43,099 nt of DNA, from positions 1-43,099 of the forward strand of contig JAVHLK010000041.1 in assembly GCA_031082285.1 (NCBI GenBank), written 5' to 3'. A program made the position numbers and the translations under genes. Below the pieces are notes generated by a model. The model was not told the DNA's origin. It saw only the letters and a program-made list of their open reading frames with translations, and made no database searches. Numbering within the stretch: the first letter of the stretch is position 1; each line of letters begins with the position of its first letter. This DNA comes from Desulfomonilaceae bacterium. Its GTDB lineage: Bacteria > Desulfobacterota > Desulfomonilia > Desulfomonilales > Desulfomonilaceae. Positions 1 through 43,099 of this stretch are shown piece after piece.

Positions 1-848
1 GTCCCCCGGGTGCCGCGCATGTCCACCGGGATACGTTATCACTTGACGTAACGGCGCTGGGGCAGCCGAGGCTCGTCGATCCCGGCATCACCTCTTACGC
101 GCCCGATCCGCTGACCGAGCATTACCGATCGGCGGAGGCTCACAACACGATCCTGATCAACGGCAAAGGTGTGGATCAATCCAAGATCGGATTTCGCGAG
201 CGAGTGACACCTGCAGACGGAAGGATCCACAGGACTCGGCAGGAAGGACTTGAAATCGTATCGGGTCTCTGTGCCGGTCCATGGGAAGGAACCGAAGAGC
301 GGTGCATCCTCGTTCGGACCGTCATGTTCGTAGAGAATGAGTATTGGCTGGTACGAGACGTGGTTTCGGGCACAGGAAGTCTCGACGTAACGACGTGTCT
401 GCAGTTTGCGCCCGGACGCGTGGAGATGGATCACAAGACGTGCATCCTGCGGTTCGTCGACGCACGGGGACCGGGCCTCCTCGTCATTCCTCTCCTGGGA
501 GGCCTTCCGTACCAGGTCGAGATCGCCTCGGGTCTCACCGTCCCTCCAAGAGGGTGGATATCATGGCATGGAACAGACCTTCCGGCCACATCATGCCGGT
601 ACACGACGACCATACCGGCGTCCGCGACGCTCTTATGGCTGCTGATTCCCGTGTTCGGCAAGTCCGCGAACACGGTCGAGGCCCGACGTTGGGATGAAGA
701 CAACACCTTTCGCGTCGAAGTCACCTTCCGTCAAATGCACACGGATCTCATATCGTGGAAGTCAGGGGAGGTCGATTTAGAGATGCCTCATCAGGCCATG
801 TCTCACGAAGGGATACGTTTTTCCCGAATCAGGTGTCGGGACCTGTAA
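1..848 (+). CDS. Heparinase II/III-family protein, C-terminal part (5' end outside window)
   Basis: The reading frame is open from base 3 with no start inside the window, so the gene begins upstream. The first 60 or so residues carry the family's C-terminal hallmark: a GAAHVHRD stretch (equivalent of the usual G-x-H-x-H-x-D), then LVDPGI, then YRSAEAHNTILING, where the 'R-S-x-x-H-N-T' block is typical of heparinase II/III and alginate-lyase-like polysaccharide lyases. The rest is a beta-rich tail of about 220 residues. Such enzymes cleave uronic-acid-containing polysaccharides by beta-elimination; in some bacteria they sit in exopolysaccharide clusters. Substrate cannot be told from this fragment. 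It converges with the next gene, with only 34 bases between the stops. Confidence 0.8.
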   Translation, partial: PPGAAHVHRDTLSLDVTALGQPRLVDPGITSYAPDPLTEHYRSAEAHNTILINGKGVDQSKIGFRERVTPADGRIHRTRQEGLEIVSGLCAGPWEGTEERCILVRTVMFVENEYWLVRDVVSGTGSLDVTTCLQFAPGRVEMDHKTCILRFVDARGPGLLVIPLLGGLPYQVEIASGLTVPPRGWISWHGTDLPATSCRYTTTIPASATLLWLLIPVFGKSANTVEARRWDEDNTFRVEVTFRQMHTDLISWKSGEVDLEMPHQAMSHEGIRFSRIRCRDL

Positions 849-882
849 GCAACCGCCCGGCCGGATTTGATTCCCCCGAAAC

Positions 883-1683
883 TCATCCACCGATTCCCGC
901 ACTGCCGACCAGCGCAAGGAACAAGCCGCTCACCACAACTCCGCAGCACAGTATGAGAGGAAGGAACACGGCGGCCGCGGATCGGGCGGTGCTGATCCCT
1001 TGGACTTCCCGCACCCCCACGATAAGAAGGTATGTTTTCCACGCCAGAGCAATGAAACCGCCGATAATCGGTACGGCATTCAACAAGTCCGCGGCGGACG
1101 AATAACACACGATCCGGAACGTGGCCTCAAAATCCCTATTCGCGCCGCCGACCAGGAACAGAGCGGCCTGCAACAACAGGGTCCAGAGAAAGACGCCTAT
1201 GATGACTATCGGAGGAATCAACAGTCCGATAAGGACCATGGCGCCTCCCGAGAGTCCGCTTTGCGAAAAAAACGGGTTCGGGAAGGCCATCCCTGAAACA
1301 TAACCGGCCATATTACCGACGGTCTGAAATATGAGTGCATAGAGCAGCGGATTGAGCAGTCCGCCCTTCAAGGGCAGCCTCGAGAAGAATTCCGTGGGAG
1401 AGAACAGGCTTTGTTGAAGAGATTGCAGCAACCCCTGAAAAAAACCGAGGTGCTCCAAATCTTCCCACGGCGTGTACGGAACGTGGATCGGATCGTGATC
1501 CGTACCGGAGGAAAAGGATTCGGAACGATGGTCCGAAGCCGGTTCTTCAGAGGCGAATTCCCGATCGCTTTGCTCGTCGTGCAAGGGTTGTCCACAGAAA
1601 GTGCAGAACCGTTGACCCTCGAGGGGTTCATACTCCTGACCGCAATGGGAGCACTTCACTCCGATCTCCTTTCTCTCGGCCAT
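883..1683 (-). CDS. Zinc-ribbon / Yip1-domain membrane protein
   Basis: 266 residues. An N-terminal zinc ribbon has two CxxC knuckles (C11-C14 and C27-C30, 'CSHCGQ' and 'CTFCGQ'). An acidic, hydrophilic linker of about 50 residues follows, then 'PWEDLEHLGFFQGLLQSL' and four to five hydrophobic segments from about residue 110 to the end, the layout of Yip1-domain (PF04893-like) proteins. It is probably an inner-membrane protein with the ribbon in the cytoplasm; no enzymatic function is evident. It starts immediately after the stop of the PP-loop gene, so the two are likely translated from one message. Bacterial Yip1 proteins are poorly characterised and I infer no role. Confidence 0.75.
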   Translation of the reverse strand: MAERKEIGVKCSHCGQEYEPLEGQRFCTFCGQPLHDEQSDREFASEEPASDHRSESFSSGTDHDPIHVPYTPWEDLEHLGFFQGLLQSLQQSLFSPTEFFSRLPLKGGLLNPLLYALIFQTVGNMAGYVSGMAFPNPFFSQSGLSGGAMVLIGLLIPPIVIIGVFLWTLLLQAALFLVGGANRDFEATFRIVCYSSAADLLNAVPIIGGFIALAWKTYLLIVGVREVQGISTARSAAAVFLPLILCCGVVVSGLFLALVGSAGIGG

Positions 1684-2745
1684 CTAACGGATCATGTGGG
1701 CTTCAATCCAGTCATCCTCGGCAACGTCGGTCACGCTGATTTGCCGCTCGCCGGCATCCGTTTCACGGATTCCGATCAGGTCTCCGCGTGAAGCCGGTCT
1801 GGAATACCGGCGCAGAATGCTCGCGATTCTCGTCTCCTCTTCGGGTTCCGGTCGCCCCGACGCCCATACAAGAGGTCCCGGGAATCCGACGGGAAAGAAC
1901 ATCACGCCGGCGGGTGCCGATCTTTCGAGACGCACGTTTTCCTTTTCGTTGCGGCACACGACTATCTTCAGCCCCGCGCGAAGCCTGATATGCCTGCCGA
2001 AGCGCAAGAGATCCAATTCATCCTGGGACGGCTCATTCGTATCATCAAGCAGATCCTGAAGTCTTCTTGAATATATCTTATCCGTGAGCAAACATCCTCC
2101 GGCGGGAGTCGAGTACCCTTGAAGGCCGATTTCTTCTGCCATCTTCAGCTGAATCTTTCGTCCTCTTCCCGAGATGCCGAGGAACCTCCCCCTGTCGAGG
2201 ACCCCGACCTTTTCGGGCAACGACTCGGGAAGAACTTGAGCGGAAAGAGGGCGCACCACGATTCCGTCACATCCGGCTTGCTTTTCTATGAATCGGATGG
2301 TGTGCTTGCGCTGAGACATGGGGCGTTGCCCGGCCACTTCACCGGTGACGAGGAAGGAAGCGCCGATCTCTTCCATGAGTTCTCTTGCCTTCACCAGGGT
2401 GTAAATTCGGCAATCCACACAGGGATTCAAATTCTTGCCGTGCCCGTGCTTGGGATTTCGGATCAACTCCAAGAAGTCGCGTCCCTTTGGTCGCAGCACC
2501 AGCGGAACCTTGAGCTGACGTACCAGGTTGCGCACCGGGGAATCCTCATCCTCTATGTCGAGTGGTGAAAAGAACGAGGTGAAGTGTACCGCGGTAACGT
2601 CTATACCCTGCTTTTTTACGAGATGGATCGCGAGGGCGGAATCCAACCCGCCGGACACTAGAGCTACGGCCTTGCGGTTGATTTTGTTCTCTCCCGCCGG
2701 GGGGTCTTCAAGGCGATCGGGTAAGGGAGATTTCTCTGCACTCAT
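1684..2745 (-). CDS. PP-loop ATPase, tRNA 2-thiolation-like (MnmA/ThiI-related) with DUF814-like tail
   Basis: 353 residues from the ATG at 2745, preceded by GTGGAG; an upstream TTG at 2841 extends the frame but lacks a Shine-Dalgarno. The ATP-pyrophosphatase PP-loop is SGGLDS (residues 31-36). A CxxC (C109-C112, 'NPCVDC') sits next to the thiolase-like core, followed by 'FLVTGEVAGQRPMSQ'. A further cysteine lies in 'PAGGCLLT'. The C-terminal 100 residues ('LLRFGRHIRLRAG...') resemble the NFACT-R/DUF814 nucleic-acid-associated domain. Proteins of this layout are usually annotated as tRNA (5-methylaminomethyl-2-thiouridylate) methyltransferase-like; the likely chemistry is adenylation and thiolation of a tRNA base, but it is not classical MnmA and substrate is unproven. 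It lies between AMMECR1 and the Yip1 gene. Confidence 0.75.
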   Translation of the reverse strand: MSAEKSPLPDRLEDPPAGENKINRKAVALVSGGLDSALAIHLVKKQGIDVTAVHFTSFFSPLDIEDEDSPVRNLVRQLKVPLVLRPKGRDFLELIRNPKHGHGKNLNPCVDCRIYTLVKARELMEEIGASFLVTGEVAGQRPMSQRKHTIRFIEKQAGCDGIVVRPLSAQVLPESLPEKVGVLDRGRFLGISGRGRKIQLKMAEEIGLQGYSTPAGGCLLTDKIYSRRLQDLLDDTNEPSQDELDLLRFGRHIRLRAGLKIVVCRNEKENVRLERSAPAGVMFFPVGFPGPLVWASGRPEPEEETRIASILRRYSRPASRGDLIGIRETDAGERQISVTDVAEDDWIEAHMIR

Positions 2746-2864
2746 ATGGGCTCCACAAGACGTCTCGGAGGTTAGAGGGGCGGCTTCATGCAGCCGCGGG
2801 AAGCAATCGTGCCGCTCGGGATGGTGAGAAGCTGCGATCAAGACGGAAATTCCACGCGGCTTCC

Positions 2865-3434
2865 TCAGAATACATCGGCTGAGAACACGTAAATTTCCGT
2901 GTCATCGTCCATCCACGCATTACCGGGCAGTCCGGCCTTCCGACAGGTCTCCTGGAGAAAGGTTGTGCGATCCCAGTTTCGTTCCGCGGCCACTTGGGGC
3001 AGGAGGAGGCCCGACAAGAAGCCTTTTCTGATCATAATTCCGTGTGTGCCCACTTGCACCTCTTCCGGATTGTCTATTTGCCGCAGTGGGGTCAACACGG
3101 AGATCTCGACGTCCAAGTACGGTAATTCGTCCTCCGTGACCGCTCGAAATCTGGGGTCCCGAAAGGCCGCGGCCTGAGCCATTTCCTCAACCGTCTTGTA
3201 GAGGGGTTCGTCGGCCTGAAGAGACCCTATACAGCCGCGAAGCATTCCTTTCTTATACAAACTGACAAAGGCGCCGTAAGGCTCTTCGAGCTTTTTCGAG
3301 GAAGCCGACAGATAGGGAAGCGGTTTTCCACTACTCTTTGCCTCGATGACGCTGCGCGCAATTCGGAGAAGTTCCGCCTTCTCCTCATTGGTCAGGCCCA
3401 GATCCGTACCGACAAGCTTCTTATTCAGCGACAT
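2865..3434 (-). CDS. AMMECR1-domain protein
   Basis: 189 residues, ATG at 3434 preceded by a strong purine-rich ribosome site (GGAGAAGAGG). The family signature LRGCIG is clear, flanked by 'GAFVSLYKKG' and 'AAAFRDPRF'; the C-terminal 'W-D-R-T-T-F-L-Q-E-T-C' region also fits. AMMECR1 proteins are conserved from archaea to humans with unknown biochemistry; in bacteria they often occur with a Memo-like protein and a radical-SAM protein (AmmeMemoRadiSam). Neither partner is beside it here, so it stands alone between argC and the PP-loop gene. Confidence 0.88.
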   Translation of the reverse strand: MSLNKKLVGTDLGLTNEEKAELLRIARSVIEAKSSGKPLPYLSASSKKLEEPYGAFVSLYKKGMLRGCIGSLQADEPLYKTVEEMAQAAAFRDPRFRAVTEDELPYLDVEISVLTPLRQIDNPEEVQVGTHGIMIRKGFLSGLLLPQVAAERNWDRTTFLQETCRKAGLPGNAWMDDDTEIYVFSADVF

Positions 3435-3711
3435 CCTCTTCTCCCTTCCGGTGCCGGCTTACCTCAGTGCTCCGTTTCCTTGATACGGTGTCGAATTCAC
3501 GTCAATCATCCCTGCGCGGAGGGACGAAGAAATCTCGGCGCGACCATGCGTGATCGAACTCAATAAGCGGACTACCCGGAGCGTTTTCACGGCTCGTTCC
3601 TCGCCCCTCGTGTGTTACATCAGAACATGCCGTCTCCATACGGATGCTTTCCGTGACGTGTTCCGTGCGAATGGTCTCGCTCGTCTCCCTGTCGGGCCAA
3701 ACCTTCCAGCG

Positions 3712-4770
3712 TTACGGGAACAAAGAGGTGCCGGCGAGCCCCTCCGTATCGGCCAGTCCCATCATGATGTTCATGTTCTGCACGGCACAGCCGGACGCAC
3801 CCTTGGTAAGGTTGTCCAGCCCGGTCATCACAATTGCCAGATCGGTGCGTTCGTCCACTTCGACGGACACGTGACACTGGTTCGACCCTCGTACCCTCGC
3901 GGTGTCGGGATAGGCGCCCTTGGGAAGAAGCGTCACGAAGGGCTCATTTCGATAACGATCCGCGTACAGATCTCTCAGTTCGTCCGTGGAAATCTTTTTC
4001 CTCACGGGGACGTAGATTGTGCTCACCATCCCGCGGCTGACGGGAATCAGGTGCGGCGTGAACCTTACCTTGACCGTTTGACCGGCCAGCTTGCCGAGTT
4101 CTTGTTCCATTTCAGGTATGTGACGATGACGCGTGACGCCGTACGGTTTGAAGCCTTCCCCCGCCTCGCAGAAGCTCGTATTGAGCTTGGCTCCTCTCCC
4201 GGCTCCGGAAATGCCCGACTTGGAATCCACGATGGGACGAGTGCAGTCCACCCGCTCGTCATTCATAAGCGGTGCAAGACCGAGAATTACGGTCGTCGGG
4301 TAGCACCCGGGATTGGCTACGAGATCCGCGGTCGCAATGGCTTCTCGGTAAATTTCCGGTAAACCGTACACGGCTCTGGAAAGGAGATCCGGGTCCTTGT
4401 GGGGGCCGTACCACTTTGCGTACACATGCTCGTCCTCTAATCTGCAGTCCGCGGACAAGTCCACAACTTTGAGGCCGGCATCTAGAAGAGGCCGAATACA
4501 ACCCGCGGACTCGCCATGTGGAAGGGCCAGGAAAGCCAGGTCGGCTTGCGGGTCAAGCAACAACTCCTCGATCGTCGTCAAGGGAAAGCTCTTTGCCGCG
4601 GGAATGAACGGAAACACTTCATCGACTCGTTGTCCCGCCCAGTTCCTGGAGCTCCCGCCGACTATGACGGCTCTCGGGTGAGTTGACAAGAGGCGTATCA
4701 GTTCCATCCCGGTGTAACCGGTAACGCCGAAGATCAACGTTCTGATTGAATGTTCCTCAACGTTCGTCAT
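3712..4770 (-). CDS. argC: N-acetyl-gamma-glutamyl-phosphate reductase
   Basis: 352 residues, the usual family length. Reduces N-acetylglutamyl phosphate to the semialdehyde with NADPH in cytosolic arginine biosynthesis. The N-terminal Rossmann motif is 'GVTGYTGMELIRLL' (residues 15-28), and the catalytic cysteine C156 lies in NPGCYPTT. 'HRHIPEMEQEL' and 'TPHLIPVSRGM' are further family blocks. The ATG immediately follows the TAG of guaB, so translation is likely coupled to guaB, an unusual pairing of purine and arginine genes. Downstream, about 280 bases without a clear gene separate it from AMMECR1. Confidence 0.96.
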   Translation of the reverse strand: MTNVEEHSIRTLIFGVTGYTGMELIRLLSTHPRAVIVGGSSRNWAGQRVDEVFPFIPAAKSFPLTTIEELLLDPQADLAFLALPHGESAGCIRPLLDAGLKVVDLSADCRLEDEHVYAKWYGPHKDPDLLSRAVYGLPEIYREAIATADLVANPGCYPTTVILGLAPLMNDERVDCTRPIVDSKSGISGAGRGAKLNTSFCEAGEGFKPYGVTRHRHIPEMEQELGKLAGQTVKVRFTPHLIPVSRGMVSTIYVPVRKKISTDELRDLYADRYRNEPFVTLLPKGAYPDTARVRGSNQCHVSVEVDERTDLAIVMTGLDNLTKGASGCAVQNMNIMMGLADTEGLAGTSLFP

Positions 4771-6228
4771 CTAGGTGTCCAGTCGATAATTAGGGGCTTC
4801 CTTCGTAATCACCACGTCGTGAACGTGAGATTCTTTGAGGCCTGCTGCGGTAATGCGTGCGAACTTGGCTTTGAGCCTCAGTTCATCCAGGTTCCCGGCA
4901 CCCAGGTAACCCATTCCGGCCTGGAGTCCTCCCACCAATTGGGTGATGGAATTTGCCACCGGTCCTTTGGCCGGAACCATTCCCACGATGCCTTCCGGAA
5001 CCAGCTTCTCGTCCTGAGTTTCCTCATGTCTGCCATAGCGATCGCGGGAGCCTTCCCGCATCGCTTCCAGCGAACCCATGCCTCTGTATGACTTGTACGA
5101 TCGCCCTTGATACAGCACAAGTTCGCCGGGACTCTCATCCGTTCCCGCCAGCAGCCCGCCGATCATTACGGTGTGGGCTCCTGCGGCCAGAGCCTTGGTG
5201 ACATCACCGGAGAACTTAATGCCGCCATCCGCGATAAGCGGCACCCCCAGTTTCTCTGCAGTCCGGGCACAGTCCATAATGGCGGATATCTGCGGTACCC
5301 CCACTCCGGCCACGATCCTCGTCGTGCATATGGATCCGGGGCCCACTCCTATCTTGACGCCGTCTGCCCCGGCTTGAACCAGGTCCTTGACCGCGTCCCC
5401 GGTCGCGATGTTTCCGCCCACAATCTGGAGGTTGGGGAAATTCCGCTTCAAAATACTAATGGTCTCGAGGACATTCTTGGAATGACCATGCGCGGTATCC
5501 ACGACCACCACGTCCACGCCTCGGGAAACCAGAGCGTCCACCCGTTCTTCCCGGTCGGGGCCCACCCCTACCGCGGCGCCCACTCGAAGGCGACCTCTCT
5601 CATCCTTTGCGGAATCGGGGTACATGATTGCTTTCTGAATATCCTTTATCGTAATGAGGCCCTTGAGGCGGTAGTTCTCATCAACGACCAGGAGTTTCTC
5701 GATACGGTGTTTATGAAGCAGCGCCTTGGACTCTTCGATGCCGATCTTATCGTCAACGGTGACCAGGTTTTCGCGGGTCATGACCTCCTCGACCTTGAGG
5801 TCCAGATTCTCGACGAAGCGTAGGTCACGATTCGTCAAGATTCCCTCCAGATGTCCGTTCACGGTGACCGGGACCCCGGATATGCTGTATTTTCTCATGA
5901 TGTCCAAGGCATCGGATATCTTCCGATCGGGACCGATGGTAATGGGATCCACGATCATACCCGATTCGGAGCGCTTTACGCGATCGACTTCTCTGGCCTG
6001 CTCCTTAATCCCCAAGTTTCTGTGAATTATTCCGATTCCGCCTTCACGTGCCATGCTGATCGCCAGCCGGGATTCGGTAACCGTGTCCATGGCGGCACTT
6101 ACAATGGGCATGTTGAGGGATATGCCCCGGGTAAGCCTCGTACCGACGTTCACCTCCGACGGGAGGATCTCCGACCTGCACGGTATGAGAATCACGTCAT
6201 CAAAAGTCAACAACTCCTGTATTGCCAT
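4771..6228 (-). CDS. guaB: IMP dehydrogenase
   Basis: 485 residues, full length. Oxidises IMP to XMP with NAD+, the committed step to GMP. Present are the N-terminal '[10 protein letters not shown]', a tandem CBS pair (about residues 90-205) inserted in the TIM barrel, GGNIATGDA, and the active-site loop [11 protein letters not shown] with the covalent-catalysis cysteine C301. The flap region carries '[11 protein letters not shown]'. It follows sppA by 52 bases and runs straight into argC, so sppA-guaB-argC is probably one transcript. Confidence 0.97.
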
Positions 6229-6280
6229 GAGAGCGTCTCCATTCCTTGCGGCATCATCGAATTAGGTATGGCTGCTGCGC

Positions 6281-7189
6281 TTACCGAATTGTCGGCGTGC
6301 GATGGATCAACCGAGATTGGTCGGCTATCCCGGTGAACGCGTTCGTGACCGATTCCAGGAACAGGTCCAAATACCCGTCCCAGCGCTTCTTCGGATAGAC
6401 AAGCTCCATCTCGTCGGTGATTCCGGCACGCTTACCGGCAATTTTCACTGCGTCATAAAAGTTTCCTATGGTATCGACCAGTCCCATCTCTTTGGCTTTT
6501 GCTCCGGTGAAAAAGCGCCCGTCCGCAATAGTACGAAGCTTGGCCTCATCAATCTTGCCTTTGCGTCCTTTGGTGACGTCCTTGATAAACTGTTCGTGAA
6601 TCTCCTCTGCAAAGGTCTCGAGGATCTTCCTTTCTTCATCGGTCAGTGGTCGAACCGAAGAGCCTATATCCTTGTATTTGCCGGCTTTGATGACGTTTAC
6701 GTTGACTCCGATGTGACGGATCAGCTCCTGCAAATCCGCCAGAAACATGATGACTCCGATGCTCCCGGTGATGGTGCCGTCGGAGCAGACGATCTCGTCG
6801 GCCGCGCTTGCGATGTAGTAGGCCGCGGACGCCCCGACGGTTTCCATTGACGCCACGATCGGCTTCTTTTTACCGGTTTTCCTGATTTCACGGTAGATTT
6901 CCTGAGCCGGAGCCACGGCTCCTCCCGGAGAATTAATCCGCAGAACGATGGCCTTGACGGAAGACCGCTTGCCGAAACGTCGTAACTGTTTCAGTGTTTC
7001 GTCCGATGAAGCGACCGTTCCTTCTATCTTGATCACTCCGATCTTCTTTCCGAAGCCAAACATGTTGCCCAAGCCGCCGGCTTCGCCGTCGGAGTCGTAC
7101 AGGGGAGACACCATCAGCGCGACCACCACGAAGACCATCATCAGGCAGAACAGGAAAAGTATTGCCAGGCCGGCCCTGGATTTCTTCAT
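6281..7189 (-). CDS. sppA: Signal peptide peptidase SppA (short form)
   Basis: 302 residues, the length of the single-domain SppA of Gram-positives and many deltaproteobacteria rather than the 600-residue E. coli form. An N-terminal membrane anchor (residues 8-28) places the protease domain in the periplasm, where it degrades leftover signal peptides. The Ser-Lys dyad is visible: S121 in 'VGASAAYYIA' and the lysine of 'GKYKDIGS' (about residue 173). 'INSPGG' forms the oxyanion region. It is the first gene of a run with guaB and argC. A TTGACA lies about 50 bases upstream of the start region, but spacing to a -10 box (TATGAT, 14 bases) is too short for confidence. Confidence 0.95.
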   Translation of the reverse strand: MKKSRAGLAILFLFCLMMVFVVVALMVSPLYDSDGEAGGLGNMFGFGKKIGVIKIEGTVASSDETLKQLRRFGKRSSVKAIVLRINSPGGAVAPAQEIYREIRKTGKKKPIVASMETVGASAAYYIASAADEIVCSDGTITGSIGVIMFLADLQELIRHIGVNVNVIKAGKYKDIGSSVRPLTDEERKILETFAEEIHEQFIKDVTKGRKGKIDEAKLRTIADGRFFTGAKAKEMGLVDTIGNFYDAVKIAGKRAGITDEMELVYPKKRWDGYLDLFLESVTNAFTGIADQSRLIHRTPTIR

Positions 7190-7614
7190 GGGACGTCTCC
7201 CGCCGCGTGATTGTGTTTAATTATCAGTATGTTGATCATATGTACCCTTAAAATTGTCAAACATTAGCAGAATTCGCGTCCCCTCGCAAGATGAGTTCCG
7301 GGCACGCCTCAAGGAAGAGCCGGAGCGCAAAGGGCGCAAGCGTTGCTTGTCCGCTCTTGCTCTAACCCCCCGTGGAAGACATATATTTCACTATGAACGT
7401 ATCGGATGGGGCAATTGAGCAAGCAACCGAAATACTTCCGATTTGGCAGTTTTGCCACACATGTTGCTGCGTAGATCGGGGACGAAATCTACCGTCGGGC
7501 TGAATTACCGCAATGTAAGGCATCGCATGACCGTCGTTTCGAATGCGACACAATGAAAGGCCAACCGGCCAACCCCGGCCGATCGGGGAGCGCCAACGCC
7601 TCAAGCCTTTGAGT
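7190..7614. other. Intergenic stretch without a recognisable gene
   Basis: About 425 bases between the end of the acyl-CoA dehydrogenase gene and the start of sppA. The first 70 bases are AT-rich and should hold the sppA promoter. Small open frames on the minus strand here have no protein-like features. Near 7560-7590 there are GC-rich inverted repeats (CCCCG/CGGGG and GGCC-GGTT-GGCC) that could act as a transcription end for the long operon to the right, but no clear run of T follows. Confidence 0.5.
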
Positions 7615-8769
7615 TCAAACAGTGAACTTGCCAAGGTGACGGCCGATGATCATTCGCTGCACTTCCGACGTGCCTTCAACGATCTGGAGGATCTTGGCGG
7701 CCTTGTAATACCGGGACACGGGATATTCTTCCATGAAGCCGTACCCGCCATGAATCTGATACGCGTCGCTCGCCACCTTTTCGGCCATTTCGGAGGCAAA
7801 GAGCTTTGCTGCAACCGCCTCAAAAGTGTGGGGACGCCCCTGGTCTTTCAGCCATGCGGCCTTGAGGTACTGGTTTCGAGCCAGCTCGATGGCAACGGCC
7901 ATGTCCGCCAGTTTGAACTGCACTGCCTGGTGCTCGAAAATGGGTTTGCCGAACTGCCGACGCACCTTTGCGTATTCGAGAGCTTCATCCAGGCAGGCTT
8001 GTGCAAGACCGACCGCCATCGCTGCGATGGAGATTCGACCGGTTTCCAGTACCGACAAATGTTGCGCGAATCCTCGCTTAGGGTCCCCGAGAAGGTTTTC
8101 CTTGGGTATGCGGCACTCGTCGAGAATCACCTCGTGTGTTGCTGAGGCATTCCAAGACATTTTGCGATATCGTTTCCCCAGTTTGAAACCGGGGACGTCA
8201 GTGGGAACGATGAAGGTCGATATGACGCTCCGTTGCGTTGCCGTACCCGTCTTGGCCGCGACAAGGAGCACGGAGGCGTTCTTCAGACCAACGTTCGTGA
8301 TGAACTGCTTGGTGCCCGTGAGCACCCATTCGTCGCCGTCCAGGACCGCCGTGGTTCTGACCGAACCGGCGTCAGACCCGGAATCGTGTTCCGTAAGGCC
8401 AAATGCTCCTATGGCCGTGCCCTGGGCTATTGGCACAAGCCATTTGCGCTTCTGCAACTCAGTGCCGAATACGAAGAGTTCTTGCCCCACAACACTGGTT
8501 GTAACGTCCAATAATGCCCCCAGCGTGATGTCGCCGCGGGAGATCTCCTCGAGACAGACGTGGGTGCCGACCCAATCTCCTCCGCTGCCGCCATACTCTT
8601 CAGGGAACGGGATACCCATGATACCCAATTCACCCATCTGTTGGATGATGTCATAGGGGTACTCTCCGGTAGCTTCCATCTTTTCCGCCCGGGGAGCGAT
8701 GACTTCTCGAGCGAATGAGCGGGCCATATCGCGGATCATCCTATGTTCTTCGCTCAAATCGAAATTCAT
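7615..8769 (-). CDS. Acyl-CoA dehydrogenase
   Basis: 384 residues from the ATG at 8769 (GGAGAG seven bases upstream); an in-frame extension to 8862 has no ribosome site. FAD-dependent alpha,beta-dehydrogenation of an acyl-CoA, passing electrons to ETF. Typical blocks are 'GAFGLTEHDSGSDAG' (about 121-135), 'RRQFGKPI' and 'IHGGYGFMEEYP'. The catalytic base is E365 in 'VEGTSE', the position found in short- and medium-chain and butyryl-CoA types rather than the shifted glutamate of isovaleryl-CoA or long-chain dehydrogenases. It is the last gene of the TetR-liv-ligase-beta-oxidation run. With the SDR, thiolase and DUF35 genes just upstream it parallels the bbsG/bbsA/bbsB/bbsC-D content of benzylsuccinate beta-oxidation operons, but the exact substrate is unknown. 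Confidence 0.93.
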   Translation of the reverse strand: MNFDLSEEHRMIRDMARSFAREVIAPRAEKMEATGEYPYDIIQQMGELGIMGIPFPEEYGGSGGDWVGTHVCLEEISRGDITLGALLDVTTSVVGQELFVFGTELQKRKWLVPIAQGTAIGAFGLTEHDSGSDAGSVRTTAVLDGDEWVLTGTKQFITNVGLKNASVLLVAAKTGTATQRSVISTFIVPTDVPGFKLGKRYRKMSWNASATHEVILDECRIPKENLLGDPKRGFAQHLSVLETGRISIAAMAVGLAQACLDEALEYAKVRRQFGKPIFEHQAVQFKLADMAVAIELARNQYLKAAWLKDQGRPHTFEAVAAKLFASEMAEKVASDAYQIHGGYGFMEEYPVSRYYKAAKILQIVEGTSEVQRMIIGRHLGKFTV

Positions 8770-8903
8770 AACAATCTCTCCGGGGCGACGGATGGGTCGT
8801 GTGGAATGGGGCCGCCTCGATACTCCGGTGGGTTGTGAGTCGCCATGGCGCCTGGATTCCATCCATGAAACGAGCTCGGGTATTCTTTGGTTTCCCGCCG
8901 ATG

Positions 8904-9311
8904 TTACGTGAGTTCAAAGGTCAGTACCACGCCTTCGACGCCCGACTCCGAGGGCTTCAACGGAAGAACCTTTGAACCTACGATAACCTTCTTATTCATG
9001 AGATCCATTCCTGCCGATGCCGCATCAACCCCAACGAGGTTGCCGAGCACCCAGGGCCCTTCGTCGAGTTCAACCAGAGCGACTATATAAGGAGGGGTGA
9101 AGCCCTCAGGTCCCACCCGTATGACGGTAAACGTCCTTATCGATCCTTTGCCGGCAAAGGAAGTCCTTGACAGTCTTGTGCTCCCACACGCCGTACAGAC
9201 GGCCGAGGGAGGGACGATTCCTTCACCGCATTCCTCGCACTTGAGCCCCGGCAGTTCCCCTTCAGCCAGGCCCTGCTTGAACTCGTGAAAAGTCAGGGGA
9301 TAGGAGCCCAT
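8904..9311 (-). CDS. DUF35 zinc-ribbon/OB-fold acyl-CoA-binding protein, thiolase partner
   Basis: 135 residues. A rubredoxin-like zinc ribbon, 'CEECG' and 'CTACG' (about residues 25-42), is followed by an OB-fold with 'GKGSIRTFTVIRV' and 'PPYIVALVELDEGP', the standard DUF35 (PF12172/PF01796) arrangement. Family members form complexes with SCP2-type thiolases or HMG-CoA synthase (for example BbsA with the thiolase BbsB, and the archaeal acetoacetyl-CoA thiolase complex) and channel acyl-CoA. Here it starts directly at the stop of the thiolase gene, which supports a stoichiometric complex with it. Confidence 0.9.
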   Translation of the reverse strand: MGSYPLTFHEFKQGLAEGELPGLKCEECGEGIVPPSAVCTACGSTRLSRTSFAGKGSIRTFTVIRVGPEGFTPPYIVALVELDEGPWVLGNLVGVDAASAGMDLMNKKVIVGSKVLPLKPSESGVEGVVLTFELT

Positions 9312-10481
9312 TTAATACCTCCTTAACACCAGCGTACACACGGTACTGAAATCTCCGCCCAGCGTGTCCACAAGTCCCACTTCCGCATCCTTGACCTGCC
9401 TGTCACCGCATTCTCCGCGAAGCTGCTTGACTATTTCGTACGTTTGCGCAGCGCCGGTGGCCCCAATTGGGTGTCCTTTGGCCTTCAGTCCTCCGGAGGG
9501 GTTGACCGGTATCTTGCCGTCCAGCGCCGTGTCACCTCTTTCTATAGCCTCAGGAGCAGCGCCGAAGTCGAAGATGCCCAGCATCTCCAGTGCCACCACC
9601 TCTGCAATGGTGAAGCAATCGTGGAGTTCAATTACGTCGATGTCGGACGGCCCCACACCTGCTTCCTCGTACGCGCGCTTTGCCGAGGCCTCACGTGCCG
9701 CCATCCTCGTCAGGTCTTTCTGCCGGTACACCGGACCCGCGCTCCCTTGCCCGGTACCCGCGACGAGGATCGGTTTTTCAACCCGATCTTTGTATCGCTC
9801 CGCATCGGCAATGACGATTGCCGCGGCTCCGTCGGAGAAAGGACAGCAGTCGAAGAGCTGCAATGGATCCGCAATCATGGGAGATTGAAGTACCGTGTCG
9901 ATGGAGATCTCCTTGCGGAAATGAGCCAGGGGATTCAAGACGCCGTTCTTGTGATTCTTCACGGCAACTCCGGCCATGGCGTGTTTTAGACTTTCCAGAG
10001 GGATTCCGTATTTTGCGGCGTATTGGTGGGCCACCATTCCAAACACTCCCGGGAACGTGATGCCCGAGAATCGTTCATATTCTGAGTGGCTCCCCATTGC
10101 GAAGGTCTTGGTGGCCAGGGGAGTCCCCATGATGGCCGTCCGTTCCGTGCCCCCGGCCATTACGACATCGCATTCGCCGGATCTTACCATTAATACCGCG
10201 TGCCGAACGGCAACCGTGGCCGACGCGCAGGCGCACTCGAAGCGCGTAGCCGGCGCCTCGGGCCTCATGCCGATTTCAGCGGCTAAGAACGGTGCGATGT
10301 TGATTTGGCCTTCTTCGAAATCCCCCAGCACATTGCCGACAAAGAGGGCCTGAAGGTCCCCAGCTTTTACCTGTGACTCCTGAAGGGCGTCCAGCGCGGC
10401 CTCTGCAAACATTTCCTTCTGTGACAAATTCGATATGCCGAACTTGGTCATGCCTACGCCCAATATAACTACGTCTCTCAA
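9312..10481 (-). CDS. Thiolase of the SCP2/lipid-transfer type (acetyl-CoA C-acyltransferase-like)
   Basis: 389 residues. The acylated cysteine lies in 'ECACASATVA' (C85 by alignment to the usual ACASG), and the C-terminal histidine and motif are present as 'KGHPIGATGAAQ'. 'ELHDCFTIAEV' is the SCP2-thiolase equivalent of the nucleophile-activating region. It cleaves a 3-ketoacyl-CoA in beta-oxidation. The immediate DUF35 neighbour marks it as the two-component class, so acting alone may be impossible. SDR dehydrogenase upstream and acyl-CoA dehydrogenase downstream make a near-complete beta-oxidation set; no enoyl-CoA hydratase is present in the window. Confidence 0.92.
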   Translation of the reverse strand: MRDVVILGVGMTKFGISNLSQKEMFAEAALDALQESQVKAGDLQALFVGNVLGDFEEGQINIAPFLAAEIGMRPEAPATRFECACASATVAVRHAVLMVRSGECDVVMAGGTERTAIMGTPLATKTFAMGSHSEYERFSGITFPGVFGMVAHQYAAKYGIPLESLKHAMAGVAVKNHKNGVLNPLAHFRKEISIDTVLQSPMIADPLQLFDCCPFSDGAAAIVIADAERYKDRVEKPILVAGTGQGSAGPVYRQKDLTRMAAREASAKRAYEEAGVGPSDIDVIELHDCFTIAEVVALEMLGIFDFGAAPEAIERGDTALDGKIPVNPSGGLKAKGHPIGATGAAQTYEIVKQLRGECGDRQVKDAEVGLVDTLGGDFSTVCTLVLRRY

Positions 10482-10604
10482 GTCGCCTCCTTTAGAACCG
10501 CGTTATCGTGTTCCCGCCGGCACGTCGCCGGCGTTATCGTGGAACGATACGGCATCCGGCCGGCGCGCGGTGCATTGTTGTGAGTCCGGCTTGACCGGAA
10601 CCCG

Positions 10605-11372
10605 TCACCTCGCTCCCATTCGTATCGCTGAGTCAAGTCTGATAGTGGTTCCGTTTAAGCAGGGGTTTTCAATGATCTCCTGGACGAGCGACGCGAATTC
10701 GGCGGGTTTACCGAACCGGCGGGGGAAAGGGATCATGCGTACGAGCGATTCCTTAACCGAGTCCGGCAGACCTTGAGCCATGGGTGTTTCAAAGAGACCG
10801 GGTGCTATTGTGACAATCCTCAGGCCATAATCTGCAAATTCCCGTGCCACCGGGAGGGTCATTCCCACCACGGCCGCCTTGGAAGCGGCATAAGCCGCTT
10901 GACCAATCTGCCCCTCAAAAGCGGCCACGGATGCAGTATTGACGATAACGCCCTTTTCTCCGTCTTCGTTGCCGGCGTTGAGCACCATCTTTTCGGCAGC
11001 GAGCCTGATCACATTGACCGTTCCCATAAGGTTGATGTTCACCACCTGCCGGAAGCTCTGCATCGGCAGCGGTCCCTTCTTGCCGAGTATCTTCCCGGGC
11101 GTCCCGACGCCCGCGCAGTTGACCGCGACATGCACGGCGCCGAAGGTCTCGATGGTTTCGTCAATTGCGGACTGAACCGACGCCTCATCTGTGACGTCCG
11201 TCTTACAGAACAGAACACCTCGTCCCAATTCCGTGGCCAACCTTCGGCCGTTCTCCTCGGCAAAATCAAGTATGACGGCTTTTCCACCCAATGCAACGGC
11301 GTGTCTTATACAAGCTTCACCGAGGCCCGAAGCTCCCCCCGTAACTAAGACGACGCTTTCTTCCATCTTCAT
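10605..11372 (-). CDS. Short-chain dehydrogenase, 3-hydroxyacyl-CoA dehydrogenase (HSD10-like)
   Basis: 255 residues, classical SDR. The NAD-binding motif is TGGASGLG (about 10-17), then 'NCAGVG', the catalytic serine in 'VNTASVAAFEGQIGQ' and Y-x-x-x-K in 'YAASKAA'. The C-terminal 'NGTTIRLDSAIRM' and the overall pattern match type-2 3-hydroxyacyl-CoA dehydrogenases (HSD17B10/FadB2-like), which oxidise straight and 2-methyl-branched 3-hydroxyacyl-CoA with NAD+. The position directly before the thiolase supports the third step of beta-oxidation. The 120-base gap to the thiolase contains GCCGGC inverted repeats but no gene. Confidence 0.9.
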   Translation of the reverse strand: MKMEESVVLVTGGASGLGEACIRHAVALGGKAVILDFAEENGRRLATELGRGVLFCKTDVTDEASVQSAIDETIETFGAVHVAVNCAGVGTPGKILGKKGPLPMQSFRQVVNINLMGTVNVIRLAAEKMVLNAGNEDGEKGVIVNTASVAAFEGQIGQAAYAASKAAVVGMTLPVAREFADYGLRIVTIAPGLFETPMAQGLPDSVKESLVRMIPFPRRFGKPAEFASLVQEIIENPCLNGTTIRLDSAIRMGAR

Positions 11373-11496
11373 GCTGCATCTCCCTTTACCTGCCTTTGAG
11401 GCCGAGTTTGGTCGGTTGATTCCATATGGTCGATCAACGCCTGTTGTGTACGTGCAGTCACCGGTCTAGACTTCTTTCGTAGTGCTCTGCGAAATC

Positions 11497-11513
11497 GCGT
11501 AATCCCATTACGC
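11497..11513. repeat. 17-base perfect hairpin between livF and the SDR gene
   Basis: GCGTAAT-CCC-ATTACGC: seven-base arms with a three-base loop, in the 212-base spacer between livF (stop near 11585) and the SDR gene. No T-run follows on the minus strand, so it is not a classical terminator. It may be an mRNA processing or stability site, or an operator. The rest of the spacer has no convincing gene. Confidence 0.45.
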
Positions 11514-11584
11514 CTCACTCGCCTGATGTGTCCGGTCCGTCCGAAACGGGCGACCATTACGAGTGCGGCTGCGTGCGAATCGTT

Positions 11585-12379
11585 TCAGCCCAGCCATCTC
11601 TTGCGGCGCCTGTAGTGCTTGACGTCACGGTAGCTCCTCCGCTTCCCCTTATCACTCAGCCCAAGGTAAAACTCCTTAATGTCCGCGTTTTCGATGAGCT
11701 TCTCTGAGGGACCGTCAAGTACGATTCTGCCGTTTTCCATCACGTATGCGCGCTCGGAAATGCCAAGGGCGATCCTGGCGTTTTGCTCTACCAGCAGAAT
11801 CGAGACCCCTTCCTGCTCATTAATGGTCTGGATTACCCTAAAGATCTCTTTGACCATGATGGGGCTGAGCCCCATAGAAGGCTCGTCCAAGAGCATTGTC
11901 TTGGGGTCGGCCATGAGAGCCCGACCCATCACGAGCATTTGACGCTCACCGCCCGACAGGTACCCGCTGGTGCGTCGCCCCAGATCCTTCAAGCGAGGAA
12001 AGTACCCATGCGCCTTTTCGAGATCCCTGAGGATCCCTTCCTTATCCTTGCGAAGGTAAGCGCCTACAAGCAGATTCTCTTCCACGGTGAGGTGCTCGAA
12101 CAAACGTCTGCCTTCCATGACTTGCACGACGCCCAGGCGGACGATCTCCTCGGGGTTCATGCCATCGATGCGCGTGCCCTCAAATTCGATGCTGCCGTCG
12201 GTTACTTCGCCCAACTCGGTGCGCAAAACGCCCGAAATAGCCTTGAGAGTGGTGGTTTTTCCCGCTCCGTTGGCGCCCAAAAGGGCAACTATTCTGTTTG
12301 CCGGAACTTCAAGGCCAACACCCTTGAGCACAAGGATTACGTCGCTGTAAATGACTTCTACGTTCTGAATCCGGAGCAT
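11585..12379 (-). CDS. livF: Branched-chain amino-acid-type ABC transporter ATPase LivF
   Basis: 264 residues from the ATG at 12379 (GAGGAATC just upstream); the open frame extends to 12487 without a ribosome site. Walker A 'GANGAGKTT', Q-loop region 'GVVQVMEGRRLFEHLT' (the 'EGRR-F' is the LivF signature), ABC signature 'YLSGGERQM', Walker B 'MLLDEPSMGL' and the switch histidine position 'LLVEQN' are all present. The C-terminus has an unusual basic extension ending in YRRRKRW. It works with LivG on the cytoplasmic face of the LivHM permease. In this operon the substrate is more likely an organic or aromatic/fatty acid than leucine, given the ligase and beta-oxidation genes. Confidence 0.93.
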   Translation of the reverse strand: MLRIQNVEVIYSDVILVLKGVGLEVPANRIVALLGANGAGKTTTLKAISGVLRTELGEVTDGSIEFEGTRIDGMNPEEIVRLGVVQVMEGRRLFEHLTVEENLLVGAYLRKDKEGILRDLEKAHGYFPRLKDLGRRTSGYLSGGERQMLVMGRALMADPKTMLLDEPSMGLSPIMVKEIFRVIQTINEQEGVSILLVEQNARIALGISERAYVMENGRIVLDGPSEKLIENADIKEFYLGLSDKGKRRSYRDVKHYRRRKRWLG

Positions 12380-12534
12380 GATTCCTCTACTTTGCCGAAG
12401 GATTGCCTGGATTAGCCGGTATACCGTCAATTCGTTGATTCGATTGCATACTACGAGGCATGGAGGGGAGTTTTCCGTCCCCTCCAATCAGATCTAAGAC
12501 ATTCGGGAACTCAGTACCGTACACCACTTGCAAG

Positions 12535-13029
12535 CTATTTTTCCGTCTTGGGTGCCGGTTTGAGGATCTCTAACGTTGCTTTGGCGGTTTTGCCCGACGG
12601 CATGCCCGTGGCGACGATCTCATATGTGCCGGGAGGAAGCGGTTTGGCTTCCTTGAGATTCGGTTTCATGTCCTTGGTCCATTCCGTCTGAAAGAACCAG
12701 TTCAGTGTGGCGGTAGGGGCCATCTTCGCGACAAAGGCACCCTTGTCGTCCACGTCGCCGAAGGCCAAGCCCACGTTCTCGCCTTCGGCAACCGTTTTCA
12801 CCGTTACTCCTTTTGGCAGCACCATTTCCACAACAGCCGTCTCCCCAGGCTCAAAGCCCGTTCCTTTGAACTGGACCGGTTGTTTGATCAATTCCGGGGA
12901 CAGAGCCGTCTTGTCCGGAACCACCGTGAGAGCCGCGTCGCCGGCTACGGACTTGACACCGGAATGCCCAACAATCATCAACGCGACCGCGAGGACGATT
13001 CCCACGAGCATCCAGTTATACTGTCTCAT
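12535..13029 (-). CDS. Small exported protein of unknown function within the liv operon
   Basis: 164 residues. Residues 7-23 are a hydrophobic signal or anchor segment, and cleavage after 'KSVAGDA' is plausible. The mature part is a predicted beta-sandwich: 'VQFKGTGFEPGE' and 'PPGTYEIVATGMPSGKTAKATLEI' resemble Ig-like or transthyretin-like modules that begin with a 'G-x-G-F-x-P-G-E' turn. I do not recognise a named family. It sits between the substrate-binding protein (40 bases upstream) and livF, so it is probably co-transcribed and could be an accessory periplasmic or cell-surface factor for the transporter; that role is inference. Confidence 0.7.
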   Translation of the reverse strand: MRQYNWMLVGIVLAVALMIVGHSGVKSVAGDAALTVVPDKTALSPELIKQPVQFKGTGFEPGETAVVEMVLPKGVTVKTVAEGENVGLAFGDVDDKGAFVAKMAPTATLNWFFQTEWTKDMKPNLKEAKPLPPGTYEIVATGMPSGKTAKATLEILKPAPKTEK

Positions 13030-13068
13030 CTTCTTTCCTCCTTCTCGTCACATTGAGTCTATGCGTGC

Positions 13069-14298
13069 TTATTCCCACTTGTGCAGAGCCACTGCGTTGG
13101 GTGCTTCAACCCAATCGGTAATGGGAATGATCTTCCCGCTCTTCACCACATAAAACTTTACCACGTCGCTCGCTCTTCTGACTTTGGGAGCATACGCAAC
13201 CGGTCCGACTACGCCTTGTCTATCCAGGCCCGTGATGTTTTGATACGATTTGTAGATTTCATCCCGCGTCAGCTTGTCGGGGCCGACCCTCTTAATTGCG
13301 TCCTTAATCGCGGCTTCAAGGCTCATTCCAAGGCCGAGTCCGATTGCGTAGCCGCCGTTCATTTCTTTCATGGGTCTCTTGCGGTATGTGGTCCAGAACT
13401 TTTTCATCATCTCATTATTCTGGGCATCTTCACCTCTGAGAAAGAATGACACTACGACCATCCCCTCGAGCGCCTCCGGATGAAGGCTGGTTCCCAATGC
13501 AGTGGGTCCCCAATAATCGGAGATGAACTTGATGTCCTTCGTCAGGCCCAGTCTCGTCGCGTCCCGCATTATGTTGGTTTGTGTCGGATCCACTCCGCCG
13601 ACATATACGTAATTCGCACCCGCTTCTGCAAGTCGAGACAGGTAAATGTCGTACTTGAGGGTGCCCGTGGGGAAGAGCTCCGACTTCAATACTTTTACGC
13701 CCTTCTTCTCTGCGTATTCTTTCCCGCCTCTGAGCATCTCTCTTCCGTATGCATTGTCCCAACTCAGGACCGCAATGGAAGGATCTCCCTCTTTTCCTTT
13801 CTCTTTCCAGTCTTTCAGTACCCAATCTATTGTGGCTGCGAACGCGTCTTGATAGGTCGGGCCCCAGGTGAAAAAATTGCCGAGATGGGCTTGGAATTCT
13901 CCGTCCCCCGGAACCGTGCATACGATTGGTTGTTCGCGGGTCAAACGCTGAAGCATCTTGCCTGCAGGCGTGCTGCAGATCCCCATGGCCACTACCTGTG
14001 GATCGCGGGCGTAGCGTTTGAAAGCGGAAATCGTTCGAGCCACGTCGTATCGGGTGTCGACACCGATATATTTGATTTTGACCCCTTCTACACCCCCCTT
14101 TTCGTTGACGCTCTTGATGTAATCCTCGAGCCCGGAGCTCGCGGGTACGGTGAGGCCCGCAACCGGGCCGGTGAAATCCGAAAGGTCAAGGAACGCCACT
14201 TCCTTTGCAATAGCTTGCGCGCTCGTGAGAGGGGACACACACCCCAGAAGAGCAAAAGCAAGCCATACCAGAAGCCATCGAATCCGATCTCTCCTCAT
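13069..14298 (-). CDS. Periplasmic substrate-binding protein of the LIV-type ABC transporter
   Basis: 409 residues. The signal peptide has a basic start, a hydrophobic core at residues 9-22 and 'LLGC', which could be a weak lipobox; alternatively signal peptidase I cuts after 'SAQA'. The mature part begins 'EVAFLDLSDFTGPVAGLTVP', the Periplasmic_Binding_6 (LivK-like) start, with 'GMVVVSFFLRG' and 'YAIGLGLGMSLEAAIKDA' later. It captures the ligand for LivHM. The first-strand 'D-x-S-D-x-T-G-P' replaces the amino-acid-binding pattern seen in true LivK, consistent with a different ligand, perhaps a carboxylic acid. It lies 83 bases after livM. Confidence 0.9.
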   Translation of the reverse strand: MRRDRIRWLLVWLAFALLGCVSPLTSAQAIAKEVAFLDLSDFTGPVAGLTVPASSGLEDYIKSVNEKGGVEGVKIKYIGVDTRYDVARTISAFKRYARDPQVVAMGICSTPAGKMLQRLTREQPIVCTVPGDGEFQAHLGNFFTWGPTYQDAFAATIDWVLKDWKEKGKEGDPSIAVLSWDNAYGREMLRGGKEYAEKKGVKVLKSELFPTGTLKYDIYLSRLAEAGANYVYVGGVDPTQTNIMRDATRLGLTKDIKFISDYWGPTALGTSLHPEALEGMVVVSFFLRGEDAQNNEMMKKFWTTYRKRPMKEMNGGYAIGLGLGMSLEAAIKDAIKRVGPDKLTRDEIYKSYQNITGLDRQGVVGPVAYAPKVRRASDVVKFYVVKSGKIIPITDWVEAPNAVALHKWE

Positions 14299-14381
14299 TG
14301 CGACCTCCTAGTCTTGAATTGAGAGGACAAGTTTGAGAGACTCACCCTGGAGTATCCGCATCACGGACAGGTAAGTCTACA

Positions 14382-15452
14382 TTAATGGGCGAAAGGATAC
14401 AGTCTGTACGAGGCTTTCACTATTTCCCATCGATGTGCAAGCCCACGCGGCTCTTTGATGAGGAAGACGGCGAGTACCATACCGAAGGCCGTTAATCCGA
14501 GAGCCGCAGCCGGCGCCGTTCCCATCCACGGGAACCAGGTAGCCAAATAGGGCGATACAAGGAGCACGATCTCATCGAAAAAACGTATAAAGAGAACTCC
14601 AAAGAACACCCCCGGGATGCTGCCCAGTCCTCCGACGATCAACATGCCGATGTACCAGAGCCCGTGGATCAAGGTGAATTGTTCCTGGTGACACACCAGT
14701 GTCAGATGGGCCCAGAGCGAACCCGCAACTCCGGCATAGAAGCAGGAAATGAAGAATGCCAGCAGCTTATAGTAGTAGAGATTAATTCCCATCACTTGGG
14801 CGGCAAGGTCGTTATCCCGTACTGCCACGAAAGCTCTCCCTACCCGCGTTCGCATAATGTTTTTCGCTGCGAACGTAAGGCCGAGCATCACCGGCATGAT
14901 GATATAGAACATTCGTTCTTCATTATCGAATACGAATGAGCCCAAGGATGGAGGATCAAGGGTCAGTCCCACGGATTTTCCCGTTATGGAAAGATGCATA
15001 AGAAGCCACATCGTTACGAAATGTATGGCAATTGTGGCTATGGCCAGGTAGAATCCCTTGATCCGCATTGACGGCGCTCCCCCTATGAGACCGTAGATGC
15101 CGGTCAGAATCCCCGATAGGGGCAGCGCCACCCAAAATGAAAGGCCCGCCTCGGTGGTAAGGATTGCCGAGCTATACGCACCGACGGCCATAAACGCGGC
15201 CTGCCCGAAGGAAATCTGGCCGCAATATCCGGTCACGATCTGCAAGCCCATCACTGCGATAATCGTGATCGCAAGGGTGTTGAGGAAACTCACGGCATAA
15301 TACGTGAGTGACCAGCCCAAATGAGAGCCTACGGCCGGAAAGAGGAAAAGGGCTGCCAAACAAACGATCAACAGTCCCCAGCGAAAAGGCGTCCGTACTA
15401 TCGCCATATCCTGCCGATAGGTCTGATCAAAAGTTCCACTCGGTCTCCACAT
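14382..15452 (-). CDS. livM: LIV-type ABC transporter permease LivM
   Basis: 356 residues with about nine hydrophobic segments. Conserved features are 'GYCGQISFGQAAFMAVGAY' (the LivM hallmark, about 75-93), 'MRIKGFYLAIATIA' and the EAA-like loop 'NDLAAQVMGINLYYYKLLAFF'. It forms the inner-membrane channel with LivH. It starts one base after the livH stop. The N-terminal extension of about 20 residues before the first membrane segment is hydrophilic. Confidence 0.94.
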   Translation of the reverse strand: MWRPSGTFDQTYRQDMAIVRTPFRWGLLIVCLAALFLFPAVGSHLGWSLTYYAVSFLNTLAITIIAVMGLQIVTGYCGQISFGQAAFMAVGAYSSAILTTEAGLSFWVALPLSGILTGIYGLIGGAPSMRIKGFYLAIATIAIHFVTMWLLMHLSITGKSVGLTLDPPSLGSFVFDNEERMFYIIMPVMLGLTFAAKNIMRTRVGRAFVAVRDNDLAAQVMGINLYYYKLLAFFISCFYAGVAGSLWAHLTLVCHQEQFTLIHGLWYIGMLIVGGLGSIPGVFFGVLFIRFFDEIVLLVSPYLATWFPWMGTAPAAALGLTAFGMVLAVFLIKEPRGLAHRWEIVKASYRLYPFAH

Positions 15453-15453
15453 G

Positions 15454-16338
15454 CTAAATCCTCTCGATGCGCACGAGGCCCAACAGGCCGTACGGTTTGA
15501 TCAGCAATACGAGGAGCAGCAGTACATAGGCCGCAACTTCCTTTACTCCACCTCCGACTACGGGATCCAAATACCCTGCGCTCACGTTTTCCAGAATGCC
15601 GAGTAAGAGGCCGGCCAACAAAGCGCCCGTGAGTGACTCCAGCCCTCCGACCAGCGCGACAATAAGCCCTTTGATGCCCAGATACGGCAAGGGATAGTAG
15701 ATGTCCATGACATTGGCCAGTGAAACACCGCCAATGGTGGCCACCACCGCAGAAAGAACCCAGATATGGGAGAAAATCGACCGAACGGTGATTCCCGTGC
15801 TTTGTGCCAATTGGTGGTCTTCCGCGGTGGCCCGCATACCCAATCCCACCTTTGTATAACGGAAGAACAGAGCCAATCCCAGAAACAGCACGAGACAGGA
15901 GCCAAAGCTCACCAATTGGGTGATAGGCAAGGAAACGCCCATCATCATAACGTTTCCTTTTGGCAGGTGCGCAGCAAAACTGACTGATTCACCTTTGAGC
16001 ATCAATTGGAAGATCCCGTCCATCATGAGGAAGACCGCAAAAGTTGTAAGAAACGCAGCAAAAAGTGGTTGACCAATGAGGGGACGCATGGCGAAGCGCT
16101 CGGTCGTCCATCCCAGCATTGCTGAAAATGCCAACGCCAGAATAACGGCGACCGGTACAGGCATGTCCAGTTTCACCAACACGAACCAAAAAGCCAAGGC
16201 TCCAAAGGCCATAAGCTGCCCATGAGCCAAGCTGACAACGTGGGTGGACTTGAAAACAAGCACTATCGCGGCGGCCACCATGGCGTACAGTCCGCCTTCC
16301 ATGAGCCCAAGTACAATCAACTGCACCAGTTCGTTCAT
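15454..16338 (-). CDS. livH: LIV-type ABC transporter permease LivH
   Basis: 294 residues, eight or so membrane segments. 'GLMEGGLYAMVAAAIVLVF' and 'STHVVSLAHGQLMAFGA' at the N-terminus and the EAA loop 'GLGMRATAEDHQLAQSTGI' are typical of LivH. 'GGVSLANVMDIYYP' and 'IVALVGGLESLTGAL' complete the family pattern. It lies 16 bases downstream of the acyl-CoA ligase gene and abuts livM, so the permease pair and ligase are expressed together. Confidence 0.94.
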   Translation of the reverse strand: MNELVQLIVLGLMEGGLYAMVAAAIVLVFKSTHVVSLAHGQLMAFGALAFWFVLVKLDMPVPVAVILALAFSAMLGWTTERFAMRPLIGQPLFAAFLTTFAVFLMMDGIFQLMLKGESVSFAAHLPKGNVMMMGVSLPITQLVSFGSCLVLFLGLALFFRYTKVGLGMRATAEDHQLAQSTGITVRSIFSHIWVLSAVVATIGGVSLANVMDIYYPLPYLGIKGLIVALVGGLESLTGALLAGLLLGILENVSAGYLDPVVGGGVKEVAAYVLLLLVLLIKPYGLLGLVRIERI

Positions 16339-16354
16339 TGAATCGGCCTACCCT

Positions 16355-18274
16355 TCACTCAACCGCATTTACCCGAATGGACGTCCGAAGTACGCCCTGA
16401 CGTCCGTCTCGGTACGTTACGGCGGCTTCCACCGCTATCTCGTCCGTGTCTCCGTACATGCCTTCTATGAGTTCTTTGTACCGCTCTTCAACAAATGTGC
16501 GTCTGATCTTACGAGTCCGAGTCAACTCAGCTTCGTCCGGGTCAAACTCCTTGTGCAAATTGACGAAGTGGCGTATTCGGGCGTGATCGGGAACGGATCG
16601 GTTGATCCTCCGAATCTCTTCCCTCACAAGCTCGATTACCTCGGGTTTCTGCGAGAGGTCCGTGAACGTAGTGTACGCGATGTGGTTGGATTCCGCGAAT
16701 CGCCCCACATTGTCCAAATCTATGTTGATGAGCGCTGTGACGAAGTCCCGGTTTTCCCCCCCAACGACTATGGCGTCCTTAATAAACGGACTAAAACGTA
16801 ATCGTACTTCCGTGTATTGAGGAGAAAACTTCTGACCGCCGGAAAGGCTCTTAAGGTCCTCCATTCGATCGATGACGATGAGATGCCCGTCCTCATTAAT
16901 GTGCCCGAAATCCCCACTGCAGTAGTACCCGTCCTTGATCTTGGACCGGGTGGCATCCGGATTCTTGTAGTATCCCATGTACATATACTTATTCTTGACC
17001 AGGATCTCCCCTTCATCGGAGATCTTCACCTCGGCCCACGGCATCGGAACACCGGACGTTTCAGGATGGACCTGTCCCGGTCTCGGAACGGTGATAATCC
17101 CCATTTCCGTGCTGCCGAAAAAGAGCTTGATCTCGATGCCGAGCGCAAGGAAGAACCGAACAATTTCAGGGCTCAGCGCGCCGCCCGCAGAGTAGACCAC
17201 CTCCGCGCGAGGTAATCCCAGCCTGTCCCGCAAGGGCCGAAACATCGCGTGATACGCGACCCAATTCAAGAGCTTATGCCACAACCTGAACCGCTTCTGC
17301 TCTATCTTCCTATCGGCGAGTTTGAGCCCTATCGCCATGAACCGATTGAACAACCATCTACGCACGGACGTGGAATCGATGATTCTGGCCTGTACCATAC
17401 CGTTGATGCTCTCCCACATACGGGCCCCAAAGAACATGACGTCCGGGCCGATTTCCCGAATATTCTCCTGGACCGTTTCCGGCTCCTCCGGGAAATTCAC
17501 CGTCATGCGGGCCACGATTCCGCCGGCGATACCGAGAAGCTGCTCAACGGCCCATGCCGGAGGCACAAACGATAAGTACTCGATACCTTCCCGATCCCAG
17601 CCGTCTATTTTGGACCATTCCCTGCCGTGCTCGGTCAAGAAGCGTTGTCCCATCACCGCGCCTTTGGGAAGCCCCGTCGTGCCCGACGTGTAGCAAATTA
17701 CCGCCGCATCGTCGCCAGAGCCTTGGTCCACAAGCTCATCATAGAGTTTTGGATTTGCTTCTCCCAGTTTGCGGCCCATCTCGATTACTTCATCCATTGA
17801 GAGAAGATCCGGATGGTTGTAACTCCAAAGCCCTTTTGGATCCCAATAGACAATCTTCTTAACCGCTGGAACATCCTCCAGTATTTCCAGAACCTTGTCC
17901 ACTTGCTCTTGATCGTGGGCGACAACGAACGTGGACTCGGAATGGGTGACAAAGTACTTTACCTCCGGCGCCTGGCAATCGGTGAAGATGCCCACGGCTA
18001 TAGCGCCGGCACTCTGAGCTGCGAGTTCGGCCCAGTACCATTCCGGCTTGTTTTCTCCAATGATGGAAACCGTGTCGCCTCTTTGGAGACCAAGGGTCGT
18101 CAGGCCGAGGCAGAGATCCCGAACGCGTTCAAAATAGTCCTTCCATGTGTAACCCTGCCAGATGCCGCGATCTTTCACGCGCATTGCCACTTGGCGATCG
18201 CCGATATGGAGTGCTCTTTGTCTCAAGACTTTGGGCAGAGTGTCCGGATTGGGGTGCGAGTTTCGTGATTCCAA
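16355..18274 (-). CDS. Long-chain-type acyl-CoA ligase (AMP-forming)
   Basis: 639 residues. Activates a carboxylic acid to its CoA thioester via an acyl-AMP. The P-loop is 'YTSGTTGLPKG' (about residue 195), then 'YSAGGALSPEIVRFFLALG', 'LFFGSTEMG' and the adenylate hinge 'YYCSGDFGHINEDGHL'. 'DRMEDLKSLSGGQKFSPQ' corresponds to the usual 'GRxKE...GEKVxP' motif of long-chain ligases. It is embedded between livG and livH with gaps of 3 and 16 bases. This strongly suggests that the transporter brings in the acid that this enzyme activates, as in known LIV-ligase clusters for fatty or aromatic acids. It also shows that the liv genes are probably not for branched-chain amino acids. Confidence 0.94.
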   Translation of the reverse strand: MESRNSHPNPDTLPKVLRQRALHIGDRQVAMRVKDRGIWQGYTWKDYFERVRDLCLGLTTLGLQRGDTVSIIGENKPEWYWAELAAQSAGAIAVGIFTDCQAPEVKYFVTHSESTFVVAHDQEQVDKVLEILEDVPAVKKIVYWDPKGLWSYNHPDLLSMDEVIEMGRKLGEANPKLYDELVDQGSGDDAAVICYTSGTTGLPKGAVMGQRFLTEHGREWSKIDGWDREGIEYLSFVPPAWAVEQLLGIAGGIVARMTVNFPEEPETVQENIREIGPDVMFFGARMWESINGMVQARIIDSTSVRRWLFNRFMAIGLKLADRKIEQKRFRLWHKLLNWVAYHAMFRPLRDRLGLPRAEVVYSAGGALSPEIVRFFLALGIEIKLFFGSTEMGIITVPRPGQVHPETSGVPMPWAEVKISDEGEILVKNKYMYMGYYKNPDATRSKIKDGYYCSGDFGHINEDGHLIVIDRMEDLKSLSGGQKFSPQYTEVRLRFSPFIKDAIVVGGENRDFVTALINIDLDNVGRFAESNHIAYTTFTDLSQKPEVIELVREEIRRINRSVPDHARIRHFVNLHKEFDPDEAELTRTRKIRRTFVEERYKELIEGMYGDTDEIAVEAAVTYRDGRQGVLRTSIRVNAVE

Positions 18275-18277
18275 GGC

Positions 18278-19048
18278 TTACTCCTCCCCTAAATAGGCTT
18301 GCACGACTCTGGGATCCCGCACGATTTCTTCTGTACGTCCGTCGGCTATCTTCGTCCCGAAATCCAACACCACACTCCGGTCCGCGATATCCAGCACGAC
18401 GTCCATATCATGCTCGACTATGATCATGGGGATGCGCCGACGTTCCGATACATCGAGAATGAACCTGGCCATGTCCTCCTTTTCTTCCAAGTTCATGCCG
18501 GCCATGGGCTCGTCGAGAACCAGAAGTGTCGGGTCCATTGCCAAGGCTCTTCCCAGTTCCACCCGCTTTCTCACACCGTATGGGAGCATACCGACAACCT
18601 TGTGTCTTTCCGGCTCTATCTCAAGAAAATCAATAATTTCCTCCACGATTACTCTGTGCCGGATTTCTTCTTTCAACGCGGGTCCAAAAAAGAGCCCGCC
18701 CCAGAAAGCTCCTCTTTTCATATGAATGTGGCGGGCCGCCATAAGATTCTCCAGGACGGTCAACCCGGTATATAGCTCGATGTTTTGAAACGTGCGAGAG
18801 ATGCCCAATCGCGCTACGGCATGAGGAGGGAGATGGTGTATGGGTTTGCCTTTGAAGTGGATTGTGCCTTGTTGAGCGCTGTAGAATCCGTTGATGCAGT
18901 TAAGCAGACTTGACTTACCGGCCCCGTTCGGCCCGATCACGGCCAGGATCTCTTCGTTCTTCACATGCAGATCCACCCCGTTGAGGGCTTTCACGCCTCC
19001 GAAACTCAGGACCAGATTACGAGTCTCCAAAATCTTCTCAGTAACCAT
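18278..19048 (-). CDS. livG: LIV-type ABC transporter ATPase LivG
   Basis: 256 residues. Walker A 'GPNGAGKSS', 'ISRTFQNIELYTGLTVLENLMAARH' (the LivG Q-loop block), a signature region degraded to 'LPYGVRKRVELGRALAMDP' in place of LSGGQ (LPYGxQRRVE is normal for LivG), Walker B 'LLVLDEPMAGM' and the switch 'IIVEHDMDVV'. It is the first transporter gene after the TetR regulator, with a 71-base gap. The stop is three bases before the ligase start. Confidence 0.94.
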   Translation of the reverse strand: MVTEKILETRNLVLSFGGVKALNGVDLHVKNEEILAVIGPNGAGKSSLLNCINGFYSAQQGTIHFKGKPIHHLPPHAVARLGISRTFQNIELYTGLTVLENLMAARHIHMKRGAFWGGLFFGPALKEEIRHRVIVEEIIDFLEIEPERHKVVGMLPYGVRKRVELGRALAMDPTLLVLDEPMAGMNLEEKEDMARFILDVSERRRIPMIIVEHDMDVVLDIADRSVVLDFGTKIADGRTEEIVRDPRVVQAYLGEE

Positions 19049-19089
19049 GTGGTTCCTCCGGCACGGGGGTAATCACAAAGAAGGGCCCT

Positions 19090-19110
19090 AAAAATTGCGC
19101 GGAATCGCAA
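19090..19110 (-). terminator. Possible weak terminator or attenuator after the TetR gene
   Basis: On the minus strand TTGCG-ATTCCG-CGCAA is followed by TTTTT, ten bases after the TetR stop and about 40 bases before livG. Five-base arms make it weak, so it may only reduce readthrough from tetR into the operon, or be chance. Confidence 0.3.
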
Positions 19111-19119
19111 AATATGACG

Positions 19120-19800
19120 TTAGGTAGAGTTTCTATCCCCGGACGTCAGACCGCGAAAGAATATCTCGGCCGCCAGATCCAATGTCGAATCCAGATAGTC
19201 GTTTCGTCCTTTCAGGGATGCCTTGCTTTCCTCCCAGATGACCAATCCCGAGAAAACGGACCAAAGGCTATCGGCAATCGCCGCCGGATGGCCCTTTATT
19301 GTGATTTCCTCTTGAGCGGGCATCGTGATGATGGCAGCGATTGTCCTAATGGCTGTCTGAGACAACTCGATAAGCTCCGACCTCACCTCCGGCGATAGGC
19401 CTTTGAGGTAGTCACCCGTTTGAATGTGAAAGAGAAATCGCACCGCAAACGGGTCATAGTGATACATGCTGAGAAAGACGTGGAGGCATTCTCGAATTCG
19501 CGTCCTCAGGGAAGGTTCGTTACGAGCCTTGAGCGCCTTCAGCTTCCTGTTCAGGAAGGTAAGAATCTTCATGTTGAGGCTGAAGTAGATCTCATCTTTG
19601 CTTTTGAAATAGAGGTAGAGCGTTCCAGTGCTGAGTTCCGCTTCCCCCGCGATCTCTTCGATGGTGGCCCCTTTGAACCCGCATCGGGCGAAGATCCGCT
19701 TCGCGGCTTCCAGAATCTGTTGTCGCCGCATGCGTTTTTCTCGCTCTCGTCTTTCGGGAACGCCCAACGGAAAACCTCTGTGCGATGAGGCTGAATGCAT
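19120..19800 (-). CDS. TetR-family regulator, probable repressor of the acid uptake/beta-oxidation operon
   Basis: 226 residues from the ATG at 19800. The helix-turn-helix is 'GATIEEIAGEAELSTGTLYLYFKSKDEIYF' in two blocks (about 43-72), very typical of TetR. The C-terminal ligand domain is divergent, as usual. No Shine-Dalgarno precedes 19800 and the promoter would leave only about a dozen bases of leader, so the true start may be further in, for example the TTG at 19767 or the ATG at 19731, just before 'RRQQILEAAKRIF'. It leads the same-strand run of transporter, ligase and beta-oxidation genes, which points to control of acyl-CoA metabolism. Its own promoter carries a palindromic candidate operator. 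Confidence 0.9.
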   Translation of the reverse strand: MHSASSHRGFPLGVPERREREKRMRRQQILEAAKRIFARCGFKGATIEEIAGEAELSTGTLYLYFKSKDEIYFSLNMKILTFLNRKLKALKARNEPSLRTRIRECLHVFLSMYHYDPFAVRFLFHIQTGDYLKGLSPEVRSELIELSQTAIRTIAAIITMPAQEEITIKGHPAAIADSLWSVFSGLVIWEESKASLKGRNDYLDSTLDLAAEIFFRGLTSGDRNST

Positions 19801-19804
19801 TCAG
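19791..19804. promoter_or_regulatory. 14-bp perfect palindrome, candidate TetR operator
   Basis: CTGAATGCATTCAG, fully self-complementary, lies just downstream of the predicted transcription start of the TetR gene and overlaps its first possible start codon. The half-sites TGAATG/CATTCA are those of the Bacillus FadR (YsiA) fatty-acid-degradation operator, as I recall it (TGAATGA..TCATTCA), though here they abut without the central spacer. Autorepression is inferred. Confidence 0.6.
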
Positions 19805-19819
19805 TTACTACATGATTTC

Positions 19820-19848
19820 ATAATATGAGCGAAATCAACGGTTGTCAA
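19820..19848 (-). promoter_or_regulatory. Sigma-70 promoter driving the TetR-liv operon
   Basis: On the minus strand the -35 box TTGACA (19843-19848) and the -10 box TATTAT (19820-19825) are separated by exactly 17 bases, a nearly perfect consensus. The start of transcription would fall near 19812-19814, immediately before the CTGAATGCATTCAG palindrome. The promoter lies within the ruined kinase tail, which indicates that the kinase reading frame is no longer under selection. Confidence 0.7.
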
Positions 19849-20106
19849 GAAAAATTCGGCCGGCTCGGCCGCCGGAAGGTAAATGGGAAAAGTCGTTCCT
19901 CTGCCGACCGCACTCTCGCAGGTAATCCAGCCGCCGTGTCGTTCCACGATGCCCTCAGCGACCGGCAGCCCCGCAAACAGCTCGGCTCATTATCGCCTGG
20001 TTTCCAGTCCCGTCTGAAGGTCGGGGTATGTGGGATCTTCCTCTGTTTTCTCGGCGAGCACTAATTATAGTGTCACCCCTTGAATACTGCGGACACCTTC
20101 ACGTGT

Positions 20107-20212
20107 GTCATTGCGAGCCCGACCGAAGTGAGGGCACGGCAATCTCAGCCTTTCGCGAAGCATTGAGATAGCTTTCCCGCGTTCTGCGCGGGACTGCGCT
20201 CCTCGCAATGAC
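20107..20212. repeat. Inverted-repeat element with GTCATTGCGAG ends
   Basis: A 106-base element begins GTCATTGCGAG and ends CTCGCAATGAC (11-base perfect inverted repeat). Internal blocks 'GGCAATCTCA' and 'TTGAGATAG' are also partly complementary. Elements of the TCATTGCGAGGAGC type are dispersed in many deltaproteobacterial and other genomes as intergenic palindromes. This one lies inside the dead kinase gene. Confidence 0.7.
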
Positions 20213-20503
20213 GGAAGCGGTCGGTCGGAGCGTTGAGGAACTGGGTTACGATCACCGCGAAATTCAAAGCGCGTCACTATAGTAACGTATCTCAAGCTAT
20301 CCGTGGTCTTTTTGACCCTGGACCATGTCGCGGAACAGATCGAGCCCTTCGTGCAGGTTGGCATGGTGCGTGAGACGCTGAAAGGTCAAACCCGATAACT
20401 CTTCTTCGGAGTAGCCGAACATGCGGCACACTGCTTGATTGACCTGCATGAACCGGCCGTCAAGCCCCATGAAGGCCATGCCGAACGCAGCAACGAATTC
20501 GGA

Positions 20504-21289
20504 TCATTCCGACACCGCGGTAAGACGGCCGACTCCGAGGCTCCCTCGCAAGCTGTCCATCTCGTCATGTCCGGTCAACTTGAGAAACGCCTGTTCCAGG
20601 TTGCCTCCGGTGCGGGCTATTCTGTCCTTGATGTTGCCCGGCGTGTCTGAAGCGATGATTTTCCCCTTGTGAATGATGGTGATGAGCGTACAGATTTCTT
20701 CAGCCACGGCCAAGGTATGGGTTGACAGAAACACAGACATGCCTCTTGATCGGGCCATCTGGGAGAAGAGGTCTTTCACCAGGCGCACGCCACGGGGATC
20801 GAGTCCCACCATAGGCTCGTCTATGATGAATATCTTTGGTTGGTGCAGCAGCGCGGAGCTTATTATGAGCCGCTGCTTCATACCGTGAGAATAGCCTTCG
20901 ATGAGTTCATCCTTCCAGTCCATCAGCTCGAACATTTCCAAGTATTGCATCCCCAGCCTATTGAGCTCGGACGCTTCGACCCGGTAAATGCCCGCGATGA
21001 ATTCGAGGAACTCCCATCCGGTGAGTTTTTCGTACAGGTACGGCCTGTCCGGCACAAATCCCGTAACGGCCTTGGCCTGCTCGGGCTGCGACAAGAGGTC
21101 GAATCCGGCCAGAACTATCGTACCCGTGTCCGGTTTCATGAGCCCGGCCATCATGCGTATGGTGGTCGTCTTGCCCGCGCCGTTCGGCCCAAGAAATCCC
21201 ATGACTTCCCCGGGGGGCACATGAAGGTTGATGTGGTCGACGGCTTGCGTCTTGTTGAATCTTTTTGCGAGGTTTTCTACGGTGATCAT
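20504..21289 (-). CDS. ABC-2-type transporter ATP-binding protein (orphan)
   Basis: 261 residues. Walker A 'GPNGAGKTTT', Q-loop 'GFVPDRPYLYEKLTGWEFL', a signature with substitutions 'YSHGMKQRL' (typical of CcmA/NatA-like ABC-2 ATPases), Walker B 'IFIIDEPMVGLDPRG' and switch 'FLSTHTL'. Such ATPases need a membrane permease, normally encoded next to them; none is present on either side. Upstream is the transglutaminase gene, downstream the kinase fragment. The last residues ('SLGVGRLTAVSE') read directly into the kinase frame after the stop, so the 3' end may be a rearrangement junction. Substrate unknown. Confidence 0.88.
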   Translation of the reverse strand: MITVENLAKRFNKTQAVDHINLHVPPGEVMGFLGPNGAGKTTTIRMMAGLMKPDTGTIVLAGFDLLSQPEQAKAVTGFVPDRPYLYEKLTGWEFLEFIAGIYRVEASELNRLGMQYLEMFELMDWKDELIEGYSHGMKQRLIISSALLHQPKIFIIDEPMVGLDPRGVRLVKDLFSQMARSRGMSVFLSTHTLAVAEEICTLITIIHKGKIIASDTPGNIKDRIARTGGNLEQAFLKLTGHDEMDSLRGSLGVGRLTAVSE

Positions 21290-21326
21290 GGTTAGAAGTT
21301 ATATCCTTTGTTCCTGAGTGCCGAGT

Positions 21327-21508
21327 GGCGTAAATACGGTCGCGTTTACGGGCACTGTCGCCGGGGAGACGGGCACGGAGGCCCGTCCCACGAAAGTGGT
21401 GTGAGGCTCCGCACCTTCTCTCGTAGCCCGGGCCTCCGTGCCCGGAAAGCTCTGGTTCCGGTTCTCGGACTCGGTAACGGCAGTAGAATGTGTCACCGTA
21501 TTTGCGCC
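21327..21508. repeat. Nested inverted-repeat element, about 180 bases
   Basis: Outer arms GGCGTAAATACGGT (21327-21340) and ACCGTATTTGCGCC (21495-21508) match in 13 of 14 positions. Inner arms GGGCACGGAGGCCCG (21371-21385) and CGGGCCTCCGTGCCC (21429-21443) are a perfect 15-base inverted repeat. It fills the 301-base gap between the transglutaminase and ABC ATPase genes, which holds no credible coding frame. It resembles a MITE or REP-type palindromic unit. Confidence 0.65.
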
Positions 21509-21590
21509 ATGAACCACTACGCATGCCGCACGAGGTCTCCGACAAGATCGGGCCGGAGCCTGGGAACGAGAGAAAAGAACATACGAAGTC

Positions 21591-23093
21591 TCAACCGGAC
21601 CGCTCCGTCCCGGTCTCCAGCACCTTGAGTTTCAGCCGTCCGAGAAACGATATCACATTAACGTGTTTGTCCACGTCCCCATAGAGAAGCGTCACATGAG
21701 TGGGGCCGACGGGCATTTGGTTCATGAGAGGATCCCCGGTGAACCAGGTCTTGCCGGCCCAATAGGCAACCCACGCGTGATAATAGAAGCCCTCTCCGGA
21801 ATAGACCAGTCCCACGGCAATCTTTGCAGGGAGCCCCACGGCCCGGGCCAAGGATACGGCCAACACCGCGTGTTCGTTACAATCGCCTTGTCTGCTGAGA
21901 AGCACGGTATGAGCATCGGGCACCGCGGGGGTGGGCACCTTCTTGAGGTTCTTGAAGACCCAGTTGTTTATGAGCCTCGCCGCCTTTACCGGATCCGTTT
22001 CTTTTCCGATGATTTCACGAGCGGTCTTCACGATCTCCGGGTTGTCGCTTCGGATGAAACGTGACGACTTCAAGTATTCTTCCATTTGCGGCTCACCGTT
22101 CGGAAGCGAATAGGTTGCCTTGGGAATCTCCTCCCGAGTGACGGTCAATTCGGAGTTCTCGAACTTCTGTCGGAAATCGTTGGCGGGAAAGCCCCAATCA
22201 CCTGTTCCCTGCACCTGCAGGCGGACCAGTTTGAGATCCTCGGCGTCCGGTATGGACCCGGACACGGGAACGGCCGTAAGAGAAACCAGTTCGGGCAGAT
22301 CTCTCGTACCGCTCATCTCATTGGCGATTTCCCGGCGATCGGAACGAACAACAGTGATCCCGAGGGGCATGCGGCCTTTGAGTAGCCGGCCTTCATCGTC
22401 GATCCACATGACCAGATCCACGGACCGCATGCTTGCACGCACCCGCCACGCGTCAATCTTTCTCCCGGCTATTGTCAAGTCGGCTCGCTCAACCACACGT
22501 ATCGACGCGTCCGACTTGTTTGAGTCCATGGGATCGAAAATCGGTATCTTGATCTCGTCCCCGACCTTCAGGCCGGTCAAGGGGAGAGGCAACCCCAACG
22601 AGCGAGATATTCTTGGGACCTCGGAGAGTCTTATCTTTTTTGTCGCGGAACCTTTGGCTCCGGGAAGGTCGGTGATCAAGGTTCTGCCGTCCATCCTACC
22701 CTTGTGTTCGAAACCGATGAGTCCGGAGGACACCTTCAGACGAAACGAGATCAGGCGAAAATCATCATCGACGTCGGACTCGCTCACTATCCGCACCGGC
22801 TTTATCTGGCCCTGGATATTCAAAGAGATGCGGAGGTCGTCACGAAGTCTCCAGTGGGAGCCTTTCCTGATTTGACGGGATCTTCCGAATCCCGCGTACG
22901 CACCGCCCATTCGAATCAGGAACCAGTCGTCCGACTCGACCGCGGACAATTGAACGGCATCGGCCATCTCTGCAACGGCGGGCATGTATTCGTCGCGCAG
23001 GAGCGCTCCCATGAGCACCACCCATGTTCCGACTATTACGATCGTGATAAGACGGTTAAATCGGCGCTTTCCACCGCTTCGGAAGGGGAGCAT
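21591..23093 (-). CDS. Membrane-anchored transglutaminase-like protein
   Basis: 500 residues. One N-terminal membrane segment (about 15-32) puts the rest in the periplasm. Residues 50-300 form a beta-rich DUF3857-like region ('DDWFLIRMGGAYAGFGRS', 'GRLLKGRMPLGI'). The transglutaminase core is at about 380-480, with catalytic C in 'QGDCNEHA', H in 'YYHAWVAYW' and D in 'GDPLMNQMP'. Bacterial members usually act as proteases or scaffolds in periplasmic processes rather than crosslinkers. The same-strand ABC ATPase downstream and PHP gene upstream may share the transcript: the PHP stop is nine bases before this start. Confidence 0.9.
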   Translation of the reverse strand: MLPFRSGGKRRFNRLITIVIVGTWVVLMGALLRDEYMPAVAEMADAVQLSAVESDDWFLIRMGGAYAGFGRSRQIRKGSHWRLRDDLRISLNIQGQIKPVRIVSESDVDDDFRLISFRLKVSSGLIGFEHKGRMDGRTLITDLPGAKGSATKKIRLSEVPRISRSLGLPLPLTGLKVGDEIKIPIFDPMDSNKSDASIRVVERADLTIAGRKIDAWRVRASMRSVDLVMWIDDEGRLLKGRMPLGITVVRSDRREIANEMSGTRDLPELVSLTAVPVSGSIPDAEDLKLVRLQVQGTGDWGFPANDFRQKFENSELTVTREEIPKATYSLPNGEPQMEEYLKSSRFIRSDNPEIVKTAREIIGKETDPVKAARLINNWVFKNLKKVPTPAVPDAHTVLLSRQGDCNEHAVLAVSLARAVGLPAKIAVGLVYSGEGFYYHAWVAYWAGKTWFTGDPLMNQMPVGPTHVTLLYGDVDKHVNVISFLGRLKLKVLETGTERSG

Positions 23094-23102
23094 TCGTACC
23101 TC

Positions 23103-23768
23103 TTATGCGTGACTCAATCTCTCCTGAAATATGCGCAGCAGATGCTCGTTCGTCGTCATGACCGACAAAGCCTGATCGTCGTCAAGTCCTGCTCCGACCA
23201 ATATCCGGAAAGCTCCATCTCGGGTGATGAGATTGTCGGGGGTATGAGTATCCGTGTCAATGACGAGACCTGCTCCGGATTCCAATGCAATTCGAGCCAC
23301 ATGCCCGTTGGTGAGGCTATGGCCGTGTCGCGACGTAATCTCCAGGTACACTCCCTTTCGTGCCGCAAGCCGCGCCTCTTCAGGGGTAATGAAGCCCGGA
23401 TGAGCCAGGATGTCCGCGCCGGCCTCGATTCCCGCGAGGTTGGTTCCCGGTGCGACCGGTTCCACCGGAGACTCTCCATGAACTATGACGAGCAGGGCTC
23501 CCAGCCGTCGCGCCTCCTCCACGAGGTATCCAATTTGCGCCGGAGGCGCGTGAGTGATTTCAACTCCCGGAATCACGACGGTTTCCTGGAATCGATTCAG
23601 TTCCTTGGCCACTTTGATGATTCTGGGAACCACAAGATCAAGACTGGACGCATCCACATGGTCGGCAAGCCCGATGGCACGGTATCCAATGACATTGGCG
23701 CGACGTACCAACTCACTGGGGTTCAATACTCCGTCGCTGAATAGAGTATGTGTATGAAAATCAATCAA
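23103..23768 (-). CDS. PHP-family hydrolase (histidinol-phosphatase-like)
   Basis: 222 residues from a TTG start at 23768 preceded by GGAGGT at ideal spacing; the longer frame to 23828 has no ribosome site. With this start the protein begins M-I-D-F-H-T-H, the first PHP metal motif. Further metal ligands are 'GLADHVD', 'PGVEITH', 'IVHGE', 'ILAHPGF' and 'DTDTHTPD'. PHP enzymes are metal-dependent phosphoesterases such as HisJ-type histidinol phosphatase; the sequence alone does not fix the substrate. Divergent to the zinc-ribbon/GYF gene across a 254-base region. Confidence 0.88.
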   Translation of the reverse strand: MIDFHTHTLFSDGVLNPSELVRRANVIGYRAIGLADHVDASSLDLVVPRIIKVAKELNRFQETVVIPGVEITHAPPAQIGYLVEEARRLGALLVIVHGESPVEPVAPGTNLAGIEAGADILAHPGFITPEEARLAARKGVYLEITSRHGHSLTNGHVARIALESGAGLVIDTDTHTPDNLITRDGAFRILVGAGLDDDQALSVMTTNEHLLRIFQERLSHA

Positions 23769-24022
23769 TTGAGTACCTCCGGTTGCCGACGATACAAGCG
23801 GGATACGGTGAGGGCTTCCTCCGGGCATCCCAAGGGGCGACCATCCTCGCCATAAGATATACCGTTGGTACTATTACGCCAAGGGGTACGCGATCGCAGC
23901 TCCCGAGAAAATGGATCATTGAGGGATTGGAACAAAAAAACCTTTCCATCAGTTCGGATGTATTCTAATATCTTCGCCAACATTGGATCAGGGAACCGAG
24001 CTTAAACCCGATTTTCATTTGG

Positions 24023-25366
24023 ATGCTCACACAAGTTACGATGGAAAAGAAAGAGGCTCGAATAAAATGCAGCGGTTGCGGGACATCGTATAAGATACGA
24101 ATACCCGTCACCGATAAACCGGTCAGTTTCACGTGCAAGAAATGCGGCAAGGTCTTGAAACTGAAGGTCAAGGCCCCCGCGACACCGTCGCCTCAGAGTC
24201 GACCGGATCTGGATTTCAAACCCCCTACGAATTTCGAAACCACCCAGCTTCCTGAAGAAGGAGATTATCACGACTCGGGAATAGGGGTCTCCGGAAAATC
24301 GGCCGACTTCGTGGAAGACCATGTGTTCGAACAGGCCGCGCCCTCGGCCGGACCCCGGGACGAAATGGGAAGACACTGGTTGGTCCTGGCTCACGACCAG
24401 ATTAACGGTCCGTTTACCGGCAGTGAAGTGATTGACATGATTCGATCGAGCCGGGTGACCGCCCAGACCTCCTTGCGCATGGGTGAACGACCGTGGGTGA
24501 AGGCGAGTGAAGTAGCTGAATTCAAAGGTTATTTCTTTGAACCCCTGAAGAACGCGGCGGGCGCGGCTCTCGAGACGATCTCACTGCTGGACAAGGAAGA
24601 AGAGGAAGGCCCTTCAGAGGGATCTCCCACAACCGGCTTGTTCTATGAGCAGATTCCCGCAATAGTCTCCTATCCCATTTCCGGCGGCAAGCCGTTGCCT
24701 CTCGCACTATTTGCCGGTATGGCGTTCGTTGCCGCCACCGCGCTCTCGTTCGAAGTCGTTGTCGGATTCTTCGTGAGCATCGCGCTCTGGCTCTTATTGT
24801 ACGGGTATTTGTCGAATCTCATGAATCAGAGTAAGGTGAACCCGCAGAATCCGCCGCCCGACTGGGATTTCTCCAAGATCAAGAGCATGGTCGCGGACGG
24901 GGTGAACATCCTGGTTGTACTCGCGGTGTATACGGTCATTCCCGTGGTTGCCGCTCTGCTGGCTGCGGTTTATTTCTGGGTCAACCGGGACGTGACGCTC
25001 GGCTACGCTCTTGTAATCGTAAGCATGATACTGTACCTTGGTTCCCTTTTTACCGTTCCTGCCGGCTTGGTCATCGTGGACGGAACTCGGAGCGTTGGGT
25101 CGGCACTGAATCCCGGCAGGGTGCTCGGCGTGATAACCAAGGGCGGAAAAGCCTACCTCATGCTGGTCTTGTTCTCCGTCGTCGTGGGTCTGACCTGCAT
25201 AACCATGACCTGGGCGGGCGTAATGTTCTTCAGCCACGTCATCCCCTTCGGGTTCGTCGTCTCGGGGCTCTTAATGGCGCTTATCCTGTCCTACGCGCAT
25301 TTCGTCTGGTTTCATGTCTTGGGAAGATTCTCTGCAGAGAACAAGAAATTGCTTACCGCGGGGTAA
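24023..25366 (+). CDS. Zinc-ribbon, GYF-like and multi-pass membrane protein
   Basis: 447 residues. An MJ0042-type zinc ribbon ('CSGCGTSYKI' ... 'CKKCGKVLKL', about 16-45) is followed by a disordered stretch and a GYF_2-like module ('HWLVLAHDQINGPFTGSEVIDMI', about 118-165, containing 'GPF' and 'RPWVKASEV'). From about residue 225 six or more membrane segments form a DUF4013-like region. The start at 24023 and the ATG at 24041 are both possible; neither has a good ribosome site. It lies 30 bases before the next secreted protein gene. Such proteins are common in deltaproteobacteria and uncharacterised; a signalling or membrane-organising role would be speculation. Confidence 0.8.
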   Translation: MLTQVTMEKKEARIKCSGCGTSYKIRIPVTDKPVSFTCKKCGKVLKLKVKAPATPSPQSRPDLDFKPPTNFETTQLPEEGDYHDSGIGVSGKSADFVEDHVFEQAAPSAGPRDEMGRHWLVLAHDQINGPFTGSEVIDMIRSSRVTAQTSLRMGERPWVKASEVAEFKGYFFEPLKNAAGAALETISLLDKEEEEGPSEGSPTTGLFYEQIPAIVSYPISGGKPLPLALFAGMAFVAATALSFEVVVGFFVSIALWLLLYGYLSNLMNQSKVNPQNPPPDWDFSKIKSMVADGVNILVVLAVYTVIPVVAALLAAVYFWVNRDVTLGYALVIVSMILYLGSLFTVPAGLVIVDGTRSVGSALNPGRVLGVITKGGKAYLMLVLFSVVVGLTCITMTWAGVMFFSHVIPFGFVVSGLLMALILSYAHFVWFHVLGRFSAENKKLLTAG

Positions 25367-25396
25367 GCCTGCACTCATGGGGTATCGGTAACAAGA

Positions 25397-26374
25397 ATGA
25401 AACGCAGCCGTGACCGGGACCTGAGTCTGTTCCTGAGGGCGATCCCCATTGTAATCGCAGTACTGATGCTCCTTCTGCACCACGGAGAGCCTCTCGAGGC
25501 ATTCGACCTGATGTCGGGCATCATCGATTCTCCCGAGTTCAAGGGCAAGGACCCATTATCGAACCTGCGTACCGCGGCGGACCTGCTGCAATCGAATAAA
25601 TTGAGGCAGACCGATATCTCGTTCTTTTTGCTGGACTGGGGAGATCGGTACCTGAGGGAGACGTCGGACCCTCTCGAAAGGCTCAAGAAATGGTCGACCT
25701 TGACTCAAGATAAGACGCTGAGTCATCTGAAGCTCCCGAGAGACTTCCTCAACCGCGTCCTCCTTGCGGAATACCTTGTCCGAAAGACTCGTTACCTCCA
25801 CTTGCCGCCCGCAAAACGACTGGACCTCATCCGCCGATTGCAGGACAAGGACCTCGTCGATTGGTCGGTCGCGCTGGCCTATTCGAGGCTCTACGCAGGA
25901 GCGGTTGTTCTGGGCGCAAAAGGGTACGAGAGTCGGAGTCCGGCGGAGGCCCTTGCAACTCTGAAGAAACTGAGCGACGAGGGGCTCATTGGCCGGCACT
26001 ACCGGGTGCCGACCGAGGCTCTGCTCATATCGGAAGCATTGGCGCTGGATGAGAGCTTCGAGACCGGGACCCCGTTGGACCGTTTGATGAAACTCAGGGA
26101 CCTCGAGCACAAAGGACTGATTGCTCCGCTCAACAAGAAAGAGACGGAAAAGCTTCCTGCATGGCGTCTGTTGGTGAGCGATCCTTCGTTCCTGAGGGGG
26201 CAACCCAAAGTCAAAGAAGAAAGGCTTGACAAGCTCCTGAATGATGGGTTGATTTCCCCCGCCACGCACAAGGATCTTGTCCAGGTCTTTCGACCACAAT
26301 CCATGGAATCCGCCCTGCAAGCTTCGCCGGCCCCCCTTCCCAAAGAAATGGCTCCTCTGAACAGACAGCCGTGA
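25397..26374 (+). CDS. Exported alpha-helical protein with repeated SHOCT-like motifs
   Basis: 325 residues of unknown function. A signal or anchor segment at residues 12-27. The mature part is helical and carries at least four copies of a short motif in which two leucines lead to a turn: 'LIRRLQDKDLVD' (about 145), 'ALATLKKLSDEGLIG' (about 185), 'RLMKLRDLEHKGLIA' (about 233) and 'RLDKLLNDGLIS' (about 288). This 'L-x-x-L-x-x-x-G-L-I' unit is the core of SHOCT-type oligomerisation motifs. It is probably co-transcribed with the preceding membrane protein. Repeats this spaced suggest a scaffold; that is inference. Confidence 0.75.
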   Translation: MKRSRDRDLSLFLRAIPIVIAVLMLLLHHGEPLEAFDLMSGIIDSPEFKGKDPLSNLRTAADLLQSNKLRQTDISFFLLDWGDRYLRETSDPLERLKKWSTLTQDKTLSHLKLPRDFLNRVLLAEYLVRKTRYLHLPPAKRLDLIRRLQDKDLVDWSVALAYSRLYAGAVVLGAKGYESRSPAEALATLKKLSDEGLIGRHYRVPTEALLISEALALDESFETGTPLDRLMKLRDLEHKGLIAPLNKKETEKLPAWRLLVSDPSFLRGQPKVKEERLDKLLNDGLISPATHKDLVQVFRPQSMESALQASPAPLPKEMAPLNRQP

Positions 26375-26397
26375 AGAAACAACGGGGGCGACCGGTA

Positions 26398-26427
26398 TTA
26401 ACTGATTGAAACTCACACGTGTATAAT
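26398..26427 (+). promoter_or_regulatory. Possible promoter of the GlmS-like gene
   Basis: A perfect -10 hexamer TATAAT lies at 26422-26427, with TTAACT (26398-26403) 18 bases upstream as a poor -35. It is 55 bases before the GTG start at 26482. The strong -10 box in GC-rich DNA is the main argument. Confidence 0.4.
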
Positions 26428-26481
26428 GGATTTCCACGGGGCCCCGTCATCGGTTCGCATTAACTTTGAAAGGATCTTGTC

Positions 26482-29400
26482 GTGTGCGGAATAGCAGGCT
26501 TCATCAGTAACTCTCGGTGGTCGGAGGAACCCGATGCCGCGTGGATGGACGCGGTGATCGAACACATGGAGCGGTACCTCACGGATAACGGTGACCCGGC
26601 TTCACTCGCCCGGATTCTTGAAGCTCTTGCCGACCGCCATGACGACCTCATGTCATTCGGGATGCATCTGGAACTGGTCGAAGAAAGAGTATTGCTCGGT
26701 CGAGTTCGGAAGCTCGTCGGACAGCTCGACACCGCGCTGCAACGAATTGAGCAGTCAATCGCGGACTCCGGCCCCACCGATCTCCTCGAACGCATCTTGG
26801 AAACGACACGGGATTGCGTCTGGCAACTGCGCGCGGACGTCCTGGGCAACGCGGAGAGGACCCGGGACCTCATGCCGGCCGGCATGTTTCGTGAGCAGGT
26901 GCCACGGTCCCGTCGGTTTGTGGCTTGGTCGGTTCAACAGGTGGTCGAGAATCTTGACCGTTTGGAAGTTCGTGGACGTGATTCGGCCGGCCTGTCGATT
27001 CAATGTGTCCTCGGTGAAGACGCTCCCCCCCCGCAAGAGATTCCCAACCGGATGCCCGGTACGACCGAACCCGTAATCGAGTCGGTGAACGGTGTCGAAC
27101 AACGGTGCTATTGTGCGGAGTCGTCCTCGGGCGACACCGTTCTCACATTCGTGTACAAGGTGGCAAATCTCGTGGGACGCCTGGGAGACAATACGGCTGC
27201 GTTGAGAAAGGCAATACGGGCCGATACGCGTCTGTGGAAAACCGCGGACCTGACGGTGCACGTTAACGTGCTGGCTCACACGAGATGGGCGTCAAACGGC
27301 ATCATCAGTCTTGCCAACAGTCATCCGGTGGACGGGAGTCTGTTCGGAAAGGACCAGAGTGAGACGTGCCGGGACAGCGGGGCTCAGTTCGTCCTCAACG
27401 GAGATGTCGACAACTATCATATGCTGCTCGAGCAAGTCGTCTATGAGAAGGGATATGCGGTCGATCCGCTGGTTACGACCGATGCGAAGATACTGCCGCT
27501 CGTGTACCGACTGGGCACCAACTCGACGCGGACGCCGGAAGAACGCTTTGCAGACGTGATGCGGCGCAGCGAGGGTTCTCTGGCCGTTGTCATGCAGCAT
27601 CCGCTTTACCCCCGAACACTGTACCTCGGACAAAAGGGCAGCGGGCAAAGCCTTTTCGTTGGAAGGCTCAAGGACGGTTTTATCCTCGCGTCGGAGGTCT
27701 ACGGTCTGGCTTCGCTGACTCGTCGATCCTACAGTCTTGCAGGAACCCTCAAGGGCGGAATGTGTATGGCTGTTGCCGCGGACCGCGACCTTGGGGAGAA
27801 CTGGACGGGGTATCACCTTGAGGACGGCGAACCATCCGAAATCACACCGGAACCCATTTATATCCATTCACGGGACATTTATCGAGGAGCCTACGACTAC
27901 TATTTTGAGAAAGAGATCCATGAAGCATCGTCGAGCGTGAGGAAGACGATCAAAGGTAAGTATCGCAAGAGCCGAGGCAAGGTTCACTTCACTGCGGACA
28001 CCCAAACGGCATTGGGACGGCTGTTGAGCCGTTTTCGCGATCCGGGTTTGCCTCCCGTCCGGAGAATCATGGCGATCGGCCAAGGCACCGCCGCGGTTGC
28101 GGCCAAAGGTACCGCATACCTGATCGACCGTGCTCTGGAAGGATCCGGCATCCACGTGAGTGCATCTAAGGCCTCTGAAATGTCGGGTTTTTTGTCCGAA
28201 CAACCGCTTTCGGACATGCTGGTCATTGCGATTTCCCAGAGCGGTACGACCACGGACACCAACCGAACCGTCGACGTGGCGGGATCGAGAGGCGCATGGA
28301 TCCATTCCATCGTCAACAGGCGCAATTCTCCGCTCGTGTCGAAATCTGATTCACATTTCTATACCAGTGACGGACGCGACGTCGAAATGGCGGTTGCTTC
28401 CACCAAAGCCTTTTATTCCCAGATAGCCGCGGGCGAACTCACCGCGTTGCTCCTGGCTTCGGAGCTCAAGACGCTCGGCGACGAGCAGATCTACACGGCA
28501 ATGGAAGACCTGGAACGACTGCCCGCGGACATCGATTGGGTGCTGGCACAGCGGGACGTCATCAAAGAGATTGCCCAGACGTACGGACCGCGAAGCCGCA
28601 ACTGGGCCGTGGTAGGCAATGGTTCCAACAAGATCGCCGCGGATGAGATACGCATCAAGTTGAGCGAACTTTGTTACAAGTCCATACCGTGCGACCACAC
28701 CGAGGACAAGAAGCACATAGACCTGTCGACGGAACCGTTGACGTTGGTCGTGGCCAACGACCTTCCGCAGCAACTAATTCAGGATACGGTAAAAGAAGTG
28801 GCCATTTTTCGTGCCCACTACGGTAAGCCGCTGGTATTGTGCGCGCGAGGGGAAACGCGCTTTCGTGAACAAGCCGAGCGCGTGATCGAGCTTCCCCGTA
28901 CGGGGAGTGGGCTGGGTTTTGTCCTTGCAACCGTTGCCGGGCATTTGTGGGGATTTTATGCCGCGTTGGGCATCGACGCAGGAGCTGAGAAGTTGAGGCA
29001 GGTACGTGGAGAACTCTCCGAAATGTTGGAGAAGTCCGATCCTCCGGCCGTAGAGGACCTGGAACGGAGGTTCACGAAAATCATCGAATATCTTGCCTCA
29101 GGCGAAATGGACGCATCGCTCCCGGCTTCCACGGTGGGGCTGTTGGCGGTTTACACATCGAGACTGAAAGAAAGGTACGGCGACGGAAATGGGGCCAAAG
29201 AGGTCATTCGAGAAGGTATCGCCATTTTGAGCAAGGCCGTCGAAGAACTCACTCGACCGATCGATACGATCCGTCACCAGGCAAAAACCGTGACGGTGGG
29301 CATCTCGAGACCCCAAGAAGTCTTGCCGGATTGCATACTGAAGGCGTTGGCTGAGCTTTCGGCTTCTCCCTCTCAAATTCGGGAGCTGGATCGGCGAATG

Positions 29401-29928
29401 CTGAGAGGAGTTTCCCCTATTGTGGCCGACATCATCGGCGGAATCCACTATTCTCTGGTGTTGACCCTGGACGGGTCTCCCGTGGACCAAAAGGGCGGAC
29501 CGTGGCTCCACATCAAGACGCGATTCGGGTCAAGCATGGGCAAGCCGTCCCGCTTCGACAAACCCGGACAGGCCATGGGAAGCAAACGAACCGCGCTGCG
29601 TCTCGGGAGGGCCGTTTGGAGCTCCGGTCGGTTAGGACGGGAGAACCTCCTGGTCGTTCCCCTCTCCGACGAGGATGCAGAAAGAGCCGGCGTATTGCTC
29701 TTCCACGTGGATTTTGTCCCCGACGCATCTCGAGACGAGAAGCTGGAGATCCTGAAGGTCCTCGGAAACCGCTACCACGAGCTTGTAGAGCGCCTTCAAG
29801 AGCTTTCCGGTTCCATGGCACTTGACGATTTTCTGGAAGGGGTCTCGCCGAGAGACCTCGTGTTGGAACCGATCGACAGTCTTATCCTATCTCGAGCCGA
29901 AAGGGATCAACCGCGGGACAAAGCCTAG
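26482..29928 (+). CDS. Giant GlmS-like protein: class II glutamine amidotransferase plus double SIS
   Basis: 1148 residues from a GTG start that places the N-terminal nucleophile cysteine at position 2 (MCGIAGF). Ordinary GlmS has about 610. Residues 12-160 are an inserted helical segment; amidotransferase motifs then resume: 'RGRDSAG' (164-170), 'AHTRWASNG' (265-273), 'LNGDVDNY' (305-312) and 'TTDAK' (332-336). SIS domain 1 starts near 525 ('IMAIGQGTAAVAAKGTAY', 'ISQSGTTTDT'); SIS domain 2 near 710 ('WAVVGNGSNKIAADEIRIK', with 'DKKHIDL' for the usual 'ELKHGPL'). The last 270 residues have no match I recognise, and the usual SVTVE tail is missing. It probably transfers glutamine ammonia to a sugar phosphate or related ketone; whether it makes glucosamine-6-phosphate is open. 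prmA converges on it. Confidence 0.85.
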   Translation: MCGIAGFISNSRWSEEPDAAWMDAVIEHMERYLTDNGDPASLARILEALADRHDDLMSFGMHLELVEERVLLGRVRKLVGQLDTALQRIEQSIADSGPTDLLERILETTRDCVWQLRADVLGNAERTRDLMPAGMFREQVPRSRRFVAWSVQQVVENLDRLEVRGRDSAGLSIQCVLGEDAPPPQEIPNRMPGTTEPVIESVNGVEQRCYCAESSSGDTVLTFVYKVANLVGRLGDNTAALRKAIRADTRLWKTADLTVHVNVLAHTRWASNGIISLANSHPVDGSLFGKDQSETCRDSGAQFVLNGDVDNYHMLLEQVVYEKGYAVDPLVTTDAKILPLVYRLGTNSTRTPEERFADVMRRSEGSLAVVMQHPLYPRTLYLGQKGSGQSLFVGRLKDGFILASEVYGLASLTRRSYSLAGTLKGGMCMAVAADRDLGENWTGYHLEDGEPSEITPEPIYIHSRDIYRGAYDYYFEKEIHEASSSVRKTIKGKYRKSRGKVHFTADTQTALGRLLSRFRDPGLPPVRRIMAIGQGTAAVAAKGTAYLIDRALEGSGIHVSASKASEMSGFLSEQPLSDMLVIAISQSGTTTDTNRTVDVAGSRGAWIHSIVNRRNSPLVSKSDSHFYTSDGRDVEMAVASTKAFYSQIAAGELTALLLASELKTLGDEQIYTAMEDLERLPADIDWVLAQRDVIKEIAQTYGPRSRNWAVVGNGSNKIAADEIRIKLSELCYKSIPCDHTEDKKHIDLSTEPLTLVVANDLPQQLIQDTVKEVAIFRAHYGKPLVLCARGETRFREQAERVIELPRTGSGLGFVLATVAGHLWGFYAALGIDAGAEKLRQVRGELSEMLEKSDPPAVEDLERRFTKIIEYLASGEMDASLPASTVGLLAVYTSRLKERYGDGNGAKEVIREGIAILSKAVEELTRPIDTIRHQAKTVTVGISRPQEVLPDCILKALAELSASPSQIRELDRRMLRGVSPIVADIIGGIHYSLVLTLDGSPVDQKGGPWLHIKTRFGSSMGKPSRFDKPGQAMGSKRTALRLGRAVWSSGRLGRENLLVVPLSDEDAERAGVLLFHVDFVPDASRDEKLEILKVLGNRYHELVERLQELSGSMALDDFLEGVSPRDLVLEPIDSLILSRAERDQPRDKA

Positions 29929-29976
29929 TACAGGATTTCGTGAATACGGTCACGTGTTCGTAATCGCTCGGTGACC

Positions 29977-30870
29977 TCACTTCACCTTCTCAAACAGTCC
30001 GCAGCCCCACTCCGATCTCGTGATTTCCCTCCTCAGTGCCGACCGATCCGACCGGTACATCTCCTTGACCTGATCCCACTGGTCCAGAGGAACGCCTGAA
30101 AGAATCAGGAAACGCGTGAAAAGTGCTGCGATCAGCTTCCTATTGGCCAGCAAAGTCAGGGGATCGAGGTTGGCGACCACGAGGTCCGTGGGCTCGGAAC
30201 ATTCCGTCAATGTCTGATTCCTCAAGTCCAGGTCTATCTCAAGGTTATTGAGGGCCGCGTTCCGACGAGCGGATCGTATCGCCGCCGGGTCGTTATCAAC
30301 GCCGGTTACCCGAAAGGCTCCGAGTTTCTTGGCGGCTATGGCAAGAATTCCCGAGCCGCACCCCAGATCGAGAACGCTGAATCGAGTTCCTGTCCGGGTC
30401 AATTCTTCGGCAGCCTCTTCGAGGAGCTCCAGACATCCTTGAGTGGTCTCATGGGTCCCCGTTCCAAAAGCTTCGGCAGGCTCGATTACGATCGGAGTGC
30501 GATGTTCCGAACGCGGCTCAATCCACGGAGGAGTCACCATAAGATGCTTTCCGACTTCGATTGGTCTGAACCGGCTCTGCCAGGCCGTGGCCCAGTCCTG
30601 GTGAGGCAACTGCGAGACCACCAGTTCAGCCGCGGGAAGATCGGGAAAAGTCTCCGCGAGGGCGGCAAGCAACTCTCGCAATCGCGACTCCACGGCCTGC
30701 CGGCGATGCGAAGGAAAATACGCGGTAACGCGTACGACGCGCGCGTCGGAATCGTCGATGACGACGCCTCCGCTTCCCTGATCGATGCAGAAGTCATTGA
30801 CGGCATCGGCAAGCTCGTGAGGAACAGTGATTTCGAGGGTGGTCCATTGATCGGTGTGCGAAGCGGTCAT
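29977..30870 (-). CDS. prmA: Ribosomal protein L11 methyltransferase
   Basis: 297 residues, standard length. Trimethylates ribosomal protein L11 using S-adenosylmethionine. Diagnostic blocks are 'HQDWATAWQSRFRPIEVG' (the PrmA linker), 'EPAEAFGTGTHETTQ', the SAM motif 'VLDLGCGSGILAIAAKKLGA' and 'VVANLDPLTL' for the usual N-I-x-x-x-P. The N-terminal domain (about 1-80) is the L11-binding domain. It ends 48 bases from the convergent GlmS-like stop; that spacer contains GGTCAC/GTGACC arms. Confidence 0.94.
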   Translation of the reverse strand: MTASHTDQWTTLEITVPHELADAVNDFCIDQGSGGVVIDDSDARVVRVTAYFPSHRRQAVESRLRELLAALAETFPDLPAAELVVSQLPHQDWATAWQSRFRPIEVGKHLMVTPPWIEPRSEHRTPIVIEPAEAFGTGTHETTQGCLELLEEAAEELTRTGTRFSVLDLGCGSGILAIAAKKLGAFRVTGVDNDPAAIRSARRNAALNNLEIDLDLRNQTLTECSEPTDLVVANLDPLTLLANRKLIAALFTRFLILSGVPLDQWDQVKEMYRSDRSALRREITRSEWGCGLFEKVK

Positions 30871-30996
30871 TGTCTTTTCCCCAAGTCTCGCGGTCGACGA
30901 TTGGGAACCCTCTCACACGAGGGCTCGCGGCCGCGGTTCGCCGTGTGCCGGTGCCGCCGGAGAATCCGGCGTATCACCCCTCCCTCAAAGACGAAG

Positions 30997-31037
30997 GGCC
31001 GGACGGTACGCGATGGGGGAGTGCTTACCGTCCGGCC
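30997..31037. repeat. 41-base perfect hairpin upstream of prmA
   Basis: GGCCGGACGGTA (30997-31008) and TACCGTCCGGCC (31026-31037) form a perfect 12-bp stem with a 17-base loop. A second hairpin, CGCCGG-AGAAT-CCGGCG, lies at 30955-30971. They occupy the 313-base gap between prmA and the small secreted-protein gene, which has no credible gene. A factor-independent end for the upstream gene would need a T-run, which is absent; REP-type element is the alternative. Confidence 0.6.
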
Positions 31038-31183
31038 GTGACATGCAGCGTGCTGAAAGTGAGGATAACCCCTGTTTAGGAGACTTCTCCACGTTCCGGA
31101 TGCGCCCGACTCGGCGCGGGAATCCCGGGAATCAATCTATCGTTACCAGTCCCCTGAGGGTGACGAACCGTAATTCTCAGACC

Positions 31184-31531
31184 TCAGTCAATTGATTTCA
31201 TACACTGTTTGGCTTCTTCGGTGGCCTGACGATACAGCTCCCGGAATTTGCCCTCCATCTTTCGATTCTGGTCATATTGGGCAAAGAGGTTGTCCATGGC
31301 GGTTATGGTGCCCTGATTCTTGGGCAGTTGCGCCATGTTCTCGATCTGCAACATGTAAGACCTGGCTATCTGATTGTGTGACTCGGCCCGCGCTTGATAG
31401 GCTCGCGCAGAAGAGACGAGTTCCTGGCAGACGGACAGGTACCAGGTTCGCTCACAGTAACCTGGATTCGCGGCACAGAGTAGAGTCAGGGTGAGCAATG
31501 TGAAGACGATGAAAGATGACCTGAAGTTCAT
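31184..31531 (-). CDS. Small exported protein, unknown function
   Basis: 115 residues from the ATG at 31531, which follows GAGGGT and gives a proper signal peptide: 'MNFRSSFIVFTLLTLTLLC' then 'AANPGYCERTW'. The mature part of about 88 residues is one helical unit ('SSARAYQARAESHNQIARSYM', then 'YDQNRKMEGKFRELYRQATEEAKQC') with two cysteines that could form a disulfide near the ends. No family recognised. It diverges from mtnA. Confidence 0.65.
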   Translation of the reverse strand: MNFRSSFIVFTLLTLTLLCAANPGYCERTWYLSVCQELVSSARAYQARAESHNQIARSYMLQIENMAQLPKNQGTITAMDNLFAQYDQNRKMEGKFRELYRQATEEAKQCMKSID

Positions 31532-31834
31532 CGTGGATACCCTCAAGGTTTTTCCAGTCATATAGCAAGACTGTGACGATTTAGCAAATACTTTTTGAGC
31601 AAACAACAATAAATTATGAAAATATCCGGATCATTTACTTGGTGGCCTGCGGCACTTCCTCTACGCGGCGCCTTGTCTCTCTGCGAGGGGAACTTGACCG
31701 CCGGCGGACCGCATGGTAGACAAAAATCTGGTTGTCGGAATTAAGCCTATCGGAGGGGGTCGTTGGACGTCACGACCGCCGGCGGTACGCGACAGAGACG
31801 AGTTTGAGTCGATCGAGCTTGCCGAGGAGGCATA
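31532..31834. other. Divergent promoter region with a palindromic repeat
   Basis: About 300 bases between the small secreted protein gene (minus) and mtnA (plus). The minus-strand side has TTGCTA-17-TATATG as a plausible promoter near 31560-31600. From about 31664 to 31802 two copies of ACCGCCGGCGG lie about 85 bases apart and the outer flanks GTCTCT/AGAGAC are complementary, giving a loose palindromic element. No tRNA, riboswitch or short gene was seen. The mtnA ribosome site is at its right end. Confidence 0.4.
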
Positions 31835-32902
31835 TTGGAAGATCCATTTCGCACGATAGAGTGGAGGGGCGATCACATTCGACTCTTGGATCAGACGCTC
31901 TTACCGCTTGATGAAAAGTACATTGAAATTCGAACAGTTGACGAAATGTGCGACGCGATCAAGCGTCTCGCCGTCCGAGGAGCCCCTGCCATAGGAGTTG
32001 CCGCGGCCATGGGCATAGCCCTGGGAATGCTCGGTGCTTCGGGGATGGACCGGGAGGCATATCGCGCACGTTTCGATGAGGTGTGCGCACAAATAGCCGC
32101 GACGCGGCCGACGGCGGTGAATCTGTTCTGGGCGGTGTCGCGAATGAGGGCCGTGTTGGAAAAAGCCGAGAAGTTGAACGTTCCCGACCCCTCGGCACTG
32201 CTGGTGGAAGAAGCCGTCGCGTTGGAACGGGAGGACCGCGCCTTGTGCGAACGGATCGGTCACAACGGAATGGGGCTGCTGGATGACGGTGACACGGTAC
32301 TTACGCACTGCAATGCGGGCGGACTTGCCACCGCAGGGTACGGCACGGCTCTCGGCGTAATCCGGTCCGCATTTGAGAACGGAAAGAACATACGGGTGAT
32401 ATCCGACGAGACAAGACCTCTGAATCAGGGATCGCGGATAACCTCATGGGAATTGCAGAAGCTCGGGGTGCCCGTGACGCTCATACCGGACAACACCGCG
32501 GGTGCACTGATGCAAAGGGGTGAGATTCAGAAGGTAATCGTGGGGGCCGACCGTATAGCCGCCAACGGAGATGCCGCAAACAAGATCGGGACCTATTCGG
32601 TGGCCGTTCTGGCCAGGCACCACGGAATCCCGTTTTATGTGGCCGCACCGCTTTCGACCATCGACATGTCTCTGCGAAGCGGAACGGAGATTCCCATCGA
32701 GGAGCGGGACCCCCGCGAGGTGACCCACATCGGGGGGATAGCCATTGCGCCCGAAGGAGTTGCCGTCAGAAACATAGCCTTTGACGTGACCCCCCATGAA
32801 CTGATTCACGGCATCATAACCGAGTGGGGAACCGCGTCGGAGCCGTACGAGGAGTCATTCCGGGCTTTTTTTGCCGCACAGGAGAAAGGAGGGGCAGTGT
32901 GA
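31835..32902 (+). CDS. mtnA: S-methyl-5-thioribose-1-phosphate isomerase (or related aldose-phosphate isomerase)
   Basis: 355 residues from a TTG start with GAGGAGG four bases upstream. Converts methylthioribose-1-phosphate to methylthioribulose-1-phosphate in methionine salvage; in organisms lacking the rest of the pathway, homologues act on related deoxyribose or ribose phosphates. Motifs: 'VRGAPAIGVAAA', the catalytic cysteine in 'LTHCNAGGLAT', and the catalytic aspartate in 'VGADRIAANGDAANKIGTY'. No other salvage genes are present here. The stop overlaps the pncB start (GTGA), so the two are translationally coupled, an unusual partner choice. Confidence 0.92.
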   Translation: MEDPFRTIEWRGDHIRLLDQTLLPLDEKYIEIRTVDEMCDAIKRLAVRGAPAIGVAAAMGIALGMLGASGMDREAYRARFDEVCAQIAATRPTAVNLFWAVSRMRAVLEKAEKLNVPDPSALLVEEAVALEREDRALCERIGHNGMGLLDDGDTVLTHCNAGGLATAGYGTALGVIRSAFENGKNIRVISDETRPLNQGSRITSWELQKLGVPVTLIPDNTAGALMQRGEIQKVIVGADRIAANGDAANKIGTYSVAVLARHHGIPFYVAAPLSTIDMSLRSGTEIPIEERDPREVTHIGGIAIAPEGVAVRNIAFDVTPHELIHGIITEWGTASEPYEESFRAFFAAQEKGGAV

Positions 32903-34476
32903 AACCGATTCTTCGCGACCCCTCAACCGGAAGGATTCTTGATTCCGTCGAGCTCGTCGACGCGGATTCCAATGCAGTCCTGGGGGATCTGGACGCGGTC
33001 CGCGTTCTGGACGGAGTGAGATGTCCAAACCTCACTCTGGACACCGATCTGTACGAACTCACCATGGTTGCCGGCTATAAGGTTCTCGGGAGGAGCCGGC
33101 AAAGAGCCTGCTTCGATCTCTATTATCGGCAGAATCCCGACAATGGAGCATTCTGCATCTTTTCCGGGCTCGAGAGCGTCATCAATTACATCAACAATCT
33201 CGGCATGTACCCGGACGACTTGGAGTATCTCGAGAGCCTCGGCATCTTTTCGGCCGATGCGTTGGCCGCACTGGCGTCCGGCATAAAATTCACCGGAGAC
33301 GTCTGGGCGGTACCGGAAGGAACGGTGGTCTTCCCCCAGGAACCTCTTATTCGTGTGGTTGGACCGATTGCGGAAGCACAGATTCTCGAAACGACCATGC
33401 TGGCCCTCGTGGGTCACCAGACGCTCATTGCCACGAAGGCGGCTCGAATGTGTATGGCCACAGGAGGGGCGCCGGTGGTTGATTTCGGGACCCGGCGGGC
33501 CCATGGTGTTCAAGCCGCGCTCTATGGTGCGAGGGCCGCATACATCGGCGGTTGCGTCGGCACGTCCAACGTCAAGGCGGGCAAACTTTTCGGCATCCCG
33601 GTGCGGGGCACCCATGCCCACAGCTGGGTGGAAAGTTTTGAAAACGAAATCGAGTCGTTTCACGGTTTCGCGGACACGTTCCCGAACAACTGTGTCTTGC
33701 TTGTCGACACCTACGACACCATTCAGGGGATACGACGGGCCATACAGGTAGCGCGCGACATGCGGGAATCCGGCAACACTCTAAACGGTATTCGCATAGA
33801 CAGCGGAGACCTTGCGTACTATTCCAAGGCCGCGCGCAACATGCTCGACGCGGCCGGTTTTCCGGAAGTCAAGATCCTGGCCAGCAGCGATCTCGATGAA
33901 TGGATCATCGAGAGCTTGAGGGCGCAGGGTGCCTCTATCGACATCTGGTGCGTGGGAACAAGGCTCATCACATCATACCAGACTCCCGCCCTGGGCGTTG
34001 TGTACAAGCTCATGGCAGCGGACCGGGAAGACGGCGTGCTTGTTCCCAAGATCAAGATTTCCCAGAACCCCAACAAGGTCACCAACCCCGGCGTCAAGAA
34101 GATTGTCCGGTTCTTCAATGGAAACGGGAGAATGATCGGCGATCTTCTGGCGGAAGTGGACGAACCTTTACCCACGGGCGAGCCGGTAAGGGCTCATCAC
34201 CCGATGTACGACTATATGAAGAAAACGTACAAACAGCCCTACAGAGCGGAAGAGGTCATGGTTCCCATCTTCCGGGAAGGTCGACAAGTGTACGAATTGC
34301 CTTCGCTGGAAGAGATCAGGCAGAGGGCGACGCGTCAAGTGGAGTCCCTGGAGCCCGAGTACAAGCGGTTGCCCAATCCTCACCTCTATAAGGTGTCCTT
34401 GTCGGACAAGCTTCACAAGATCAAGAGGGACCTGCTGAAACACTACGAGGACAAGAACCACGTTTCCAATAAGTGA
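32899..34476 (+). CDS. pncB: Nicotinate phosphoribosyltransferase
   Basis: 525 residues from the GTG at 32899, with AAAGGAGGGG upstream inside the end of mtnA; the two genes share GTGA. It makes nicotinate mononucleotide from nicotinate and PRPP in NAD salvage. 'LDTDLYELTMVAGY' is the family start, at about residue 45, so there is an N-terminal extension of some 40 residues not usual in the short forms. Other features: 'DFGTRRAHG', 'GTSNVKAGKLFGIPVRGTHAH' (the phosphorylated-histidine region), 'IRIDSGDLAYYSK' and 'SSDLDEW'. The long C-terminus fits the TIGR01513-type enzymes. Confidence 0.93.
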   Translation: MKPILRDPSTGRILDSVELVDADSNAVLGDLDAVRVLDGVRCPNLTLDTDLYELTMVAGYKVLGRSRQRACFDLYYRQNPDNGAFCIFSGLESVINYINNLGMYPDDLEYLESLGIFSADALAALASGIKFTGDVWAVPEGTVVFPQEPLIRVVGPIAEAQILETTMLALVGHQTLIATKAARMCMATGGAPVVDFGTRRAHGVQAALYGARAAYIGGCVGTSNVKAGKLFGIPVRGTHAHSWVESFENEIESFHGFADTFPNNCVLLVDTYDTIQGIRRAIQVARDMRESGNTLNGIRIDSGDLAYYSKAARNMLDAAGFPEVKILASSDLDEWIIESLRAQGASIDIWCVGTRLITSYQTPALGVVYKLMAADREDGVLVPKIKISQNPNKVTNPGVKKIVRFFNGNGRMIGDLLAEVDEPLPTGEPVRAHHPMYDYMKKTYKQPYRAEEVMVPIFREGRQVYELPSLEEIRQRATRQVESLEPEYKRLPNPHLYKVSLSDKLHKIKRDLLKHYEDKNHVSNK

Positions 34477-34480
34477 CCGC

Positions 34481-34593
34481 GGCCGTAAACCTCACCCGCG
34501 GCGGGAGCCATGTCGGTGAATTCGTATACCAACCGAAATGTCGTGCCGTATACGGGCCGTAAACCTCACCCGCGGCGGGAGCCATGTCGGTGA
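34481..34593. repeat. 39-base direct repeat at the 3' end of the MFS gene
   Basis: A 39-base block that begins GGCCGTAAACCTCACC and ends CATGTCGGTGA occurs at 34481-34519 and again, identical, at 34555-34593. The second copy contains the stop and last codons of the MFS gene; the first is the duplicated copy outside it. Within the second copy CCTCACC and GGTGAGG can pair. A similar 'CCGCGGC..GGGATGTCGGTG' stretch appears near 37275. Confidence 0.8.
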
Positions 34594-35879
34594 GGGTACG
34601 TCTCTTTCATGAGGAACGTGCAGAGGAAAGCGATCAGGCCCCCCCCGAGGAAAACCAGCAGAATGCGGGAATAGGCCTCAATGGGATAGGCTCCTGAAGC
34701 GGTCTGTGGGTAACTGTCCAGCAACAGCCCCGCCACAAGTTGCAGCACGCCTCCGCCGACGAACGGAAAGAGGTTCACCGTACCAACGGATGTTCCCGTG
34801 ATTTCAACAGGAAACAACTCTTTGACGATGGTGATGCTGACCACCCCCGGGGCCAGGGCGGTCGCGGACATGAGCAGAAACAGGAGATACAGGGCCGGTC
34901 GAGGCAATCCCTGGGGAAACAGATTCAAGAACAGCAGGACCAGGGTGAGAAGGCCCGACGACGCGATCAGTACTTTCTTGCGGCTGCGAAACACCCGTTC
35001 CGAGAGATACGCCATAATGGGGCTGCCCACCAATATCCCCACGGACAACATGTTGAGGACGCCGCCGGCCTCCGCTTTCGACATGCCGTAGACGTGTATC
35101 AGGTAGGGACCTGCCCACAGGCCGCCGAACGAAAAGAACACGCCCATGGAAAACACCGACCAGAAAGCCGCGGCCCAGAAGTACTTTTCGGAAAGCACCT
35201 GACGCACGCCCTCCCAGAGCGGGATCCGTCGTGAAGGTCCGAGGGTCTTCCCGTAGACCGGGTCTATCTCTTCCAATGAAGGCCAGCCCATGTCTCCGGG
35301 GGTATTGCGAACCACGAGCCACACAAGGCCGGCAAGGACCAGCGTGCCGAAACCGATGAGTTCGAACGTGGTTCGCCACCCGACCAGGCCGGTGATGAAA
35401 GCAAGCGGCGCGGCCGCGGTGAGTGCTCCGAGCCCGCCCACGGACAGCAGGATGCCGTTCATTCGCGTGAACTCGGTGACTCGAAACCACCCGGACAATA
35501 TCTTCATTGTCGGGGTAAACGCCATGCCGGCACCAAAACCGACCAGTACGCGGCCAAGCAACGCGATTTCCAGCGTCGGCGACAGACCGAAGAGAATGCT
35601 CCCCACCGCGGCGAGGAGCACGAAAACGGTCACGCTCTTCCGCGGACCGAGCGTGTCGGAGAGAAGTCCGGCAGGAAATTGAATGGCCGCATAGCTGTAG
35701 AAATACGTCGACGCGAGCAATCCCACGAGGCCCGCGGAAATACCGAACGACTCCTGAATGTCCACCGCCACCACGGCCGGACATACTCGATGGAAAAATG
35801 CCGACAGGTAGGTCAAGGCCATTACGCCGAATATCAACCAGCGGTACCGCAACACCTTTTGGCTTGTGGACATGGGCAT
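34566..35879 (-). CDS. MFS transporter
   Basis: About 437 residues and twelve predicted membrane segments. The frame is open to 35966, but the protein-like part begins at the cluster of ATGs at 35885, 35879 and 35873; the choice among them is uncertain (GGAG lies just upstream). Family features: 'GLLSDTLGPRKSVTVF' (the MFS loop 2-3 motif G-x-L-x-D-x-x-G-x-R), 'GRVLVGFGAGMAFTPTMKI' and 'WRTTFELIG' in the motif of helix 5. Overall it resembles the anion:cation symporter/GlpT-like set; substrate unknown. Divergent from the DUF89 gene. Confidence 0.85.
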   Translation of the reverse strand: MPMSTSQKVLRYRWLIFGVMALTYLSAFFHRVCPAVVAVDIQESFGISAGLVGLLASTYFYSYAAIQFPAGLLSDTLGPRKSVTVFVLLAAVGSILFGLSPTLEIALLGRVLVGFGAGMAFTPTMKILSGWFRVTEFTRMNGILLSVGGLGALTAAAPLAFITGLVGWRTTFELIGFGTLVLAGLVWLVVRNTPGDMGWPSLEEIDPVYGKTLGPSRRIPLWEGVRQVLSEKYFWAAAFWSVFSMGVFFSFGGLWAGPYLIHVYGMSKAEAGGVLNMLSVGILVGSPIMAYLSERVFRSRKKVLIASSGLLTLVLLFLNLFPQGLPRPALYLLFLLMSATALAPGVVSITIVKELFPVEITGTSVGTVNLFPFVGGGVLQLVAGLLLDSYPQTASGAYPIEAYSRILLVFLGGGLIAFLCTFLMKETYPHRHGSRRG

Positions 35880-36151
35880 GAACATGACTCCGACGCCGGA
35901 CGCGCGCAAGCCGGCGCCCGCGGAAATTTGACGACGTGCCCGCGAACGCCGGCGGTACGCCGACAAGCGTTAAACTTATCAATAATGTTTCTTCAAGTAA
36001 ACCTCCCGCCACGCGGGCCGACTGTGGGATCAACTCTCCCGAGGGGCTCACGAAACTTTCGTCCTTTGCGGAAATCTCGTAAGATGGCAAGCAATCGCCG
36101 GGACAGCCGAAATCTTGCGTGCCGGCGACACCGGAACGATGAGGATACGCC

Positions 36152-37039
36152 ATGCTGCTTCAGCCCGATTGTATCGGATGCATCTACAAGGCTTCTCTGT
36201 CGGGAATCAGAGAACTGACGACGGACGACGGCCTGACCAAGGAACTCATTTCAGAGATTCTGCGGATCCCCGGGATTACGCGGCCGGCCTGGGATTTGAC
36301 GAGTCCGGAGGTATTTGAGCCTGCCTTGGGTCTCATTTCCCGTTCCTTCGCCACTCCCGATCCTTTCCGATCCATGAAAGACAGGCAGAACGAAAAAGGC
36401 ATGCAACTCCTCCCCCAGCTGAGAAACCTTGTGAAGGAATCCGACGACCCGCTCTCCACGGCCGCGAATCTGGCCATTATCGGCAACTCCCTCGACCTCA
36501 TGTGGTCGGGCGGATCCGTGGACGTTGAACCTCTCGTACGCAAGGAACTCGAACGCAGGCCGGCTCCGAAGCATTTCCGTCTCCTTGAACAAAGGCTCAT
36601 AGAGAGCCGCACGGTCTTGATCTTCGCGGATAATTGCGGGGAGATCGTGTTTGACAAGGTGTTTCTCGAAACCGTCCGTACGGTCTGCGATCCCGAGATC
36701 TACTACGTGGTACGAAGCGTTCCCGCGCTGAACGACGCCACGTTGGAAGATGCCCGTCTCGTTGGTTTGGACGCGCTCGCTCACCCCATCGAAAACGGTA
36801 TTCAAGGACCGTTGCCGGGAACGGTTCTTTCCAGATGTTCGCAAGACGTAAGGGACCTCACTGAGAAGGCCGATCTGATCATCTCCAAGGGCGGCGGGAA
36901 TTTCGACAGCCTTGAAGAAGCGACCCATCTGCACGACAAGATGCTCTTCATGCTCATGAGCAAGTGCGTTCCTTACTGCCGGTATTTCGGCACCGAGATG
37001 TTCGATCCCATTCTGTCTCCACCCAAAAGACCGGTTTGA
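36152..37039 (+). CDS. DUF89 / ARMT1-like metal-dependent phosphatase
   Basis: 295 residues. Starts 'LLQPDCIGCIYKASL' with the CxxC typical of the bacterial and archaeal DUF89 subfamily. The active-site blocks are 'IFADNCGEIVFDKVFLE' (D-N-x-G-E) and 'IISKGGGNFDSLEE' (normally K-G-x-G-N-F-E). Members hydrolyse phosphate from damaged or side-product metabolites such as sugar phosphates. A GAGGA ribosome site lies upstream. The end overlaps nothing; a 464-base gap follows. Confidence 0.88.
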   Translation: MLLQPDCIGCIYKASLSGIRELTTDDGLTKELISEILRIPGITRPAWDLTSPEVFEPALGLISRSFATPDPFRSMKDRQNEKGMQLLPQLRNLVKESDDPLSTAANLAIIGNSLDLMWSGGSVDVEPLVRKELERRPAPKHFRLLEQRLIESRTVLIFADNCGEIVFDKVFLETVRTVCDPEIYYVVRSVPALNDATLEDARLVGLDALAHPIENGIQGPLPGTVLSRCSQDVRDLTEKADLIISKGGGNFDSLEEATHLHDKMLFMLMSKCVPYCRYFGTEMFDPILSPPKRPV

Positions 37040-37503
37040 CCCATCGTGAACGCACGGTCACGAGCTTGCGAATCTCGGCAAGTCCCAGTGGTACGGCATC
37101 GGAGATTGGATTTGCCGCGGGCATAGGTCGCGGCTGCTTCGGACTGCGTACCGCTTGGCGAGGATCAGGAGATTTCCTCGTTCGCCGATAATCCTCCAAG
37201 TCCTCTGGTTCATAGAGCGGAGCGGCGGCACGCTGGTTCGGCTGCTTAAAGACATTCAATCTCTATTCTGACTACGCCGCGGCCGGGATGTCGGTGGGAT
37301 TGCGCTACCGAGGTAGGACAAGCCGGCATTCTCATGCTTAACAATAGGAATTCAGCAGTGATGACGAATGGTCAGCAGTCGAATTGTTCTGATAAAAAGA
37401 TCGTAAGAACGTCACGTTGCGCCTCTTGCTTTTGCGGGAGGATTGACAGCCCGATTTCAATGACGGACAATTGAGTAAATTTCTGTGAGAGGGGGTATTA
37501 GTA
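37040..37503. other. Gap between the DUF89 and rhodanese genes
   Basis: No convincing gene. Open frames here are short and in unnatural frames. It contains a 'CGCGGCCGGGATGTCGGTGGG' like stretch near 37280 similar to the direct repeat at 34481. From about 37340 on the base composition becomes visibly more AT-rich ('TTAACAATAGGAATTCAGC'), which may mark the left edge of acquired DNA. The end holds the ribosome site of the rhodanese gene (AGGGGG eight bases before the ATG). Confidence 0.45.
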
Positions 37504-37818
37504 ATGGCAAACCCTGAACGTATTAGTCCAAAAGATGCTTATGAGAAATCGAACCGCGGAGCGCTCCTCGTCTGTGCTTACGACGACGATGACAGGTTCG
37601 GACGGTTGCACCTCGAAGGAGCCATCTCGTTCACGGAGTTCAGATCTAAACTTCCTTCGCTGTCCAAAGATCAGGAGATCATCTTTTATTGCGCGTGACC
37701 GCAAGAGGCGACGGCTGCCGGTCAGGCAGCCAAGCACCTGGAAAAAGGTTATACCAATGTCAAAGTCCTCGGCGGTGGTGTGGACGGGTGGAAAGCGGCT
37801 GGTTATCGACTCGTTTGA
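37504..37818 (+). CDS. Selenocysteine-type rhodanese (sulfurtransferase) with in-frame TGA
   Basis: 104 residues if the TGA at 37696-37698 is read as selenocysteine (position 65). The frame runs MANPERISPKDAYEK to 'EIIFYCA', the TGA, then 'PQEATAAGQAAKHLEKG' and 'NVKVLGGGVDGWKAAGY', a complete single rhodanese domain with a normal C-terminal half and stop. In cysteine homologues the motif is YCACPxEATSA, so TGA falls exactly on the catalytic cysteine. Both halves are in one frame with no other lesion. A SECIS-like hairpin follows the TGA. Role: transfer of sulfane sulfur (or selenium) between donors; a Sec nucleophile would raise reactivity. Neighbours include a zinc-ribbon MBL-fold protein. 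A simple nonsense mutation is the alternative, but much less likely given the position and hairpin. Confidence 0.85.
37713..37731 (+). promoter_or_regulatory. Bacterial SECIS-like hairpin of the rhodanese gene
   Basis: GGCTGCC-GGTCA-GGCAGCC: a perfect 7-bp stem, starting 14 bases after the TGA, with the loop beginning GGUC. Escherichia coli fdhF SECIS has an apical GGUC loop in which the G and U bind SelB. Here the first loop G is 22 bases after the UGA, inside the spacing used by bacterial SECIS elements. It also encodes part of the protein (residues 71-76), as bacterial SECIS must. Confidence 0.75.
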
Positions 37819-37824
37819 CGGAAT

Positions 37825-37990
37825 TTAGCAGCCGCAGATCCTCACATACTTCTGCTTCGGCTCAGCCACTGGTTTGACGCCGTTGTGGATGGGGAGGTAC
37901 TTCTGTCCAAGTCGGGAATTTCCCGGAATGAACCCTGAGCGGACTCTTGGCTTGGAATACGCACTGCTCCGCCGCGATGACGATTAGGCA
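37825..37990 (-). other. Protein-like fragment on the minus strand
   Basis: Between the rhodanese and MBL genes the minus strand reads 'SGFIPGNSRLGQKYLPIH', 'NGVKPVAEPKQKY' and ends 'VRICGC' then TAA (37825-37827). Composition and codon use look like a real C-terminus. I cannot assign a family or a start, so it may be a gene remnant. Confidence 0.25.
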
Positions 37991-38053
37991 CGAGGGCTGG
38001 AATGGTGCGGCTTAGTGAAATGGGAAAAATACGGCTATGGGGAGGGACCGAAT

Positions 38054-38788
38054 ATGCCGGACGTGGATCTCCAGGCAATCAGAGTTAAGCAAACAAATCA
38101 ATACGTCTGCACGGTCTGCGGATTCAACATGGTTGGGTATTACACTGAGTACTGCCCGTTTTGCGGCGCTCACCAGCGTAACTTCATCGCCTCGGAGAAG
38201 TGCTCGCAAAGGTACAGGGTCCAAGGCACGCGGGTGAACGAAAAGGTCACAAGGCTCCAATCAGTGCCTTCTCTGGGTTTGGAACATGCAGCATATAGGA
38301 TCGAGACGGATGGCGGTGCGTACTGGATCGATTGTCCGTCGTCTTTTGATGCGCGTCTGGACCCTGTTGAAGCTATAATCTTCACCCACCATCACTTCCT
38401 GGGAGCTTCAAATCTGTACCGAGACCTGTTCCTCGCCCGCGTGCGAATCCATGAACTGGACTCGCTCCACAAGATATGCAAACCCTTCACTTTTGACGAG
38501 CTGTTCACTGAGAATTTCAAGATTGGTGAGATTGAGGCGTTTCATATTGGAGGTCACACACCGGGGTTCACATTCTATGTCTTCGAGGATGTTCTATTCA
38601 TTTGCGATTACGTCTTCCTAAAGGGTGAGGGTGCGGCGCTCAATCCCTTCGGACCTCCTGTGGAGACAAGAGATGGGTTCAATAAAATGATGAGCCTAAT
38701 AAAGGATAGGGACATAAGCACTGTGTGCGGGTACAGGTATGTGACCGATTTCGCGTTGTGGAAGCAAAGAACCGATTTAATACCATAA
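38054..38788 (+). CDS. Zinc-ribbon plus metallo-beta-lactamase-fold protein with altered metal site
   Basis: 244 residues from the ATG at 38054, which has GGGGAGGGA at good spacing; a GTG at 38015 is possible but weaker. The N-terminus has a rubredoxin-like ribbon ('CTVCGF' ... 'CPFCGA', about 20-45). The MBL part has 'IIFTHHHFLGASNLY' where H-x-H-x-D-H is expected: the first two histidines are kept but the D-H pair is replaced by L-G. 'IGGHTPGFTFYVF' and 'FICDYVF' keep the third histidine and the bridging aspartate region. It is therefore an MBL protein with an incomplete dinuclear site, perhaps mononuclear. It lies downstream of the rhodanese on the same strand. Rhodanese-MBL pairs are common in persulfide metabolism, but this gene is not an ordinary persulfide dioxygenase. 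Confidence 0.8.
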   Translation: MPDVDLQAIRVKQTNQYVCTVCGFNMVGYYTEYCPFCGAHQRNFIASEKCSQRYRVQGTRVNEKVTRLQSVPSLGLEHAAYRIETDGGAYWIDCPSSFDARLDPVEAIIFTHHHFLGASNLYRDLFLARVRIHELDSLHKICKPFTFDELFTENFKIGEIEAFHIGGHTPGFTFYVFEDVLFICDYVFLKGEGAALNPFGPPVETRDGFNKMMSLIKDRDISTVCGYRYVTDFALWKQRTDLIP

Positions 38789-38846
38789 GACCTATTCGTC
38801 ACATTCAACGGCGAAGAAGTCCCCGCGTCGGCACTGGGAGGAGTTC

Positions 38847-39320
38847 ATGCAGAGGATCACCCCGCATTTATGGTTTGACAAAGAGGCTAAAGAGGCAGCC
38901 GAATTCTACACTTCCGTTTTCCCCGAATCAAAGATCAAGGGGACAACCACGATCCATAACACCCCCTCCGGTTCGGTGGATATCGTTACCATCGAACTCC
39001 TGGGACAGGAATTTATGCTGATTTCCGCAGGTCCTCTTTTCAAGTTCACTGAAGCGATCTCGTTCATGATCCACTGCGATACCCAAGAAGAGATAGACTA
39101 CTACTGGCAGAGGCTTTCCGCCGTACCGGAAGCAGAGCAGTGCGGTTGGCTCAAGGACAAGTACGGCCTTTCATGGCAGATTGTTCCCACCGTAATGGAT
39201 GAGATGATGAGAGAGAAAGACGAGAAGAAACTCGCGCGGGTGACCGAAGCATTTCTCAAAATGAAAAAGTTCGACATTGCAGCCCTCAAGAGGGCTTACG
39301 AGGGGCGCGGTCAGGATTGA
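38847..39320 (+). CDS. VOC-family protein, PhnB / 3-demethylubiquinone methyltransferase-like
   Basis: 157 residues. 'ITPHLWFDKEAKEAAEFYTSVFP' is the hallmark start of the PhnB-like glyoxalase fold, with 'NTPSGSVDIVTIEL' and the closing 'CGWLKDKYGLSWQIVPT'. Family members are often misnamed 3-demethylubiquinone-9 3-methyltransferase; real activity is unknown. A GGAGG ribosome site precedes the ATG. A 12-base inverted repeat of a dead REP element starts two bases after its stop. Confidence 0.9.
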   Translation: MQRITPHLWFDKEAKEAAEFYTSVFPESKIKGTTTIHNTPSGSVDIVTIELLGQEFMLISAGPLFKFTEAISFMIHCDTQEEIDYYWQRLSAVPEAEQCGWLKDKYGLSWQIVPTVMDEMMREKDEKKLARVTEAFLKMKKFDIAALKRAYEGRGQD

Positions 39321-39321
39321 T

Positions 39322-39695
39322 ATATTGGCATTTGATTGCGGGGTAGTTTGCCGGCAAGGAGAGGATGCATTCACTCTCCGGGCGCGGTGTATCATGTGAT
39401 GCTGCGCGGGAACGCCGGCCGGGATCTTTTCTTTGACGAGTCGGAGCGGATTCGTTTCTACGATCTGTTGGAAGAAGGAGTCAACCAATTTGATATACGC
39501 ATCACTGCACTGTGATCGCCCATCTCGTTTGGTCTGAAGACCTCCTGGCCCTGATTGACCTGTGCATGCGACTGGGCCGTGATCTAAGCAGCCTCAGTCG
39601 AGCGGTCAATCGTCTGCGTACACGGGCGGAAACGAATCCCCGTCTCGCGGTGGAGCTTGAGAGGATAAGACAAGACCTGACATAAATGCCAATAT
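39322..39695. repeat. 12-base inverted repeat flanking the REP transposase remnant
   Basis: ATATTGGCATTT (39322-39333) and AAATGCCAATAT (39684-39695) are perfect inverted copies bracketing the transposase fossil. The same ATGCCAATAT followed by CTCAAGCCTG recurs at 40163-40172, matching the TCAAGCTTGACTCTGACCC at 39697-39715. These look like the ends of one REP-transposase element family. Confidence 0.65.
39354..39685 (+). pseudogene. Remnant of a REP-associated tyrosine transposase
   Basis: The first piece reads 'IHSPGAVYHVMLRGNAGRD' then 'LFFDESERIRFYDLLEEGV' and stops at 39513; this is the conserved start of the Y1 REP transposases ('PGAVYHVMSRGN'). The second piece, in another frame, reads 'MRLGRDLSSLSRAVNRL' to TAA at 39683-39685, the DnaA-like C-terminal tail. 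The middle with the catalytic histidines and tyrosine is deleted. Confidence 0.75.
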
Positions 39696-39696
39696 G

Positions 39697-40035
39697 TCAA
39701 GCTTGACTCTGACCCAGGTTGGCCTTTTCGGTGGGTATCAAGTCCCTTTTGGTCCCCTCGTGGCCAGGTTGACCGCCGGGCTTGCGCTTCTTGGATTTCA
39801 TGGGCGGCCGAGCCTTCGGTTTGGCAGCAGGTCCGTCCGATGAGGGAGGCTTCGAGGAATTGGATGAGTCCCGAGTGAGAACCGCTATCTTGTGTTCCAA
39901 CTGGTTCACCTGAGCCGTGAGATACTCCACGGTCGGCACGAGCTGCAGGATCAAGACAACGGCTGCCTCCGGATTCTCGTACACGAGTGCTGCGGCTTCT
40001 TCCCTGGTCATGGGGAGGAGCCAAAACCCATCCAT
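39697..40035 (-). pseudogene. IS66-family transposase fragment (N-terminal part)
   Basis: About 105 residues: 'MTREEAAALVYENPEAAV', then a leucine-zipper-like stretch with 'LTAQVNQLEHKIAVL', then 'DSSNSSKPPSSDGPAAKPK' and 'KKRKPGGQPGHEGTKR'. This is the start of IS66 TnpC. The true protein of about 500 residues breaks off at about 39715 where the REP-type end sequence begins. TnpA and TnpB of IS66 are absent. Confidence 0.85.
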
Positions 40036-40489
40036 AAGATCTTGTCAATAGGTAATGAAAAGCGTGCGCGACATCGCGCGACTAGAAAAGGTCGAAAAAT
40101 GGCGCATTCCCCAAGATCACCCTACACCGGGGGGATCGCGGTGAACGATTAAATATACGCAGATGCCAATATCTCAAGCCTGCCCCCGACATGACATCCG
40201 GCATCAGATTCTGTCCCGACACCTCCCGACGGCCAATTTCCGTGCATTCCTCTTCTCCCCCCACTACATCCTACCTCCAAGGGCCCATCGTCATGGATCA
40301 ACTACAGATCCCAAAGGACTCCTATACCCAAACAGTCACCGGCATTCTCCACCATGACATCAGTCAGCTATCCTTCTTTGCGTTCGTACTGTCAATCTTC
40401 ATCGCTGAGAGAAAAAAGGTTGCGCGGAAAACTATCCTGATATATGGAACTAAGCACGGGAAGATTCGAGGAAGTAGGAAGGGAGAGAG
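40036..40489. other. Gap upstream of the methyltransferase
   Basis: No gene I can support. It contains a third REP-element end (40163-40172), a short palindromic region at 40060-40080 (GCGCGAC repeats) and a frame of 74 codons from ATG 40293 that overlaps the methyltransferase start. That frame has no ribosome site and no recognisable family; it contains a hydrophobic stretch 'LSFFAFVLSIFIA'. The last bases are the ribosome site AAGGGAGAGAG of the next gene. Confidence 0.4.
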
Positions 40490-41602
40490 ATGCCAGGCAA
40501 CCGCGCCATACGTCTGATAGACGCATTCTCCGGCTGCGGTGGAATGACGCTTGGCTTCGTGCGTCTCTCAAAAGGCTCCTTCAAACCGGTGTGGGCCAAC
40601 GACATCAACCAGTACGCCGCCGACTCCTACAACGCAAATTTTGGAAATCACTGTCACGTCGGAGACATAGTAGACCTACTGGAAGATTCGACCACCAAAA
40701 TTCCCCAGGCAGAGATCGTAATAGGCGGGCCTCCTTGTCAGGGTTTCAGCCTTCTGAACAAGGGGCGTAACGGCGATCCGCGCAAGCATCTCTGGCGGCC
40801 ATTTCTGGAAATCGTCCGAAGGTCGGAAGCGGCCTGTTTTCTAATGGAAAATGTACCTCAACTGCTTGGCTCACCGGAGTTCAAGGCGATCCTGGCCCAA
40901 GCCGTGAGTATGGGATTCTGGGTCGCTTCAGCCAAGCTATGCGCGGCAGACTATGGCGTGCCTCAGACTCGCCACAGGGCATTTGTGCTCGGCTGCAACT
41001 TCGCAGATCCTTCTTGGTACTTCCCGCCGAGGAAGACTCATTATGATCCCACTAACGGCTACTTACAGAGCGCGCCGAACCTCCGAAGCGCCGAATACGC
41101 CGAACATGCGGTACCGTGGACGAACACACGTGACGCGATTGCGGATCTCCCCAGGCCAGAGGGTACCGAAATCCGAAAGGAGCCTGGGCCGCTTGATCTT
41201 CATTTCGGCCGTAATCCCACCGAGAAGAGCATGGCAAGGTATAGAGCGATTCCCGATGAAGGAATGAATAGATTCGACCTTCAAGAGAGAGCGCTGGAGC
41301 TTACTCCGGAATGCTGGATCAAGAAGAAAAGCGGTGGAACGGATCTCTTTGGTCGCCTATGGTGGAATCGTCCAGCTTTTACCATAAGGACAGAGTTTTA
41401 TAAGCCTGAGAAGGGCCGGTACCTTCATCCAGAGCAACACCGACCCATAACCCACCGAGAGGCGGCCCGATTCCAATCCTTCCCAGATGACTTCGTTTTC
41501 AAGGGAACCAAGATCGAGATAGCCAAGCAGATAGGGAACGCCGTGCCTCCGTTGTTAGCGGCGAGCATAGCCGACGTCATTCACGAAATGTTCCTGGATT
41601 GA
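40490..41602 (+). CDS. DNA (cytosine-5-)-methyltransferase, type II R-M
   Basis: 370 residues. Methylates cytosine at C5 within a target site. Motif I is 'DAFSGCGGMTLGF' (11-23), motif IV 'GGPPCQGFS' with the catalytic C83, motif VI 'MENVPQLL' (E120-N121-V122), motif VIII 'QTRHRAFVLG', motif IX 'RPAFTIRTE' and motif X 'IGNAVPP'. The variable target-recognition region is about 180-300. It lies nine bases before vsr and 410 before the HNH endonuclease, so the three form a restriction-modification cassette, probably expressed as one operon. Confidence 0.95.
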   Translation: MPGNRAIRLIDAFSGCGGMTLGFVRLSKGSFKPVWANDINQYAADSYNANFGNHCHVGDIVDLLEDSTTKIPQAEIVIGGPPCQGFSLLNKGRNGDPRKHLWRPFLEIVRRSEAACFLMENVPQLLGSPEFKAILAQAVSMGFWVASAKLCAADYGVPQTRHRAFVLGCNFADPSWYFPPRKTHYDPTNGYLQSAPNLRSAEYAEHAVPWTNTRDAIADLPRPEGTEIRKEPGPLDLHFGRNPTEKSMARYRAIPDEGMNRFDLQERALELTPECWIKKKSGGTDLFGRLWWNRPAFTIRTEFYKPEKGRYLHPEQHRPITHREAARFQSFPDDFVFKGTKIEIAKQIGNAVPPLLAASIADVIHEMFLD

Positions 41603-41610
41603 GGCTGAGA

Positions 41611-42047
41611 ATGGCCGACGTCCTCCCGTCGGGGGAGCGGAGTCAGATCATGTCCCGCGTCAAAGGCGCTGATACCGGCCGAGAGCTGCTAGTTCGTTCA
41701 ATAATTCACCGTATGGGGTATCGCTTTCGTGTCCATCACCGAGATTTGCCAGGCAGTCCAGACATAGTTCCACCCCGACATCGCGAGGTGATCTTTGTGC
41801 ATGGCTGCTTCTGACGTGGACACGAGGGATGCCGACGCGCGAAACGCCCCGCTACCAATGAGACTTTTTGGAATAACAAGCTTGATGGCTATATAGAAAG
41901 AGACAAGCGATTCAAGACGGAACTCCGCCGACGGGGTGGAAGGTTCTTGCGGTGTGGGGATGCGAAACCCACATACCAGAGAAGCTAATCTCAACGCTGA
42001 GCACTTCTTTAGATGAGCAATCAAACAAAAGCGAGCCGGCGAGCTGA
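41611..42047 (+). pseudogene. vsr: Very-short-patch-repair endonuclease gene, disrupted
   Basis: From the ATG at 41611: 'MADVLPSGERSQIMSRVKG', then 'TGRELLVRSIIHRMGYRFR', 'HHRDLPGSPDIV' and 'VIFVHGCF'. At 41812-41814 there is TGA where Vsr has the conserved tryptophan of HGCFWH, i.e. TGG to TGA. The frame continues '...GHEGCRRAKRP...NETFWNNKLDGYIERDKRFKTEL'. Then a one-base loss near 41932-41940 shifts the frame: the next frame reads 'WKVLAVWGCETHIPEKL'. Vsr nicks T:G mismatches that arise when 5-methylcytosine deaminates, and commonly accompanies C5 methyltransferases. Two lesions make it inactive, unless they are sequence errors. Confidence 0.85.
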
Positions 42048-42954
42048 CCCTGAAAGGCTTCGCCTCAAGATTGCAGAGCTGATCGAAAACTTCGAAGCGG
42101 GACTCCGATCAGACGAGCTTCGGAAGAAAGTGCTCGCTCTGGTCCCCGTGTTTCGTGGTTTGCGGAACCTGGGCAAGATGCTGATCCCAACGGAATATGC
42201 ATCCGCCGCTAGAGACCGAATTCTATACTACTTCCGCAAGTATCCCCAGACAGTCATCGAGGGCGACGAATTGCTCGTCGTGTCGGGGATTCAGGAGTAC
42301 GCGAGGCGGGTGCGTGAGCTACGTGTGCAGTTTGGGTGGGCTATTGCCAGCGGGGTCACGATCAAAGAAATGAGCGAGGCCGAACATGCTGAACTGCCGG
42401 ACGATTTTACGAGAATGAAGACCAGCCAGTATGTGTTACTGAATGAAGACCAAGATCGAGAGGCGGCGCTTCGCTGGAATACGGCCAATACCATTCGTAA
42501 GGAACGTGGCTCTGTGCGTGACAAGATTCTGAGGTTTTTTCGGGCTAACGTCGGTCGGAAAGTCACTGGTGAGGAACTGCGCTATGTAGCAGGAAACAAG
42601 ACAGAGTGGGCAAGGCGTGTACGGGAGCTGCGGACTGAATTTGGTTGGCCCGTAGCAACCAAGTCAACCGGAAGGCCGGATCTTGGAATCGGGGTCTACG
42701 TGCTACAGGCGGATCGGCAGAGTCCTGAACATGACCGGCATATTCCTGATGATGTCCGTCGCGAGGTCTTGCGGCGCGATGGATACAGGTGCAGCGACTG
42801 TCACTGGTCGCACGACGAATGGAACCCGTCCGATCCTCGACACCTTGAGCTGCACCACGTGAAACCTCATGCCAAAGGCGGAGAGAATGTCAAAGAGAAT
42901 CTGAAAACTCTCTGTACCGTCTGCCATGACAAGCTGCACAAGAAAGAGAAGTAA
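42013..42954 (+). CDS. HNH restriction endonuclease with duplicated DNA-binding module
   Basis: 313 residues. The C-terminus holds an HNH nuclease: 'RREVLRRDGYRCSDC' (C260, C263), 'HLELHHVKPHAKGGEN' (H281-H282) and 'CTVCHDKLHK' (C301, C304). Two internal repeats precede it: 'ARDRILYYFRKYPQTVIEGD'...'EYARRVRELRVQFGWAI' (about 66-111) and 'VRDKILRFFRANVGRKVTGE'...'EWARRVRELRTEFGWPV' (about 168-214), each likely a winged-helix-type DNA reader, and each ending in a 'YVL' strand. The start overlaps the damaged vsr frame. Adjacent methyltransferase makes it the restriction enzyme of the cassette; recognition site unknown. Confidence 0.9.
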   Translation: MSNQTKASRRADPERLRLKIAELIENFEAGLRSDELRKKVLALVPVFRGLRNLGKMLIPTEYASAARDRILYYFRKYPQTVIEGDELLVVSGIQEYARRVRELRVQFGWAIASGVTIKEMSEAEHAELPDDFTRMKTSQYVLLNEDQDREAALRWNTANTIRKERGSVRDKILRFFRANVGRKVTGEELRYVAGNKTEWARRVRELRTEFGWPVATKSTGRPDLGIGVYVLQADRQSPEHDRHIPDDVRREVLRRDGYRCSDCHWSHDEWNPSDPRHLELHHVKPHAKGGENVKENLKTLCTVCHDKLHKKEK

Positions 42955-42974
42955 GACAGTGTGGGGGTCACCCA

Positions 42975-43099
42975 TTAAAAGGCACGAGTCTGGCTTTGGG
43001 ACTTTCTCAACTGTTGTTCCAGCGCTTCCACCCGCTTTCGGGGCCGGGCGTCATCCGTCAGAGTCTTCTTCATGCGAGACACGAGGCTGCTCACGCTGC
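42975..43099 (-). CDS. REP-associated tyrosine transposase, C-terminal end (continues beyond window)
   Basis: Minus-strand frame open from the right edge to a TAA at 42975-42977: 'SVSSLVSRMKKTLTDDAR', then 'RKRVEALEQQLRKSQSQTR'. It matches the pattern of the C-terminal tail of the REP transposases, parallel to 'SSLSRAVNRL...VELERIRQDLT' of the fossil at 39.6 kb. Partial, so intactness is unknown. Confidence 0.5.
   Translation of the reverse strand, partial: SVSSLVSRMKKTLTDDARPRKRVEALEQQLRKSQSQTRAF

Follow-up and report, generated by a model that had tools for sequence, protein, structure and literature searches.

Rhodaneses take sulfane sulfur onto a cysteine of their active-site loop as a persulfide. 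Rhodaneses containing selenocysteine (Sec) were recorded in the Sargasso Sea and GOS surveys (PMC1088965, PMC2398784), and the accessible text of a 2026 review distinguishes form 1 (UxxS), form 2 (UxxG), form 3 (CxU, family NF041203, with one Sec), form 4 (UxxG), and form 5 (TsoB) (PMC13188914). The CxU form also appears in the accessible part of a 2022 review (PMC9312934), and both reviews give TKB26178.1 as its example. Outside the rhodaneses, CxU is described as a redox active motif of human SELENOF in the accessible sections of PMC9304195. The initial annotation of the locus described here had mentioned Sec rhodaneses in bacterial selenoproteome surveys, and the accessible parts of these surveys and reviews confirm that statement.

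The window, a stretch of 43,099 nucleotides from a Desulfomonilaceae bacterium, carries a gene for a rhodanese-like protein of 104 residues plus stop at 37504..37818, which was delimited by translation, Pfam, and colinear homologues; this gene and the features of it described below lie on the forward strand. The frame runs from an ATG at 37504 to a TGA at 37816-37818, and its sole internal stop is the TGA of codon 65 (37696..37698). With Cys written for Sec, as was also done for the structural model, the read-through product matched PF00581 (Rhodanese) from residue 9 to residue 99 with 43.9 bits versus a gathering cut-off of 22.2 (E 3.4e-11), so that both halves form one domain, and the homologues were colinear with the protein across most or all of its length. 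The coordinates and frame given in the initial annotation, its placing of the TGA inside a rhodanese, and the continuation of the second half in frame to a normal stop were all correct. A Shine-Dalgarno-like AGAGGGGG (37488..37495) was read from the sequence 8 nt 5′ of the ATG. Farther upstream, a weak promoter-like match, TTGACA-17-GACAAT (37443..37471), is no evidence of function, with one such match found versus 0.7 expected by chance.

Codon 65 was compared across several sets of relatives. Among 42 loci in the genome collection, it was TGA in 28 and TGC in four (L036-L039), and the remaining ten (L041-L050) were more distant, with no aligned Cys, an uncovered codon, or no re-alignment match. 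Matches at 1e-12 were found in nine of 148 relatives, all nine matches having an in-frame TGA, and 395 phylum genomes yielded 28 matches at 1e-20 in 27 genomes, each with one or two in-frame TGA codons. In a tree of 58 distinct proteins, the window gene fell into a clade of 54 rows (support 96/95), which comprised 46 CxU proteins, seven UxU proteins, and one row ending before codon 65; three CxC proteins and the CxU protein L107 fell outside, L107 adjoining the clade. Codon 65 was TGA in 53 of the 53 distinct clade proteins covering it, a count that rests on the tree rows, whose choice was blind to this codon and left out 16 named loci (two re-fetched copies of the window gene and 14 distant rhodaneses), identical proteins, and rows under 60 residues (L039). 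The 53-row alignment used for the hairpin analysis below required TGA by construction and cannot show TGA to be universal; 11 loci with identical 48-nt rows were dropped before counts were made. As the search tools read through or penalise stops, a Cys form should be no harder to find.

This constancy agrees with the initial judgment that a chance nonsense mutation is improbable here. The alternation of Cys and TGA that had been proposed as a check on codon 65 was not seen within the clade, Cys occurring at this place only in more distant rhodaneses, and it was codon 63 that alternated in the clade (Cys in 46 and TGA in seven of the proteins covering both codons). Terminal stops of clade-type genes were mixed, with TGA in 23, TAA in 18, and TAG in 10, together 51 of the 52 genes counted after 10 re-fetched loci and all rows that stopped short of residue 94 had been set aside; the other one had no terminal stop within 40 codons.

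Comparison with seven relatives gave a pN of 0.17-0.27 and a pS of 0.58-0.77 downstream of the TGA, and a pN of 0.17-0.29 and a pS of 0.71-0.82 upstream. The second half of the gene is under purifying selection much like the first. A decaying downstream half had been named at the outset as an outcome that would count against a selenoprotein, and no sign of it was seen against these seven relatives.

A bSECIS-like hairpin, GGCTGCC-GGTCA-GGCAGCC, was recognised by folding, covariation, and published criteria at 37713..37731, with its loop at 37720-37724. It has 7 bp, a 5-nt loop (GGUCA), 21 nt from the TGA to the loop, and a folding energy of -14.2 kcal/mol. The accessible text of PMC13188914 gives a loop of 3-9 nt, a stem of 4-16 bp, a spacing of 16-37 nt, and an energy of at most -7.5 kcal/mol for bSECIS elements, as well as a G among the first two loop positions (section 5), and the window hairpin falls within all of these. 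The 60-nt stretch with the hairpin had a z of -3.0 versus shuffles. In a gap-free alignment of 53 distinct TGA-bearing sequences, 83.6% of the hairpin cells paired, and both-side changes occurred in 48 cells versus 27.0 after shuffling, a value reached by 0 of 500 shuffles; with the partner slid, they numbered 1-17. Four of five covariation measures beat every shuffle, and 18 of 500 shuffles equalled the remaining one (further pair types); relatedness alone can beat shuffles of this type. The outer two stem pairs were unpaired in 29 and 23 of the 53 sequences, and the conserved core is therefore five pairs; RNAalifold alone predicted only the four apical pairs.

Codon usage points the same way as the covariation. 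In 62 rows, re-fetched copies included, Ala72 was GCC in 59 and Ala75 was GCA or GCG in 59, the third base of both codons being a stem position, so that the synonymous signature agrees with the hairpin. Codon 74 contributes its first two bases to the loop and was CAG, CGG, or CTG in 46 of the 62 rows, the encoded residues being chemically unlike and yet sharing C-N-G in their codons. When contiguous hairpins were considered, 38 of 53 reached the published -7.5 kcal/mol and 47 reached -5 kcal/mol, whereas five were weaker than -5 kcal/mol and L088 had no qualifying hairpin; when the whole 45 nt 3′ of the TGA was folded, 50 of 53 reached -7.5 kcal/mol. A search of the window with Rfam at the gathering threshold, in which a bSECIS model may be lacking, gave no match.

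The own genome, a 5.6-Mb assembly of 314 contigs (99.9% complete and 4.18% contaminated), encodes the decoding machinery. Its tRNA-Sec scored 71.4 bits versus a 47-bit cut-off and was also called by ARAGORN as tRNA-SeC with anticodon TCA, and SelB (393.9 bits), SelA (598.2 bits), and SelD (366.4 bits) each scored over the cut-off. All four components that the initial annotation had suggested looking for were thus present, which excludes refutation by missing Sec machinery. The SelD gene (L077, contig C177 29715-30635, minus strand) has one in-frame TGA, which makes this SelD a probable selenoprotein too. That the rhodanese gene co-occurs with tRNA-Sec was rejected as weak support, because nearly all genomes of the phylum sample have a tRNA-Sec (351 of 395) and its presence in 26 of 27 carriers there says little. 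In the other collection, a tRNA-Sec match was found in only 20 of 28 carriers, and SelB in 13 of 13 genomes checked, eight without a tRNA-Sec match among them. One locus of a bin recorded as chromosome (L016) has the TGA gene, a full SelB, and a weak hairpin of -4.7 kcal/mol, and gave no tRNA-Sec match at 1e-8.

The machinery, the covarying bSECIS-like hairpin, the constant TGA, and the purifying selection downstream bear out the selenoprotein reading of the initial annotation. UGA codon 65 is almost certainly decoded as Sec, which SelB and tRNA-Sec would insert under the direction of the hairpin just 3′ of it. A gene that standard annotation would likely truncate or call a pseudogene is hence very probably a real selenoprotein.

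The active-site loop reads FYCAU, which contains the C-x-U motif of form 3. The TGA had initially been assigned to the catalytic-cysteine position, but both alignment and model put Cys63 (TGC, 37690..37692) there and Sec two residues later. In an AlphaFold2 model (Cys for Sec, pLDDT 94.4), Cys63 directly follows strand 59-62. In profile alignments, the family's YC matched that of both 6mxv and BH2092, and column 65 fell in a two-residue gap or on Gly; the best domain of 1yt8, the fourth match shown, has Asp in the Cys63 column. The closest structure was that of E. coli GlpE (Z 15.6, rmsd 2.3, 101 aligned). Furthermore, a second rhodanese with an in-frame TGA in the own genome (L063, contig C8 1400-1827, minus strand) reads VIVYUAVGGRSR, with Sec at the nucleophile position itself, that is, in the place of Cys63. 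Taken together, the model, the alignments, and the comparison with L063 point to a C-A-U pair with Cys63, in which Sec in all likelihood sits at nucleophile +2. The assignment of the nucleophile position to Cys63 is supported by alignment and strand position, its nucleophilicity being predicted. Cys24 (TGT, 37573..37575) and Tyr26 were invariant in 31 of 31 covering rows; they belong to a CxY motif, usually VCAY, that in the clade occupies the place of DVR in L107 and classical rhodaneses. As for L063, its TGA is followed by a hairpin, its C-terminal part gave weak matches to ferritin-like families (MbfA, EncB), and it looks like the known UxxG form.

Seven homologues (L012, L026, L029, L035, L040, L099, and L101) have a second TGA at codon 63, and their aligned stretches contain no further internal stop. 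On the tree, UxU needed six changes, at least three of them forced by well-supported branches, and probably arose more than once, with the limits that the alignment has 105 columns, that the bootstrap had not settled, and that three changes could equal one gain plus two losses. L026 is a near-copy of L035, and L040, whose match of 290 nt is not a multiple of three and may contain a frameshift, is the least trusted of these rows. SelB was found in the genomes of all seven carriers and tRNA-Sec in five. The loop follows codon 63 at a distance of 27 nt, which this hairpin's range of 16-37 nt also covers, and the hairpins of six of the seven reached -7.5 kcal/mol (L029 only -4.5 kcal/mol); one hairpin apparently serves both UGA codons in these members. 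Sec/Cys exchange typically shows itself in repeated changes from Cys to TGA at exactly one codon, here codon 63, and this suggests a chemically active residue 63.

We consider it fairly probable that these proteins hold two Sec residues in one loop (U-x-U), which would have originated repeatedly from Cys, depend on a single SECIS, and run a diselenide cycle. If so, the UxU rhodanese would be a double-selenium centre for sulfur or selenium transfer. The UxU protein L012, from a Nitrospiraceae bin, reads past the rhodanese after position 3312 (GYDAVAYF...) with no stop within 40 codons, and the extension looks like what we take to be a YHS-type domain. A UxU rhodanese was not found in a search of mainly openly accessible literature that included reviews of prokaryotic selenoproteomes, and none is named in the accessible text of PMC13188914 on UxxU, CxU, and multiple Sec. 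With CxU and UxU forms both occurring in nature, the contribution of a second selenium to sulfane-sulfur chemistry can be tested directly, as can the ability of one SECIS to serve two close UGA codons.

The gene is patchily spread. No match at 1e-12 was found in the 17 same-family genomes of the relatives set (G001-G017), and carriers occurred in records labelled Nitrospirota, Acidobacteriota, Planctomycetota, Synergistota, Myxococcota, Pseudomonadota, and Thermodesulfobacteriota, many of them metagenome bins; this pattern suggests horizontal transfer or repeated loss. The loci of the genome collection include cultured carriers, among them a Geomonas strain and Desulfofustis glycolicus DSM 9705. 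Viral contigs gave six pattern matches and no relative, and plasmids gave ten records, all under 60% identity. Ten neighbour clusters were common to three or more loci. Most of them reflected Geomonas synteny, although one of these also took in L104 as a stray; another joined the close relatives L084, L089, and L090; and another, presumably an FHA-like protein, lay near L016, L028, and L040 at -1596, -815, and +2344. For 40 loci, with none from L105, 124 neighbour ORFs were compared with Pfam, and no family of the best 25 of 116 matched more than two of them; these ORFs were longest frames and surely included shadow ORFs in GC-rich genomes. The absence of a recurrent neighbour gene pointing to a substrate is a negative hint only. 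In the window itself, an ARMT1-like domain protein (PF01937, E 1.3e-44) is encoded at 36152-37036, about 465 nt upstream of the selenoprotein gene, and 40490-42951 encodes a C-5 cytosine DNA methylase (PF00145) and, after it, an HNH nuclease (PF01844), possibly a restriction-modification pair.

The best explanation of the whole, to which we assign a probability of roughly 0.6, is a Sec-decoded single-domain rhodanese whose C-A-U site acts as a reductive sulfurtransferase. A small donor, for instance polysulfide, thiosulfate, or a persulfide, would pass sulfane sulfur (or selenium) to Cys63. Sec65 would then attack the Cys63 persulfide, giving sulfide (or selenide) and a Cys63-Sec65 selenenylsulfide, which a thioredoxin-like reductant would reopen, and the invariant Cys24 might provide a third thiol or an exit route. 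Such an enzyme would be a sulfane-sulfur reductase and not a plain thiosulfate:cyanide sulfurtransferase. That the labour is divided in just this way, Cys63 taking the sulfur and Sec65 resolving, we regard as an evenly poised proposal.

The roles of the two residues could be reversed, with Sec65 as the sulfur-accepting nucleophile, as in the initial annotation, and Cys63 resolving the selenenylpersulfide or being auxiliary. At neutral pH, Sec is a stronger nucleophile than Cys, its presence at codon 65 in all 53 covered clade proteins makes this the more constrained selenium site, and the loop, which seems two residues longer than that of 6mxv, could put residue 65 in the anion pocket. However, the canonical position straight after strand 59-62 is held by Cys63, which aligns with the YC of 6mxv and BH2092, Sec immediately follows VIVY in L063 of the own genome, in the place of Cys63, and codon 63 itself is TGA in seven homologues; the reversal of roles is a serious alternative, if a rather doubtful one. 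Less probable still, the CxU motif and Cys24 could bind a soft metal or metalloid, or carry selenium to SelD, and form no site for sulfur transfer or redox chemistry. The invariance of Cys24 and the continuation of L012 into an apparent YHS-type domain would fit such a role. Likewise, according to the accessible part of PMC11818150, SELENOP is said to bind Cd2+ through CXU, UXC, or UXU motifs. The rhodanese fold and the catalytic-loop position are kept, though, and no selenium-metabolism family appeared among the best 25 of 116 neighbour families, which makes a binding or carrier function improbable.

For a nonsense mutation, an assembly error, or a pseudogene speak only the stop itself and the origin of the window from a 314-contig assembly; this explanation was rejected on the covariation of the SECIS, the TGA shared by all 53 covered clade proteins, and the purifying selection downstream, and its probability is negligible. 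Finally, Sec UGA codons compete with termination, and the UGA could on that ground be a selenium-dependent switch, the 64-residue product made without selenium having a role of its own. That product would lack the C-terminal half of the fold along with the greater part of the active-site loop, no finding pointed to a stable short domain, and we hold a switch to be highly improbable.

Read as a reductive sulfurtransferase with a C-A-U site, the window protein can be set beside the known systems. Thiosulfate sulfurtransferase GlpE of E. coli (1gmx), the structure with the highest Z (15.6 over 101 residues), shares 22-24% identity with it, has no Sec, and presumably uses a single catalytic Cys. 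Forms 1 (UxxS) and 2 (UxxG) likewise carry Sec in the rhodanese domain, but in the UxxG-like L063 it lies two residues before the place of the window's Sec65. Form 3 (NF041203, rhodanese_LYCAU) shares both the single rhodanese domain and the C-x-U in the active-site loop. Membership of the window protein in NF041203 was nevertheless rejected, with 56.7 bits versus a cut-off of 115; six other clade members scored 53.3-63.7 and the three CxC relatives outside the clade 59.7-77.7, also below the cut-off, whereas L107 passed with 121.1. The L107 gene (1501-1830, minus strand) has its TGA and a hairpin at the same distance as in the window, and this hairpin, at -6.1 kcal/mol, falls short of the published limit; the layout may be common to both CxU groups. 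In contrast, L107 reads LDVR where clade members have CxY, usually VCAY, and form 3 has one Sec according to the accessible text of PMC13188914, whereas seven clade members show two TGA codons. The window protein belongs to a separate clade, marked by its constant CxY, whose tested members score below the cut-off of the curated CxU model; an earlier survey may already have recorded a member of this clade, TKB26178.1 being a candidate. Human SELENOF (Sep15) resembles the window protein in using C-x-U as a redox pair, as far as the accessible text of PMC9304195 describes it, but does so in a thioredoxin-like domain of the endoplasmic reticulum, whose fold differs from that of a rhodanese.
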